DNA of 64,000 nt from Thioploca sp. GTDB lineage: Bacteria > Pseudomonadota > Gammaproteobacteria > Beggiatoales > Beggiatoaceae. Under the pieces are notes generated by a model. That model was not told the origin of the DNA and did not search any database. It saw only the letters and a program-made list of their open reading frames with translations. Positions 1 to 64,000 of the stretch are shown in pieces; the stretch's first letter is position 1, and each line of letters begins with the position of its first letter. Location: NCBI GenBank assembly GCA_012032555.1, contig JAAUSR010000019.1, positions 1-64,000 on the forward strand, in the 5' to 3' direction. A program made the position numbers and the translations under genes.

Positions 1-99
1 AGAACACTTGTCAATAAAATTAGATTTCATACAATTGATTTATATGATGAAATAATTGGTGTCTGTGCTGGACTATGGAATTTTTACTTAGCTAATTGA
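1..99 (+). pseudogene. Transposase C-terminal fragment, cut by window edge
   Basis: Frame 1 is open from the first base to a TGA and reads RTLVNKIRFHTIDLYDEIIG followed by VCAGLWNFYLAN. This resembles the last residues of DDE-type IS transposases, which often end in a similar ICAGLWNF string (recalled family resemblance, not searched). The rest of the gene lies left of the window, so it may be intact. It sits beside a truncated rlmJ fragment, which fits a mobile-element junction. Confidence 0.45.
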
Positions 100-148
100 T
101 TGGTTTTTAACGTGATACAACTCTATTGAAGCGAAATTATTAACACTC

Positions 149-301
149 ATGAATTACAATCACCTTTATCATGCCGGCCGTTTTGCAGATGTACGTAAAC
201 ACGTTATACAGATTAATTTTATCAATGCTTTTAAATCTAAAAATACCCCCTTTTGTTACCTTAAAAACCATATCAATAAAATTGGTATTCGTTCATTATA
301 G
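149..301 (+). pseudogene. rlmJ: Truncated rlmJ: N-terminal 50 codons of the 23S rRNA m6A2030 methyltransferase
   Basis: A 50-codon frame missed by the ORF track starts MNYNHLYHAGRFADVRKHVI and continues with NAFKSKNTPFCYL. It matches the conserved RlmJ start (Y-R-H-x-F-H-A-G-N-F-A-D-V-x-K-H, then a KxxPFxYLDTH-like stretch). The family is about 280 residues long; here the frame ends in NHINKIGIRSL just where the SAM-binding part should begin, so no enzyme can be made. It is a decayed or insertion-truncated copy next to the transposase tail. The N-terminal identity is clear to me; the cause of the truncation is inferred. Confidence 0.6.
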
Positions 302-662
302 GAGCACACCCTGAAAGAATATAAGCAAGAGATAAAATAGCTCGTGTAGGGTGCGTTAATAACACACCGAAAACATTAAGTGGAATCTAGACGATAAAAC
401 CGACACTTGATGAGTAGTATAGCTAATCGGCGTAACCCAATATTTTATGCCCGGTTTTGTTAGGTTACTGTGTAAAAAGACGAGTCTAATCTGATAACTC
501 AATGGCATTGATGTGCCGGGTAGGTAGTTACATTTAAACTAAAAAAGCTAAATACTCTAGAATATTCTTGTTAATTTTGTTCATTATCATTTTTTAAAAT
601 AAATTTAATATTTAAGTACTATTTAAATATAAAAGTCCAACTTTTTTTGGAGAAAACAAAAT
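302..662. other. Intergenic region with degraded palindromic repeats
   Basis: No supported gene. It contains GTAGGGTGCGTTAATAACACACC near 347, a degraded copy of the palindrome seen intact at 17666-17691, and near 433-470 a second degraded element (GGCGTAACCCAATATTTTATGCCCGG). The last 120 bases are very AT-rich and probably hold the promoter of the CHAT gene; GGAGA lies about 10 bases before its ATG. Confidence 0.5.
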
Positions 663-3041
663 ATGTTCACCTTTCAATTTTCCCAGTATTGGATTCTTTG
701 GCGAACGATATTATTGGGTATCGTTATTTCAACTCCGATCCCAGTTATTGCTGCTATTTTATCACCACAATTTCCAACCACTTTCCAATCAACTGATTTT
801 GCTAAATCCACTACTACTGCGGAGTTGGAAGCAACCCGTCAGCAAACTAAGGTGAACCATCCTAAATTTATCGACCGGTCAATTCAGTTGGCAACTACCT
901 ACCAAACGATAGGCAATTATGCTCAGGCGTATAAAATCCTTCAAGAGGCTTTGTCTCGTGCTCAATTCATTACTCCCGAAAACAAAGTATTGTTAACTAG
1001 CCAGTTAAGTGATGTTTTATTAGCCATGCAACAACCAGATGAAGCGGCTAGTCACCTAGAACAGATTCTACCGCTAGCGCGTCGTCTCGGTTCACCGCTA
1101 GTATTAGCACATGTCTTGAATAATCTAGGTAATGCTTTATACATTCTTGAAGATTACTCAGCGGCTATCACGCTGTATTTAGAAGCCATTGAGTTGGCAG
1201 CGCATGCCGGTGACTCATCTTTGCATATTGAAGTATTAAACAATCTAGGTTTAGTTCAACTGCAACTCAAAAACCCACCAGCTAGTTTAGCTACTTTGGA
1301 AACCGCTTGGTCAGCAGCGCAAAAATTAACACCGAGTCAGGGTAAAACTTATATTTTACTCGGTTTAGCACAGTTGGCTCTGCATATCCAAAAACAATTT
1401 CCTCAGACCTTGCTTACAGCTCAGGCCTTATTTACAGCTTCTCAAATTTTAGATGCAGCACGCCAATTGGCTGAACAACAACAAAATAACCGGTCATTAT
1501 CGTACGCTAAAGGTCTGTTAGGCGAAGTCTACGAACGCCAACAACGTTATTCAGAGGCGCAACACTTAACTCAACAAGCTATCTTTTTTGCACAAGCGAT
1601 TCCAGATGTTTTATATCTGTGGGAAGGTCAGCAAGCACGTTTATTACAAGCTCAAGGACAATTGTCAGCAGCGGCAGCGAGCTATCGTCAAGCACTCGAA
1701 CATTTACACCCTATTAGAACGCGATTATTCATCGGACAGCGAGATACATCTGAATTGTTTGCTGAACGGATTCGGCCAATTTATTTGGGACTAGCTGATG
1801 TACTGTTGCAACAAGCTGTTCAGGAAACCACTCAAGTCAAAACTACGCTGTTAAAACAAGCGCGAACTACTCAGGAAACCGCTAATAAAGTCACTAATGA
1901 ATTCAAAACTAAGATATTAAAACAAACGCGAGACAGCCTCGAATTACTGAAAACCATGGAGTTACAAGAATATTTTAAAAATGAATGTGTTGTAGCCAGT
2001 GGTACGGAAAATCAAGCAACAGCTTTAGAAGAACGCTTAGACCAACAGACGGCAGTCCTTTATCCTATTATTTTACCCAATCGCTTAGAGTTATTGTTCA
2101 CCACCGTTAGCGGCACTCAGCAAATGATAGTACCCGTTGATGCAGATATTTTAACAACAACTGTTAATGAATTTCGTTTTAATTTACAATTAAGTGTTAC
2201 CAGTCGCTTTATTAAACAAGCCAAACAACTGTACGAATGGCTTATCGTTCCGCTCGAAGCCGAATTAACCCAACATCATATTCAAACCTTAGTGGTGGTG
2301 CCAGATGGTATTTTGCGGACGATTCCTTTTGCGGCTTTGTATAATGCGCGTGACAAGAAATTCTTAATTCACCAGTTAGCCTTAGCGGTTACGCCAGGTT
2401 TAAACTTAACCAATCCCCAACCATTCAACCGAGCGAACCTCAGAATATCACTCAATGGACTATCAGCAGCAGTACAAGGTTTTGCCGCTTTACCCAATGT
2501 TCTCAAAGAAATTAATCAAATTAAAAATATTATTCCTAATCATGACGTTTTACTTAATCAAGCTTTTGTGCTACAGAAATTCAATCAGCAGATAGAAGGT
2601 ACACCTTACGAAATCGTGCATATTGCTTCGCATGGCCAATTTGACCGTAATCCTAACAACACGTTTTTGCTAACTTATGACGATAAACTCACGATGGACA
2701 AATTACAAAGTTTATTAAGTTTTAGTCAGACACGAAAACAGCCAGTGGCTTTACTAACCCTCAGTGCCTGTCAAACTGCAGTTGGTGATGAGCGGGCGGC
2801 ATTAGGACTAGCCGGGGTAGCGATTAAAGCCGGGGCCGAAAGTGCCATAGCCAGTTTATGGTTCGTGGACGACGAATCGACCTCACAGTTAATCGTAGAA
2901 TTGTACCGTAATTTACTCAACAATCCGCAGTGGTCTCGTGCTAAGGCATTGCAACAAGCGCAGCAAAAATTAGCTGCTACACCAGCATATCAACATCCGG
3001 CTTATTGGTCCCCCTTTTTGTTGATTGGCAATTGGTTATAA
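663..3041 (+). CDS. Secreted or membrane-anchored TPR-CHAT domain protein (caspase-like protease)
   Basis: A 792-residue protein. The N-terminus has a hydrophobic segment (about residues 10-32) that can serve as signal peptide or anchor. Residues about 60-345 are tetratricopeptide-like helices (NNLGNALYILEDYSAAITLY; NNLGLVQLQL). The C-terminal third is a CHAT domain: the catalytic His lies in HIASHGQF (His657) and the Cys in LSACQTAVGDE (Cys703), followed by the usual GLAGVAIKAGAESAIASLW. Both catalytic residues are present, so it is probably an active clan CD cysteine peptidase. A GGAGA ribosome site precedes the ATG. It is followed after 30 bases by an Rpn-type nuclease gene and then by a TpsA-like gene, probably as one operon. 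CHAT proteins beside haemagglutinin-type secreted proteins are known in cyanobacteria and Beggiatoa-like bacteria; the substrate here is unknown. Confidence 0.9.
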   Translation: MFTFQFSQYWILWRTILLGIVISTPIPVIAAILSPQFPTTFQSTDFAKSTTTAELEATRQQTKVNHPKFIDRSIQLATTYQTIGNYAQAYKILQEALSRAQFITPENKVLLTSQLSDVLLAMQQPDEAASHLEQILPLARRLGSPLVLAHVLNNLGNALYILEDYSAAITLYLEAIELAAHAGDSSLHIEVLNNLGLVQLQLKNPPASLATLETAWSAAQKLTPSQGKTYILLGLAQLALHIQKQFPQTLLTAQALFTASQILDAARQLAEQQQNNRSLSYAKGLLGEVYERQQRYSEAQHLTQQAIFFAQAIPDVLYLWEGQQARLLQAQGQLSAAAASYRQALEHLHPIRTRLFIGQRDTSELFAERIRPIYLGLADVLLQQAVQETTQVKTTLLKQARTTQETANKVTNEFKTKILKQTRDSLELLKTMELQEYFKNECVVASGTENQATALEERLDQQTAVLYPIILPNRLELLFTTVSGTQQMIVPVDADILTTTVNEFRFNLQLSVTSRFIKQAKQLYEWLIVPLEAELTQHHIQTLVVVPDGILRTIPFAALYNARDKKFLIHQLALAVTPGLNLTNPQPFNRANLRISLNGLSAAVQGFAALPNVLKEINQIKNIIPNHDVLLNQAFVLQKFNQQIEGTPYEIVHIASHGQFDRNPNNTFLLTYDDKLTMDKLQSLLSFSQTRKQPVALLTLSACQTAVGDERAALGLAGVAIKAGAESAIASLWFVDDESTSQLIVELYRNLLNNPQWSRAKALQQAQQKLAATPAYQHPAYWSPFLLIGNWL

Positions 3042-3071
3042 TTTGAACCCAGATTTTATGGAGATTTCTTC

Positions 3072-3971
3072 ATGAACACTCGCCCGTTGGTCAGCTTTGA
3101 CTGGGCTATCAAATATCTGCTTCGAGATAAAGCCAACTTTGATATTTTAGAAGGGTTTCTTACCGCTTTACTGCGCCAAGAACTGCGAATTCTTTCGCTA
3201 CTGGAAAGCGAGTCTAATCAAGACGATCGCTTGGATAAATTTAATCGCGTCGATTTATTGGTAGAAAACGACCGGCATGAATTAATCATTATTGAAGTGC
3301 AAAGCAATCGAGAAATTCACTATTTAGAACGAATGTTATATGGTACCTCCAAACTTATTGTTGAACATATGCAACTGGGCGATGATTATGACCAAATTAA
3401 AAAGATAATTTCGGTCAGTATCTTATATTTTTTACTGGGCGAAGGCGAAACCGACTACGTTTTTCATGGTATTACCGAGTTTTATGGCTTAAACAATCAT
3501 TCTCGTTTAGAACTCAAAAAACATAATAAAGCCGCTATTCTGGGTTTAGAGTTCATTACCGCTAAAGACCTGTTTCCCGAATACTACCTTATCGAAGTCG
3601 AGAAATTTCAGGACATTATCCAATCGGATTTAGATGAATGGATTTATTTACTCAAACATTCCGAGGTCAAACCTGAATTCCAAGCTAAGCATATTCAACA
3701 AGCCAAAGACAAGTTAGCGGTCATAAAGATGTCGCCACGAGAGCGTCAAGCTTATGAACGGTTTCTACTTAATCGTATGGATGAGCGTGAATCGATTGAG
3801 AGTGCGAAGGAGGAAGGACGTGAAGAAGGACTCAAGAAAGGACGCAAAGAAGGGCATTATGAGGAAAAACTCACCACCGCTCGAGCTATGTTAGCCGAAA
3901 ACCTCGACATTGCTTTGATAGCTAAAATCACCGGACTATCTATCGCCGAAATTCAACAATTGGAATCATAA
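3072..3971 (+). CDS. Rpn-family PD-(D/E)XK nuclease / putative transposase
   Basis: A 299-residue protein of the Rpn / PD-(D/E)XK nuclease-family transposase group (YhgA-like). It starts with the typical FDWAIKYLLRDKANFDIL; the nuclease core is RVDLLVEND...LIIIEVQS, giving Asp61, Glu75 and Gln77 (D...ExQ). The C-terminus has the charged repeat KEEGREEGLKKGRKEG followed by a small helical tail (LIAKITGLSIAEIQQL), as in many family members. Relatives promote RecA-independent recombination by DNA cleavage; many genomes carry dozens of copies. A GGAG site precedes the ATG. It lies 30 bases after the CHAT gene and 6 bases before the TpsA-like gene, so it is co-transcribed with or inserted into that locus. 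No frameshift. Confidence 0.85.
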   Translation: MNTRPLVSFDWAIKYLLRDKANFDILEGFLTALLRQELRILSLLESESNQDDRLDKFNRVDLLVENDRHELIIIEVQSNREIHYLERMLYGTSKLIVEHMQLGDDYDQIKKIISVSILYFLLGEGETDYVFHGITEFYGLNNHSRLELKKHNKAAILGLEFITAKDLFPEYYLIEVEKFQDIIQSDLDEWIYLLKHSEVKPEFQAKHIQQAKDKLAVIKMSPRERQAYERFLLNRMDERESIESAKEEGREEGLKKGRKEGHYEEKLTTARAMLAENLDIALIAKITGLSIAEIQQLES

Positions 3972-3977
3972 CTATCT

Positions 3978-5276
3978 ATGTTAAAAATCAGTCGTTTGCT
4001 GATGCTACTTACTCTAAATAATCAACTTTATGCGGAAGTCATCACGGATGGTACCCTTGGTGCACAACTGAACTTACCTGGTCCCGATTTTCAAATTGGG
4101 GCTAACTTAGGTCAACAACTTGGCGACAATTTATTTCATAGCTTTCAAAATTTTAATCTGCAAAGTCATGAAGGTGCTACTTTTTCTGGACCAGACAGTG
4201 TTAATATTATTTTTAGTCGCGTGACTGGAGGTAATCCTTCCCAAATTAATGGCACGATCCGCTCGACCATTCCCCATGCGGAACTCTTTCTATTAAACCC
4301 GGCTGGCATTGTCTTTGGTGAATCAGCGCATTTAGATGTGCAAGGCGGATTTCATGTCAGTACAGCAGATTATATGCGATTAGGTACCACCGGACGTTTT
4401 GATGCCCGGGTGCCATCACAAAGTATTTTAACGGTGGCTCCACCCACGGCTTTTGGCTTTTTAGACGTACCTAAACCCATTCAAGTCCAAGGTAGTGACT
4501 TAGCTATTGCTACCCAAGCGGACTTTTCATTGATTGGAGGCGACTTAATGCTCAATCATGCGCAATTAAATGCGGCTAGTGGACGTTTTAATTTAGTCAG
4601 TGTCGCCTCCAAAGGTGAAGTCACTTCCAAAGCCGGTCGCTTGGATGTGCGCATTCCAGAAACGGCCAGTTTTACCCAACTGGGACACATTGACGTGCTG
4701 GATTCTCATATTGAGACCAGTGGTTCACCAGCCGGTGGGATTAGCATTCGGGGTGGTCAAGTATGGCTCCGGGATTCTTTAATTCATGCTCATACCCTCG
4801 GTGAAAGTGATGGTAAAGATATTGACATTTTAACTACCGATTGGTTGCGGATTCAGGGAAAAGCAACGGATAGTTCTTCTTATGAACATACTATAGCTAA
4901 TATTGATATTAAAGATTCAGTTGGGATTGTCAGTAATACCTTTGGTCGAGGTCAAGCCGGTCATATTTTTATTACCACACCGCGTCTGGAAATGCGTCAA
5001 AGTACTATCGATACCAGCACCAGCAGTGAAGGTGATGGGGGTAATATCGATATTCAAAGTCAGCAAATTCGTCTGGAGGAAGGTGCGGAAATTTCCAGTA
5101 ATACTTATGGTACTGGTGCCGGAGGACAAATTAACCTTAAAGCGACAGAACAACTTGCTCTAGTTGATCAACGTATTTTCTCACCGAGGCTGAGATTGCT
5201 AACCGTACCCTTATTCAAACTAATACTTTTAATATTGGTAATAGTGGTCAGATTGCGATTGAAACCGGATACTTAA
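3978..5276 (+). CDS. Filamentous-haemagglutinin (TpsA-type) secreted protein, 5' part of a frameshifted gene
   Basis: Residues 1-19 form a signal peptide ending near LYA. Residues about 20-145 are a two-partner-secretion (haemagglutination activity) domain: ITDGTLG, IIFSRVTGGNPSQINGTI and the signature LLNPAGIVFG (about 106-114). The rest is right-handed beta-helix-like repeats (SGSPAGGISIRGGQVWLRDS; GDGGNIDIQSQQI). The true frame ends near 5176-5179, where a TTTT run appears to lack one base; after that the track shows an out-of-frame tail (RIFSPRLRLLTV) up to the stop. The coding sense resumes in the frame of the ORF at 5354 with TEAEIANRTLIQTNTFNIGN, so the whole gene covers 3978-6577 (about 866 codons). 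No TpsB transporter gene is in the window. It starts 6 bases after the nuclease gene. Confidence 0.85.
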   Translation: MLKISRLLMLLTLNNQLYAEVITDGTLGAQLNLPGPDFQIGANLGQQLGDNLFHSFQNFNLQSHEGATFSGPDSVNIIFSRVTGGNPSQINGTIRSTIPHAELFLLNPAGIVFGESAHLDVQGGFHVSTADYMRLGTTGRFDARVPSQSILTVAPPTAFGFLDVPKPIQVQGSDLAIATQADFSLIGGDLMLNHAQLNAASGRFNLVSVASKGEVTSKAGRLDVRIPETASFTQLGHIDVLDSHIETSGSPAGGISIRGGQVWLRDSLIHAHTLGESDGKDIDILTTDWLRIQGKATDSSSYEHTIANIDIKDSVGIVSNTFGRGQAGHIFITTPRLEMRQSTIDTSTSSEGDGGNIDIQSQQIRLEEGAEISSNTYGTGAGGQINLKATEQLALVDQRIFSPRLRLLTVPLFKLILLILVIVVRLRLKPDT

Positions 5277-5353
5277 ATTTATCCGGGGGATATATTCTTT
5301 CTAATACCGATAGTCAAGGTAATAGCGGTACCATTATTATTAATGCTGATAGG

Positions 5354-6577
5354 ATGGATGTTTTCAATGGCAGTGGTATTACGGCTGGTGTTCTCCGGCA
5401 AGCGACCGGTTCTGGTGGTAGTATCCAAATAAATGTAACTGATACGATTCAACTTTCTGGGTTTCGTCCTGGATTTATCAATGACGGTTCTCTCCTTGTT
5501 GAAAACTTTCAAAGTGCTATCACGCCAGCGACCGTTGGAAAAGGCTTCGGTGGCTCATTAGAAATATCAACTAAGAATTTAATAGTGAGTGATTATGCTA
5601 CCATTGCGGCAGCAACTGTGGGGATTGGCGCAGCCGGTAATATGAATATTGTCGTAGATAATTTGTATTTAAAAGATGGTGGTATTTTAACTAATAGTAG
5701 TGGTGCTATAGTTGGTGGGGAACTCTGGTTAGCAACCGGAGATGGTGGTCACATTACGGTGACAGCTAAAGAAAATATCGTTATCTCCGGGCGGAATCCA
5801 TTTAATCCCAGTAGTATCACCAGTAATACTTTTTTATCTGGTCAAGGTGGTAATCTTGATATTCAAGCTAATCGCCTCATCTTAACGGATGGTGGTACTA
5901 TTGCTGCTAACAGTTTAGGTATAGGTAATGCCGGCAATATCCATATCTACGCTAATCAGCTTAGCTTAACCAATGGGGGAGAAATCACTTCGGCTGCTGC
6001 TCAAGCGATTGGGGGTAGTATTACGGTGTTTGCTATGGATTTACTGTACTTACGGGATGCTCAACTGACTACCAGCGTTCATGGTGGCAAAGGCAATGGG
6101 GGTAATATCACTATTGAGAACCCCAGTTTGGTCGTGTTAGATCAGAGTCAAATCATAGCGCAAGCTGAAGAAGGGCAGGGTGGCAATATTCGTCTGGTTG
6201 CCAACAATTTCTTAAAAACACCAGATAGCCTAATCAGTGCTTCTTCTCGATTAGGGCTTGATGGCGAAATCGTCATTAATTCTCCCGATAAAACTGTCAG
6301 TAGCAGTTTGTTAATTTTACCCACCGCGTTCACCGATGTGAGTGGTTTATTACCACGACCCTGTGAGGCGATAACATTGGCAGAATATCTGAAACGAAGC
6401 AGTTTTAAGGTTAATCGTCTGGCTGGGAGTTCTTTGCTATCACCTTTCGACTTAAAACCCAGTCACCCGATAGTTTCAACTCTTAATACCTTCATCTCAG
6501 TTCAACCAACTTCCTCAAAACCGCCCAAGACCGGGTCTACTCAATCATTAGCTTTATTAACGGGTTGTCATCAGTAA
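5354..6577 (+). CDS. Filamentous-haemagglutinin (TpsA-type) secreted protein, 3' part of the frameshifted gene
   Basis: This is the continuation of the preceding gene, shifted by one base. The meaningful frame is open from about 5168, well upstream of the ATG used in the track, so this ATG is internal. It holds further beta-helix repeats (GNAGNIHIYANQLSLTNGGE; GQGGNIRLVANNFLK) and the family's C-terminal signature, LLPRPCEAITLAEYLKRSSF, which closes many cyanobacterial and Beggiatoa haemagglutinin-like proteins. As secreted adhesin repeats are periodic and open, the break is better explained by a missing base in the TTTT run than by two genes. Confidence 0.8.
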   Translation: MDVFNGSGITAGVLRQATGSGGSIQINVTDTIQLSGFRPGFINDGSLLVENFQSAITPATVGKGFGGSLEISTKNLIVSDYATIAAATVGIGAAGNMNIVVDNLYLKDGGILTNSSGAIVGGELWLATGDGGHITVTAKENIVISGRNPFNPSSITSNTFLSGQGGNLDIQANRLILTDGGTIAANSLGIGNAGNIHIYANQLSLTNGGEITSAAAQAIGGSITVFAMDLLYLRDAQLTTSVHGGKGNGGNITIENPSLVVLDQSQIIAQAEEGQGGNIRLVANNFLKTPDSLISASSRLGLDGEIVINSPDKTVSSSLLILPTAFTDVSGLLPRPCEAITLAEYLKRSSFKVNRLAGSSLLSPFDLKPSHPIVSTLNTFISVQPTSSKPPKTGSTQSLALLTGCHQ

Positions 6578-6600
6578 TATCTATTCCTAGAAGACAATTC

Positions 6601-7803
6601 TTACAATGTTATTTCGTTCACACTGGTAATGGCCAAAATCACGCCGGTGATAATTACACCGATTATCCCACCAATAACTAAAATAGCAATCGGTTCAAGT
6701 AATAATAAAAACCGTTTCATTCGCAATCGACCACTTTCTTCTAATAATTTTGCCAATGAGCGTAGCATCCGCGGTAATTGACCAGCTCGTTCACCGGCGC
6801 GAATGAGATTATGTCCGGTTGGGGTTAAGGCGTCATTATCTTGTAATGCTTGTGATAAAGTAGAGCCGGTTTTAACCGCCTTACTAACTTGAATTAATTT
6901 AGCGTTTAACCGTGGTAATTTAATGCCTTGAGCCGATAATTCTAGTGCATGTAGTAATGCTACCCGATTTTCCAATAAAGTCCCCATCATCGCTGCCCAG
7001 CGTGCCGTTTCTGCTTCTAGAATCCATGTTCCTAATAAAGGTAATTGAGCCACATTATCTTTCAATTTAGCGCGTAAGTGTGGTTGAGTGAGTAAATAGG
7101 TTGCAATAACCACTAGTACCACCAAGCTACCAACTAACCATTCTATATGAGTATTTAACAACATACCGGTATTTAAAACCCATTGTGCTAAAAGTGGTAT
7201 ATGATCTCCACGATTTTTAAGAATATTAGCGAAGCGAGGAACCACGACGGTGAAAATCATGATAATAGCCGCAATACCAGAAACAATAAGAATAACTGGA
7301 TAAGTTAGGGCATTGCGCATTTCATTGGCGATTTGGATCTCGTATTCCATTTGATTAAGGGCATCGCGTAACGCGGTTGCTAATTTACCAGTTAATTCTC
7401 CGGCTTCGACTAATTGCAGCAGATACCAAGGTAACTGAAGTGGACTCGTTTGTAAGGTGATTGAAAAAGCGGTTCCTTGACGAAGTTTAATGGCGATGTT
7501 AGTAAAAGTTTGAGTAATAAAGGGATGATGGGAAGAATGGGCAATAGACTCCACCGCTTCTATTAAAGTCACATCAGACTCAAGTAAGGTAGTTAGTTCG
7601 TGTAAGATAATTAAAATATCTTTCTGTTTCGGTTTTTTACCACGAAAAATACGGTCAGTATGCTGAGAGTCAGTTGCGGTCAGGTAAAGCGGAGTCAGTC
7701 CCCGTCGCTGCAATTGACGCAGGGCTTCTCTCTCGGTGTTAGCGGCTAAGATTCCGCTTACTTGTTGTTGTTGAGCATCAATCGCTTGATATTTATAGCG
7801 CAT
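6601..7803 (-). CDS. Type II secretion / type IV pilus assembly F-family inner-membrane protein (GspF/PilC-like)
   Basis: A 400-residue protein with the GspF/PilC layout. The N-terminal cytoplasmic segment starts MRYKYQAIDAQQQQVSGIL, as in GspF. Two T2SSF domains follow (about 70-195 and 270-390), with three membrane segments (about 168-190, 218-240, 370-395). The motif ALRDALNQMEYE and the repeated glutamate-rich helical hairpins are typical. It would organise the inner-membrane platform that recruits the GspE/PilB ATPase. No other secretion genes are next to it, so it is an orphan copy. It is read towards the haemagglutinin gene (convergent). The 400-residue length is normal. I cannot tell a secretion from a pilus role. 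Confidence 0.85.
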   Translation of the reverse strand: MRYKYQAIDAQQQQVSGILAANTEREALRQLQRRGLTPLYLTATDSQHTDRIFRGKKPKQKDILIILHELTTLLESDVTLIEAVESIAHSSHHPFITQTFTNIAIKLRQGTAFSITLQTSPLQLPWYLLQLVEAGELTGKLATALRDALNQMEYEIQIANEMRNALTYPVILIVSGIAAIIMIFTVVVPRFANILKNRGDHIPLLAQWVLNTGMLLNTHIEWLVGSLVVLVVIATYLLTQPHLRAKLKDNVAQLPLLGTWILEAETARWAAMMGTLLENRVALLHALELSAQGIKLPRLNAKLIQVSKAVKTGSTLSQALQDNDALTPTGHNLIRAGERAGQLPRMLRSLAKLLEESGRLRMKRFLLLLEPIAILVIGGIIGVIITGVILAITSVNEITL

Positions 7804-7804
7804 A

Positions 7805-9209
<1,405 letters not shown>

Positions 9210-9503
9210 ATGTCAACAACTAAAATTTTTGAAAATCAATTTATCCAACAACCTCAATTGCGCTATGAACAAACGAGTGCTTTGTACGCTTCACAATTTG
9301 TGATTAGTGCGACCGGAGAAGAAGTGATTATCAATTTTTCTTCTGGTACTTTAACAGAACCAAACAATGGAGAAACTTATTTACCAATACATACTCGAAT
9401 TGCCTTGTCTGTTAGTGGTGCAAGAAAACTCGTTAATTTGCTTAATCAAGCCTTATCTGCTACTCAAATAACTTCAGTAACCACTAGCAAATTACACAAT
9501 TGA
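9210..9503 (+). CDS. DUF3467-like small protein
   Basis: A 97-residue protein without signal peptide or membrane segment. The pattern SALYASQFVISATGEEVIIN, then TRIALSVSGARKLVNLLNQA, follows what I recall of DUF3467: a YAN-x-x-x-V start, a strand with D/N-F, then a positively charged stretch where residues are placed as in L-S-x-x-x-A-K-x-L-x-x-x-L. Function of that family is unknown. It is monocistronic, between the trxB promoter region and the convergent thpR gene. Assignment is by pattern only. Confidence 0.6.
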   Translation: MSTTKIFENQFIQQPQLRYEQTSALYASQFVISATGEEVIINFSSGTLTEPNNGETYLPIHTRIALSVSGARKLVNLLNQALSATQITSVTTSKLHN

Positions 9504-9533
9504 AAATAAAAGACTATAAATATAATATTTCGT

Positions 9534-10070
9534 CTAAGTAAGTGCCCACCGGGTTATTATCTCATAATGTGCACCACCGGTGGTCAGCGTGGAACGAACG
9601 AGACAAAAATCTCGAACTGACCAAGTAATGGGGGTGATGCTCGGCAAATCTTTAATTCGATTAGCTTTGCGTATTAAAGTAATATGAGCGTGAAAAGGAC
9701 GTTTTTCCGGATGATAACCACAGCTTTGCAAAGCTATCGTAAGTTGAGTAACGAGTTGAGTGAGTAATTCTGGGGTTTGACTCGCTCCCAACCATAAAAT
9801 TTGTGTTTTAGGCCAATAACCCAATTGATCTAAAGATAAATCAAACCTATCACTTTTTACGGTGGTGGCTACTTGTTGCAAACACTGTTTGGTAGCCTTA
9901 TTAATATCACCCAAAAAAGCGAGTGTGATATGCCAATTAACGGGCGGGATAATTTTTCCCATAATTCCTTGAGTATCGGTAATCACTTGACTAAGTTGAC
10001 TCAAATGAGAAAAAATCATTTCATTTGGGTATAAAGCAAAAAATAAACGTTCAGTAACAGAATTAATCAT
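9534..10070 (-). CDS. thpR: RNA 2',3'-cyclic phosphodiesterase (LigT/ThpR family)
   Basis: A 2H phosphoesterase of 178 residues when started at the ATG at 10070; the track's start at 10079 is a TTG three codons upstream. It begins with the typical RLFFALYP. The two catalytic motifs are HITLAFLG (His47, Thr49) and HITLIRK (His129, Thr131), about 82 residues apart as in the family. These enzymes open 2',3'-cyclic phosphates to 2'-phosphates and can ligate tRNA halves in vitro. It is convergent with the DUF3467-like gene and stands alone. No strong ribosome site is visible. Confidence 0.9.
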   Translation of the reverse strand: MINSVTERLFFALYPNEMIFSHLSQLSQVITDTQGIMGKIIPPVNWHITLAFLGDINKATKQCLQQVATTVKSDRFDLSLDQLGYWPKTQILWLGASQTPELLTQLVTQLTIALQSCGYHPEKRPFHAHITLIRKANRIKDLPSITPITWSVRDFCLVRSTLTTGGAHYEIITRWALT

Positions 10071-10218
10071 GACAATCAACTGAAATAGCTATCATTAGCT
10101 CAAAGATTCCAATCTTTATAAAAAATTAAATAATTGTCAAGCTATCTCTTCTCGAATTGATAGAACATCAGATCGTTGATTAACGTAATATATTGATAAC
10201 TGATAATGGGAAAGCACC

Positions 10219-11223
10219 ATGAAAGCTGTTTTACTCACTGCCGCTGGTGGTACAGAAGTTTTGAAATTAACCGAAGTCGATATTCCACCGATCCCTCATC
10301 CAGAATACCTCCGAGTTCGTCTACAGGCGGCTGGCGTTAATCCGGTCGACTACAAAATGCGTAACCGGGGTGGAATTATGCCCGATAAATTACCCAAAAT
10401 TCTGGGTTGTGATGGCGCTGGAATCGTTGAATCTGTAGGTGAAGCCGTTACTCGTTTCCAAGTCGGTGATGAAGTTTATTTTTTTAATGGTGGCATTGGT
10501 ACCGATGAACCGGGTAATTATGCAGAATATACCGTTATTCATCAAGATTATGCTGCTCTCAAACCCCATCAACTTTCCATGCTAGAAGCCGCCGCTTTAC
10601 CACTTGCTTGGATTACAGCATGGGAATCATTAGTTGATCGAGTACAATTACAAGCCGATCAAACTGTGTTAATTCATGCTGGTGCCGGCGGAGTAGGTCA
10701 TTTAGCGATTCAATTAGCTAAAAACATAGGAGCTCGTGTTGTTGTCACCGTTAGTCATCCTGATAAATCGGCTTTGGCACAATCACTGGGTGCTAATCAT
10801 TGTATTGACTACACGCAAACAGATTTTGTACAAGCCACTCTTGATTGGACTCAAGGTCAAGGGGTTGATGTCGTTTTTGATACCGTTGGAGGAGAAACTT
10901 TTTGCCAATCTATCGCTGCTACCCGTATTTATGGAAAAATTGTTACGCTCTTAGAGAAAGCCTGCAACGAAGAAGCGATTAAATTAGCAAAACTACGAAA
11001 TGTCAGCCTCAGTTACGAACTCATGCTGACGCCCCTGTTACAAGAGATGTCAGCAGCCCGCATTGCGCAACGAAAAATGTTAGAAGAAGCCAATCGGATG
11101 ATAAAACTTGGTCAATTACAAATTAAAGTGAGCCAAGTTTTCCCCCTAGCAAAGGTAGCTCAAGCGCATCAACTTATTGAAGCCGGACATACTTTGGGAA
11201 AAGTGGTGTTAACCATTGAATAA
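10219..11223 (+). CDS. Zinc-independent medium-chain quinone oxidoreductase (NADPH:quinone reductase-like)
   Basis: A 334-residue MDR-superfamily protein. The N-terminal GroES-like fold has AAGVNPVDYKMRNRGG and DGAGIVESVGE; the structural and catalytic zinc ligands of alcohol dehydrogenases are absent, which places it with the quinone oxidoreductase / zeta-crystallin branch. The NADPH site is AGAGGVGHLAIQLAK (about residues 155-169). The C-terminus HQLIEAGHTLGKVVLTIE is the usual MDR ending. It would reduce quinones or activated alkenes in the cytoplasm; the substrate cannot be read from sequence. A GGGAAAG site lies 5-12 bases before the ATG. Single-gene unit. Confidence 0.88.
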   Translation: MKAVLLTAAGGTEVLKLTEVDIPPIPHPEYLRVRLQAAGVNPVDYKMRNRGGIMPDKLPKILGCDGAGIVESVGEAVTRFQVGDEVYFFNGGIGTDEPGNYAEYTVIHQDYAALKPHQLSMLEAAALPLAWITAWESLVDRVQLQADQTVLIHAGAGGVGHLAIQLAKNIGARVVVTVSHPDKSALAQSLGANHCIDYTQTDFVQATLDWTQGQGVDVVFDTVGGETFCQSIAATRIYGKIVTLLEKACNEEAIKLAKLRNVSLSYELMLTPLLQEMSAARIAQRKMLEEANRMIKLGQLQIKVSQVFPLAKVAQAHQLIEAGHTLGKVVLTIE

Positions 11224-11352
11224 AGAATTTTTTTAGTTAGTATGTGGAAATATAAGCTGCTTGTATTACCGATTTGGTAGGTGTTAAACCTATTTTTTTA
11301 TCATAATAACTACTAGCTGCAAAACTGTTACTATTCATTCACGACCTTATGT

Positions 11353-12267
11353 CTAAGGTTCTGAATTTAACTGTAGAATATCTTCTTTTGAAATGCCGTT
11401 ACTACCGCCAATACTATAACCCCAACACTGAGGTATATTATCAGTACTAATACCACAAGTATGAAATAAACCAGCACTGACGTAAGAGAAAGCACCGGGG
11501 GGTGGTGTCATTTGGCCATGACTATCATTTCCCCAACACACAATCGTATTATCATCTGTTCGTATCGCACAGGTATACCATTTACCGGCACTGACTTGAG
11601 AAAAAGTGCCGATGGGTGGTGAAGATTGTTCATTATCATTTAAGCCCCAACAAACCAGGGTTTGGTCAGGTTTAATTCCGCAGGTATGCCAGCCCAGTTT
11701 AGCGGCACTAATTTGAATAAACCGACCGGGAGGTGGTTTGGTTTCACCATAACGGTTTAAACCCCAACAGGTTACGGTTTCATCGGTTTGAATTCCACAG
11801 GTATACCATCTACCCGCACTAACTTGAATAAAAGTACCCGTTGGTGAAATTGCTTGACCATAGTTGGTTTCTGGTTTATCAGCCCCCCAACAAGTGACTG
11901 TCTGATCAGGACGAATTCCACAGGTATGAAAACCACCCGCACTGATTTGAGAAAATTTGCCGGTGGGTGCATTGATTTCACCATCGGTATCTCGACCCCA
12001 GCAGGTTACGGTGCTATTAGTAACATCAATGCCACAACCATGGCTATAGCCTACTGTAACTTGAGAAAAACGACGGTTGGTTGGTGGTTCTACCTTAGCA
12101 CGTGACCACCATCCTTGACATTTAATACTATGATCACGGGTAACCAAACAAGTATAGCCCGCTCCAGCATCTAAAACTGCGGCTGAACCAACTTGATGGA
12201 ACAAGATAAATACGCTGATTGATCGTAAAATTAATTGAGCGAGTGAATTTAAGAAAATGGAATACAT
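11353..12267 (-). CDS. Secreted RCC1-like beta-propeller protein, seven Cys-pair repeats
   Basis: A 304-residue protein with a signal peptide (about 1-30, ending VGSAA). The remainder is seven repeats of about 37 residues with the pattern FSQVSAG--HTCGI--D-TVTCWG--D--GQ--PP-G, i.e. two cysteines per repeat. Seven repeats are exactly what a closed RCC1-type propeller needs. The cysteines in each repeat may form disulfides in the periplasm or outside the cell (inference). The start ATG is preceded by AGAGAG. It lies 44 bases downstream of a larger paralogue, and the two are probably an operon. The ligand is unknown; such proteins are common in bacteria with large surface proteomes. Confidence 0.8.
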   Translation of the reverse strand: MYSIFLNSLAQLILRSISVFILFHQVGSAAVLDAGAGYTCLVTRDHSIKCQGWWSRAKVEPPTNRRFSQVTVGYSHGCGIDVTNSTVTCWGRDTDGEINAPTGKFSQISAGGFHTCGIRPDQTVTCWGADKPETNYGQAISPTGTFIQVSAGRWYTCGIQTDETVTCWGLNRYGETKPPPGRFIQISAAKLGWHTCGIKPDQTLVCWGLNDNEQSSPPIGTFSQVSAGKWYTCAIRTDDNTIVCWGNDSHGQMTPPPGAFSYVSAGLFHTCGISTDNIPQCWGYSIGGSNGISKEDILQLNSEP

Positions 12268-12311
12268 TATTTATTTTCTCTCTGGATAAGATTTTAGAAA
12301 TCTTTTGATTA

Positions 12312-14033
12312 TTAATGATGACAATCAGGCCAAGCAATTCCTTTGATATCATTATACTCCGTGGTAATTTTACCACTTTGCAATAACTGACAAGTTTGGC
12401 CTTCGGCTTGGATTTTAATAATACTAAAGGCTAAATCTTTATCGGCTTTAAATCCTAAAATAAGATCGTCGTTTGGTGAAGTTTCTAGAGCGCTCACTTG
12501 GGTATTTAATGAACTTATCAGTTCTTCACATATCGGTCTTACGCTATTGTCATTCTTAAAATAGGCCCACAATCTAGAATTTTGTTTTTCATTTTCAATA
12601 CCATATAAAATAGTACCACTCGTATTCCAACTGATATCTTCAATTTGGATTGAACCTGAATAGGGTAAGACTTCTTCTGTGGTTGCTAGATTCAATTCGC
12701 CCTCGTCGGTTTTGTTAATTTTAAATAAGCCGCTATCTTGTGACCATCCCCAAAGTGTACCATCCGGATGAAAGGCCAGTGCCTTAACTTGGTTAAAACC
12801 GGTTTCACCGATTTCGCTTAATACTTGAGCACCGTTGCGAATTTCATAAAGGAAACCATCCTCAGCGGCTGCATAAAGCTGATTATTCAAGGGCGAGACA
12901 TCTAATGATTCCAGGTGATAACTTTTATCTAAGCGACTCCGTGGGTAAATATTGACCTCCGCATCAGGAGAAATATTTACAATAAACGTTTGCGTACTTT
13001 TGGTGTCATCATGAATACCATAAACTAAACAACTCTCTGAAGTAGACGACTTCACTTTTAAGCCCAGCGGCGGCATGGCTTGTCCCTCTCTATCATATCC
13101 CCAACAGATAACGTTATTATCAGGCTGAATTGCGCAGGTGTGAGAATGACCAACTTCAACTCGATCAAAAGTATCTGTTGTTGAACAAGCACATATATTC
13201 CCTTTTTGATTTAAGTCATTAGGATAGGGACAACGACAAGTACTTTTAGGTGGGAGGAACGCTTCTGATTGAGATAAGTCTTGTGGACCAAAACAAACTA
13301 TTGTGTCATCACTCTGTAATGCACAGCCAACATAACTCGATACACTGATTTGTTTATAAGTATTATCCAGTGGAGGAGAGCCTCTCACATCCGGATTCCA
13401 ACCCCACCATACAGTAGAACCATCTGGTCTAATTGCACATGAATGATCAATACCGGACTCTAATTGTAAAAAAGTGCCTTGAGGAGGTGAAGTTGAACCT
13501 TTACCTTTTTTATCAACCCCCCAACATTTTATCGTCTTATCAGTTTTAGTAATGGCACAGACATGAGAAAACCCCGCACTAATTTGAGAAAAACGCCCGG
13601 TTGGAATTTTATCATCATCTGCACCTGAACAACCAATTGAATCATCTATTTTAATACCACAGATTCTATTACCACCAACACTGATTTGAGAAAAAAGACC
13701 ATCTAAAATTGTGCGTTTAGTATTTAGTCCCCAACAAGTAACGGTCTTATCTAAGCGGATACCACAGCTAGCTGTTTCACCGGCACTGACTTGAGAGAAC
13801 AGCCCTGAAGGCGGCATAGCTTGATTCCATCGGTCGGAACCCCAACACACTATCGTATTATCAGCTTGGATTGCACAATTATGGGAATTACCCGCCGATA
13901 AAACCGTAGCTGATGCATTTATCGTTACCATGAGAAAAAAAGGTAACGTTAAAGATTTTGTGAATATCTTATTAAAAAAATAATTAATAAGGATTAATAA
14001 CAGTATTACCAAAACTATCATATCAATACCCAT
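12312..14033 (-). CDS. Secreted RCC1-like propeller fused to a second propeller-like domain
   Basis: A 573-residue paralogue of the downstream gene. The first 45 residues are hydrophobic, with a signal-peptide-like end (TINASA); an internal methionine could be the true start. Seven RCC1-like repeats follow (AGNSHNCAIQADNTIVCWGS; GHSHTCAIQPDNNVICWGYD), but some have lost one cysteine (TVWWGW, VCFGPQ). Residues about 330-570 form a different region with WD/NHL-like strands (LAFHPDGTLWGWSQ; DISWNTSGTILYGI) that suggests a second beta-propeller. No enzyme motif is visible. The pair of genes probably arose by duplication, with this one having gained, or the other lost, the C-terminal domain. Confidence 0.75.
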   Translation of the reverse strand: MGIDMIVLVILLLILINYFFNKIFTKSLTLPFFLMVTINASATVLSAGNSHNCAIQADNTIVCWGSDRWNQAMPPSGLFSQVSAGETASCGIRLDKTVTCWGLNTKRTILDGLFSQISVGGNRICGIKIDDSIGCSGADDDKIPTGRFSQISAGFSHVCAITKTDKTIKCWGVDKKGKGSTSPPQGTFLQLESGIDHSCAIRPDGSTVWWGWNPDVRGSPPLDNTYKQISVSSYVGCALQSDDTIVCFGPQDLSQSEAFLPPKSTCRCPYPNDLNQKGNICACSTTDTFDRVEVGHSHTCAIQPDNNVICWGYDREGQAMPPLGLKVKSSTSESCLVYGIHDDTKSTQTFIVNISPDAEVNIYPRSRLDKSYHLESLDVSPLNNQLYAAAEDGFLYEIRNGAQVLSEIGETGFNQVKALAFHPDGTLWGWSQDSGLFKINKTDEGELNLATTEEVLPYSGSIQIEDISWNTSGTILYGIENEKQNSRLWAYFKNDNSVRPICEELISSLNTQVSALETSPNDDLILGFKADKDLAFSIIKIQAEGQTCQLLQSGKITTEYNDIKGIAWPDCHH

Positions 14034-14120
14034 TTATTATTGAGTGTTTGATTATTTGCTAAAGCCGGTTGCCTCATATAACAGCTAAAACGAGTACTTT
14101 ATCATTAATACTACCCACAA

Positions 14121-15017
14121 TTAGTATAATGCTAACACTTGATAACCCTGAGCTTGTAACAGTTTAATAATGCCATTTTTCCCAGGTAAATGTAAGGCAC
14201 CAACCGCAATAAAAGCATTTCCTTCTTGTAAACGTTTTTGCATCCGTTTTACCATTTTAACATTCCGATCATCAACTAACTTTTTATAAAAATTTTTAAC
14301 TAATTTCTCATGAGGAGAATGATTAGGTTGCATATATTCAGTACTAAATTGCATTAATGCGGTTAAATTACGCTGTAGATATAATTCATGCAGTTTATCA
14401 AAAATCCTAGGCATCTGCTCAAACTGTGCTAAAGTTTCTCGCAACAATATTACCTGTTCTTCTAATGATAGGCCTTCAAACACACGTAACTGTTCTTCCA
14501 CTTTTTCCAGACCATAAGTAGGCATTTTGAGTTGTTGTGCTTTTTTATACAATAATAAGTCTAAAAATTCCCCAGTTTTTGTTGGTGGCGCATTAAGCAT
14601 AGCTATTACTGCCCAAGGTTTTAACCTTTTAGCAACATTAGCTGGCATACCCTGTTGATTCAGTGCATTAATAACCTGGTTATACAAATCTTCATCAAGT
14701 ATTTGCTCTAAAGATTGTTCGCCAGTAAAAAACATAGCACTGGCTGATTTTAACAATGTTGGAATATCCATTAATAACTCAAAAGAAGCACTATCGGCTT
14801 GTTCAAAAAACGAATTAACCAGAGCTGGTAACTGGTTAACTCGCGTATCTTCAGAATGAATGGTACCAAAAAGATAACTTGGTGTGCTTCCCGGTTTACT
14901 AATTTGCCAAAGTAACCCTTGTTGTAAAGACAAATCCTCAGCGAATAAGTGAGTGGTTACTAAGGTAATGATAAATAGAAGAATAAATCTATAATGCTCA
15001 CGGAAAAATAGTTTCAT
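14121..15017 (-). CDS. TraB/GumN family protein (periplasmic)
   Basis: A protein of 298 residues from the ATG at 15017, which has an AGGAGAG ribosome site six bases upstream; the track's start two codons earlier is a TTG. The signal peptide covers about residues 1-27. The TraB/GumN signature is YLFGTIHSEDTRVNQLP, with the second conserved glycine-histidine block at the end: AFIAVGALHLPGKNGIIKLL. The family includes Tiki-like metalloprotease relatives (GTxH and GxxH motifs may bind metal) and GumN of xanthan loci. A periplasmic hydrolase-like role is possible but not shown. It is read in the same direction as the RCC1-like genes, about 90 bases upstream. Confidence 0.85.
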   Translation of the reverse strand: MKLFFREHYRFILLFIITLVTTHLFAEDLSLQQGLLWQISKPGSTPSYLFGTIHSEDTRVNQLPALVNSFFEQADSASFELLMDIPTLLKSASAMFFTGEQSLEQILDEDLYNQVINALNQQGMPANVAKRLKPWAVIAMLNAPPTKTGEFLDLLLYKKAQQLKMPTYGLEKVEEQLRVFEGLSLEEQVILLRETLAQFEQMPRIFDKLHELYLQRNLTALMQFSTEYMQPNHSPHEKLVKNFYKKLVDDRNVKMVKRMQKRLQEGNAFIAVGALHLPGKNGIIKLLQAQGYQVLALY

Positions 15018-15305
15018 AAACAACTCTCCTATTTTAGTATTGAAATTTAATTATACCGGCTGGCTGTCAATTTGAAAAAACTACTGAAACATATAAATGC
15101 TATCATAAAAAAGGTTATGTTAAAATGAAATGAGAACAAAATGAGTATAATTTAGAGTAATCACATGAAAATTCTAACTGAATAATAATTCAGCAAGATT
15201 TTGAGTGCTGATAGCTAACTGAAATTACCTTCTTTATAAAAAAGTTTTTTAGTTTATTATCCTGGTATCTAAACAGTAATTAAGTGCAATACTTCAAACA
15301 GTTTT

Positions 15306-15366
15306 TAGTAGGGTGGATTGGGCGCTAGCTGTCACGCACCGATTTTAAAAAACCGGTGTACCACCT
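15306..15366. repeat. Dispersed GTAGGGTG-type palindromic repeat, in a 433-base intergenic region
   Basis: The region 15018-15456 separates the divergent TraB/GumN and kinase genes. The element reads GTAGGGTGGATTGGGCGC, TAGCTGTCACGCACCGATTT, TAAAAAACCGGTG and is the better preserved partner of the copy at 9036-9085. The rest of the region is AT-rich with no gene; it must hold both promoters. Confidence 0.55.
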
Positions 15367-15456
15367 GTTTCTAGATAATCTATTTAAAATCAATTTTTTA
15401 TATAAAATATCTGAACTGTTGATAAGTAAATAGTTATTAATTATAAGGATTAGTCA

Positions 15457-17268
15457 ATGAATACCCCATCTATTGTGATATCCCCAAATACAGTCAAAGA
15501 GGATGATGAATTGCAACTAGCTCATGAATTGGAGGAAGATAAGCTACAATTCGCTGATGAAGATGAGGGAGTGTTATTCGCCTCAGAAGAACAGACTTCT
15601 TTGTCATCAAATTCCACTTTACTGCCGATAACTGTGGCTGAGGATAATCAGTTACCTTTTATCAATCCGATGCCGGCTAAAACATGGAAAGTAGTAATCA
15701 TAGATGATGACCCAGAAGTTCACGAAGTAACTCAATTTGCCTTACAAGACTTCACCTTCTGTAACAAACCGCTCACTTTTTTATCAGCTTATTCTGGTCA
15801 AGAAGCGCAAGGATTACTGGAAAGTCACCCCGACGCGGCAGTAATATTTTTAGATGTCGTGATGGAAGAAAATAATTCTGGGCTCAAGATCGTTAAATAC
15901 ATCCGTGAAACACTGCAAAATTATCTAGTGCGTATTATTCTTCGCACCGGTCAACCTGGTGAAGCACCAGAGGAGAAAATTATTGTTGATTATGATATCA
16001 ATGACTACAAACTAAAAACGGATCTGACCCAGCGAAAACTATTTGTAACCATGATAGCGGCTCTGCGCGCCTATTATGACTTGATAACCCTGGAAATCAA
16101 TAAGTTAGCTTTGAAACAAACACTAGAAGCTATGCCCGTTGGTGTTTGTGTACTCGAAGCTAAAAGTAAAAAACCAACCTTCATCAACCAACAAGCTCGT
16201 CAATTGTTTGGTAAGGGTATTGAACCACAAGTAACTGCAGCTAATTTTAATATGAGCTATCAAATGAAGCAGGCGGGTAGTTCAGAATGGTACCCGTTAG
16301 AACAATTGCCGCTAATACGTGCTTTGCAGGGTCAAAAGAGTTGCGTAAACGATATTGAAATTCAACAAGCTGACCAAATCATCCCCATAGAGTCATGTGG
16401 AACACCAATATTTGATGAAAAACAACAGGTTGTTTATGCACTCAGTGTTTTTCAAGATATTACCGAGCGTCAACGGGCCGAAGCGAATAAAATTCGATTG
16501 GCACAAGAAGAAGCAGCAAAAGAAGCAGCTTGGCGTCATAGTGAGGAAATTGCGATTAAAAACGCCGATCTGATCAAACTAAATCAAGAGAAAAATGAAT
16601 TTCTAGGTGTTGTAGCTCATGATTTAAAAAATCCTTTATCTGGTCTTAAAGGTTATGCCGAAGATATCCTTGAATCTTTTGATGAATTAACTAAAGAAGA
16701 AATCCTTGAATTAGTTAATCGAATTAAACAAGGCGCAATTCAAATGTTTAATTTAGTTGTTAATTTATTAGACGTTAACGCGATTGAATCAGGAAAGTTA
16801 AATTTTAAGTTTGAAGCGGTAGATATTGCGCCTATCATGCAAGAAGTGATTAACAACTATCAAGAACAAACTAAAGCTAAGAATATTAAGTTGCATTTGG
16901 AATTTCAAACCCCACTTTTAATTGCGTTAGTTGATAAAAGTACTAGTGAGGGCATTTTGGACAATCTGATTTCTAATGCGATTAAGTATTCGCCATTCGA
17001 TAAAAATATTTATATTCGCTTATATCAGCGTGATTCCTATATCCATAGTGAGATAAAAGATGAAGGTCCAGGATTAAGTGAAAACGACTTACTCAAGCTA
17101 TTCGGCAAATTCACCCGATTAAGTTCTAAACCCACGGGCGGAGAACATTCTACTGGTTTAGGGTTATTTATTGTCAAAAAACTGGTAGAGGCGATGAAAG
17201 GCAAAGTATGGTGTGAAAGCCAACTCGGCCAAGGCTCAACTTTTATTGTGGAATTTCCAAAGCCTTAG
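15457..17268 (+). CDS. Receiver-PAS-histidine kinase hybrid sensor
   Basis: A soluble 603-residue signalling protein. After an acidic N-terminal tail, a receiver domain (about 73-200) has VVIIDDDPEVHEVTQFAL, the phospho-acceptor Asp133 in IFLDVVM, and RTGQPGEAPE. Up to NDYKLKTDLTQ it looks like the receivers that usually precede DUF3369, but DUF3369 itself is missing. A PAS domain follows (about 210-340, ending YALSVFQDITERQRAE), then a HisKA domain with His388 in FLGVVAHDLKNPLSG, and an HATPase domain (DNLISNAIKYSP; DEGPGLS; TGLGLFIVKKL). No membrane segment. It probably receives a signal or phosphate through its own receiver. The only co-directional neighbour is a cupin gene 78 bases downstream. 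Confidence 0.9.
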   Translation: MNTPSIVISPNTVKEDDELQLAHELEEDKLQFADEDEGVLFASEEQTSLSSNSTLLPITVAEDNQLPFINPMPAKTWKVVIIDDDPEVHEVTQFALQDFTFCNKPLTFLSAYSGQEAQGLLESHPDAAVIFLDVVMEENNSGLKIVKYIRETLQNYLVRIILRTGQPGEAPEEKIIVDYDINDYKLKTDLTQRKLFVTMIAALRAYYDLITLEINKLALKQTLEAMPVGVCVLEAKSKKPTFINQQARQLFGKGIEPQVTAANFNMSYQMKQAGSSEWYPLEQLPLIRALQGQKSCVNDIEIQQADQIIPIESCGTPIFDEKQQVVYALSVFQDITERQRAEANKIRLAQEEAAKEAAWRHSEEIAIKNADLIKLNQEKNEFLGVVAHDLKNPLSGLKGYAEDILESFDELTKEEILELVNRIKQGAIQMFNLVVNLLDVNAIESGKLNFKFEAVDIAPIMQEVINNYQEQTKAKNIKLHLEFQTPLLIALVDKSTSEGILDNLISNAIKYSPFDKNIYIRLYQRDSYIHSEIKDEGPGLSENDLLKLFGKFTRLSSKPTGGEHSTGLGLFIVKKLVEAMKGKVWCESQLGQGSTFIVEFPKP

Positions 17269-17346
17269 AGATAAAAGTGACTACTAAAAAGATAGCACTA
17301 ATGCTAAGCACTTTAATCAACTTATTATTCACTATTAGGAGCAAAT

Positions 17347-17622
17347 ATGAGTGAAATTACTGTCGAACATAACCCTTCTCCAGCAAAATTAGAAGTGATA
17401 GGGGTTTATGACTGGCCTATTTGGACTAAGGAAATATCCGAATTTCCATGGACTTATGAGAGTAATGAGACCTGCTATATTTTAGAAGGTAAAGTCACGG
17501 TGACACCCGACAGTGGTCAACCGGTCCAGTTGGGAGAAGGTGATCTAGTAACATTTCCCGCCGGCATGTCCTGTACTTGGCAAATCAGTAGTACTATAAG
17601 AAAACACTACCAATTGAGTTAA
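17347..17622 (+). CDS. Small cupin (cupin_3 / DUF861 type) protein
   Basis: A 91-residue single-domain cupin. NETCYILEGKVTVTPDSGQP is the first cupin motif, with Glu and Cys where others have metal-binding His, and GDLVTFPAGMSCTWQISS is the second motif, typical of the DUF861 group. WPIWTKEISEFPWTYESNE is the family's N-terminal signature. Related domains occur in ureidoglycine aminohydrolase, but stand-alone copies are mostly uncharacterised. TAGGAG precedes the ATG by 6 bases. It may be cotranscribed with the kinase upstream. Confidence 0.85.
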   Translation: MSEITVEHNPSPAKLEVIGVYDWPIWTKEISEFPWTYESNETCYILEGKVTVTPDSGQPVQLGEGDLVTFPAGMSCTWQISSTIRKHYQLS

Positions 17623-17665
17623 ATAGAGTTATACCAAACTCCACGTCAGCCCTGTAGCCATGTAG

Positions 17666-17691
17666 GGTGCGTTAGCACAGCGTAACGCACC
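17666..17691. repeat. Intact GGTGCGTTA palindrome
   Basis: GGTGCGTTA-GCACAGCG-TAACGCACC: perfect 9-base arms, 8-base loop, preceded by TGTAG. It lies between the convergent cupin and EF-G-like genes and could act as a bidirectional transcript end. Degraded relatives lie near 347, 9040, 15306 and 20238. Confidence 0.8.
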
Positions 17692-17784
17692 ACACCTTGT
17701 TATTGCGGCTTGTCATCCCACGCTTGTGTAAATAAACAACCGTGTCTCACCACGTTTGCAGTTGGAAAACTTAAACCGGCGGTC

Positions 17785-18087
17785 TTATTCATCCCCTTCC
17801 GTCGGCTTATATTCAGCCACTAATTGCTGCTGAATAGGGACCGGTACGGGTTCGTAATGACTGAATTCCATCGTGAAAAAACCATGCCCCCCCGTGACAG
17901 ATTTTAGTTCCGTTTGATAATTTCTCAGTTCACTTAAGGGAACTTCTGCTTTAACACAAACCATATTCGGTGGTCGAACATCTGTTCCTTGAATACGTCC
18001 GCGTTTGCTCGCCAAGTCACCGGTAATCGTTCCCATATTGTCATCGGGTACCGTAATTTCTGCTTTAACAATCGGTTCTAACACCAT
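17785..18087 (-). CDS. EF-G-like GTPase, C-terminal fragment (domain V) of a frameshifted gene
   Basis: This is the last part of the EF-G paralogue: VLEPIVKAEITVPDDNMGTI, TGDLASKRGRIQG and YQTELKSVTGGHGFFTMEFS are the standard EF-G domain V sequence. The true frame enters from the previous fragment through AFLDAISKAKPMVLEP; the start ATG in the track is internal. The break is at 18114-18118, where a run of five T (coding strand) should be six to give GCT TTT TTA GAT. No independent ribosome site is expected. Confidence 0.85.
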   Translation of the reverse strand: MVLEPIVKAEITVPDDNMGTITGDLASKRGRIQGTDVRPPNMVCVKAEVPLSELRNYQTELKSVTGGHGFFTMEFSHYEPVPVPIQQQLVAEYKPTEGDE

Positions 18088-18110
18088 CGGTTTGGCTTTA
18101 CTAATGGCAT

Positions 18111-18722
18111 CTAAAAAGCTTTTTTACCAGCGGCGATAAAAGCAATTTCTTTGGAATCAACGGAGTGGTACTTGCCATCGTAAACAGTCACTTTAATATC
18201 TTGTAAAGGATAACCGGCAATCGCTCCGAAATCTAAAACTTGCTGAATCCCTTTTTGAATTGCCGGGACATAAACAGCAGGAATAACGCCACCCACAATG
18301 GCATTAACAAATTCAAAGCCAGTACCACGTGGTAGCGGTTCCACCCGTAAAAATACTTCTCCAAATTGTCCAGCACCCCCAGTTTGTTTTTTATGGCGAT
18401 GATGTCCCTCAGCTAAGAGGCTAATCGTTTCCCGATAAGGAATTTTTGGCGGTTGCGTGTCAACTTCGACGTTATACTGCTTAAGCATCCGCTCTAAAGT
18501 GATCCGTAAATGGAATTCACCTAAGCCACGAAGTACTGTTTGATTAAGTGAAGCATTATGTTCCAAAATCAAACAGGGATCTTCTGCCGCTAATTTTTGT
18601 AAAGTTAAACCGATTTTTTGTTCATCACCTTGACGTTTAGTGGCTACGGCTAAGCCGTACATCGGTGCTGGAAAATCCAGCGGTTTAATATGAATCTGAT
18701 CTTCATCATGAGAATCATGCAT
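18111..18722 (-). CDS. EF-G-like GTPase, middle fragment (domains II-IV) of a frameshifted gene
   Basis: Middle section of the EF-G paralogue. It contains LRGLGEFHLRITLERMLKQY (domain III) and IPYRETI...HKKQTGGAGQFGEV (domain IV), ending at AAGKKAF where the second frameshift falls. The family sequence at its start is FDAV-x-HDSHDED; here FDAV is in one frame and HDSHDED in another, so one base is missing at about 18716-18722. Both breaks in this gene are single deletions. Confidence 0.85.
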   Translation of the reverse strand: MHDSHDEDQIHIKPLDFPAPMYGLAVATKRQGDEQKIGLTLQKLAAEDPCLILEHNASLNQTVLRGLGEFHLRITLERMLKQYNVEVDTQPPKIPYRETISLLAEGHHRHKKQTGGAGQFGEVFLRVEPLPRGTGFEFVNAIVGGVIPAVYVPAIQKGIQQVLDFGAIAGYPLQDIKVTVYDGKYHSVDSKEIAFIAAGKKAF

Positions 18723-19831
18723 ACCGCATCAAAATAAATAGCATCAACCTTAGCAATCGCACAGATATCACCCGGAATACCTTGATCAGTTTCTAGTTGT
18801 TGTTTACCTTGCAATTTAAATAAATGGCCTACTTTAAACGGTTTACGAGCATCACCCACATACAATTGACTTTCTTTGGTTACAACGCCTTGATGGACGC
18901 GAAATACGCCTAATTTACCCACAAAAGGATCAGCGGTGATTCTAAAAACGTGAGCAATGACATGTTGATTAGGATCTGGCTCTGCCGTAAATGAGGTAGC
19001 GTTAGTACCCTCTCCCTTTAGAAATGGACGCGGATTTCCTTCTAAAGGGCTAGGCATCAATCGAGTGAAAATCTCCAATAATTCACGGATACCAGCACCA
19101 GTACGCGCTGAAACGAAGCAGATAGGAATTAAATGTCCTTCTCGTAAAGCGATTTCAAAGGGTTCATGAAGTTGTTCTGGTGCCAATTCTTCCCCTTGTT
19201 CCAGATAAAGTTCCATTAATTTTTCGTCAACTTCAACAACTTGATCAATAATTTGGGTGTGAGCAGCGGCGACTGAACCCAAATCAGATTCTCCTTGGGG
19301 GTTGAAGAAGCAATCAACAACTCGATTGCCATTATCAGCGGGGAGGTTAATAGGTAGACATTCATCACCAAAGGAAGTTTTGATATCCGCTATTAATTGA
19401 AGTAAATTCAGTTCGGGGATATCAATCTTATTGATAATAATCATTCGACACAGCTTTTGTTGTGCTGCGCGTTCCAGCATTCGGCGAGTAACCAATTCAA
19501 TACCCGCTGCGGCATTGATGACTACAGCGGCGGTTTCTACTGCAACCAGTGTACTGAGGGAAAGCCCCATTAAATCAGGATAACCTGGGGTATCAATAAG
19601 ATTAATATGCTTACCGGCTTGGTCGATGCTGACAATAGCAGCGCTGAGCGAATGCTGATACTCTTTTTCGAGTGGATCAGAATCACAGACGGTATTGCCA
19701 CTTTCTACTTTACCAGGAGAACTAATCGTACCGGCTTGATGTAATAAGGCTTCAACTAGTGTCGTTTTCCCAGAGCCATTTTGACCAACCAGAGCAATAT
19801 TGCAGATATTTTCAGTTGTATAGTGAGGCAT
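18650..19831 (-). CDS. EF-G-like translational GTPase (FusA2 type), N-terminal fragment of a frameshifted gene
   Basis: GTPase domain of an elongation-factor-G paralogue: G1 is LVGQNGSGKTTLVEALLHQA, G3 DTPGYPDLMG, G4 NKIDIPE. The sequence FVSARTGAGIRELLEIFTRL, followed by an insert and a domain II start (VIAHVFRITADPFVGKLGVF), is of the second EF-G type (often called FusA2 or EF-G-like), not of the ribosomal-operon fusA. The meaningful frame stops at FDAV near 18722; the remaining 24 codons are out of frame. Joined, the three pieces give about 682 residues, the normal length. Function of this paralogue in bacteria is not well settled; it stands alone here. Confidence 0.88.
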   Translation of the reverse strand: MPHYTTENICNIALVGQNGSGKTTLVEALLHQAGTISSPGKVESGNTVCDSDPLEKEYQHSLSAAIVSIDQAGKHINLIDTPGYPDLMGLSLSTLVAVETAAVVINAAAGIELVTRRMLERAAQQKLCRMIIINKIDIPELNLLQLIADIKTSFGDECLPINLPADNGNRVVDCFFNPQGESDLGSVAAAHTQIIDQVVEVDEKLMELYLEQGEELAPEQLHEPFEIALREGHLIPICFVSARTGAGIRELLEIFTRLMPSPLEGNPRPFLKGEGTNATSFTAEPDPNQHVIAHVFRITADPFVGKLGVFRVHQGVVTKESQLYVGDARKPFKVGHLFKLQGKQQLETDQGIPGDICAIAKVDAIYFDAVCMILMMKIRFILNRWIFQHRCTA

Positions 19832-20315
19832 ATTATTCTTCTAATCCGTTGTGGTTGAAAGGAATCCATACCCGTTATGAAGATTACAACCTCATTTAAG
19901 TATCAAGGTTATAATTCCGTTACAATTAAATACCTTAACAGAATCAGGACTCTCTGAGAAGATGCTGCGCACGTTTTATCGTTAACTTATCGATTAATCA
20001 ATAGATTAAAACATAAAATTTCATTAACAGTTTGCTAATTAACCCGTAAATAAGCGAGATCATGGTATAATTTATTAAAAAAACAATAAATTAACGATAG
20101 TAGAACCACTTGAAAACGATATATTTGAAGTTGTAAGCGGGTGTTATTTTTTCACAGTCAATTTGCTTGAATGCCGGTTGATTGGACTTATTGATCTATT
20201 AAAAATAGCCTTTTTTACTGTTAAACAACAAGCCGAGTAGGGTGTGCATCGCACACCAACTATTGCCATCATTCATTTTCAAGGTGGGCTTGGCGGATTG
20301 ACATGGTGAACCATT
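19832..20315. other. Intergenic region with a short perfect palindrome
   Basis: No gene seen. It lies between the divergent EF-G-like and DUF29 genes. At 20241-20257 GGTGTGC-ATC-GCACACC is a perfect 7-base hairpin preceded by GAGTAG, a short form of the GTAGGGTG repeat family. The rest is AT-rich. Confidence 0.5.
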
Positions 20316-20767
20316 ATGAATAAAGTTTTTGATTATTATGAAACCGATTTCTATTCTTGGGCACAACATAACGCGCAATTACTAAAAGAAGGTAAATTTT
20401 CAGAACTGGATGTCAAGCATCTCATCGAGGAATTAGAGGATATGAGAAAAAGCGATAGGCAGGAGGTAGAAAGTCGTCTCGCTGTTTTAATTGGACACCT
20501 GCTGAAATGGGAGTATCAATCTAACCAACGCAGTAGTAGTTGGCAAGCTTCAATCAATGAACAGCGAATGAGAATAGCCAGAAAAATCCCAGCTTAAAAC
20601 CCTATTTACCTGAAGCTATAGCCGATGCCTACCTTGATGCCGTAGAACTAGCCAGCGATGATACTGGCTTGCCTAAATCAACTTTTCCTCAAATTTGTCC
20701 TTACTTACCAGAGCAACTTCTAGAAAAAAGCTTTTTACCAGGAATCCATGAGAATGATTGGAGTTAG
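20316..20767 (+). pseudogene. DUF29 family protein, one frameshift
   Basis: The first frame (to 20597) has the DUF29 start, YETDFYSWAQHNAQLLKEGK, then LIEELEDMRKSDRQEVESRL and LIGHLLKWEYQ. The family's second half continues one frame away: NPSLKPYLPEAIADAYLDAV, then TGLPKSTFPQICPYLPEQLL, and a stop at 20765-20767. The break is in the AAAAA run at 20582-20586; a sixth A restores AGA AAA AAT CCC AGC. Total length is about 150 residues, normal for DUF29, whose function is unknown and which is very abundant in cyanobacteria and large sulfur bacteria. Probably an intact gene with a sequencing error. Confidence 0.82.
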
Positions 20768-20820
20768 AGGCCAAGCTAATTAGGGTATGCACTGCACCAA
20801 AGCCATTAGTTAAGCAACGA

Positions 20821-20855
20821 GTAGCCTGGATTTCGCTATGCTTCATCCAGGCTAC
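20821..20855. repeat. Palindrome GTAGCCTGGAT...ATCCAGGCTAC
   Basis: Eleven-base perfect arms around TTCGCTATGCTTC. This is a widely dispersed type of intergenic repeat (GTAGCCTGGATG-n-ATCCAGGCTAC) found in many proteobacteria. It lies just after the DUF29 gene. Confidence 0.8.
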
Positions 20856-20967
20856 ACTCGCTTGCCACCAATCGGTTTTTATGGAATTTTCTGCGGTGCT
20901 CTTAATTCGCATTCAAGCTAATTTGTCGGCGTCATTTTTGACAAAATCCATTTTCATGATATTCAAA

Positions 20968-21146
20968 ATATCAGCCGCTGAATTTGACACAAGCATCAAA
21001 TTGGATTTTTTCAACCCCAAATGAATTTGATACTGGATATTCAAATAGTTAAATAATACAAGTATAAATAATACTAGATATCAGCCGCTAAATTTGACAT
21101 AAGCATCAAATTAGATTTTGTCAACCTCAAATGAATTTGATACAGG
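20968..21146. repeat. Pair of 69-base direct repeats upstream of the giant surface-protein gene
   Basis: Copy 1 (20968-21036) starts ATATCAGCCGCTGAATTTGA; copy 2 (21078-21146) starts ATATCAGCCGCTAAATTTGA. They differ at about six positions and are 110 bases apart, start to start. Each contains TTTGAC, ATCAAATT and AATTTGAT elements that are partly palindromic. The second ends 141 bases before the start codon of the gene at 21288, so they could be regulator-binding sites, or a duplicated decayed repeat. No gene lies in 20768-21287. Confidence 0.75.
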
Positions 21147-21287
21147 TGTCAAATTGGCACGAAAAAAAGTCTTTACCAGTTGGACAATTTAGTAAACGAC
21201 AAATCGTGTTTTTTGAACAATAATAATTAATATTCATTCCACGAAAAGTGGATAAAAATATTTATTGGAGATCTTTAGGAGTTATTT

Positions 21288-24200
21288 ATGAATTTAATGA
21301 CCAGTAAACTTCAAGTGCGACCTAATAAAATTCTCAGTTTAGCAATAACCAGTGTTTTAGTTACTAGCACGAACTTATCCTTTGCGGGTAAGCTCGACAT
21401 TGAATATGTAGATGCCAATTGTGTTAAAAAATCGGGACCAGCTACGCTAGCCAGTGAACTATTTTTATCCGATGATCCAGTTATACCCATCACAACAAGC
21501 ACCTGTCCGCCTACTCCGGATGATCTTGATAACAATGGGATGAATGGTCCGGCAGTAGAGGGTACTTACAACGACAAATGGTGGTATGCAAAATATACCT
21601 TTGCCACGAATAGAGCGGAGCCATTTCTAGCTCAATTCTCCTTCGATAAAGGTGCGCAATTTGGAAAGAACGTTGTTTTTTCTCAAGGATCCGGCAAGGA
21701 GTTGGATTTTGTTGCTCACCCCAGTCACAGTCACAGTTTTGTAAGTATGAGTAGTGGAGCAAGTGGTGGATTAGCCGGAGATAGCCAAGTCACTTTTTAC
21801 ATTACACCTTCAGATAGTTTTATTGCGAGCTATGATACCTTATTTTTACGGTTCAATCTGAAAAACTTAGGGATCTTAAAAACACCGGGTGAAGAAGTAA
21901 AATTAACGGCAGAAGTTTTTGCTAGCCCCAATGAAAGTAACTCGTTTGATGGTGGTCCGGTCACCGAATCAGTAGTGACTTCCACTAGAGCTACCCCAGT
22001 GGTTATTGATCCTACCACTGGAACAGTGCAAATCGATCCGGCTACAGAATGTACAACCTTTACGGGGAATGGTTCTGCCTTCATCGACTCAACTAGAGTC
22101 AAATTGGGTTCAATATCTATTCAGAATACTTCAAATGTCCTCAACGCTAACCTGAGTGAGTGGAAATTTGATCCAGATACCATTTCTATTCTCTCACCCA
22201 ATCCAGGAATTCTCACCATAACCGACGGTGTTTTTTCAGCTTCAGCTACCTCTCCAGGAAAAGTATTTCTGGATTTAGATAAGGATGGAAGTTTTACTCT
22301 TGGGACTGATATTCTAGCGGCAGATATAAGTAGTAGTGTGGCCGAATGGTATTTGACCTCTGACGATCTGAAGAAGCTTTATACTTCTGGAACTGACATT
22401 ATAATTGAAACTGATGGTCAGACTCTTATTCAGGGACAATCGGTTCCTGCCAATGCTAGCCTTAAGATAAATTATTTCCAAGGTGACCCAGATACATTTT
22501 CACAGCAGTTAATTCAGATAGGCAATTGTACTCCTTCTACTCCACCACCACCGGCACAACCTTTACCCTCTACTATGAATATTACCATTAATTTTAGTGG
22601 AACCGGTCACGGTCGTGTTACCACCGATCCCCCTGGAATCGATTGTGAAAGTAGCCAATTAAAGTGTTCCAATCTTTTTGATACTGCCACTTGGATCAAA
22701 ATGATTGCTGAACCCGCAGCCGATTCTAAACTCGTTGGCTGGTACGGTTACCAGAGCGACTGTGAAGATGGTGAAGTATTTACGAGCGGTTCTCGTAATT
22801 GTACAGCGTATTTTACATTATTACCTCAACAATTGACTGTCAATGTCACTGGTCAGGGAAGCGTGAGTAGTAATCCAGTCGGTCTAACGTGTGACAACCA
22901 GTGTAGTTATGAATTCAAAGGTGGTGAAAAGGTGACGTTGACAGCTACACCAAAGCCTAATTGGCAATTTGAAAAATGGCAAGGCGATTGTGATCAAACT
23001 GGTCAAGTGGTTATGGATGATGAAAAACAGTGTGAAGCCGTTTTTGCAAAAGTTCCTTGCTTAATCGATCCTCAACAACAGTGGAGTTATTTCTATCCAC
23101 CATCACCCAACTTTGGTACTATTCTTGTTAATGATTCCATCGCTTTACATCAAACAGTCTGGTTTCAAACTAACCAGCAATGTGGTGGACCATTATCTAT
23201 AGACAAAATTGAAGTGACCGGCAACGATGCCGCAGAATTCAAAATTGAAAATGTACAATGTTATCACTACAATTACTATCATCCCTATTCCTCCTCTTAC
23301 TGTCATTTTAACACCGTCTTTCAACCGACTACTGCCGGAGACAAACAAGCCCAGTTAACCTTCAAACTATTAAATTATGAAGAATTACCTATGCCCACCG
23401 TCGCTTTGCAAGCTAAAGCAGTTGACACGGGACAAGCGCAATTAGAATTCACCCCCACTGAACATGACTTCGGTACCGTTTTTATTGGACGCGGTTCACC
23501 TCAACCACAAAGTTTTACTCTTAAAAACACTGGAGAAATCAGCCTGAACATAGGTAATGTGACACTTGCTGGCGACAACGCCGCTGATTTCTCCTTGGAA
23601 AGCTGGTCATGTAACTCTATTGGCATTCTCCATCCTGATGCTCAATGTTATATTAATGCCTGGTTTAGGGCCACTAATGTTGGTCAAAAACAAGCGCGCG
23701 TAACTGTCGCTGCAGGTAATATAAATGCTGAAGCACTTTTAAAAGGTATCTCTGAAGAACCCAAAGATTGTAGCGATGCCAACATTACCATCGAATCAGT
23801 ACAAAGTGGACGTTGGGATGCCGCCAGCACCTGGTCAACTGCAACCATCCCAACCGCAACCGATGTCGTGCGCATTAACAATGGACATACCATTACCGGT
23901 CAGGAACTCGCCCAAATCAAAACCCTCTGCGTTCAAACCGGTGCAACCCTAGAAAGCCAAGATGACCAAGGTACGGCTTTAGAAATCCAAGCCACCGACT
24001 ATCTCGAAAATAAAGGCCTTATCCGTGGCAAAGACGGTAGACCAGAAAACCAAACCGCTTGCACGCCAGAACAACTCGGCACCGAAGGCTGCGCTCAACC
24101 CGGCGCCAGTGTCCTCTTCAAGGTCGGAACCGGCTTTGACAAATACGGCAAAATGGGCGATTGGTGGTGGTATGGCTCTGGTGGACCGATTCTCAATACT

Positions 24201-25277
24201 GGAGAAATCATTGCTGGCAAAGGTGGTGATGGTTACCAATACGGCGCACCCGGGGGTGATGCCATCGTTCTCGGTCGTAACACTACTAACACCAACCGCA
24301 TTCAAGCCGGTGATGGCGGTAATAACCTCGGCAATGGAACCGGTGCCGGCGGTCGTGGCGGACTAACACAAATCTGGGGTAAACTCGGTGGACCGGGTCA
24401 CCTTTATGTTCAAAATGGTGCTCAAGCGCTAGCCGGCAACGGTGGCAATTGTAATCGTAGCGGTCAACAAACCAGCGGTAATGGCGGCAATCTCTGGCTA
24501 GTATCCTTGCCAGATGTTCACATCGAAGGTGGTATTACCAAAGCTGGTCGTGGTGGTCAAGGATGCGCTATCCACGGTCAAGATGGGTTTGTTCAAATCG
24601 AACCAAACGTCATCTCCCTCGCCGGCGCCGCTACCCAAGTCAGCGGAGGTGACATCGCCATTTACGGTGGCCCTGACTGGACTCTGGATTTAAGCAACCT
24701 CAGCGGCACCGTCATCGAAGCCAGCGGCACTCTCACCTTAGCTGTCGGTAAAGGCGGATTGATTGATTTCAGGAACAGCACAGGTCAGGTCTTAACCGCC
24801 AAAGAGGTTCAAATCTTCACTGATAACCTCCTTATCAATTCTGGTAAAAAAATATCCGATTACATCGCCGCAGAGAATATTGTGATCGGTCCGAGTAAGA
24901 TTTTGCGTAACGTTTCGCTTACTGTTGCTAGCAAATTATTTGGTAATCCTGGAGAACTTTTATCGATTCCGTTAATCATCGCCAATAATGGTCCAGAAGA
25001 CGATCAGTACACTGTTACTGCCACTGATTTCGCCGGCAATATTCTAAGCCAATTAGCCGCTGTCGAAGTCAAAAAATTAGATACGGTTAATCTAGCTATC
25101 GATATCACCATTCCAACCAGTAATAAAGTGATATTCACTGCCGTGTCACAAGCTGACAAGGAAGTATCTTCAAGCAGTGAAGTCATTTTAACGACTATGC
25201 CAGTCATGTCTGGTAATGGTAATCAAGTTATATCAATGATAGTCAACCGGAAACTAGTGGTAATCAACCTACACTAG
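21288..25277 (+). CDS. Giant secreted modular protein 1, 5' part of a frameshifted gene
   Basis: Signal peptide (about residues 1-34, ending NLSFAG). The next roughly 400 residues match no family I recognise. Then come Cys-bearing InlB-like repeats (LTVNVTGQGSVSSNP; FEKWQGDCDQ; about 435-590), two ASH / choice-of-anchor-D-like Ig domains (FGTVFIGRGSPQPQSFTLKN, LAGDNAADFSL), a G8-like domain (SGRWDAASTWSTATIPTATD), a glycine-rich segment (GNGGN, GGRGG) and an Ig-like domain (SIPLIIANNGPEDDQYTV). The sense frame breaks at about 25226-25243, where one base is missing; it continues into the ORF at 25469, so the full protein is about 1705 residues. GGAG-type sites precede the ATG. Probably cell-surface, adhesive or sheath-forming (inference). 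Confidence 0.75.
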   Translation: MNLMTSKLQVRPNKILSLAITSVLVTSTNLSFAGKLDIEYVDANCVKKSGPATLASELFLSDDPVIPITTSTCPPTPDDLDNNGMNGPAVEGTYNDKWWYAKYTFATNRAEPFLAQFSFDKGAQFGKNVVFSQGSGKELDFVAHPSHSHSFVSMSSGASGGLAGDSQVTFYITPSDSFIASYDTLFLRFNLKNLGILKTPGEEVKLTAEVFASPNESNSFDGGPVTESVVTSTRATPVVIDPTTGTVQIDPATECTTFTGNGSAFIDSTRVKLGSISIQNTSNVLNANLSEWKFDPDTISILSPNPGILTITDGVFSASATSPGKVFLDLDKDGSFTLGTDILAADISSSVAEWYLTSDDLKKLYTSGTDIIIETDGQTLIQGQSVPANASLKINYFQGDPDTFSQQLIQIGNCTPSTPPPPAQPLPSTMNITINFSGTGHGRVTTDPPGIDCESSQLKCSNLFDTATWIKMIAEPAADSKLVGWYGYQSDCEDGEVFTSGSRNCTAYFTLLPQQLTVNVTGQGSVSSNPVGLTCDNQCSYEFKGGEKVTLTATPKPNWQFEKWQGDCDQTGQVVMDDEKQCEAVFAKVPCLIDPQQQWSYFYPPSPNFGTILVNDSIALHQTVWFQTNQQCGGPLSIDKIEVTGNDAAEFKIENVQCYHYNYYHPYSSSYCHFNTVFQPTTAGDKQAQLTFKLLNYEELPMPTVALQAKAVDTGQAQLEFTPTEHDFGTVFIGRGSPQPQSFTLKNTGEISLNIGNVTLAGDNAADFSLESWSCNSIGILHPDAQCYINAWFRATNVGQKQARVTVAAGNINAEALLKGISEEPKDCSDANITIESVQSGRWDAASTWSTATIPTATDVVRINNGHTITGQELAQIKTLCVQTGATLESQDDQGTALEIQATDYLENKGLIRGKDGRPENQTACTPEQLGTEGCAQPGASVLFKVGTGFDKYGKMGDWWWYGSGGPILNTGEIIAGKGGDGYQYGAPGGDAIVLGRNTTNTNRIQAGDGGNNLGNGTGAGGRGGLTQIWGKLGGPGHLYVQNGAQALAGNGGNCNRSGQQTSGNGGNLWLVSLPDVHIEGGITKAGRGGQGCAIHGQDGFVQIEPNVISLAGAATQVSGGDIAIYGGPDWTLDLSNLSGTVIEASGTLTLAVGKGGLIDFRNSTGQVLTAKEVQIFTDNLLINSGKKISDYIAAENIVIGPSKILRNVSLTVASKLFGNPGELLSIPLIIANNGPEDDQYTVTATDFAGNILSQLAAVEVKKLDTVNLAIDITIPTSNKVIFTAVSQADKEVSSSSEVILTTMPVMSGNGNQVISMIVNRKLVVINLH

Positions 25278-25468
25278 AGGGTAGTCAACCAGTAACTGAT
25301 AGTAATAAACCTATATCAGATGGTAATCAACCCGCAATCGATGGTAATCCAGTTGCACCAAAAAGTGATGTTATTACAGTAGATAGCCCAACTATCAATG
25401 TTTGTCATATCACCTCCGATGGCATCATTGATTGGACTTGCATCAATAAAGAACATATTTTAACCGAT

Positions 25469-26404
25469 GTGATTTTTGAGTCTAATGCGAAAGTATCTGG
25501 TGGTCAACTCGCTGGCACCATTGATAATCAAGGCTTCATCTCGCAAGTGACTATTCAACCAGATACGATTCTCAAAGGTGGTAAATTAAGTGGCTACATC
25601 GTTAATCAAGGCACATTAATGGATTTAGAATTTGTCGGTGCTCAAGTGGTGGGTGGTACACTGGCTGGTCAGATTATTAACAATAGTTTGATTGGTGGTG
25701 TCTTTAAAGATGTTCATTTAGCTGCTGATGCGCAGCTGAATGGTGGCTATTTACAAGGGAAAATTCAAGGCGATCCCGCCGCACCAGCTTTACTAGAAGA
25801 TGTCGCCATCCAAGCGGAAAGTCATCTGGCTTTTGTAAAAATTGGTAAAAATGTGACTTGGTCTGCGGACGTGATATTCGAGGATAATGTTCAATTTATT
25901 GAGCCAACGACGTATTGTAACCCAACTCAATTGGCTCAGATCGTTCCGGTATTGCCGAGTTTAGATCCAATGGTACTAGGCCATTCAGATAAACCTTGCA
26001 CTCAATTGGTGGGTGGTCTATCGATAGACGGAAAGCTATTTCAGCGGCAACTAACGGTAACTCGCGCCAATGAGGTAGAAATTCTAGGTCGAATTGCTCC
26101 AGATTTGAGGCAGGTCAATCAGGTGGTAGATTTTGTGTTATCAGCAACTTATCGTGCCGTCGAAACGGAGCCGCCGCTGTACTTTATGGTGGATACGCAA
26201 GGACAAGTGTTGCCTTGGGATGGTGAGGTATTGCATCTAGTGGCTTTTAAAGACCAAGTAAGATTAGCGTCAGTACAGTCGTTGCGCTTGTATCATGGTA
26301 AATTTCCAGCAGCCGGACAGTTGGAGATTCAGTTTGGTTATCGCTTGATGGATGGAACTGTGGTGTTGAATGAGTTACCGTTAGAGGTAGTGGTTTGGGA
26401 ATAA
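25469..26404 (+). CDS. Giant secreted modular protein 1, 3' part with the shared C-terminal module
   Basis: Continuation of the previous gene. The frame is open from about 25240 with a low-complexity linker (SGNQPTLEGSQPVTDSNKP; SDGNQPAIDGN), so the ATG in the track is internal. Next comes CHITSDGIIDWTCINKEH and a repetitive beta-helix-like region (SGGQLAGTIDNQGFISQVTI; KGGKLSGYIVNQGTLMDLEF). The last 100 residues (PDLRQVNQVVDFVL ... LPWDGEV ... GYRLMDGTVVLNELPLEVVV) are a diverged copy of the C-terminal module found in the two giant proteins at 51-64 kb. A likely role for that module is in export or attachment to the cell surface (inference). Confidence 0.75.
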   Translation: MIFESNAKVSGGQLAGTIDNQGFISQVTIQPDTILKGGKLSGYIVNQGTLMDLEFVGAQVVGGTLAGQIINNSLIGGVFKDVHLAADAQLNGGYLQGKIQGDPAAPALLEDVAIQAESHLAFVKIGKNVTWSADVIFEDNVQFIEPTTYCNPTQLAQIVPVLPSLDPMVLGHSDKPCTQLVGGLSIDGKLFQRQLTVTRANEVEILGRIAPDLRQVNQVVDFVLSATYRAVETEPPLYFMVDTQGQVLPWDGEVLHLVAFKDQVRLASVQSLRLYHGKFPAAGQLEIQFGYRLMDGTVVLNELPLEVVVWE

Positions 26405-26845
26405 AAAGGTAAGCTTGGCCAGTCGAGTGTGTTCTACGCACGGTTTTGGAAATCAAATAAAATCAATATGGTGCCTAGGATGCACCCGACGTTCCAATGC
26501 CATTTTCAAAGAGCGGTCGCCTTGTCCATTGACATTAACTTAACGAAGCCCTGTAGGTCGGCAACCCCTTGCCGACTTTCGGAGGTTAAATCATCAAGAT
26601 GTCGGGAAAGGATTCCCGACCTACCTCTAAATTCAAGACTGAAAAGTCGATTGTTTACGATAACGTTCCACAAATTTCAACGATTGAGCCAGTTAACTCT
26701 TAATTCGCATTAAAGTCATACCGGTAAAATACCCGATGCTATTTGTCTTTTTTTAAACATTCTCTTAAGCTTTTATCGTGTATTTAGGTAGGGGCAGACT
26801 GGTAGTGTGTTTGCCCCTTCTTCGTATGTTTGCCCCTACTCCAAA
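26405..26845. repeat. Intergenic cluster of palindromic repeats after glgP
   Basis: No gene between the two convergent genes. At 26553-26624 there is a compound element: GTAGGTCGG...CCGACCTAC outer arms with GTCGGCAACCCCTTGCCGAC and GTCGGGAAAGGATTCCCGAC inner hairpins. At 26788-26839 GTAGGGGCA...TGCCCCTAC lies only seven bases past the glgP stop codon and may end its transcript. Confidence 0.7.
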
Positions 26846-29311
26846 TTAATCCGGGATGACCGGCTTGATTTCCCAAATTTCATGAGCATACTCAGAAATG
26901 GTTCGATCCGAAGAAAACTTACCCATATTGGCTACGTTGAGAATTGCCCGTCGATTCCACTCCTCTTGATTACGATAAACTTCATCAACATGATTTTGAC
27001 AATTAATATAATCAGCGTAATCGGCTAACAACATATAGTGATCACCATGATGAGTTAAAGTGTCGAAAACCGGTTGAAACACCGTCGATTTATCTCGACA
27101 AAAATAACCCGAACCAATCATATCAATAACTTGTTTTAGTTCTTGATTCCCATGATAATAATCCCACGGGTTATAGCCTTGCTGACGACGCTCGGTAACT
27201 TGTTCTGAAGTCATTCCAAAAATAAAAATGTTTTCTTCGCCAACTTCTTCACGAATTTCAACATTAGCACCATCCAAAGTTCCAATCGTTAATGCACCAT
27301 TTAAGGCTAATTTCATATTACCGGTACCAGAAGCTTCCGTACCGGCAGTCGAAATTTGCTCTGATAAATCGGCCGCCGGAATAATGCGCACCGCATTGGA
27401 AACATCATAATTGGGAATAAAAACGACCTTTAATTTATCATTTACAATCGGATCATGATTAACCACATCAGCTACACTATTGATGAGCTTAATAATCAAT
27501 TTAGCAATAAAATAACCCGGTGCTGATTTACCGGCAAAAATGACCGTGCGTGGTACTTGATCGAAATGAGGATCAGCCCGAATGTGATTGTAGTGATTAA
27601 TCACATGCAATAGTTTTAACAACTGTCGCTTGTATTCATGAATCCGTTTGACCTGGACATCAAACAAGGAATGCGGGTTAATAGTAATACCCATTTGTTT
27701 TTGGATAAATTCCGCGAGTTTTTGTTTATTACGATGTTTAATTGCTTGAAATTCAGTACGAAAGTGGCTATCGTCTGCTAATGGAATCAGTTGCTTTAAC
27801 CGGTTCAGATCAGTTACCCAACCATGACCAATATGTTGAATAATTAATTGCGTCAATTCCGGATTCGCCTCATTTAACCAACGACGTGGTGTTATTCCAT
27901 TGGTCTTATTAACAATTCTACCCGGAAAAAATCGATCAAAATCCGCAAAAATTGTGGTTTTCATTAAATGGGTATGTAGTTTTGCTACCCCATTGACTTT
28001 ATGGCTGCCGATAAATGCTAAATGCCCCATGCGAACATGTTTTTCACCTTCTTCGCCAATAATGGACATCCGCCGCAGGACATCCATATCGCCCGGATAA
28101 CGATAACTAACATCTTTAAGAAATTCATGATTAATTTGATAAATGATTTGAAGATGACGAGGGAGTAACCGTTCAAATAAACGAACTGGCCAAGTTTCCA
28201 ATGCTTCTGGTAATAAAGTATGATTGGTATAAGCAAAAATCTGTACCGTAATATCCCAGGCTGTAGACCAAGACAAATGATAACGATCCAGCAATAACCG
28301 CATCATTTCAGGAATAGCTAAGGTTGGATGAGTATCGTTGAGTTGAATGGCGACTTTAGCTGGTAAGCCGATAATATCGTTGTGATTAACTAAATAGCGT
28401 CGGATAATATCTTGTAAAGAAGCTGACACAAAAAAATATTCTTGACATAAGCGTAACTCTCGACCCATTGGCGTTGTATCATCGGGATATAACACCTTCG
28501 AGAGATTTTCAGAATTATTTTTATCTTCTACCGCCTTGATATAATTACCTTCATTAAAATAGCGTAAATCAAAATCTCGTGAAGATTTAGCAGCCCACAA
28601 ACGTAAGTTATTGACATTAATGGTACCATATCCAGGAATCGGCGTGTCATAAGCCATAGCCATTACATCTTCAGTTTCTTTCCAGTGATAGCCTTTGCGT
28701 CCGAGTTGCTCATCTTCGTATTCCACCACATGACCACCAAAATGCACCGGATACAATACTTCTGCACGAGGATATTCCCAGGGATTACCATAACGTAACC
28801 AGTTATCAGGATGTTCTACTTGAAAACCGTCATAAAAACGTTGATAAAACATACCATATTCATAACGGATACTATATCCATAACCCGGTAACCCTATCGT
28901 GGCCATAGAATCGAGGAAGCAAGCCGCTAATCGTCCTAAACCACCATTACCCAGTGCCGGATCGGGTTCTAATTCCGTAATCGTCTCCAAAGACAAACCC
29001 AAATCAGATAGTGCTTGGCAAAATTTATCATAAGCGCCTAGATTCAATATACTTTTAACAAGAGTTCGGCCCATCAGGAATTCTAAGGAAAGATAATAAA
29101 CTCGTTTAGCATCTTGTTGGTAATACTCACCCATGGTGGTCATCCACCGGTCAGCTAAGAGATCTCTTATCACATAAGCTACGGCATTGAACCAATCTCT
29201 GTCAGTAGCCGTCCTCGGGGTTTTAGCAACGGTATAATGCAGATGTTGTAGTATTTTTTCTTTAATCGAATCAACGTCCAAATTAAAGCCATTATTTATT
29301 TGATTAGCCAT
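26846..29311 (-). CDS. glgP: Glycogen/starch alpha-glucan phosphorylase
   Basis: Releases glucose 1-phosphate from glycogen. The start should be the ATG at 29311 (MANQINNGFNLDVDSIKEKI), with AAGGA 7 bases upstream; the track's extra 46 residues at the N-terminus have no family counterpart. This gives 821 residues, the normal length. Visible motifs: RVYYLSLEFLMGRTL, EPDPALGNGGLGRLAACFLD, NGITPRRWL, VQVKRIHEYKRQLL, and the PLP-lysine region GTEASGTGNMKLALNGALTI. No other glycogen gene is adjacent. Glycogen storage is well known in large sulfur bacteria, where it supports survival without oxygen or nitrate. Confidence 0.95.
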   Translation of the reverse strand: MANQINNGFNLDVDSIKEKILQHLHYTVAKTPRTATDRDWFNAVAYVIRDLLADRWMTTMGEYYQQDAKRVYYLSLEFLMGRTLVKSILNLGAYDKFCQALSDLGLSLETITELEPDPALGNGGLGRLAACFLDSMATIGLPGYGYSIRYEYGMFYQRFYDGFQVEHPDNWLRYGNPWEYPRAEVLYPVHFGGHVVEYEDEQLGRKGYHWKETEDVMAMAYDTPIPGYGTINVNNLRLWAAKSSRDFDLRYFNEGNYIKAVEDKNNSENLSKVLYPDDTTPMGRELRLCQEYFFVSASLQDIIRRYLVNHNDIIGLPAKVAIQLNDTHPTLAIPEMMRLLLDRYHLSWSTAWDITVQIFAYTNHTLLPEALETWPVRLFERLLPRHLQIIYQINHEFLKDVSYRYPGDMDVLRRMSIIGEEGEKHVRMGHLAFIGSHKVNGVAKLHTHLMKTTIFADFDRFFPGRIVNKTNGITPRRWLNEANPELTQLIIQHIGHGWVTDLNRLKQLIPLADDSHFRTEFQAIKHRNKQKLAEFIQKQMGITINPHSLFDVQVKRIHEYKRQLLKLLHVINHYNHIRADPHFDQVPRTVIFAGKSAPGYFIAKLIIKLINSVADVVNHDPIVNDKLKVVFIPNYDVSNAVRIIPAADLSEQISTAGTEASGTGNMKLALNGALTIGTLDGANVEIREEVGEENIFIFGMTSEQVTERRQQGYNPWDYYHGNQELKQVIDMIGSGYFCRDKSTVFQPVFDTLTHHGDHYMLLADYADYINCQNHVDEVYRNQEEWNRRAILNVANMGKFSSDRTISEYAHEIWEIKPVIPD

Positions 29312-29679
29312 GAAATAATCCTTGGTTATTGTTTTATAAAAGAGGCGTTTAAAGGCGTATCGCCCATATTTTAATTGATTGGGTAACAAAGTTTTTACAC
29401 TCAATGATAATAATTTTTTTAAATTTTTTAATGGAATCACTCTTACCACCTATCACTTTAGCTCAAACACACACCACTTATCTGAACCTGATAACGGGCA
29501 ATTCGATGAAATGACACGCTGGAGACCATTCTTTATCAGACTCGATAATCAATGGGTAATTTTTTAAATAGAAATAAGCACCCAAACCAAAATATTTACA
29601 AAGGGCATCTATGCAGAATAAAACTTTCTGATCTGACAAAAGTGTGTATAATTAATTCTGTCTGACTACTTAATACCGC

Positions 29680-29880
29680 TTGTTATTCAGCAAAACCGGG
29701 ATGATTTTCAGCGCACTGCTTCCGGTCATTATTGATTTTATTGAACCGCTTGACCATGACGTCCAAGCATGTCAGCCGAATCGAAAGCTGTCAAGAGCAC
29801 AACGTGGATGGTTGGAATTTTACCTAATGGGAATTTTGCTATCTGATAGTAAAGATGAATCTTTCATAGATCCTGCTTAA
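29680..29880 (+). pseudogene. Transposase N-terminal remnant
   Basis: Sixty-six codons reading LLPVIIDFIEPLDHDVQACQ, then KLSRAQRGWLEFYLMGILLS. This resembles the N-terminus of a transposase family frequent in large sulfur bacteria (an LSRAQRxWLxFCLMGIL block; from memory). The rest of a transposase is absent; the frame soon ends in DPA. The 29312-30051 interval holds nothing else I can support; it is AT-rich and includes the glgP and RNase promoters. Confidence 0.45.
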
Positions 29881-30051
29881 ATTTCGCTGAGGCAAAACCC
29901 AATCCGATAAACTAAATAATGGAAGGTATGGTAAACATATGGTACATCCTACACTTCTTAATGGTATTATTAACAATGTTTACTTAATTTTTAAAGTAAA
30001 AATGTTGTTTAAAAGACGGTTAGTTTATTCATAGTTCTATGAGAAAAAACG

Positions 30052-30393
30052 ATGCGCTACTTACTATTGTTGATTATATTTTTATTGGGGTTCACTCACT
30101 TTTCTTACGCGGCCGGACACCCTGGAAAATTTGATTTTTATGTCCTAGCTATGTCATGGAGTCCTGATTATTGTGCCAGTCAAGGTAATAATAATGATAC
30201 CCAACAATGTGCCATAGGTAAAAAGCTAGGCTTAGTACTTCATGGACTTTGGCCTCAGTATTACCAGGGTTATCCCCGTAGTTGTACCACAGAAAAATTT
30301 TCTAATTCTTTAAAAGAGAAATTTCCTAACTTATATCCAAGTGATTCTCTTTATGTCCATGAATGGGAAAACATGGCACTTGCTCCGGCTTAA
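30052..30393 (+). CDS. Ribonuclease T2 family protein, 5' part of a frameshifted gene
   Basis: Signal peptide (1-21, FTHFSYAAG). DFYVLAMSWSPDYCAS is the usual start of bacterial RNase T2 (RNase I type), and LVLHGLWPQY is active-site motif CAS I with His64. The second motif straddles the break: HEWE is in this frame and HGTCSG in the next. One A is missing in the AAAA run at 30368-30371; GAA TGG GAA AAA CAT GGC ACT restores HEWEKHGTCSG. The whole protein would be about 217 residues and periplasmic, degrading RNA without base specificity via 2',3'-cyclic intermediates. Confidence 0.88.
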   Translation: MRYLLLLIIFLLGFTHFSYAAGHPGKFDFYVLAMSWSPDYCASQGNNNDTQQCAIGKKLGLVLHGLWPQYYQGYPRSCTTEKFSNSLKEKFPNLYPSDSLYVHEWENMALAPA

Positions 30394-30704
30394 AACAAGC
30401 GGATTATTTAGCACTTTCTAAAAAACTCAAAGAATCAATTGTTATTCCGGCTCAGTATAAATCACCACCAAAACCTTTTCGTACCACCGTAGATGAACTC
30501 AAGAAAGCGTTTCTTGCTACTCATTCAGATTGGTCAAAAGACTTTTTAGCCGTTTCCTGTTCGGGAAAGAGTGGACGGTTTCTTAAAGAAATTCTTTTTT
30601 GCTATTCGCTCGATGGTAAGGCTAATTCTTGTAGTCAAGAAGTTCTCAAGAAGACGGAGAAAAGCTGTGGGAAAAAAGAATTTTTGGTCAGAAATGTGAA
30701 ATAA
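30363..30704 (+). CDS. Ribonuclease T2 family protein, 3' part of the frameshifted gene
   Basis: Continuation in the next frame: KHGTCSGLKQADYLALSKKL completes active-site motif CAS II. Then VIPAQYKSPPKPFRTTVDEL and FLAVSCSGKSGRFLKEILFC follow the bacterial RNase T2 pattern, with cysteines suited to disulfides. The ATG used in the track (MGKHGTC) arises from the shifted frame and is not a real start. Single gene, no partner. Confidence 0.85.
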   Translation: MGKHGTCSGLKQADYLALSKKLKESIVIPAQYKSPPKPFRTTVDELKKAFLATHSDWSKDFLAVSCSGKSGRFLKEILFCYSLDGKANSCSQEVLKKTEKSCGKKEFLVRNVK

Positions 30705-30752
30705 CGCCATAACGTGAATTCACTCTATTTTTTCAATGAGGTAACCCAGTAG

Positions 30753-31010
30753 GAAAAAGTACTCCAAGCGATTATCGAACCGCTTTTAGAGAAAAATCGG
30801 CGTTTCCAAGCAAAGAACGCGGAGTTACGTTGTCGTTTAAGCATGGATAGTACCCATAGCCATTCGCCACTCAACCGTGACGGTTATAGCCAGTTAAACT
30901 CAAAATCAGTGGCCGCCTTCGCACTGTTGAAGGCGGGATTGTTTTCGCCCGTATTCAGACACTCATTTCAACCCTTTCGTCAACGGGGTATGAACCTATT
31001 CACTCCATGA
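30753..31010 (+). pseudogene. IS66-type transposase N-terminal remnant
   Basis: An open stretch without a proper start reads LQAIIEPLLEKNRRFQAKNA, ELRCRLSMDSTHSHSPLNRD, GYS. It follows the IS66 TnpC N-terminal pattern, leucine zipper then ENAELRxRLxxNSxNSSxPPSSDGY, with substitutions at key serines. The following residues do not fit IS66. It is too short and diverged to be active. It fills most of the gap between the RNase and thiO genes. Confidence 0.4.
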
Positions 31011-31119
31011 CGAGATTGGTTTTGGCTTCGTTTTGTTCTACCGGCATAAACTGGATAGGTAGTTACCGGTATTCTATTTGGGTTACGTTCTACGTTCACT
31101 AAAAAAGACAAAAATTTAG

Positions 31120-32211
31120 CTATTTTCTAGTTGCAATGAGCGTATAAAAAGCCGGATCAAGAATAGGAGGGTGTCCCAATATAATATCCGCTATTAGTCG
31201 AGCAGAAGCTAGACCTAACACAATTCCATTGCGAAAATGACCCGCATTAATATAAAGTCCTTCAATGCGGGGATGTTTACTAATGTAGGGAATGCCATTA
31301 GGAGAACTGGGTCGTAAGCCCGCCCATTGTTTTTGGACAGTATAATCTGCTAATCGTGGGATCAAATTGAATGCTGCATATTTAAGATCTTGCAATGCCG
31401 ATTCCGTTGTCGCTTTTTCAAAGCCAACTTCTTCCACTGTACTACCGACTAACACACAGCCGTCTCGACGAGGAATGACATAATGACTATTAGCTAAGAT
31501 AATGCGTGAAATTAAACCCGGCTGGGTGATAAATAAAATCATTTGTCCACGGATTGGGGTAATTTCAAGGGGGGGAACGACAGTATTGAGTAAACTACCA
31601 CTCCAGGCACCGGCAGTGACGACGATAAGCTCAGCGGCAATAATATCGTGTTGTTCTATTTCAACGCCAGTGATTTTATCATTTTTTTGCTGTAGGGCGC
31701 GGACACGATGGTGTTCTAATAAGGTAACGCCCGCTAATTCACAAGCTTTTCTCAAAGCTTTGAGTAACCTTGGATTGCGAACTTGACCAATTTCAGGCAA
31801 CCATAACGCTTTATTATAGTTTTCCAGTTCTGGTTCACAATCGTATAAATCCTCATTTTCTAGCAGTTCTAATTGAATATTTTCCTGTTTTGCCCATACC
31901 TGAGCTTGAGAATATTCATTCATATCTAATACTAACAAACCATTACGAACATATTCAGGATCGATACCAGTACGCTGAGCTAGCTCTTTAGTAAACCGGG
32001 GATAGTAAAGTTGACTCCAATTCGCTAATGCGGTTATAGGCTGAGAAAATTGCCACGGATAAAGTGGAGACAAAATACCCCCACCCGCCCATGACGATTC
32101 CTGTCCAATATAACCCTGTTCAAGTAAGGTCACTTGAAGACCGGCTTCTTGTAAATGTAAAGCTGTTAGGAGACCACTCATGCCACCACCAATAACGAGA
32201 CCATCGGCCAT
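31120..32211 (-). CDS. thiO: Glycine oxidase ThiO (FAD-dependent)
   Basis: A 363-residue FAD amine oxidase (DAO family). The FAD site is GLVIGGGMSGLLTALHLQEA, followed by SSWAGGGILSPLYPW, a strong ThiO signature. ITPIRGQMILF, YVIPRRDGCVLVGSTVEEVG and WAGLRPSSPNGIPYI, then GHFRNGIVL, complete the family pattern. ThiO oxidises glycine to the imine used for the thiazole of thiamine. No thiG, thiS or thiE is nearby. It starts 10 bases after the CYTH-CHAD gene on the same strand, so the two are probably cotranscribed. Confidence 0.92.
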   Translation of the reverse strand: MADGLVIGGGMSGLLTALHLQEAGLQVTLLEQGYIGQESSWAGGGILSPLYPWQFSQPITALANWSQLYYPRFTKELAQRTGIDPEYVRNGLLVLDMNEYSQAQVWAKQENIQLELLENEDLYDCEPELENYNKALWLPEIGQVRNPRLLKALRKACELAGVTLLEHHRVRALQQKNDKITGVEIEQHDIIAAELIVVTAGAWSGSLLNTVVPPLEITPIRGQMILFITQPGLISRIILANSHYVIPRRDGCVLVGSTVEEVGFEKATTESALQDLKYAAFNLIPRLADYTVQKQWAGLRPSSPNGIPYISKHPRIEGLYINAGHFRNGIVLGLASARLIADIILGHPPILDPAFYTLIATRK

Positions 32212-32221
32212 TAGATAAATA

Positions 32222-33748
32222 TCACTCCAAAGTTGTTAAATTCCAAAACAGTTGTTGTTCAAGGAAATCTTGCCAAGTTTTGGCTAATCTATCTAAATTT
32301 TCAGCCTGCTGCTGCTTAAAATGTTTCTTTATTAGTTGTCGTGTTGATGTCGTGGACGAATGAACTTGGTTGAGTAATGTTGTTACCGTTCTCGCATCGT
32401 TCAGTGCGCCCAGTTGTTCCTGCAATTGCGATACTATTTTAGTAAAATCTCGGGTGGTTGCGGGTAGATAAAGGTTACTGAAGAAACGAGTTGCATAAAC
32501 CATTTTTTTCACACTAATTCGTAAGTTGTGGCGTTGTTTAGCGTTTAATTTCGATATTTGCTCACCTTGGTGACAAAGTTTCTGGTACCGGTATTGTAAA
32601 ATTTGATTAGCAAAATAACCCGCTGGTTGCTCTAAACTTTGTAAAGCTCTCATTTCCATATTTTTTCGCCAGCGTCGTTGAGTTAACCATTTACCCAGGG
32701 TTAAAAGTAATCGACTATATTCAGATGAACAGAGTACCTGACGCACATTTTCATAAGTATTCATGCGTAATTCAGCTATCGTCTTGGCTAAAGACGCTAA
32801 TAAATCGTCATCATGTAACGGTATGTCTTGTAAATGTTGCGTGAAAATATCCCAATCTCGTGCTGTTCCTAAAACATGGGCTAGCTGTTTTAATTGATCA
32901 TGTGATTTAGTATAACTTTTTTTAGGAATAAGGTGTTGGTAGAAATTAAGGGCAGAGCGTAACCGACGCAAAGCGATGCGCATTTGATGAATCCCTTCTG
33001 GAGCATCGCTATGCAAAATGACTTCTTCATTAGCTTGCCAATGACCTATACAATGCCAAATTATAGCAACAAAAGCTTGTTCGGTGTTCATCTCGGGAGT
33101 CAATTGGAGAATACCCGCTTTATGAAACTGAGGGGGGCACGGTTGATGTAACAAGTAACCCAGCGCAGCTTTGCTTTTATTTTCAATCCGCAGTGGTAAT
33201 TTTTTTTGTAATTGAAGGGCAACTTGATAAAGTTTGAGCGGTGAACCTTTTTTTAATTCTAATTCCACCTCACAGAGCGGCAGACATGCTGTTGATGTTT
33301 TAACTTCCCCTTGATCAAGGGCGATTTCGATTTCACTTTCTTCCTCAAGGATTAAATGCCAAGTCGTACGCGTAAAATCAGTCACAAACAAAGGTACTAT
33401 TTGTTGTCGATTATTTTCATCGTGACACCAAGTTGGTAAAGCCTCGGGTGGAAATTGACCATATTCTGGGCTATCTCCTGAAACCATGGTTTCCCATTCT
33501 TGACGTTGATGTAATCCCCCTAAACCGGCACCCGCTGACTTTACCGTTTGGATTCGCTGTTCTCCTATTCGTCTTATCCGTAAACCAATGCCTTGTTGTA
33601 ACAAGGTATGCGCAACCGTATCAAAATAAGTATTGTATAAATGTTGTGGTGCCGTAGTATGAACCGCTGTCCGTAAAAGTGGATGTTGTTTGAATTGATT
33701 TACGATTTCCGGATCAAGATGTAATTTTAGTTCCGTTTCAGTTGGCAT
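32222..33748 (-). CDS. CYTH and CHAD domain protein (inorganic triphosphatase-like)
   Basis: A 508-residue protein. The N-terminal CYTH domain (about 1-200) has the signature ETELKLHLD and GLRIRRIGEQRIQTVKSAG, with acidic and basic pairs for triphosphate and metals (EIALDQGEV; EVELELKKG). The C-terminal CHAD domain (about 225-500) has GIHQMRIALRRLRSALNFYQ, with the conserved histidines and basic residues that bind polyphosphate. The layout equals E. coli YgiF, a tripolyphosphatase. AGGAG lies before the ATG. It may act on polyphosphate, which large sulfur bacteria store in quantity (inference). thiO follows closely. Confidence 0.9.
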   Translation of the reverse strand: MPTETELKLHLDPEIVNQFKQHPLLRTAVHTTAPQHLYNTYFDTVAHTLLQQGIGLRIRRIGEQRIQTVKSAGAGLGGLHQRQEWETMVSGDSPEYGQFPPEALPTWCHDENNRQQIVPLFVTDFTRTTWHLILEEESEIEIALDQGEVKTSTACLPLCEVELELKKGSPLKLYQVALQLQKKLPLRIENKSKAALGYLLHQPCPPQFHKAGILQLTPEMNTEQAFVAIIWHCIGHWQANEEVILHSDAPEGIHQMRIALRRLRSALNFYQHLIPKKSYTKSHDQLKQLAHVLGTARDWDIFTQHLQDIPLHDDDLLASLAKTIAELRMNTYENVRQVLCSSEYSRLLLTLGKWLTQRRWRKNMEMRALQSLEQPAGYFANQILQYRYQKLCHQGEQISKLNAKQRHNLRISVKKMVYATRFFSNLYLPATTRDFTKIVSQLQEQLGALNDARTVTTLLNQVHSSTTSTRQLIKKHFKQQQAENLDRLAKTWQDFLEQQLFWNLTTLE

Positions 33749-34105
33749 TTGAATTTCTCCTAAGCGCTTGAATCATTTTAATAATACCAAAATACCTTGG
33801 TTGATAATTTTGAAGAATTCTTTAAACGAGCTTAATTCGCTTATGATAGTCTATTTTAGCCAAATTAGTAGAAAAAAAAGGGGGACGGTGAAAATTTTTT
33901 TTGAGTGGTAACCGCAACGGTTGTTTGAATTTTTCCCATTTTAAGCTATTTAATAGCCATTATGACTCTAACTATGAATATCATTCATTATGGTGAGCTA
34001 TGATTCCGTCAATACTAATTTGTACCAAACGGAGCGATAGTTAAGGGAAGCAAAGAGTATCTCTACCTAGATTTTTTCTAATTAAGGCGGTTAGGGATAA
34101 AGACA
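33749..34105. other. Intergenic region, nothing recognised
   Basis: Lies between two genes on the minus strand. I see no gene, repeat or clear hairpin; an AT-rich part with AAAAAAAAGGGGG near 33874 is notable only in composition. Confidence 0.4.
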
Positions 34106-34957
34106 TTAATTACTTCCATAACCACCACCATTGGGGCTACGTCCATAATTACTATCTATATTAACTGAACTTTTTCCAAATACTTGTTCAAAACCGGCAA
34201 TTAAAGGAGATCCGGCTAAAGCTTGAATACCAAAAATGGCTACCCGAAGACTAGAATTAATATCGCTATTATTTTCTGTTTTTAACCACTCAAAATGCTT
34301 AGCTAATTTTTTTTGATATAAATAGCCTAATTGACTTTGTTGAGAGGGTGTTAATACGTTCAGGGTGAGAATGACTAATAAGGCAATAATAATCATAATG
34401 AATTCGACTGAATCACCCAAAATGATTTCAAAATAAAGTTTTATTCCGCCTAAACTTAAAATAATAAATAAAGTGATCCACAAAGCTAACCAAGATCTTG
34501 TCAATTGAGAATGAGTCCGTTTTAAATGTAATTTTTCTAAAGTATAGTTAATGTATTTAATATGTTTATCAATGCGTGATAGCACCCCGGGATCCAGAAA
34601 AAAGTCAGCCGGTTTGCGTTTTATACTTGCAAATTGATAGAGAATCTCTTCAATTTCATTTTCTGGTTGATGACTAGAAGAATTAATTCGACGAATTTGC
34701 AAAGCGTTACCTTTACCAGTCGAGGTAATTAAACTGCTATTCCAAAGATTAAATAGTGCGATTTGAATCACACCTCGGTAACCATCTCGCAATGCAGCGA
34801 TTTCAAAAGGATTAAGACAAGTCAATTCTGGTAAAGGATAACGAATTGAACTATCGGCTCTAATCCATAACCAACCAATAGTAATGCAAAAAGTTGATAA
34901 GAAAGTAAAGTAAACTAAAAAAATAGGGCCTGGTAGTTGTATAATCATGTCTATCAT
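34106..34957 (-). CDS. TIGR04222-domain membrane protein
   Basis: A 283-residue protein with one N-terminal membrane segment (about 8-30), a soluble part containing LTCLNPFEIAALRDGYRGVI, then two or three further membrane segments (about 160-205), and a short glycine-rich end (SPNGGGYGSN). The LxPxEIAxLRxGxxxxIQ stretch and Gly-rich tail are what I recall of the TIGR04222 family, whose members often end in a GGGCGGG-type tail; the tail here is short and has no cysteine. Function unknown. AGGAG sits 8 bases before the ATG. Single gene. Confidence 0.7.
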   Translation of the reverse strand: MIDMIIQLPGPIFLVYFTFLSTFCITIGWLWIRADSSIRYPLPELTCLNPFEIAALRDGYRGVIQIALFNLWNSSLITSTGKGNALQIRRINSSSHQPENEIEEILYQFASIKRKPADFFLDPGVLSRIDKHIKYINYTLEKLHLKRTHSQLTRSWLALWITLFIILSLGGIKLYFEIILGDSVEFIMIIIALLVILTLNVLTPSQQSQLGYLYQKKLAKHFEWLKTENNSDINSSLRVAIFGIQALAGSPLIAGFEQVFGKSSVNIDSNYGRSPNGGGYGSN

Positions 34958-35559
34958 GAGGCCATCTCCTAATTTAAATTCAATTAATTTAATCCGATAA
35001 AATACTCAAATTTATTATGAAGTTGGTTAACAAACTTCTTTATTGAAGTTATCCATGCAAGAATTTTGCCTCAAAACAATTTCTTATTGATTAACAACTT
35101 TTTTAGGGGAAATCTGATTATCGTGTAGAAATGGAGTAGTGAGAATTGGTGTTAGTTACTTTATCGTTGATATTAAAGAAAGCGACTGAAATAAACGAGT
35201 TTTACTACGGTAAGCCATCTAGGTTATAACAGTGGCAGCAGATTTTGCTAAATAAAAATTCTTCTACTTCGGTCTAAGATAATGCCGGTTCAATGCGATA
35301 ATCTAACAAGTAGAGATTATGACAGTAGCGGCACCGCTAAGGATAAGCTTGATAAAACAGATAAGCTTGATTTGGTGTATAACAGATTGCTCTCCGTTTC
35401 TTAGTAATGCTCAAAAATAAAGTTTTTTCTCTATTTTTTTGCCATGTTTAAAATTAACACCGGTCACCCACGCTTCGTCGATACTGGTTTCTTATAATTA
35501 TCGACAGCAGCATGGATAGGAAAATAGCCAATTGTGCGGGGGAAATCTAAGGTTAAATA
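34958..35559. other. Intergenic region, nothing recognised
   Basis: About 600 bases without a supported gene on either strand. It includes a small direct repeat GATAAGCTTGATaaaacaGATAAGCTTGAT near 35343. It may hold decayed coding sequence, as base composition is mixed, but I recognise nothing. Confidence 0.4.
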
Positions 35560-36630
35560 TTAATTCGCTCGATTATTTTCCATAAATAACCGCATCTTGC
35601 GAGGTTTAACGAAAACTTGCTCACCTTTATGTAACTTCAACAGCCGATATTGCTCTTTAGTCAATTCCACTTCAATTATTTCAGAATTACTTACTTGTAC
35701 TAATTCCAGGCGGACAGTTGAACCTAACATATAGATATTGCTTACGGTAGCCGCCATCGTATTTTGATCGGCTTCGCGGCTAATTTCTAGTTCATGGGGA
35801 CGGACATAGGCTACAATGGGTGCTTGATGAACTTCAGCATGTTCATGAAATTTAACATCTAAGTCACCCAAACGTATATGTCCCGTTTGGACACGTCCAT
35901 GAAATAAATTAACCGAACCTAAGAATCGATAAACAAAGGGATTAGCCGCATTTTCGTATAGTTCTTCCGGAGTGCCGATTTGTTCGATGTGTCCTTCATT
36001 CATCACCACCACCCGGTCAGCCACTTCCATAGCTTCTTCCTGATCATGAGTCACAAATACACTAGTAACGTGCATGGTATCGTGCAAATGTCTTAGCCAG
36101 CGGCGTAATTCTTTGCGGACATTGGTATCTAATGCGCCAAACGGTTCATCTAATAACAATACTTTGGGTTCGACTGCCAAGGCGCGGATAAGTGCGACCC
36201 GTTGCCTTTGCCCGCCCGAAAGTTGATTGGGATAACGTTCGGCTAATTCGCGCATCTGTACCAAGTAAAGTAAGTCATGGACTTTAGCGCGAATTTCCGC
36301 ATTGGAAGGGCGGAGCTTGCGGGGACGAACTCGCAGACCAAAAGCCACATTTTCAAATACGGTCAGGTGGCGAAAGAGCGCATAATGTTGAAACACAAAT
36401 CCCACTTGACGGTCGCGAACATGGCGAGAAGTGGTATCTTCTCCATGAAATAAAATCAGGCCACTATCGGGTACTTCTAAACCAGCAATAATACGCAACA
36501 GCGTAGTTTTGCCACAGCCTGATGGCCCTAGTAGGGCAACTAATTCGCCCTTGGGTACCTGCAAGTTGATGTCTTTAAGGACAGCAAATTGATTAAACGT
36601 TTTATTAAGATGTTGGATTTCGATACTCAT
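35560..36630 (-). CDS. cysA: Sulfate/thiosulfate ABC transporter ATPase CysA
   Basis: A 356-residue ATPase. Walker A is [11 protein letters not shown] (residues 34-44), the signature [16 protein letters not shown], Walker [13 protein letters not shown], switch [21 protein letters not shown]-like text ([15 protein letters not shown]) and a TOBE-like C-terminal domain ([15 protein letters not shown]) match the sulfate branch. Its start overlaps the cysW stop by 4 bases (ATGA), so translation is coupled. Together the cysTWA products import sulfate or thiosulfate; the binding protein (CysP/Sbp) is not in the window and must be elsewhere. Confidence 0.92.
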
Positions 36631-37487
36631 AGCGCAGTTTTCGGTCTACTGATTGGTTTTAATATACGCCATTCTAGAAATGTTTTTAGGACTAAGGTCA
36701 CTAATGCGAGTAAAGCTAGCAAAGAGGCTACCGCAAAAGCGGCTACAAAATTATATTCATTATAGAGAATTTCAACATGTAAAGGCATGGTATTGGTTAA
36801 CCCGCGAATATGTCCGGAGACAACGGACACAGCACCAAATTCTCCCATCGCTCTGGCATTACACAAAATAACGCCATAAAGTAGTCCCCATTTCATATTA
36901 GGCAAAGTGATATACCAAAAAGTTTGCCAACCATTAGCGCCTAATACCAGTGCGGCTTCTTCTTCCTCATTACCTTGTGCTTGGAGTAAAGGGATTAATT
37001 CCCGAGCTATAAACGGAAAAGTGATAAACACGGTTGCCATAACAATACCGGGGACGGCAAAAATGAGTTGGATATTGTGAGCCGCTAACCAAGGTCCGAG
37101 TAGACCTTGAGCACCAAACAACAGCACAAAGATTAGTCCAGAAATGACCGGGGAAACCGCAAACGGTAAGTCAATCAAGGTAATTAATAAACTTTTGCCA
37201 ACAAATTCAAATTTCGCAATCGCCCAGGATGCGGCTATGCCAAAAACCAGATTTAAAGGCACCGCAATAGCTGCAGTCAGTAAAGTCAGACGGATAGCCG
37301 CTAACGCATCCGGTTCAGTCAGTGCCTCAAAATAGGCGGTTACCCCCGATTGTAAAGCTTCAGTGAAAACAATGACCAATGGGAGCAACAAAAAAAATAT
37401 TAAAAACAGCAACGCCAGTATCGTCAATAGATAACGTACCCAAGCGGGTTCTGTCGTTGCACGATGGGGAATGACTTGTGTAAACAT
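36627..37487 (-). CDS. cysW: Sulfate/thiosulfate ABC transporter permease CysW
   Basis: A 286-residue inner-membrane protein with about six membrane segments. [20 protein letters not shown] starts it, and [20 protein letters not shown] and the ATPase-contact loop [20 protein letters not shown] (EAA motif) identify it. [20 protein letters not shown] is highly typical of CysW. AGGA precedes the ATG. It lies 8 bases after cysT and overlaps cysA by 4 bases. Confidence 0.93.
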
Positions 37488-37495
37488 GGATAATC

Positions 37496-38326
37496 CTAAT
37501 GATGTCGTCTACTACTCCACCATTGCAATGAATTTATTAAAAATAGCAAAGTAAATGAAACGACCAACATCACCACGGCAATAGCAGTAGCACCCTGATA
37601 ATCATATTGTTCCAGTTTAGTAATAATTAACAGTGGCGTAATTTCTGAAACCATCGGCATATTTCCTGCGATAAATACGACTGAGCCATATTCACCTAAA
37701 CCACGCGCAAAGGCTAAAGCAAATCCCGTTAGCAATGCTGGCCATAAATTGGGTAAAATGACTAAAGTAAAAGTCTGCCAACGATTAGCACCTAAACTCA
37801 CCGCCGCTTCCTCTACTTCGATTTCAGCTTCCTGCAAAATCGGTTGTACGGTGCGAACGACAAACGGTAATCCAATGAAAGTTAAAGCCACCACGATTCC
37901 CCAAGGGGTAAAAGCCACTTTGAAGCCTAAAGGTTCTAGGTAACGTCCAACCCAGCCATGACTAGAATAAATAGCTGTTAAAGCGATACCCGCCACTGCA
38001 GTTGGTAAAGCAAACGGCAAATCAACTAAAGCATCGAGTATGCGTTTACCCCAAAATGAGTACCGCACTAATACCCAGGCAACGAGTAAACCAAACACGA
38101 GATTGATAATAGCGGCTAATAACGAAGCACCAAAAGTCAGCCGGTAGGAAGCAACCACTCGAGCATTGCTGATGGTACTCCAAAAATCTCCCCAACTCAT
38201 GGTTGCGGTTTTAAGGAATACAGTTGAAAGGGGAATAAGCACGATTAAACTCAAATATAACAGCGTTAATCCCAAAGCTAAGCTAAAACCAGGTAAAACA
38301 CTATATCGTTTGGTCAAAGTTACCAT
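37496..38326 (-). CDS. cysT: Sulfate/thiosulfate ABC transporter permease CysT (CysU)
   Basis: A 276-residue inner-membrane protein: [20 protein letters not shown] start, [23 protein letters not shown] loop [20 protein letters not shown], and [20 protein letters not shown], all CysT signatures. It is the first gene of the cysTWA operon; the 636 bases before it must hold the promoter. In sulfur oxidisers such transporters can serve assimilation when reduced sulfur is scarce. Confidence 0.93.
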
Positions 38327-38962
38327 TGAGGGTATTCTTAAAAGTTGTCTGCAATGTTATTCGGAGAGAGCGATTGGCTTAACGTTCAACCACTCTACAT
38401 CTAACTGTAGTTAAAATGTAACTAACCTGAGTTCGATATAAAATTAAAACCCCGTCGTTGTATTTCCTGAATAATAGTGAATAATAGCGGTTACTCAATT
38501 CCATTAATCCACCTATTTCCAAGAGATACGCGATAAATGTAACAGAAATATACGGTGATGTCGATGAGGTTTGCCCAGTTTTTCTACCCGCCTGGCAAAG
38601 CTCCCTCTGGACAGAAAAGTAGACGAATTCTTTAACGAGAGTTTCGATGACACACTAGCACCACGCGCGGCGTGGATTATCCGAGCCGATCAAGAGCGTT
38701 TTTTGTCAAAGAAAGTCATTTGAAGCGAGGATGAACCCAACCATTTATCAATTAGGAGAGCCATTTTGCTTTTGAAGTCATGAGCTTTGGAGAAGGGAAT
38801 TTTGATCTGTACATGGGCTTGGTTTTTCCTGAAGGTTAGATGGATTATTAACCAAAGCACCAAGTAACCCCAATGAAAGAATTCATGGGGTGAAACAACA
38901 TTATCAAGCGTTTCAATTTTAAATCTGGTGAAATAGTTGATAGCTTTGTAGCACAGCGTCGA
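38327..38962. other. Intergenic region, possibly decayed coding sequence
   Basis: No supported gene in 636 bases. On the + strand a short open stretch (38568-38723) reads PLDRKVDEFFNESFDDTLAP and RAAWIIRADQERFLSKKVI, and 38770-38840 in another frame FEVMSFGEGNFDLYMGLVFP. These read like real protein but I do not recognise them; they may be relics of one broken gene. The cysT promoter must lie at the left end. Confidence 0.35.
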
Positions 38963-40138
<1,176 letters not shown>

Positions 40139-40822
40139 TCACTGTTTAGTTTTCTTATTGATCAACTTTTTCCGCCATTGTTGACGCAGAATATTCTGAA
40201 CATTTACCCGGCGGAGGAATTTATTGAGCCACCGGTTTAACCGCATGAAAGAAAAATCTAAAGCATAGGTAATCGTCGGTTGAATACGTCGCGCATATAG
40301 TTTAAGGTCAGCCTCATTGATTTGGTGGCTACCCAATATCCGTTTGTAATCAGATTCGCCCGCTCCAAAATCAAAGAGTAACGCACCTTCATCTACGAGA
40401 AGATCCATAACACGACGGAGCAAAATGGTTCCTGGTGATAGCTTGGAGTAAGCAGATAGGTAGGAAGTGCTCCAGGCACCAAAGATCCCTGACTGGATAG
40501 TGCCTAATACATAAGCGATAGCCTCGCCTTTGGTGACAAGTAAATAAGCTCGGAGAATTCCCTCTTCTGCTAGCTTATATAAATAAGTTCTCTGTTCCTC
40601 GTCATTGGCTCGAACGCCTATACCAATCACTTTCTGATAGCTTTGTTCTACGATTCTAGAGGCTTCCCGAATAAAATAATCTAATTCCTCTGCAGAAACG
40701 ATCAATTTAACCGCCACATCACCTTGAAAATGCTTGGCTAATACTTTGTCTTGGCGCTTAAAGTTATGTCTTGTCCTAGCTGAATAATGCTGGAGCCGCT
40801 GCCCAGTTTCCGGATCGATCAA
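40139..40822 (-). CDS. BioF2-like (GNAT) acyltransferase, C-terminal part of a frameshifted gene
   Basis: C-terminal half of a GNAT-fold protein. SARTRHNFKRQDKVLAKHF is the start of the BioF2-like domain; LRAYLLVTKGEAIAYVLGTI and LLFDFGAGESDYKRILGSHQ are its conserved strands (acceptor-side G-x-x-x-Y-K motif). Family members act in exopolysaccharide and cell-envelope synthesis (CelD/BcsL type). The frame is open upstream of the track start (a TTG), reading YLTTQDLNKWRFFTIPKARW, and joins the ORF at 40885-41406 if one base is added at about 40885-40895. Confidence 0.75.
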   Translation of the reverse strand: MIDPETGQRLQHYSARTRHNFKRQDKVLAKHFQGDVAVKLIVSAEELDYFIREASRIVEQSYQKVIGIGVRANDEEQRTYLYKLAEEGILRAYLLVTKGEAIAYVLGTIQSGIFGAWSTSYLSAYSKLSPGTILLRRVMDLLVDEGALLFDFGAGESDYKRILGSHQINEADLKLYARRIQPTITYALDFSFMRLNRWLNKFLRRVNVQNILRQQWRKKLINKKTKQ

Positions 40823-40884
40823 ATGGGTTTGCCAACGTGCTTTTGGAATAGTGAAAAATCGCCATTTATTAAGATCTTGCGTTG

Positions 40885-41406
40885 TTAGATATTTAAACCA
40901 TGGGATTCAGTATCTACACCACCCAGATCGATTCGATCCACCAACCGGTTACTAATGAACCATGATAACCGTTTGGTTACGGCAGCAAAGGTGGTAGCTG
41001 AGCCATCATGAATAAAACCCGCACGTCTCACTGCCAGTGTGGTTAGCCGGTTTGCCGTGATCTTAAACTTTCCCAAGCGATATTGAATATTGTCATATTT
41101 GACTATTGCGAACATAGTAGCGCCAAGTCCGTTGATATCACGGAAAAAAAGGGCGCAGGGTTGAGCTTTGTCATTACCGCCTTTCTGAAGTCCTTGGAGA
41201 AATCCGTAAGGTGAATTTGAACGCCTTGCTTGCTTCGTCTTATGGCGTAGTGCTTCACAATCTCTAACCAAATCAGTAACCTCTCCAGAAGATAGATTGT
41301 CATCCTCAGCAAGGATAACACGAATTTCTTCTAGCTCTGACGCGCCATGCTTAGTGCGACCAAATAGATATCGGCCATATGTCGTTGTTATCAGCGTTGT
41401 TTTCAC
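40885..41406 (-). CDS. BioF2-like (GNAT) acyltransferase, N-terminal part of a frameshifted gene
   Basis: N-terminal half of the same protein, from a GTG start with GAGG 10 bases upstream. SPYGFLQGLQKGGNDKAQPC is the typical early part (position of the first GNAT-like strand), and FHDGSATTFAAVTKRLSWFI-like text (AGFIHDGSATTFAAVTKRLS) precedes the break. The frame then ends in HGLNI and stop, while the family sequence goes on one frame away as KYLTTQDLNKWRFF. Joined length is about 422 residues. It is followed downstream only by intergenic DNA, with a converging orientation to nothing; no polysaccharide cluster is near. Confidence 0.65.
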   Translation of the reverse strand: MKTTLITTTYGRYLFGRTKHGASELEEIRVILAEDDNLSSGEVTDLVRDCEALRHKTKQARRSNSPYGFLQGLQKGGNDKAQPCALFFRDINGLGATMFAIVKYDNIQYRLGKFKITANRLTTLAVRRAGFIHDGSATTFAAVTKRLSWFISNRLVDRIDLGGVDTESHGLNI

Positions 41407-41548
41407 TACTTTTCCTCTACTATATTATGAGAATTATCGATACGTTTATTACTGTCAATAAAGGCCGGCGTGATTTTTAACGAGGGAGACACAATATTGT
41501 GCCACTAATTCATAAAGATAGCTGGGTTGGTATGGCCACTTAAGTAGT

Positions 41549-42190
41549 TTAATGTGGCGGCATCGGAATAAACACCGGCACCTCCCCAGGAAAATTGTGC
41601 AATTGACGGAGTTGGTGGTCATCTGTATCAATCGGTTTAAGATGAATATAGTAATAATCGTTCCGTTCAATAATATATTCGGTCGGTTCTGCTTCGGTGC
41701 TAATGAACAGGTTATTATGGATTTGAATGTGCATATATCCTTCTAGAAGTTCAAAGTAATCAACGGGTAGATCTTGAGGTTTTACTATCCAATCAACGGT
41801 TACTTTTTCTTTTAAGTTAATAACAGTACCCTGTTTGAGGCGAGGATCAGCAGTTGCTTCGGTAGCAGATACTTCTCGCCATTGTGAACCAACTTGAATG
41901 AAAACGCGTACTTGTGGGAGCATTAAAAAAATATCATATTCTGGAAAGAGATTTTCTATCCACAGCGTGATTTGATAGCGTCCGTCAGCAGTGTAAACCA
42001 CTTTGTCAAGATCAGCACGAACATAAAACCACGCCTTTTTTTCTAATTGGGCTTGGGCTTCTTGGCGTGCGCTTAGAATATGTGTTTGATAAGCACCAAT
42101 AATAAAATCGATGGTGATTAACAAGATGATCATGATAAGCGCTATGCTACTGATCTTAGACCAATTAATCTGTTTAGTTGAACGATTCAT
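41549..42190 (-). CDS. Single-TM protein of unknown family, paralogue B next to ABC transporter
   Basis: A 213-residue protein with one N-terminal membrane segment (about 14-34) and the rest probably periplasmic. YTADGRYQITLWIENLFPEY, TEATADPRLKQGTVINL, GYMHIQIHNNLFIS and ERNDYYYIHLKPIDTDD are shared almost position by position with the gene 8 bases upstream. I do not recognise the family. No cysteine pair or enzyme motif is visible; the beta-rich soluble part could be a ligand-binding or adaptor domain. It is the last gene of a six-gene row with two FtsX-type permeases and two ATPases, so it is probably an accessory part of that transporter (inference). Confidence 0.7.
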   Translation of the reverse strand: MNRSTKQINWSKISSIALIMIILLITIDFIIGAYQTHILSARQEAQAQLEKKAWFYVRADLDKVVYTADGRYQITLWIENLFPEYDIFLMLPQVRVFIQVGSQWREVSATEATADPRLKQGTVINLKEKVTVDWIVKPQDLPVDYFELLEGYMHIQIHNNLFISTEAEPTEYIIERNDYYYIHLKPIDTDDHQLRQLHNFPGEVPVFIPMPPH

Positions 42191-42198
42191 TGGTCATA

Positions 42199-42843
42199 TT
42201 ACCATCTTGGTATAGTAGGAATAAATATGGGTGCTTCTCGTGGGAAACCATTGATAATTCGTAGAGAGTTATCATCACTGCCAATCGGTTTGAGGTGAAT
42301 ATAGATCACGTCATTCCGCTCTGCAACATGTTCCTGCGGTTCTAATTCTGGACTGACTAACATCTGACTGTGGATTTGGAGGTGCATGTAGCCAGGAAAT
42401 GCTTGAAAATAGTTAGGCGTGGTGATCTCCATAAGCCAATCAACTGTAATGCGACCGGTTAAAGGAATAACACTACCAGCGGTTAAACGGGAATCACGTG
42501 TTGCTTCAGTTGTTTTCACTTCTTGCCATTGTGGGCCAACTTGGACAGCACCTTGTACTAAGGGCATCATCACGAAAACTTCGCGTTCGGGGAATAAATT
42601 TTCAATCCACAGGGTCAGTTGATATCGGTTATCTGCGGTGTAGGTGATCTTGTCCACATCAGTTCGTACATAGAACCAAGCCATTCTTTCTATTTCAGCT
42701 TGTGCTGCTCGTTTGGCGGCGAGTAAGCGACTTTGATAATTTCCCACGCAAATATCGATGGTGACTACAACTAACACTATAACTATTAACCAGCGAATTA
42801 TTTGGTTTCGCTGCACGCTACCTACTCTACGATTCAATGCCAT
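42199..42843 (-). CDS. Single-TM protein of unknown family, paralogue A next to ABC transporter
   Basis: A 214-residue paralogue of the next gene. The correct start is the ATG at 42843 (MALNRRVGSVQRNQ): the 19 extra residues in the track (MGFADALPILLQN...) come from translating the palindrome at 42870-42905. One membrane segment (about 17-37), then YTADNRYQLTLWIENLFPER, TEATRDSRLTAGSVIPL, GYMHLQIHSQMLVSPELEPQ and ERNDVIYIHLKPIGSDD. The proteins end in parallel (FPREAPIFIP and FPGEVPVFIP). The strong conservation of RND-x-x-Y-I-H-L-K-P-I suggests a functional surface. Family unknown. Confidence 0.72.
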   Translation of the reverse strand: MALNRRVGSVQRNQIIRWLIVIVLVVVTIDICVGNYQSRLLAAKRAAQAEIERMAWFYVRTDVDKITYTADNRYQLTLWIENLFPEREVFVMMPLVQGAVQVGPQWQEVKTTEATRDSRLTAGSVIPLTGRITVDWLMEITTPNYFQAFPGYMHLQIHSQMLVSPELEPQEHVAERNDVIYIHLKPIGSDDNSLRIINGFPREAPIFIPTIPRW

Positions 42844-42869
42844 TAAATTAAATTCAAAAATGTTCTGGA

Positions 42870-42905
42870 GTAGGATGGGTAGAGCGTCAGCGAAACCCAT
42901 CCTAC
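42870..42905. repeat. Palindrome GTAGGATGGGT...ACCCATCCTAC
   Basis: GTAGGATGGGT, AGAGCGTCAGCGAA, ACCCATCCTAC: perfect 11-base arms. A common dispersed intergenic repeat type. It sits between the last ATPase gene and paralogue A, inside the transporter gene row, so the RNA can form a stable hairpin there. Confidence 0.85.
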
Positions 42906-42914
42906 AACATCTGA

Positions 42915-43622
42915 TTATGATTGACTAATTTTACCATCACGTAACAGGAGTCGACGACGAGTCCGAGCGGATAACTCGGGATCATGGGTGACCATAACAA
43001 TGGTATGGCCTTCTGCATTCAGTGCTTCAAATTGTTGTACGATTTCTAATCGCGTTTCGTGATCAAGATTGCCAGTGGGTTCATCAGCTAAAATCAGTAG
43101 CGGTTGATTAATAAGGGCACGAGCGATGCAAACGCGTTGTGCTTCGCCGCCACTCAGTTGATGTACTAAGTGATTGGCTCTTTTTTCTAAACCCACTTTG
43201 CTAAGTAGTTCCAAAGCACGCTGGCGAACTTGTTTACGGTCGCCAACAAAAGCAGTGGGTAACATAACGTTTTCCAATGCCGTTAGTGATGGGAATAGTC
43301 GCGCTTCTTGTAAAACATAAGCCACTTTACGACGACGGATAACTAATAAGCGTTGCTCTTTGAGCGTGTCGATACGTTCACCATCTAGGTAAACTTCACC
43401 GCTGGTGGGTTTATCAATTCCGCCGATTATATTTAATAAAGTTGATTTTCCTGAACCACTGGGCCCCATGAAGGAAAGATATTCCCCGGGTAGTATGGTG
43501 AGATTCATGTCATCCAAAGCATAAACAGAATGATCGCTAAGCGGATAGACTTTGGAAATATGACTCAACACCACCAATGGTTGAGAATTGACAGCGACTT
43601 TGACGGAAGCATTGGTATTCAT
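42915..43622 (-). CDS. ABC transporter ATPase, LolD/MacB type (second of two)
   Basis: A 235-residue ATPase. [20 protein letters not shown] is Walker A, LSGGEAQRVCIARALINQPL the signature, [12 protein letters not shown] Walker B, MVTHDPELSARTRRRLLLRD the switch. The pattern is that of the LolD/MacB/FtsE group, which work with FtsX-type permeases. It starts 12 bases after the permease gene at 43635-44852 and is probably its partner. Confidence 0.9.
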   Translation of the reverse strand: MNTNASVKVAVNSQPLVVLSHISKVYPLSDHSVYALDDMNLTILPGEYLSFMGPSGSGKSTLLNIIGGIDKPTSGEVYLDGERIDTLKEQRLLVIRRRKVAYVLQEARLFPSLTALENVMLPTAFVGDRKQVRQRALELLSKVGLEKRANHLVHQLSGGEAQRVCIARALINQPLLILADEPTGNLDHETRLEIVQQFEALNAEGHTIVMVTHDPELSARTRRRLLLRDGKISQS

Positions 43623-43634
43623 CGGTTAATTTCC

Positions 43635-44852
43635 TTATTGCGCACGAAATGCGGTAGCGACTGAAATCCGTGAGGTATGGAGTGCTGGCAACAGGGTAGC
43701 TAGCAAACTCGTCATAATCGCGGCAACAACGGCTAAAAGCGGTTCCCACCAGTGTAATTCAATAATTGCACCGGATAATAGCCACGGTCCCACCCCAAAC
43801 GCAATGCTAACGCCTAGTGCATAACCAATTAAACCACCGAGAATACCGAGCGCAATGGATTCATAAGCAAAAGTTCGCATCAATTGCCAACGTGACGCAC
43901 CGAGCACTTTGAGCAAGCCAATTTCACGAATCCGCCCATGCATGGTTCCCATGATCATGTTAAATACCGCCATACAAGCCATTAACAGTGATAATCCCAC
44001 TAAAGTGAGAATAACGTGGGTGACATTGCGAAAGATTTTATGTTGGGCTTGAGCGATTTCTCGTTGTGACGTAGCGCGGACCCCGACTACTTTTTGATTG
44101 ATGGCTAATTCAGCATCCCCAACCGGGCAATAATTGCACATCGCCCTCACATTAATCAGAGAAACTAAACCTTGTTTACCAAATAGTTTTTGTACAGTTG
44201 GTAAGGTGCTAAAAATCATGTAATCATCGGGCGAATCAGTCTCACGGAGAATACCACCCACTTTGAAGGACTGACCATTGATATCGACCCGATCGCCGAC
44301 TTTAACGCCAGTGATAGCCGCAAACACTTTACCAACCATAACTTCTTGTGGATCGTTCATGAGATTACCCGAATCCACTTCCCACCAGAAGCGCGTTTGA
44401 TATTCCGCTACTGAATCTACGCCGGCCACTACCACCCGTCGATCAAGCACATTCGTTTCTTCATAAAGGCGAGGAGCAAAAATAGCTTCCTGAATTTGTT
44501 GTTCGCCACCAAAGGGAATACCGGATTGTAAGACTAGTCCACCCATCCGTTCCCAACCCGTTTTGATAGCGGCATCGTAAATAGTCCGAATGCTTGGAAT
44601 GGCTTCTTCTGGAATATAATGACCGCTGCCGATACCAAATGATTGTAAACTCGTATCCATCGTGGTTGCTGGTAAGATAGTGAGGCTATGCCCATAACGA
44701 GCAATGGTAAGTAGTAAGTCTTTTTGTCCAGCCGAACCCACTAAAATGGTCGCTACCAATAAGGCAACACTCAGTGCAATACCACTGGCTGTATATAAGG
44801 TGCGGATTTTACGCCGTCCAATTTCTCTTAAAGCCAGCTGATATAGTCTCAT
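43635..44852 (-). CDS. FtsX/MacB-type ABC permease with a CxxCP motif (second of two)
   Basis: A 405-residue permease with the FtsX plan: a first membrane segment (about 20-42; RRKIRTLYTASGIALSVALL), a large extracytoplasmic domain, and three C-terminal segments (about 275-300, 325-350, 365-390; REIGLLKVLGASRWQLMRTF is the coupling region). The outer domain includes INVRAMCNYCPVGDAELAI. I recall a similar CxxCP-x-x-D element in permeases next to periplasmic iron/copper proteins of the Campylobacter P19 type; here no such gene is present. The start overlaps the upstream ATPase gene by 4 bases. Confidence 0.85.
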   Translation of the reverse strand: MRLYQLALREIGRRKIRTLYTASGIALSVALLVATILVGSAGQKDLLLTIARYGHSLTILPATTMDTSLQSFGIGSGHYIPEEAIPSIRTIYDAAIKTGWERMGGLVLQSGIPFGGEQQIQEAIFAPRLYEETNVLDRRVVVAGVDSVAEYQTRFWWEVDSGNLMNDPQEVMVGKVFAAITGVKVGDRVDINGQSFKVGGILRETDSPDDYMIFSTLPTVQKLFGKQGLVSLINVRAMCNYCPVGDAELAINQKVVGVRATSQREIAQAQHKIFRNVTHVILTLVGLSLLMACMAVFNMIMGTMHGRIREIGLLKVLGASRWQLMRTFAYESIALGILGGLIGYALGVSIAFGVGPWLLSGAIIELHWWEPLLAVVAAIMTSLLATLLPALHTSRISVATAFRAQ

Positions 44853-45514
44853 TGCAATTTACCTTTCTTCATCTGTAACACGCGATCAGCACGCTGTGCG
44901 AGGTGAAGGTTATGAGTTACCATGATCAAGGTTGCTTGGTGTTGGCGAATGTTAGTTAACAGCAATTTCATAACCTCCGCTTCGGTTTCTTCGTCTAAAT
45001 CTCCAGTGGGTTCGTCGGCGAGAATCAGGATGGGATTGTTGATAAGTGCCCGAGCAATCGCTACGCGTCGCTGTTGTCCACCAGAGAGTTCATTGGGATA
45101 AGCATGGATTTTATCCGCTAAACCAACAATTTGGAGCAGTTGCTGCGCTTTCTCCTGATTGGCCCATTGCAAACCTTTGGGATTAAATAAACAGGGCAAC
45201 ATGACATTCCCAAGACAATCGAGCGTTGGAATCAAACTAGCAAATTGAAAAATAAAACCGACTTTGTTATTACGAATTCGTGCACGACCACAATCGTTTT
45301 TTGACCAAAGATCCTCATCTTCGATGAGAACAACACCAGCAGTCGGTCGTGTTAAACCACCCATCACACTCAGTAAAGTTGATTTGCCGCTCCCGGAATG
45401 TCCAATGATAGCCACAAACTCTCCTCGTTTTACGGAGAAATTAATATTCTGTAGCGCTTCAATAGATTCGGTACCAAAATGATAAATTTTTTGTAATTCT
45501 TTGACTGTAAACAT
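44849..45514 (-). CDS. ABC transporter ATPase, LolD/MacB type (first of two)
   Basis: A 221-residue ATPase: [20 protein letters not shown], signature [20 protein letters not shown], Walker [13 protein letters not shown], switch [20 protein letters not shown]. Its start overlaps the stop of the upstream permease by 1 base and its end overlaps the next permease by 4 bases. Two ATPases with two permeases suggest either two exporters or one hetero-complex. Confidence 0.9.
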
Positions 45515-46719
45515 TATTCACCTGCTCGAATAGCCTCGTAGGGATCGACGCGACTAGCTGCAACTGCCGGATACATCGCGCCGAATATGCCTACCATAAT
45601 TGATAAAGTGATCGCTGCTAGGGCCAACAAAGTAATGTCAGACCAAGCCGGCCACAAAAACGGAATATTTAAGGATTCCAAGTGAAATCCAATGGTTCGA
45701 CGGTATACCCGCATGAGCACAGCACCCAGCATGACACCGAAGACCCCCCCCGCTGCCGTTAATAAACTCGCCTCCACTATAACTAATTGAAATATCCTTT
45801 GTTTTCTAGCACCAATCGCACGTAATAGACCCAGTTCTTTTTTGCGTTCATTGATGATGGTGGAGAAAATGGCACTGATCATCAAAATATTCGCGATGAT
45901 CAGTACGGCACTCAGAAATACCGTACCGGTGAACAAGGCGGCCAGATTTTGACGTACTGAGGTGACGATGTTACCGGCAGAAATGACTTTGACTTCGGGA
46001 TAGCGACTGATAGAGAAACGGACGACATTAACGGGTGCGGTTCTTTCCAACTGCACTAACAAAGCAGAAATCTGACCTTTAGCAAATCCGAGTGGAGCCA
46101 CATCGGTAAATTTCTTAGCATTCTCGGCAAGTTCGTAGGCTTTCTCGATTTGAATAAAAATAGCATTGTCATACAGTCCAATTCCAGTTCGATCCAGCTT
46201 GCCGTAAACCGTGAAATATTGTCCATAAAAATAGACACTATTACCTAATTGATAAGGATTGTTAGCACCCACAATGGCATCCGTTAACTTAAATTCTCGG
46301 GGCAGTTTTTGAGTAAGCCAAGGCAGCACAGTGAAATCATTGTGTGGATCAAAACCGACGAGAAAAGCATTGCCAATAATGCAATGTGAGCCTTCGGCAG
46401 TTGTTAGAAACAGTTGCGGGGTAACTTGACGGATTCCTTTGAGGGTACGCAAACGGTCAGCTAAGGATAGATCCATGTAAAATGTTGATGGTTCACCCGT
46501 TAACAAGGCGGTTTTCATACCTACCAAAGCCCCTTTAGGAACAACCAAGAGATCGGCACCAAATTTAGAGAAACCTCGATCTAAACTGCGTTCTACCCCC
46601 CACATTACCGTAGCAGTTGAGAATACTGCACCACCTGCTATGGCTACCGCGAGTGCCAGTGCGTAAGTACGGAAAGGTTTACGCAGTAAATTTTGAATAG
46701 CTAGCCCTATTAAGGTCAT
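45514..46719 (-). CDS. FtsX/MacB-type ABC permease (first of two)
   Basis: A 401-residue permease. AIQNLLRKPFRTYALALAVA and FSKFGADLLVVPKGALVGMK open it; GIRQVTPQLFLTTAEGSHC and FDPHNDFTVLPWL are in the outer domain. The C-terminus has three membrane segments with ERKKELGLLRAIGARKQRIF and YPAVAASRVDPYEAIRAGE. The GADLLVVPxGA ... VSPQLxLxT ... FDPxxDFTxxPWL pattern is one I recall from the permease pair linked to P19-type metal proteins. It is the first gene of the row; about 30 bases upstream lies the RAYT-like remnant. Confidence 0.87.
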   Translation of the reverse strand: MTLIGLAIQNLLRKPFRTYALALAVAIAGGAVFSTATVMWGVERSLDRGFSKFGADLLVVPKGALVGMKTALLTGEPSTFYMDLSLADRLRTLKGIRQVTPQLFLTTAEGSHCIIGNAFLVGFDPHNDFTVLPWLTQKLPREFKLTDAIVGANNPYQLGNSVYFYGQYFTVYGKLDRTGIGLYDNAIFIQIEKAYELAENAKKFTDVAPLGFAKGQISALLVQLERTAPVNVVRFSISRYPEVKVISAGNIVTSVRQNLAALFTGTVFLSAVLIIANILMISAIFSTIINERKKELGLLRAIGARKQRIFQLVIVEASLLTAAGGVFGVMLGAVLMRVYRRTIGFHLESLNIPFLWPAWSDITLLALAAITLSIMVGIFGAMYPAVAASRVDPYEAIRAGE

Positions 46720-46747
46720 AGTGTTATCTCCAAGCGTAACCGTTCAG

Positions 46748-47071
46748 TCATGTTTTCTTTGAATGAAGTTGGTGGAGAATTCTATCCACTGGGTTGGCTT
46801 TTAAGTACTGAATAAGTTGTTTAGCTGTGTAAGCCTTAAATCGGTGTACTTCTTTAGGTAAATCTTCTGCTTGGGCAATCCAGTGGAGATGGTTTTCTAA
46901 AATGACGTTGCCGTATAGTTTAAGTTGATGATGGGTTTGTAGATAAGACCAGCAATCTAAAATAATTTGTACACTACCAGGATGAATAAACAGTGGTATC
47001 CAATTTAACACTGTGTCGGTGAGGAAGTGAGGAAGTTGGTCTTCATAAATAGTGTAGCGGGAACGTCCCAT
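46748..47071 (-). pseudogene. RAYT-like (REP-associated tyrosine) transposase, C-terminally truncated
   Basis: The true start is the ATG at 47071 (MGRSRYTIYEDQLPHFLT); the 58 extra residues in the track derive from a palindromic repeat and from antisense of yoeB. LPHFLTDTVLNWIPLFIHPG, LKLYGNVILENHLHWIAQAE and VHRFKAYTAKQLIQYLKANP are Y1-transposase sequence; ENHLHW holds the His-x-His metal site. In intact relatives another 80 or more residues follow, with the catalytic tyrosine region; here it ends at HQLHSKKT. Therefore probably inactive. A RAYT next to a palindrome (47112-47133) is the arrangement by which such enzymes mobilise REP elements. Confidence 0.72.
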
Positions 47072-47111
47072 AGGTTTTTGTGAGCAGTTAAAAGTAAAAG
47101 AGTGATACACA

Positions 47112-47133
47112 TTCCCACGCTGGAACGTGGGAA
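47112..47133. repeat. REP-like palindrome TTCCCACG-CTGGAA-CGTGGGAA
   Basis: Perfect 8-base arms; the full unit reads TTCCCACGCTGGAACGTGGG, AACGAG. It lies 40 bases upstream of the RAYT-like start codon. Closely related sequences (CTCCCACGCTGGAGCGT) form the tips of the inverted repeat at 56463-56649. Confidence 0.8.
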
Positions 47134-47198
47134 CGAGAAAAAATTTCCCTTCTTTGAAAAAGAAAGTTAGGGAAAATTTTAAAGTAAAATTACATTCT

Positions 47199-47462
47199 CT
47201 AGTCTCGATAATGATATCGGCAGCTAATAACACGAATGAATTCATTAGTCACCTCATAAACTAATCGGTGTTCCTGAGTAATTCGTCGTGACCATAAACC
47301 AGATAAGTTGTAACGAAGTGGCTCAGGTTTACCTTTACCCGCAAAAGGTTTAATTGGTAGCTCCTCAATTAACTCAAAAATCTTCAAAGCGATTCGCCTA
47401 TCTTGATGAACCCACCACTTTAAATCTTCAATTGCTTGTGGGTCGATCAGCAGAGATTTCAT
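47199..47462 (-). CDS. yoeB: YoeB-family mRNA interferase toxin
   Basis: An 87-residue toxin of the RelE/YoeB type that cleaves mRNA in the ribosomal A site. DLKWWVHQDRRIALKIFELI, GKGKPEPLRYNLSGLWSRRI and EHRLVYEV are typical; the catalytic residues Glu47, Arg66, His84 and Tyr85 (end CRYHYRD) are in place. Its start overlaps the antitoxin stop by 4 bases (ATGA). It appears functional. Confidence 0.93.
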   Translation of the reverse strand: MKSLLIDPQAIEDLKWWVHQDRRIALKIFELIEELPIKPFAGKGKPEPLRYNLSGLWSRRITQEHRLVYEVTNEFIRVISCRYHYRD

Positions 47463-47722
47463 AAATCCAATTCAGACTTGACTTCATCCCATTTTTTCGC
47501 TTCTTGAGGAGAGCGTTTAGCTGCTTGTAAAAGTTTATCGGTATTAACCGGATTGCTGAGCAAATGCAGAGTTTCCATCAAACTCCAATAATCTTCTTCT
47601 GCTAATAAAACGGCCTTACCTATGGTTTGGGCATGGATACATAAAGGTTCATGTTGAGTGATAACTTGTTGAATAAGTGTTGGCAACAATTGGCCGGCTT
47701 CTTGGTCAGTCATCGTTTGCAT
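47459..47722 (-). CDS. yefM: Phd/YefM-family antitoxin
   Basis: An 87-residue antitoxin: ATDQEAGQLLP-like start (MTDQEAGQLLPTLIQQVITQ), then IGKAVLLAEEDYWSLMETLH, the Phd/YefM signature (VLxSxExYxSLxETxxLL), and an acidic, probably unfolded C-terminus (EAKKWDEVKSELDL) that wraps the toxin. The N-terminal half should bind its own promoter as a dimer and repress the pair. GAGGA sits before the ATG. Toxin follows with 4 bases overlap. Confidence 0.88.
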   Translation of the reverse strand: MQTMTDQEAGQLLPTLIQQVITQHEPLCIHAQTIGKAVLLAEEDYWSLMETLHLLSNPVNTDKLLQAAKRSPQEAKKWDEVKSELDL

Positions 47723-47894
47723 GGAAATTTTCCTCTTATTATGGTATTGAAAATATTTCTCTCGTGTCCCTGGTTCCAGAGGGTGTAGAAGAATCTTAAA
47801 AAATCAAACATTCTTGGATTTTACCTTGCTGAAAATGCCAGAAATGAGATCATTTTACAGCCTTCAACACGTAGCAACGAGGAAAATCCTTAAT

Positions 47895-48256
47895 TTATAT
47901 TTTTGAGGCATCGACTTTCTTTCCAGTAATGTCTCCGGCGAGAAGAATTTCTCGCCATTCCGTGAGTTCAGCAGAGACAATTGCTTCCATGCTGTTCACG
48001 AAATCTTCAAGGCTTTTTGGATCATCCGGGGTACTTTCTGAACGGATTTCATACCGTAGCTTTACCCATTTTAAGCGTTCTCCTGTTAATGCGAAATTAA
48101 CGTATTTTGATCGAAACTGAAAGTTTGCACTTAACCCAGTAGCAACAGTCGTAATAACTGCAGGTAACACAATTTCTGTCTTTCATACCACTCGATAAGA
48201 TCTGTGCATCTCTTTATCGCAAGCTCTCGAGCTTTAACCTCAGGCTGATTAACCAT
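47895..48256 (-). pseudogene. SLATT/DUF4231-like membrane protein, shortened and frameshifted
   Basis: The track shows only 91 residues, but an ATG at 48256 with GGGGGAAA upstream opens MVNQPEVKARELAIKRCTDL, IEWYERQK in the next frame. Adding one A in the AAA run near 48178 joins it to IVLPAVITTVATGLSANFQF, then YVNFALTGERLKWVKLRYEI and FVNSMEAIVSAELTEWRE. The ends fit SLATT/DUF4231 proteins (x-W-Y-x-x-Q-K ... W-x-x-Y-x-x-T-x-E-x-L-K), but the middle, with the first of two membrane segments, is missing. SLATT proteins are suspected membrane effectors in bacterial conflict systems. Next to a toxin-antitoxin pair, this looks like a decayed defence gene (inference). Confidence 0.5.
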
Positions 48257-48329
48257 TGTGAGTTTCCCCCTTTGCGTAGGACTGAACGTGAGGTATAACC
48301 TAAAAGCTCAGCCGACGCCCGTTACTCGC

Positions 48330-48359
48330 TAAAAAAAGCCTCTTGGCGGTCAATCGGCT
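48330..48359 (-). terminator. Possible terminator after the copper enzyme gene
   Basis: Read on the minus strand, AGCCGATTGACCGCCAAGAGGC is followed by seven T, about 70 bases past the stop codon. The stem is short (GCC-AAGA-GGC, or AGCC with GGCT), so this is weak. Confidence 0.3.
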
Positions 48360-48429
48360 GAAACACTATGATAGAGACAAAGATCTAAGAGGGCTAACCA
48401 GTGCCATCACAACACCACTATCGCTTAGT

Positions 48430-49938
48430 TTAAGTGGTCGTACAACGACTAATCCTTAAATCTTCTAATGTTCTTGGTACAATAACACTATCATGATGTC
48501 CGGAAGCACTGGGCAAAAAGCCAATCACCTCGTCGGTTTCAGTTTCCATAATGGCAATGGCGGAAGTAGTCTTTTGATAGCCGCTAATCACACCAACGAC
48601 CCATTTACCATCATAAGTCATGCCCATCGTATGCATATCCGGACCTAAATCAACTGATTTGAGTAATTTCCAATTAACGGCGTCAATCACAGCAATACCA
48701 TTCGGTGTTGGAGATGGCCACCATAAGGTCACGTAGCATTTTTTGCCGTCGGGTGTAAACACCATATGGAAGGTATTAGGATAGGAACCACGCCAATTCG
48801 GATCTTCAACAATAGCCGTTTTTTCCCATTTAGTGGGATCGGCATGATTACTCGTATCCCAAACCATAATATTGTTTTGGCGAACGCCATTCATAAATAA
48901 AAATCGACTACCATCGGGTGAAAAACCGGCTTGGTGCGCAGGAGTAACTACCTTGGACATTTCTACTTTCCAAGTATCATCATCAATTTTGGTCAGTGGT
49001 GCTTGAGAAGGTTCGCCTTTTGGTCCTAACAGTGCCGCTACCGGTTGCCAGTTGTCACGGTCAAAGATGATAGCTAGTCCTAATAAGCGAATAGAAACAG
49101 CACCCCATTTGCCACGTGGATCATAAGGAAAGGCATCTAATGCACAAGTATTAATTACTCGTGGACCAGGTACTTTGCCTTGCTCGGCAAATAATTCACC
49201 TCCCGGAACTAATTCCCAATCGAGTTTGATTCCTTTGGTGCCTTTATAGTCATACATCCCATTGGGAAGGGTTGGTTTGATGCGTTTGATGATAAGTGTT
49301 CCGCCATCGAGCCACGCTTTTTCTAGCTGAGTGTTATTGGGAATCCAGTCAAAAAACCAAGCAGAACGGACTGTCTCGGCCGCTCGGTCAAATTCAGCAA
49401 AGATATCTTTTTGACCATCGGCAATAGCAAATCCAGTTGCATCAGGAGTAGAAGTGACATGAACTCCCAATCCCATACCGGTTTTTTCGGCGATATCCGA
49501 AACAAGATTCATTTTAGTACCATCCCAACGAATCTTGTAAATATTAAAACCTTCTCCCGGATCTTTTACAGTGGTAGGAATACCATAGATGTAAAGGTTT
49601 TTACCACCTTGGGTATTCACAATGAATTCAAATTCTTTGTAGGGATCTTCTGAAGGAAAGCAGGTGAGGTGGTGCATAATCGGGATGGTGTTACCATAGT
49701 TCCATAACGCAATCCAACCCAGGGTTTTGCCCGTACTCATGTCAATAGCTGAGACGGTTCCGGCGAATTTTCCGGGAAGTAAACAAATATATTTGCCAAA
49801 TTGCTCATAGACATCAGACAACTTTAGCGCTTTTTTACCAAAAAAAGCTTGTGCTTCATTGCCAACTACACTGGCTGTTCCAGCGGCAGCTGCACCGAGT
49901 CCAACCGTTTTGAGAAAGTTTCTTCTATCCTGGCTCAT
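48430..49938 (-). CDS. Probable thiocyanate dehydrogenase (Tat-exported copper beta-propeller)
   Basis: A 502-residue protein with a twin-arginine signal (RRNFLKTVGLGAAAAG), hence folded with cofactor before export. The body is a nitrous-oxide-reductase-like beta-propeller. Visible potential copper ligands: His89 and His90 (MHHL), His160 (GVHVT), Asp268 (CALDAF), His335 (PAHQ), His391 (TFHM), His436 (DMHTMG), His482 (GHHD). I recall the trinuclear copper ligands of Thioalkalivibrio paradoxus thiocyanate dehydrogenase as His135, 136, 206, Asp314, His381, 437, 482, 528; all differ by exactly 46. That enzyme oxidises thiocyanate to cyanate and sulfur. The divergent neighbour is a SCO copper chaperone, as expected. 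It lacks the CuA domain of nitrous oxide reductase. Confidence 0.82.
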   Translation of the reverse strand: MSQDRRNFLKTVGLGAAAAGTASVVGNEAQAFFGKKALKLSDVYEQFGKYICLLPGKFAGTVSAIDMSTGKTLGWIALWNYGNTIPIMHHLTCFPSEDPYKEFEFIVNTQGGKNLYIYGIPTTVKDPGEGFNIYKIRWDGTKMNLVSDIAEKTGMGLGVHVTSTPDATGFAIADGQKDIFAEFDRAAETVRSAWFFDWIPNNTQLEKAWLDGGTLIIKRIKPTLPNGMYDYKGTKGIKLDWELVPGGELFAEQGKVPGPRVINTCALDAFPYDPRGKWGAVSIRLLGLAIIFDRDNWQPVAALLGPKGEPSQAPLTKIDDDTWKVEMSKVVTPAHQAGFSPDGSRFLFMNGVRQNNIMVWDTSNHADPTKWEKTAIVEDPNWRGSYPNTFHMVFTPDGKKCYVTLWWPSPTPNGIAVIDAVNWKLLKSVDLGPDMHTMGMTYDGKWVVGVISGYQKTTSAIAIMETETDEVIGFLPSASGHHDSVIVPRTLEDLRISRCTTT

Positions 49939-50302
49939 GATGGAGTTCCTCTACTTTTTATCTCAATGAGTAAGCCGGTTGATCAGAAATCTTCTTCAAG
50001 ATGAGATAAATGGATGCTTAAACAACTTGTTAAGTTATTTGGCATCGACCGCCAGGTAACTATCACGAAATTCTTATTGTACATTGTTTCCTGCTGGTCA
50101 CAGTTTTCTCTGCTGAAGTTTCCAATCAGCCAATATACCACCAACTTAACCTACCCGTTTTGGTATCATTACGACTTTGAGAAGCGATTATGCTCATGCT
50201 AAGATGAGTAGTCATGCTCAGTATCGTTAAGACAATTCTAATTTAGCCTGATACCATCACTGATAAAGTTAGTCTTACGAATTATATAAAATATATTTTA
50301 TT
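49939..50302. promoter_or_regulatory. Divergent promoter region of the copper enzyme and SCO genes
   Basis: 364 bases between the two start codons. GGAG lies 9 bases before the enzyme's ATG (minus strand). An AT-rich part (TATAAAATATATTTTATTATG) immediately precedes the SCO gene, which has no evident ribosome site. The ORF at 50014-50202 in the track has no protein-like features. No clear operator palindrome was found by eye. Confidence 0.45.
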
Positions 50303-50995
50303 ATGCAAATAAAATCTTTATTTACTCGTCGTTTTATACTTGGAATAACCAGTCTTGTTGCAGTAGTTACCTTGGCATTATGGCTCTGGTATTCACCAAC
50401 AATGCTGCCTAGTCTTATTGAAGGAGAAGCCGAGTCGATCTTAGCCGGAAAAATATTCCAACAACCTCAACCGCTCTATCCTTTTCAATTAGTTGATCAC
50501 GATGGCAAAGCATTTAATATCAATCGACTCCATGGCTATTGGAGTTTCTTATTTTTTGGATATACTCACTGTCCCGATGTTTGTCCGATGACTTTGGTCA
50601 CTTATAAGGAAATACATCAACAGTTATTAAAACGTTTAAATCAAGTTACGGATATCCAATTTATATTTATCTCGGTTGATCCACAGCGAGATACGCCAGA
50701 ATTACTGAAGCAGTATGTTGGCTATTTTCATCATGATTTTATTGGCGTCACCGGTACCCTCAGTGCACTACGAGATTTTACTGAGCCGCTGGGTATTTTT
50801 TATCGGCAAGTAGAACGACCTGGGGAAGGAACCTATTGGGTAGAACATTCCGGTTCTATTTTGCTTATTGATCCGCAAGCCAGATTGAGCGCTTTATTTC
50901 CAGCACCACATCATTCACGTGATTTAGTCGCAGCTTATTTACAAATTCGTGAACAATTTCAAGTTCATTTACCGAAAACGGCTCGAGTAGAGTAA
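50303..50995 (+). CDS. SCO1/SenC/PrrC family copper chaperone
   Basis: A 230-residue protein with one N-terminal membrane segment (about 10-30) and a thioredoxin-like domain facing the periplasm. The copper site is THCPDVCPMTL (Cys90 and Cys94) with His181 in VEHSGSILLID; ISVDPQRDTPELLKQYV is the other family signature. SCO proteins deliver copper to or reduce CuA sites; here no cytochrome oxidase genes are near, and the divergent neighbour is the probable copper enzyme, so it is likely to help to assemble that enzyme's copper centre (inference from position). Confidence 0.92.
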   Translation: MQIKSLFTRRFILGITSLVAVVTLALWLWYSPTMLPSLIEGEAESILAGKIFQQPQPLYPFQLVDHDGKAFNINRLHGYWSFLFFGYTHCPDVCPMTLVTYKEIHQQLLKRLNQVTDIQFIFISVDPQRDTPELLKQYVGYFHHDFIGVTGTLSALRDFTEPLGIFYRQVERPGEGTYWVEHSGSILLIDPQARLSALFPAPHHSRDLVAAYLQIREQFQVHLPKTARVE

Positions 50996-51177
50996 GAATA
51001 ATTTTTTTTATAACGATTAAACAACTAGATTATATTGAACAGATATGGCGTTCAACCGATATTAGTAGAGAATTGGTATTATTTACCTGTTCCTATCCTG
51101 GTTGAGTAACACGATCTGTTCAAGACAATCCAACTCACTTAACCTATCTTCTCATTAGGGGTTTCTCGTTGTTTAAT

Positions 51178-54100
51178 TCAGTTGTTACCTACCCAAAAAT
51201 GGATTGGTTTTAACCCATTATAAATGATAATACCATTTGACAACTGGTAACCCACAAAAACGGTAAATTCTCCTGGCATTGCACTTAAATCACCTTCGTA
51301 TATAAAGACATCTATGATTTCAGGTAATTGCGGGTAATATTGTGAAGATGGAATCTGTTCAATCTGACCATTCCATTTTTGCCAACTGTGTTTATCACGG
51401 CTATCATCTCGAATGTACAGGTTAGTTTCTCCATTTAAGTTAGTATGTCTACCAACTAAGAGAATTTTAGCGGCTTGGCCAACATCATTAGGCGAAATGA
51501 GAACCGTTACAGATACTCTCGCATTTTGTGCTTCAATCGGTGTAAATACATGGGCACTAGAGCGTAAATCACCCAAGCTAATCACTTTATCAATAAAACA
51601 AGCTTGATTAGGACGGTTTTGTAAATCGATTCCTAAAGTATCTCCTTGGCAGGTTATCGTTGGCTCAACCACCAAGTTATTGTTATCAGCAGCTAAGATG
51701 CTAATATTGACATTAGTTTTTTGCGGTGGTGTGGCTTCGTCAGTGATAACTAAGTTGGTATTACCGATATCCAGACCGGTCAAGGTAAAGTGAGCAATTC
51801 CATTAGTTTGATTTTGCCAATTAGTTAAAGAAACTAAACTGCTATTGGGTAGCTGTGTAATGGCGAGTGAACCTTGTCCACCCATCACAGCGAGATCAAT
51901 ATTTTGTCCTATTTGCATAACTGTTTGGAGAGTTTTTACCTCTTTTTCCGTCAGCGGTAGTGTGGTATCAACTGAATGATTGGTTGTCGCTATCACGGTG
52001 ATATGCAGTATTGCTTGTTGAGAAGAAGCGCTATCACTCAGGGTCATTTGGGTATCACCCGTACTTAAACCGGTTAAACTTAATTCCATATTTCCATTTA
52101 AGGATTGCCAACGATCAACTGAAACCAAACTGGAATCGGGCATTTCTTTAATAAACAATTCGCCTGGTCCCGTATTAAGCGTAAAGGTAGTTGTATCACC
52201 GACTTGAAGTATTTGGTTCCAGGAGGAGGATTGAGTCGTCATAGAGGAGAACAATAGGCAACGGCTAATGGTTGGTGACTCAGTGTTAACGCCAGTAGTC
52301 GTTTCTTGACTAGTAATATCATGGGGATTAAATCCGCCTATCTCTTGACCGATAATGGTTGATACGGAATCAGTCGAACTATCATCACTCGGTAATGGGT
52401 TAATTTGACCAGATGAATCGTCGGTGGTAGCAGGTTGAGTTTCATGACTTGGAGAAGATCCCAGTTTAAAGGTATATGTAATCTGGCCATCACCCGCAAT
52501 ACTATCATCAACTCCACCATCGCTGATGCTAATCGATTCAACAGCAACGATTTGTCCTTGAATTATAGCGGTATTATAAGTTATCGGTGGAGTTTGACTG
52601 ACAGTCGACACGGATTGAAAACTCGGTAAATTTTGGAAATCACTGACACCATGATAATAAGTTTTAAGATCAGCTTGAGAACAACTGAGATTTAAGTCAA
52701 TAGCGGTAGCTGCTGGTGGTTGGTTAGTTTGTACCTGACAACCTTGAGTTTCTTCAACGGTAATATATTGTCCCCTAGTGGATAATGAGATAACATTATT
52801 TTGTCGACTATCGGGAATTCCATCACTGTTACCATCGCCGCTATTGGGTGCGGAATTTTCGGTAGTAGTCAATACCCCATCATGATCCTCATCGACGGGT
52901 TGATCGTTTGAGTTGTTATCGGATTGATCGCTATCGTTGTCTTGACCGGGCTTGTCCGTATCCGTCGTTGGCGTGTTGTCTGGATCGGGGTCAGGGGTTG
53001 GTTCAGGTATTGGCTCGACTAAAAAGATTACTCTACATTGGGCATGATTATAACTGGAGTTGTCTCTAATAACTTGTCCATTTTCATCACAATGACCACG
53101 CCAGCCTTCTAATTTCCAACCCGGATCGGGAGTAGCTATGAGTTGCACACCCTGACTGCCATCATACTGTGCTGAACAAGTTCCGCCACAATCAATGCCA
53201 ATTGGCTCACTGATGACGGTACCTTGACCGGTTTTGTAAACTGTTACTTTAAATGGTTCTAGTGGAGTTATTATTGGCGTAAAAATAGCTCGACATTGTT
53301 TATTCGTTTCTAATAAGGTGACTTCCCCTTGCTCATCACAATGACCTCGCCACCCTTCTAATTGCCAATCGGTTGCCGGGGTGGCTTGAAGAACCACTTG
53401 AGTTCCTTCTGCGTATTCATTCGTGCAATCCGGTCCACAATTAATCCCGCCTGGTGGAGTAATTGCGGTAACTGAGCCTTGCCCCGTTATAAGTACAGTT
53501 AATGTTAGCTGCTGAACCTGAACAAAAATCGCTTCACATTGTTTGTCAGAACTTAAGGTGACTTCACCATTATCGTCACAATCTTGTTTCCATTCTTTAA
53601 ATTTCCAACCAGAATCCGGTTTAGCATTTAATGCGACTGACGTGTCGATATTAAAACCCAAGGCACAAATTCCTACGCCACTGTGGCAATTTATACTACC
53701 AGGACTGCTGGTGACTGTACCTTTACCTTCAATGGTTATCGACAATAATTTTTTGACGACTATTGGCGGTGGCGGCGGCGGTGGCGGTGGTGGTGAAGTG
53801 ACAGTTACTGTAACAGTTGCTACCACGCATAAATCATCTGCATCACAAACGCTATAGTCAAATGTATCAGTACCACTGAAGCCAGCACGGGGAGTATATT
53901 GAATTGTACCATCCGTAAGAATTTGAGTTGTACCCCCATTTTTTGGTGTAGTAACATTGCTTATATTTAATGGACCATTATCATCGCTATCATTATTTAA
54001 GACTGGAATCGTTACTGAGTTATTAGCTAAAGTAGAAGCACTATCGTTATTCGCCGTGGGTGGTTGGGAAGGTGGATCAACGAGAATAATGGTATCATCA

Positions 54101-56181
54101 ACAGATTCTGTTTTTCCACCTGGATTATTAGTGACATCATTGGGAGTCGTAATGGTTACTGTATTTTTAATCTCTTGTCCACCTGCTAAGCTACCATTGA
54201 TAAAACCTTCAACAGTAAAAATCGCTGTAGCACCACTTGTTAAGTCAACGGTAGTATCAATATTGTTACCGGTTCCATCGGTTTGCGCACAACGATTTCC
54301 TGGCTCAAGGTGGTCCACTCTACATTTCCAATTTAATACACTGATCTCACTGGGAACAACATCTTCTACTTTTATTCCAGTCACATCACTTAAACCATCA
54401 TTACTGTTGACTTCAATTGTGTAAGTTATCGCACCACCCGGAAAAGGATTATCAGGCGAGTGTTTTTTAGTTACTTTTAGGTCAACTTCTTTAATATTTA
54501 TTTCTAGAGGAGATGCTGGCGGCTCGGCAGTAATAGATGTCCAGGTGTCAATTCCTTTTTTATTACCAAAGCCTTGTAGAGGTGTAGGATCGCCAGTGAC
54601 ATTGTCACTAAATTGATGTGCCCCATTCGTACTGTCTTCACCATCTAGTTTTTTTTTCCCACCGACACTGCTATCGTCATAATAGACTATATTACATTCG
54701 CTACTACCGCTACTACAAGATGTTAATCTTTCTATAATCAATCCATTAGGATTTTTTTCTACGTCGAAAAAAGGAAAATGAACCTCATCAGTGCTCAACA
54801 ATAGCTTAACTTTATAAGTACCTACTTCTAATGGATCACCATTTCCATCTTTTACATCTGACCAATCAATAGTATTAGGATTAACTGTATCAGCAACACG
54901 ACCAATAATAACGCTATCATTTTCATCTCCATAAATATTATTCTTATTCGCATTAATGGTTAAAACATAATTTCCAATCCTATCTGTTTTAAAACTAAAC
55001 GTTCCGCCATGAGGATTGGTAGTACCAGCTTGATTAGGTGTTCCTTCACTCCCGGTAAAAGTGAAGTCAGTTACGCTTGGTGGAAGTGGTGGGTCAGAAT
55101 GTAACCAAGTTTTGTCGGTTATCGAATTATTCCAATCGCCTTTTGAGTCCGCATCCAGTGGCAAATTGGGATCAGGAGTATTAAAAAATATTTTATAAGT
55201 GATATTGTCAGCATCATCTGCTATTCCAGGATTATGAATATTAGCACCAGCTTGTAATACTGATTTTAAAAGTGAATTTTCACTTGTATCCCTGAAGCCT
55301 TTATTATTGGCAAAGAAAATGAATTTTCCTGGTTGAATACTATTCAAATTAATCTTGTAAAGATGTCCAACTTTACTCAGAATAAAAAGTTTAGAGTTAA
55401 TAATGCCATCTATAATGGATGTAGGTATAAGCTCAATACTTGGTACACTTAAAGGTAAGTAGTTAGCATAAACCCGACCAACCTGTTTAGTGTTTAGATT
55501 ATCAGCTGATTTGAAAACGGTAACATCCCAAGCAGCAATGCCTACTTTTTGGTCACTGTGTTTTTGAGTACTTACACTTGGAGGTGTAGTACTCGTATCA
55601 AGAAGGAATTCTTCGTTTGCTAGTCTTGCAACTGGGATATTACTACTACTGCTACCATTAGTTGGCGCATGAAATACTATTTTGTAAATACCAGTTACGC
55701 CGGTGTTGGGGTCTACAGTAAATTTACAAGGCGTATATCCAGGTGGATCAGCTGATGATAAGTCGTTAGGATCTTCAGGTCCATGATTTTCATCAGCAAT
55801 AGTTTTAATAAGACCAATAGGTTTATTAGGATCAAGTGCCGAGGTTGGGTCTTCTACATCACAGTGACCAATCTCTTGACCATTGGGATCGATATAAACA
55901 ATATCTTTATTATCAAAACTTTGGTACACACTGGAGCCAACGTTAACTTGCTCACCAGCGTTAACAAAAACTTTAATGGTATTTTTATATTCAATTCCTG
56001 ATTCTAAATCAGTTGCATACAGAAGATAAGAACGATTACCACCATATTGAGCTAATTCATAACTCCCTTCAGCTTGGGCTGGCGGTATCAGGGTAAGTAT
56101 TTGAGTGAAAATGAAGAGTATCAAGCCAATGAAAAGTAAAACTTTATAATACTTCAGCGTGTGTTTTAATGAGAATAACAT
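51178..56181 (-). CDS. Giant secreted modular protein 2
   Basis: A 1667-residue protein with signal peptide (about 1-38, PPAQAEG). Approximate order: unknown N-terminal region (40-560); a DUF11-type domain (VTKKHSPDNPFPGGAITYTI); a VCBS/Ig-like domain (NDSASTLANNSVTIPVLNND); a run of ten prolines; three Cys-bearing InlB-like repeats (LEGWRGHCDEQGEVTLL); an acidic linker with a calcium-type repeat (DEDHDGVLTTTENS); a choice-of-anchor-U-like region (GDGNSDGIPDSRQNNVISLS); two BIG-like domains (VGDTTTFTLNTGPGELFI); and the shared C-terminal module (1530-1667; LYIRDD, QKWNG, YEGDLSAMPGEF, YQLSNGIIIYNGLKPIHF). It has no LPXTG or GlyGly anchor. It is close downstream of a paralogous gene on the same strand. 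Probably surface or sheath material (inference). Confidence 0.78.
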   Translation of the reverse strand: MLFSLKHTLKYYKVLLFIGLILFIFTQILTLIPPAQAEGSYELAQYGGNRSYLLYATDLESGIEYKNTIKVFVNAGEQVNVGSSVYQSFDNKDIVYIDPNGQEIGHCDVEDPTSALDPNKPIGLIKTIADENHGPEDPNDLSSADPPGYTPCKFTVDPNTGVTGIYKIVFHAPTNGSSSSNIPVARLANEEFLLDTSTTPPSVSTQKHSDQKVGIAAWDVTVFKSADNLNTKQVGRVYANYLPLSVPSIELIPTSIIDGIINSKLFILSKVGHLYKINLNSIQPGKFIFFANNKGFRDTSENSLLKSVLQAGANIHNPGIADDADNITYKIFFNTPDPNLPLDADSKGDWNNSITDKTWLHSDPPLPPSVTDFTFTGSEGTPNQAGTTNPHGGTFSFKTDRIGNYVLTINANKNNIYGDENDSVIIGRVADTVNPNTIDWSDVKDGNGDPLEVGTYKVKLLLSTDEVHFPFFDVEKNPNGLIIERLTSCSSGSSECNIVYYDDSSVGGKKKLDGEDSTNGAHQFSDNVTGDPTPLQGFGNKKGIDTWTSITAEPPASPLEINIKEVDLKVTKKHSPDNPFPGGAITYTIEVNSNDGLSDVTGIKVEDVVPSEISVLNWKCRVDHLEPGNRCAQTDGTGNNIDTTVDLTSGATAIFTVEGFINGSLAGGQEIKNTVTITTPNDVTNNPGGKTESVDDTIILVDPPSQPPTANNDSASTLANNSVTIPVLNNDSDDNGPLNISNVTTPKNGGTTQILTDGTIQYTPRAGFSGTDTFDYSVCDADDLCVVATVTVTVTSPPPPPPPPPPIVVKKLLSITIEGKGTVTSSPGSINCHSGVGICALGFNIDTSVALNAKPDSGWKFKEWKQDCDDNGEVTLSSDKQCEAIFVQVQQLTLTVLITGQGSVTAITPPGGINCGPDCTNEYAEGTQVVLQATPATDWQLEGWRGHCDEQGEVTLLETNKQCRAIFTPIITPLEPFKVTVYKTGQGTVISEPIGIDCGGTCSAQYDGSQGVQLIATPDPGWKLEGWRGHCDENGQVIRDNSSYNHAQCRVIFLVEPIPEPTPDPDPDNTPTTDTDKPGQDNDSDQSDNNSNDQPVDEDHDGVLTTTENSAPNSGDGNSDGIPDSRQNNVISLSTRGQYITVEETQGCQVQTNQPPAATAIDLNLSCSQADLKTYYHGVSDFQNLPSFQSVSTVSQTPPITYNTAIIQGQIVAVESISISDGGVDDSIAGDGQITYTFKLGSSPSHETQPATTDDSSGQINPLPSDDSSTDSVSTIIGQEIGGFNPHDITSQETTTGVNTESPTISRCLLFSSMTTQSSSWNQILQVGDTTTFTLNTGPGELFIKEMPDSSLVSVDRWQSLNGNMELSLTGLSTGDTQMTLSDSASSQQAILHITVIATTNHSVDTTLPLTEKEVKTLQTVMQIGQNIDLAVMGGQGSLAITQLPNSSLVSLTNWQNQTNGIAHFTLTGLDIGNTNLVITDEATPPQKTNVNISILAADNNNLVVEPTITCQGDTLGIDLQNRPNQACFIDKVISLGDLRSSAHVFTPIEAQNARVSVTVLISPNDVGQAAKILLVGRHTNLNGETNLYIRDDSRDKHSWQKWNGQIEQIPSSQYYPQLPEIIDVFIYEGDLSAMPGEFTVFVGYQLSNGIIIYNGLKPIHFWVGNN

Positions 56182-56462
56182 ATTAATTTCTCCTAACTAA
56201 CTCATCGCCTAGTTAAAGATTGGTTAGCTTAGTATTGGCGATAGTTTATATTGAAAACTAGCAAATTTAGGATGAGTAAAGGCGAATTTACTTCCAGCTT
56301 AAAATAGTGCAGTTGATCGCATGACGACATTAAATTGAGGAAAAATGCCTCTCTCTGGGAGAAGGGTTAGGAGTCAACATGACCGAAAAATCACCGAATT
56401 TTTTCCCTTACCCCAGCCCTCTTCCAGAGGAAAAGGAAGAAAAAATAGTTTAATCGCATACA

Positions 56463-56649
56463 CTCCCACGCTGGAGCGTCACTGCCATTAAGTTAAGCCT
56501 GATTCTCCCCCTCCTTGCCAAGGAGGGGGTTGGGGGGTGGTATTTAACTAAATGAATAATATAGATTTTATTTACCACCCCGACCCCGCCTTGATAAGGA
56601 GGGGAGAATTTTTTCTTAACTTAATGGCAGTGACGCTCCAGCGTGGGAG
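56463..56649. repeat. 187-base inverted-repeat element with perfect 35-base ends (MITE-like)
   Basis: The left end CTCCCACGCTGGAGCGTCAC, TGCCATTAAGTTAAG (56463-56497) is the exact reverse complement of 56615-56649. The inside is also nearly palindromic (ATTCTCCCCCTCCTTGCCAA and, inverted, ATTCTCCCCTCCTTATCAAG), so the whole can fold into one long hairpin. No coding capacity. It lies between the two giant genes; in 56182-56704 there is also another diverged inverted pair near 56346 and 56402 (CTCTCTGGGAGAAGGGTTAGG and CCTTACCCCAGCCCTCTTCCAGAG). It may also end the transcript of the gene at 56705. Confidence 0.85.
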
Positions 56650-56704
56650 CGAGAACAGCAAGAAATAACGACCTATGCGAACCGATTTTAGCGAAGCAAC
56701 TGAG

Positions 56705-59700
56705 TTACCATATTTTCAACCGGAGTGGCTCTGCACCATTGTAAATAATATCTCCATTGTTTAAATGATAGCTGATGTAAACCGTATATTCACCGGGTGA
56801 TAAGCGTTTTTCATCCAGATGAATTTTTTCGAGTTTAGGTAGTAACATCATGTTAGGAATAGTTTTTTGAAAACTAATTTGTTGTTCTGACCATTGCCCC
56901 CAAATTTGCCGTTGTTCGCTCCATTGGCAACATAGCCCAATGATTTGAATATCAGCCACTTGCCCCTGATGTTGTGGATCAACCCAGATGGTGGTATCCA
57001 AACTCAATGATTGGTCAGTCGCACTATCAAAAGGGTTACCTAGGTGATTATCATGGTAACCCCAACTAATGAAACGAGCCGTGGTGGGAAATTTATTTCC
57101 TGGTGCGGTTAAGCCAGCACCATTAGCAATCGTGAGTCGAACCGGCATAAATCCATTGAAAACAATTAAACCTTCAGGGGTGCGATAGCCCACATAGCCG
57201 GTAAATTCACCGGGAACATGAGACAGCGATCCGAGATAAATGGGAATCTCTAACAACGCCGGCAATTGATGATAATGTTGAGCGGCTGATAAGCTTTCTA
57301 ATTGACTGTCCCAACCGAGCCAATTTGGTCCAGTGCGCGTATATTCAAATTGATACAATCCGGTATTATGTACCGCTACCATTAGGATATCTGCGGGTTG
57401 CCCAACATCTTGCGGTTCCACTTGAACAAAAGTAGAAACGATTAATTCATCTTCATTGTCAAAGGTCATTTGATCACCCACTTTGCCGCTACCATTATGA
57501 ACTAAGGACTCAAAGAAACTGGTAGTATAAGCATCGGTGCTGGCAGGTTCCTTACGGGGTTCACCACGCATATCAATACTGGCACTATTACTCACTAAGA
57601 AGTGTATTGGTTCTATGCCATTGTAAATAAGGGTTCCATTTTTCAAGCGATAACCAACATAACCATGATATTCACCGGGCATCCCACTGAGATCACCTTC
57701 ATAAAGAAATACTTCTATCGTTTCCGGTAATTGGGGGTAGTACTGAGCGACCGGTAAACTACTGATTTGTCCATCCCAGCTTTGCCAAGTTTGATCATCT
57801 CGGGTATATTTGGTTTCATTCAATATCGTGTTACGAATGCCAACCGTGAGAATGTCTGCTGCTTGACCAATATGGGCTGGATCAACCTGTACCGTTGCTA
57901 AGACTTTAATCTGCTGGGCTTCTTGATGAGATAAGCGACGTTGATTAGATTGCAACTTTTCATTGAGATAGATCTGACCTTTAAAGCAAGCCGGGCTGTT
58001 GATCGGGTTACCTTGCGAATCCATACCAATCGCCGGTTCACATGAGCCATTAGTTGTCATTGATTGAGATCTATCGTTAACAACAGTAATGTAAACCGTT
58101 ATTTTTTGCGGTGGTGAGGTTTGATCAGTGAGTACCAATTTAGTTCGACCTGGGCTAACACCAATTAAGTTAAAAGTAGCGGTACCGCTATTACCTAGCG
58201 GTGTCCACGCTTCGAGTAAAGCTAAATGCGGATCTGGAATTTCACTAATCGATAATTCACCATAGCCACCGGCAACAGTCATATCTAAGTTTTGTCCAAC
58301 TTCTAGCGTTGTTTGGAGGTTTTGAATACTAAAGCCATTGCTCGTTCCAGTATTACCAGAATTAAATAAATTGCCATTCACAACAGTAATATAAATGGTG
58401 GTCGTTTGCGGCGGAGTAGCACTATCACTGATAACCATTTTGGTATCACCAACACTGAGTCCTTTTAAGCTCAGTTCATTGACGCCGGTGCTTAATGGCT
58501 TCCAAGATTCTAATGATACGAAGGCTTTATAGGGCATTTCTTTGATTAACAAATCACCCTTGCCTTCACCGATTGTCATGGTGACAGTCTCACCGACTTT
58601 AATGGTAGTGCTAAGGGTTTTAACCTGAAGAGAGCTAGCTGGTTGACAAGTAGAACAACCACTTTGACAAGTAGAACATCCATTCGTGCAGGTTGAAGTA
58701 CCACAACTGGTACATGACGAAGTACCACAAGTTGTTGTTGGAGTTGTGGTTGAATTAAGATCATCATCAATAATGGTGAGGGTTGATTCCTGTGTCGCAA
58801 CCGTTGCGCCACCGGTGGCGTTAAGCAATTTAATCGCGATGGTTTCATTACTCTCTTGATTCTTATCATCGATGATCGGAATGGAGATCACTTTGTCGCT
58901 ACAATCTCCATCTGCCCAGGTAATTTTGCCACTAATCGGGGTATAGTCCGTATTGACAGTTGCAGTTACAGCTTGCGTCGTATAATCGACCGTGACTATA
59001 CCATCACAACTCCCGGTTCTTCTAACTGTTACCGTAGCGGTATGACCAAATTCATCAATCGTATAGTTAGTTGATGACAACTGAATTTGACCAGGTTCAA
59101 TAACTCGACCACTGGTATGCAAGATTTGCCCATCAACTCCGGTATTGTCACCTAATTCACCATCTTTGAGTTTAAAGGTTTCAAATACAACGGGTTTACC
59201 ATCAATAAGTACTGTTCCCCGAGTGACGTTAGCTTGATCCTGCCATTGCATGGTATTGGGATCACCTGGGGTTGTAGCAGCATATTGACGCAGCGGCTGA
59301 TCACCTAAATCACTGACATCATGGTAATAGACTTTGATATCGGCTTCTGGACATGAAGATAACAGGTAATCTATCAAAGCGGGTGAATAATAAGTACCAT
59401 CTTTGGGTAAACTATCTTGATTGATTTTGACGCCGTTGATAGTACAACCATTACGTTCTTCTATGGTGATGTATTTTCCTTCTGGAGTCAGTAACGAAAC
59501 CACATTATTTTGTTGACTATCAGGAATACCATCATTGTTACCATCACCATTATTGGGAGCACCATCTTCAATCTCACTCGCTATCCCATCTTCATCACCA
59601 TCACGAGAGAAAACGGCTTTACAATTCAATTCTTGACCAATCATGACCGTAATGGTGGGACTGGTACCGTGACAATCACCGCTCCATTCCACAAAGCTAT

Positions 59701-62700
59701 AACCGGGTTCGGGTTCAGCAATTAAATCAACCATAGAACCACTGGCATAAGCTTCATTACAATCATCGCCTTTTTTTCCACAATCAATGCCCGTTGGTTG
59801 CGTTTTAACTGTACCACCTTCGGGTTTTTCTATGTTTAAAGGAAATTGGGGAATGCCAGAATCAACGAAAATGGCTTTACATTGTTTAAAACCATCCATG
59901 TCAACTTGATCATTATTATCACAATGACCACGCCAACCTTCAAACTCCCAGCCGGGATCAGCAGTTGGAGTCAAAGTGACATTGGTACCGTAATCATAAG
60001 TATGGTTGCAGGGTTGGTTACTATTATTACAATTAACCCCTGGTGGTTCACTGGTAACCGTTCCATTACCGCTGATCGTCACGCTTAAATCAACCGGTTG
60101 CTCACCCGCTTTTACCGGAATAGTCACCAACGCTGGACTACTTGTGGCACCTAAGTTATCGGTAGCCGCATAAGTGAAACTCGCTTTACCGGTAAAACTG
60201 GGATTAGGTTGGAAAAATAATTGACTGGCTTGTGCCGGGGTGAGTACTTGCCCGACTGTTACCGGGATACCGCTAGCTTTCGGATCACCTAAATACAAAG
60301 TCCCCTGACCTTGGGGTGGTAAAGTAGCAACTGTATAAGAAACTACTGAACCATCTACATCCGTTGCCGATAAAGGTGGTAATTGAACCGAAGCATCATT
60401 AGTAATGGTAGCGGCAGCCTTATTATCTGCTACCGGTGGCAAATTGGCGGGTATCGGTACCATAATGCTCACCGTCGCTTGATCACATTGTACTGGTGTA
60501 CCTTTATCACAAACTTGGTAAATAAAAGTATCAATACCCACTGTAAATCCAGGATTAGGCGTATAGGTTACTGAACCATCAGGGTTTACTACAACTTGAC
60601 CATGCTGCGCTTGGGTATTAATGGTAACACTGCGCGGATCTAATTGATCTTCCGGATCACTGTCGTTATTCAGAATATTAATCTTTACTGGTGTCTCTGG
60701 ATCGGTCACCGTGCTTTCATCATTAGCAATGGGCGGATTATTTTCTGCACCAGGTATGGTAATGGTAACTTTAGCTGTGTCACATTGGGGCGGTTTAGCT
60801 TTATCACAAACCTGATAAGTTAACGTATCAACGATATTAGCGGCACCGGGCTTGGGAGTATAAGTGATTGTTCCATCTGGATTAACCTTTATAGTTCCCT
60901 GAGTCGGTTGTTTGGTGATAGTAACACTACTTGGATCCAGATTACTTTCCGGGTCCTTATCATTATTTAAAATAGAAATCGTAACGGGTGTATCTGGTTC
61001 TGTGATAGCACTATCATCGTTAGCCACTGGACGACTATTCGGTGGAGAAGTAACCGGCATAGTGACTAATGCTGGACTACTTATCCCACCCACATTGTCT
61101 GTAGCAGTATAAGTAAAACTCGCATTACCGATAAATTCCGAATTAGGTTGGAAAAATAATTGTCCAACTTGAGCTGGAGTTAAGTTTTGTCCTGGCGTAA
61201 CCAAGCTACCGCCAGTGGGATTACCGAGGTATAAAATACCCTGATTAGCCGGTGGCAAAGTGGTAATGGTATAAGATACTACTGTACCGTTATCAGTAGC
61301 AGTCAACGGTGGTAAGGATACCGGTTGGTTATTGGTAGTTGTTGGTGCAACTTTATTGTCAGCTATCGGAGGTGGATCAACTACGGGTACAGTTACCTTG
61401 ACCGTAGCCGTATCACATTCTATTGGACTACCCATATCACAAACTTCATAAACAAAAGTGTCAATTCCGGTCGTGAAACCGGGATTTGGGGTATAAGTGA
61501 CTGTACCATCAGCATTGATTTCAACTTTGCCATTTGCTGGTAGAGTTACTATCTCAATGCTACCCGTATCAAGATTACCTTCTGGATCGCTATCATCCTT
61601 CAAAATCGGAATGATCACTGGGGTATCGGGGTTAGTCACGGCGCTATCATCATTAGCTATCGGTGGTTGGTTAATAACTGCAGCGATGATAGGCATGGTG
61701 ACTAAGGCTTGGTTACTCACTGCCCCTTGATTATCCGTAGCGGTATAAGTGAAGCTAGCATTACCGGTGAATTCTGACTTAGGACGGAAATAGAGATGCT
61801 TGACTTGTTCTGGCGTCAGTACCGTACCCAGTAAAAGAGGAGCAAAACCTTCTCCAACACTTAAATAGAGAACACCCTGAGTTAGTGATGGTAAGGTCGC
61901 AATCGTGTAAGAAACAACAGTACCATCACTATCAGTGGCAAATAAACTAGGTACCGGTAGCATCACATTATTTGGTGACGGTGGGGTGATTTTATTTTCC
62001 GCAAGGGGTGGTTGATTGGTTGGTTTGGGAACGCTGACCGTCACTTTCGCCCTAGCACATTGTGGTGGGATACCAGCGTCACAAACTTCATACTCAAAAA
62101 CATCAATCCCAGTAGTAAAATCCGGGTTAGGGGTATAAGTGACAGTTCCGTCTGGATTAACTACCACTTTACCATTGGGTGGTGACGAAATAATCTTAAT
62201 GCTACTGGGATTTAGTTCCTGTTCTGGATCATTATCATTGTTTAAAATAGCAATGGTAACTGGCGTATTCGGATTAGTACTGTCAGTATCATCGTTAGCT
62301 AGGGGAGGTAAATTAACTGGTGCAATCACTGGAATAGTCACTAAAGCTTGATTACTGATAGCCCCTAGATTGTCGGTAGCACTATAAATGAAACTCGCCT
62401 TACCCGTAAAATTGCCATCGGGTTGAAAGAACAATTGTTCAATTTCAGCGGGCGTCAGTTGGTCTCCGATATTGACGACCCGGTTACCGTCCTTTGCCGG
62501 ATGGCCTAAATACAGAATACCTTGACTCACCACTGGCAAAGTTTCGATGGTATAAGTCGTAACCGTACCATCAGAATCAGTAGCAACTAGAGGTGGTAAT
62601 TGTACCACGGTATTATTTAGGGTCGTCGGCGCAGTTAGGTTTTCCGCTATGGGTGGTAACTGTGGTGGTATAGTAACCGTAACCGTAACCGTGGCCGTAT

Positions 62701-64000
62701 CACACTGTGGCGGTGTGGCGAGGTCACAAACTTGATAGGTAAAAGTATCGGTATTATTAGCAAACCCAGGATTAGGCGTATAAGTTACCGTACCATCAGA
62801 ATTAATAACAACCGTACCATTGGGCGGTTGACTGGTGATACTTATCTTGGGATTTAGATCACCATCCGGATCACTATCATTAGTCAGAATTGGAATCGTA
62901 ACTGGCGTATTGGGATTGGTACTCGCACTATCATCATTAGCAATCGGTGGTTGATTCGGTGGCGCCAGAACTGGAATAGTTACGGTTGCTGTATTACTAA
63001 CCGCAGCATAATTATCTGTGGCGGTATAAGTAAACTTGACCTCACCACCGCCAAAATTATTAGCCGGTTGAAAGAATAAAATTTTTACTTCTTCTGGGGT
63101 TAACAGTTGCCCGGCAAAAATTGGTTTGCCTCCATCTAGATACACTTTACCTTGAGATTCTGGCGGTATAGTCATGATTTTATACGATTCTATGGTGCCA
63201 TCTTTATCAGTGGCAGTTAGAGCCGGTAAAGCAATCGTGGTGTTATTCGGTATAGCCGGAGTGGTTTTATCATCAGCCACCGGGGGTTGATTGGGACCAA
63301 TTACCGGAATGGTTACCGTAGCTGGAGCACTATTTGCCCCCTGATTGTCAGTCACTAAGTAATTAAAGGTGACTTGCCCACTGCTACTCGGCTTCGGTTC
63401 AAAGAAAATACTAGCAACTTCATTTGGTATTAACTTGAAGCCAATAGAGATAGGTTGTTTCCCCTTTACCGGATCAACTAAATATAAGGTACCTTGATTG
63501 CTAGGCGGGAGAGTGGTAATGGTATAGGAAACAATTTCACCATCATCGCTACCAGATAGGGCTGGTAATCGTACCGTCATATCATTGGGTATCGGTGGTG
63601 CCAATTTATCGTCGGCTACTGGGGGTTGATTAGCCGGTGGGACAGTAACCGTAATGGTCACTTTGGCGGTATTACTGGCTGAGCCTTGATCATCCACGGC
63701 TTGATAGTTAAAAATGACTTCACCACCAAAACCGAGATCGGGTTTAAAGTAAAGATTACTAATTTGCGCCGGGGTCAATTTTTGTCCTTCCGTGATTAAA
63801 GTACTCCCAGCGGCTGGATCGCCTAAATACAGTTTACCCTGATTGGTGGGTGGTAATTGAAACACCGTATAAGAAACGACACTACCATCCGAATCTTGCG
63901 CAGATAAAGCGGGTATTTGCACCGGCGTATCATTGCGGGTCGCCGTATTTTTATCTTGAGCAACCGGAGGTTTATTGGTGGGCGGTGCTAAAGTAACCGA
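56705..64000 (-). CDS. Giant secreted modular protein 3, 5' end beyond the window
   Basis: The frame is open to the window edge (VTLAPPTNKPPVAQDKNTAT precedes the GTG taken as start in the track), so at least 2430 residues are present and the N-terminus is missing. Order: alternating cadherin/VCBS-like repeats of two types (see the repeat entry); two Cys-bearing InlB-like repeats (FEGWRGHCDNNDQVDM; FVEWSGDCHG); a calcium-type linker (DGDEDGIASEIEDGAPNNGD); a choice-of-anchor-U-like region; a Calx-beta domain (STNYTIDEFGHTATVTVRRT); a Cys-rich linker; two BIG-like domains (VGETVTMTIGEGKGDLLIKE); three copies of the C-terminal module. Closely related to giant protein 2 in its last 900 residues. 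Probably a surface adhesin or sheath protein (inference). Confidence 0.8.
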   Translation of the reverse strand, partial: SVTLAPPTNKPPVAQDKNTATRNDTPVQIPALSAQDSDGSVVSYTVFQLPPTNQGKLYLGDPAAGSTLITEGQKLTPAQISNLYFKPDLGFGGEVIFNYQAVDDQGSASNTAKVTITVTVPPANQPPVADDKLAPPIPNDMTVRLPALSGSDDGEIVSYTITTLPPSNQGTLYLVDPVKGKQPISIGFKLIPNEVASIFFEPKPSSSGQVTFNYLVTDNQGANSAPATVTIPVIGPNQPPVADDKTTPAIPNNTTIALPALTATDKDGTIESYKIMTIPPESQGKVYLDGGKPIFAGQLLTPEEVKILFFQPANNFGGGEVKFTYTATDNYAAVSNTATVTIPVLAPPNQPPIANDDSASTNPNTPVTIPILTNDSDPDGDLNPKISITSQPPNGTVVINSDGTVTYTPNPGFANNTDTFTYQVCDLATPPQCDTATVTVTVTIPPQLPPIAENLTAPTTLNNTVVQLPPLVATDSDGTVTTYTIETLPVVSQGILYLGHPAKDGNRVVNIGDQLTPAEIEQLFFQPDGNFTGKASFIYSATDNLGAISNQALVTIPVIAPVNLPPLANDDTDSTNPNTPVTIAILNNDNDPEQELNPSSIKIISSPPNGKVVVNPDGTVTYTPNPDFTTGIDVFEYEVCDAGIPPQCARAKVTVSVPKPTNQPPLAENKITPPSPNNVMLPVPSLFATDSDGTVVSYTIATLPSLTQGVLYLSVGEGFAPLLLGTVLTPEQVKHLYFRPKSEFTGNASFTYTATDNQGAVSNQALVTMPIIAAVINQPPIANDDSAVTNPDTPVIIPILKDDSDPEGNLDTGSIEIVTLPANGKVEINADGTVTYTPNPGFTTGIDTFVYEVCDMGSPIECDTATVKVTVPVVDPPPIADNKVAPTTTNNQPVSLPPLTATDNGTVVSYTITTLPPANQGILYLGNPTGGSLVTPGQNLTPAQVGQLFFQPNSEFIGNASFTYTATDNVGGISSPALVTMPVTSPPNSRPVANDDSAITEPDTPVTISILNNDKDPESNLDPSSVTITKQPTQGTIKVNPDGTITYTPKPGAANIVDTLTYQVCDKAKPPQCDTAKVTITIPGAENNPPIANDESTVTDPETPVKINILNNDSDPEDQLDPRSVTINTQAQHGQVVVNPDGSVTYTPNPGFTVGIDTFIYQVCDKGTPVQCDQATVSIMVPIPANLPPVADNKAAATITNDASVQLPPLSATDVDGSVVSYTVATLPPQGQGTLYLGDPKASGIPVTVGQVLTPAQASQLFFQPNPSFTGKASFTYAATDNLGATSSPALVTIPVKAGEQPVDLSVTISGNGTVTSEPPGVNCNNSNQPCNHTYDYGTNVTLTPTADPGWEFEGWRGHCDNNDQVDMDGFKQCKAIFVDSGIPQFPLNIEKPEGGTVKTQPTGIDCGKKGDDCNEAYASGSMVDLIAEPEPGYSFVEWSGDCHGTSPTITVMIGQELNCKAVFSRDGDEDGIASEIEDGAPNNGDGNNDGIPDSQQNNVVSLLTPEGKYITIEERNGCTINGVKINQDSLPKDGTYYSPALIDYLLSSCPEADIKVYYHDVSDLGDQPLRQYAATTPGDPNTMQWQDQANVTRGTVLIDGKPVVFETFKLKDGELGDNTGVDGQILHTSGRVIEPGQIQLSSTNYTIDEFGHTATVTVRRTGSCDGIVTVDYTTQAVTATVNTDYTPISGKITWADGDCSDKVISIPIIDDKNQESNETIAIKLLNATGGATVATQESTLTIIDDDLNSTTTPTTTCGTSSCTSCGTSTCTNGCSTCQSGCSTCQPASSLQVKTLSTTIKVGETVTMTIGEGKGDLLIKEMPYKAFVSLESWKPLSTGVNELSLKGLSVGDTKMVISDSATPPQTTTIYITVVNGNLFNSGNTGTSNGFSIQNLQTTLEVGQNLDMTVAGGYGELSISEIPDPHLALLEAWTPLGNSGTATFNLIGVSPGRTKLVLTDQTSPPQKITVYITVVNDRSQSMTTNGSCEPAIGMDSQGNPINSPACFKGQIYLNEKLQSNQRRLSHQEAQQIKVLATVQVDPAHIGQAADILTVGIRNTILNETKYTRDDQTWQSWDGQISSLPVAQYYPQLPETIEVFLYEGDLSGMPGEYHGYVGYRLKNGTLIYNGIEPIHFLVSNSASIDMRGEPRKEPASTDAYTTSFFESLVHNGSGKVGDQMTFDNEDELIVSTFVQVEPQDVGQPADILMVAVHNTGLYQFEYTRTGPNWLGWDSQLESLSAAQHYHQLPALLEIPIYLGSLSHVPGEFTGYVGYRTPEGLIVFNGFMPVRLTIANGAGLTAPGNKFPTTARFISWGYHDNHLGNPFDSATDQSLSLDTTIWVDPQHQGQVADIQIIGLCCQWSEQRQIWGQWSEQQISFQKTIPNMMLLPKLEKIHLDEKRLSPGEYTVYISYHLNNGDIIYNGAEPLRLKIW
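58641..58752 (-). other. Cys-rich linker within giant protein 3
   Basis: Encodes TTCGTSSCTSCGTSTCTNGC followed by STCQSGCSTCQ: about nine cysteines within 31 residues, in repeated TC, SC and GCSTCQ units, between the Calx-beta and BIG-like domains. Giant protein 2 has no such segment. It could cross-link chains or bind metal (inference). Confidence 0.7.
60110..64000 (-). repeat. Alternating tandem array of two Ig/cadherin-like repeat types
   Basis: Type A (about 105 residues: PPVADNKAAATITNDASVQL ... GTLYLGDP ... LTPAQASQLFFQP ... SFTYAATDNLGA) and type B (about 95 residues: PPIANDDSAVTNPDTPVIIP ... DGTVTYTPNPGFTTGIDTFV ... QVCD). From the N-terminal side the order is A A A B A B A B A B B A. 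Type B always carries two cysteines (VCD and QCD/ECD); type A has none. The array continues beyond the window. Confidence 0.85.

Follow-up and report, generated by a model that had tools for sequence, protein, structure and literature searches.

The window analysed here, a stretch of 64,000 nucleotides from the genome of a Thioploca sp. (G000), encodes a protein of 502 amino acids that is almost certainly, judging from its sequence, a copper-containing thiocyanate dehydrogenase (TcDH; EC 1.8.2.7). Its gene lies next to a divergent gene for an SCO-type copper chaperone and upstream of a set encoding two ABC transporters and two anchored periplasmic proteins (Table 1). We consider it very probable that this is a periplasmic TcDH of the type found with an ABC cluster in Thioalkalivibrio and Pelomicrobium, which, by analogy with its characterised homologues, would oxidise thiocyanate to cyanate and sulfur. 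Of these products, the sulfur would pass into the ordinary sulfur oxidation of the cell, and the cyanate could be hydrolysed by an unlinked cyanase. A probable role of the SCO protein is to deliver copper to the TcDH site or to reduce it, and the two transporters and two anchored proteins are probably involved in maturing the enzyme or supplying it with copper.

Table 1. Genes of the TcDH cluster in the window, and TcDH homologues of three Nitrospirota loci (positions preceded by the locus name)
Feature	Position	Strand	Evidence or remark
SCO1/SenC-type copper chaperone, divergent from TcDH	50303-50995	plus	Pfam SCO1-SenC, E = 2.8e-41
Thiocyanate dehydrogenase (TcDH), 502 aa	48430-49938	minus	ATG start; Tat signal; phmmer/PDB homology
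SLATT-domain protein fragment	47895-48170	minus	NCBIfam NF033634, E = 6.8e-12, profile positions 61-130 of 132
YefM/Phd-type antitoxin	47459-47722	minus	Pfam PhdYeFM, E = 2.8e-11
YoeB-type toxin of a type II toxin-antitoxin system	47199-47462	minus	Pfam YoeB_toxin, E = 7.4e-33
REP-associated tyrosine transposase, truncated	46748-47245	minus	NCBIfam NF047646, E = 1.8e-10, below cut-off
ABC permease 1, FtsX/MacB type	45514-46719	minus	Pfam FtsX, E = 8.8e-16; MacB_PCD, E = 2.2e-7
ABC ATPase 1	44849-45514	minus	Pfam ABC_tran, E = 3.5e-35
ABC permease 2, FtsX/MacB type	43635-44852	minus	Pfam FtsX, E = 8.2e-15; MacB_PCD, E = 2.5e-11
ABC ATPase 2	42915-43622	minus	Pfam ABC_tran, E = 7.4e-37
Hypothetical protein B, membrane-anchored periplasmic, paralogue of A	42199-42900	minus	Homologues syntenic in L004-L009 and L011
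Hypothetical protein A, membrane-anchored periplasmic	41549-42190	minus	Alignment; AlphaFold2 pLDDT 91.5
TcDH homologue, Nitrospirota	L009:9905-11383		Sec-like start, by eye
TcDH homologue, Nitrospirota	L010:9400-10782		Sec-like start, by eye
TcDH homologue, Nitrospirota	L011:7263-8750		Sec-like start, by eye

The closest characterised relatives of the protein are the TcDH of Pelomicrobium methylotrophicum (structures 8q9x and 8z75), an organism of a different lineage, and that of Thioalkalivibrio paradoxus (5f75 and 6g5m). In phmmer searches of the PDB, these enzymes were matched at more than 850 bits (E = 6.9e-256 for 8q9x and 1.2e-240 for 5f75), and residues 36-502 of the window protein (467 residues) align with both of them without a gap, at 74.3% and 68.5% identity, respectively. 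The ligands of the trinuclear copper site of T. paradoxus are His135, 136, 206, 381, 437, 482 and 528 and Asp314, and the further active-site residues include Lys103, Gln156, Glu288, Asp529 and Arg544 (PMC6504805, Figure 4 legend). Each of these 13 residues has an identical counterpart in the window protein 46 positions earlier, the ligands being H89, H90, H160, D268, H335, H391, H436 and H482; the protein has nine histidines, namely the seven at ligand positions plus H365 and H481. Tyr164 of T. paradoxus, which has been proposed to belong to the path by which electrons leave for cytochrome c552 (PMC9456337), corresponds to Y118, so that the 14 residues checked in the active site and exit path are all conserved. 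For the T. paradoxus enzyme, an activity of about 11 umol/min/mg with ferricyanide is on record (PMC9456337), and a structure of its H482Q variant, altered at the equivalent of H436, is available as 6sji.

The initial annotation had recognised the eight ligands by their constant offset of 46 from the residue numbers of the Thioalkalivibrio enzyme, and both the offset and the numbers hold against the alignment and the published legend. The constancy of the offset, which it had considered hard to get by chance, is the plain consequence of gap-free homology at 68.5% identity, and chance is rejected as its source. The Tat export that it had proposed for the 502-residue protein agrees with a Tat signal scoring above the NCBIfam cut-off (TIGR01409, 25.9 versus 16.7 bits) and containing an RRNFLK motif; the T. 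paradoxus enzyme likewise has a Tat signal.

The AlphaFold2 model of the protein, built from an alignment of only eight sequences, is weak (pLDDT 66.7), and the predicted convergence of the ligands on one site of a seven-bladed propeller rests instead on the 74% identical crystal structures. When this weak model was used as a Foldseek query, PDB ranks 1-20 were all TcDHs (TM about 0.82-0.83), the next match having E = 9e-13. This outcome bears on the reading of the protein as a nitrous oxide reductase-like enzyme of the lactonase-type clade, to which a weak match to NCBIfam NF052460 (E = 3.5e-5, over about 98 residues) could point. That match scores 22.5 bits where the cut-off is 700, far below the scores obtained with TcDHs, so that membership of this family is already refuted by sequence comparison and the reading has practically no probability left.

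Across 17 aligned TcDH-like proteins, the copper ligands are invariant, whereas Y118 is replaced by Asn in five distant homologues at class level (L013-L017; 31-36% identical). In a tree of 18 rows, the window protein falls with T. paradoxus, Pelomicrobium, Betaproteobacteria and Nitrospirota, and the distant group stands apart with support of 100/100, although the branching order among the proteobacterial lineages is unsettled. The alignment and tree that the initial annotation had proposed as checks consequently place the protein among the TcDHs of the ABC type. The distant group probably corresponds to the TcDH homologues of Thiohalobacter and Guyparkeria, which have all copper ligands but carry Cus genes in place of the ABC set (PMC6504805); TcDH was thereby already reported outside the haloalkaliphilic sulfur bacteria from which the initial annotation gave it as known. 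The Nitrospirota homologues listed in Table 1 keep all copper ligands and have signal peptides that, by eye, are Sec-like and not Tat-like, a difference that would be relevant to the compartment, cytoplasm or periplasm, in which the copper is inserted. A 47% identical homologue, annotated as hypothetical, is encoded at L022:9563-11407 on a 303-kb plasmid of Methylocella tundrae and is followed by one ABC permease/ATPase pair.

Within the family, full-length TcDH was found only in the window genome and in a sister genome of the same genus (G001), and in none of the 35 other family genomes searched. The search covered 25 genera, the number of GTDB genera that PMC11172852 gives for the Beggiatoaceae, and to the level of family the organism is indeed Beggiatoa-like, as had been suggested. 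The sister genome is probably Thioploca ingrica, and the window would then probably represent a second species of the genus of T. ingrica. A TcDH homologue and an ABC permease were already noted in T. ingrica by Berben et al. in 2017 (PMC5328954, PMC5744179), so that the novelty proposed initially, a widening of thiocyanate oxidation to large sulfur bacteria, is not supported. The sparse distribution in the family, taken with the relatives found in other classes, points to a lateral acquisition that predates the divergence of the two species. The sister genome has the same cluster, with a TcDH 97% identical to that of the window. Between the two genomes, dN/dS is 0.029 for TcDH (at dS 0.51), 0.034-0.086 for the ABC genes and 0.14-0.15 for the hypotheticals and SCO; TcDH is under strong purifying selection, and selection maintains the cluster in the genus.

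The part of the cluster that lies downstream of TcDH (41549-46719) had been missed by the initial annotation. The order permease-ATPase-permease-ATPase-hypothetical is conserved in Sulfuritalea (L004, L008), Zoogloeaceae (L005), Burkholderiaceae (L006), Tv. thiocyanoxidans (L007) and Nitrospirota (L009, L011, and also L010 up to the end of its contig). The ABC proteins are 47-70% identical across these syntenic loci: permease 1 is 59-68% identical to the gene adjoining TcDH in L004-L011, ATPase 1 shows 49-60% identity and ATPase 2 57-63% identity to the syntenic genes, and permease 2 shows 47-70% to the full-length ones. The same arrangement has been described in Thioalkalivibrio, where TcDH is followed downstream by genes for four ABC subunits and for one or two hypothetical proteins (Berben et al., PMC5328954), and thiocyanate strongly induces the TcDH operon of T. 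thiocyanoxidans (PMC5744179). Thioalkalivibrio carries CopCD, TatA and FccAB on the opposite side of TcDH, and it also has a histidine kinase and a sigma-54 regulator; the window, in contrast, has SCO in the divergent upstream place of copCD, lacks the regulator pair and holds mobile debris within the cluster. A sulfate-type ABC transporter (35560-38326), which by eye comprises two permeases and one ATPase, is encoded a few kb beyond the TcDH cluster.

No Pfam or NCBIfam family matched hypotheticals A and B. The AlphaFold2 model of hypothetical A consists of one long N-terminal helix and a beta-sandwich, for which Foldseek returned no convincing structural relative; its best matches were the cytoplasmic domains of Kir channels (TM at most 0.45, rmsd about 5-8), and these would point to a shared beta-sandwich and not to a function. 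The alignment reveals conserved Met and His residues in the hypotheticals, with M90, a PGYMH-like motif and a C-terminal PMPPH in hypothetical A, which might, as a suggestion, be compatible with copper handling. It is because the ABC genes and the hypotheticals accompany TcDH across classes and phyla that they are read as probable factors of maturation or copper supply. A more ambitious proposal, in which we place tentative belief and somewhat more doubt, is that the two ABC transporters and the beta-sandwich family form a dedicated and widely shared TcDH apparatus, with a role in maturation or copper supply like that of NosDFYL, the accessory proteins of nitrous oxide reductase, and that different lineages would have separately recruited a periplasmic copper chaperone to it (CopCD, or SCO either alone or with PCuAC).

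The cluster is interrupted in the window by a gap of about 1.7 kb between TcDH and permease 1, filled with mobile-element and toxin-antitoxin debris. In the sister genome, a longer copy of the transposase is the only insert at this place, and the YefM-YoeB pair and the SLATT fragment, which is probably a remnant, are absent from the locus. These inserts, which part TcDH from the ABC genes, count against the preferred explanation. Elsewhere in the window, an elongation factor G-like coding sequence appears to be split over three open reading frames (17785-19831; pseudogene or assembly error) and a ribonuclease T2-like gene over two overlapping ones (30052-30704; frameshift or assembly error).

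The divergent SCO gene, already pointed out as the source of a copper-delivery partner, encodes a protein with an N-terminal membrane anchor and a CPDVC motif, and the proposal is a reasonable one. The divergent arrangement of SCO and TcDH was seen in five of the ten ABC-type loci surveyed (the window, the sister genome, L004, L005 and L008), the SCO of the sister genome being 88% identical to that of the window. A gene that is PCuAC-like by eye separates SCO from TcDH in both Sulfuritalea loci, and in L004 SCO is followed by a TlpA-like gene. In a tree that is provisional, as it contains a long outlier row, the SCO of the genus groups with Beggiatoaceae SCOs (94/88) and apart from the betaproteobacterial SCOs adjacent to TcDH, so that the pairing of SCO with TcDH probably arose more than once and the SCO of the window was probably recruited separately. 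This same grouping favours an alternative, compatible with the TcDH assignment, in which the adjacency is accidental and SCO serves the cbb3 oxidase or NosZ. T. ingrica is reported to have a cbb3 oxidase and nosZ and to lack an aa3 oxidase (PMC5728499); SCO is therefore not needed for an aa3 CuA site, and NosZ is still a possible client. Nevertheless, both genomes of the genus and three loci of Betaproteobacteria share the divergent arrangement, with a PCuAC-like companion in Sulfuritalea, and both genomes have a second SCO for other duties, that of the window genome being 45% identical, which makes the copy adjacent to TcDH an extra one. Accidental adjacency is on balance unlikely.

Three further observations count against the preferred explanation: the missing regulator pair, the lack of a cytochrome in the window and a TcDH-bearing sister genome without cyanase. 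According to the open reading frames, a membrane sensor kinase and a sigma-54-type regulator adjoin the clusters L004, L005, L007, L008, L009 and L011, but this pair is absent beside TcDH in the window and in the sister genome, where the L005 sensor found kinase-domain matches only and no full-length counterpart in either genome. A scan of the window detected no sigma-54 promoter upstream of TcDH; the five matches observed compare with 6.0 expected by chance, and just one of them is near TcDH, within the coding sequence of that gene. A sigma-54-type regulator beyond SCO in the sister genome was rejected as the missing regulator, as its counterpart in the window genome is split and on another contig. 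The whole window contains no CxxCH cytochrome open reading frame of at least 80 amino acids. With neither the pair nor a cytochrome c in the window, regulation and electron acceptor must be unlinked. The window genome has a cyanase gene, unlinked to the TcDH cluster. Cyanase was found in only three of 43 family genomes, including the window genome and not its sister, and the eight genomes with the ABC-type loci L004-L011 include one that has it, a distribution that rules it out as a linked marker.

The missing regulator pair would also fit a copper enzyme of TcDH fold that has kept the active site and has another role or substrate, such as a small sulfur or nitrogen anion, or detoxification instead of energy metabolism. 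Such a role would further agree with the fact that the relatives in Nitrospirota, in Betaproteobacteria and on the Methylocella tundrae plasmid are not obvious thiocyanate oxidisers. However, none of the 14 checked residues is changed, the window protein is nearer to the TcDH of Pelomicrobium than the enzyme of T. paradoxus is (74% versus 69% identity), and the cluster matches that of a proven thiocyanate oxidiser. A different role or substrate is accordingly improbable, and the protein is best read as a TcDH.

The conservation of this cluster from Betaproteobacteria to Nitrospirota opens a comparative approach to the assembly of the tricopper site. Since TcDH is sparse in the family and found in one genus, the trait is not extended to giant sulfur bacteria generally; for filamentous sulfur bacteria of the Thioploca type, thiocyanate oxidation becomes a concrete and testable trait.
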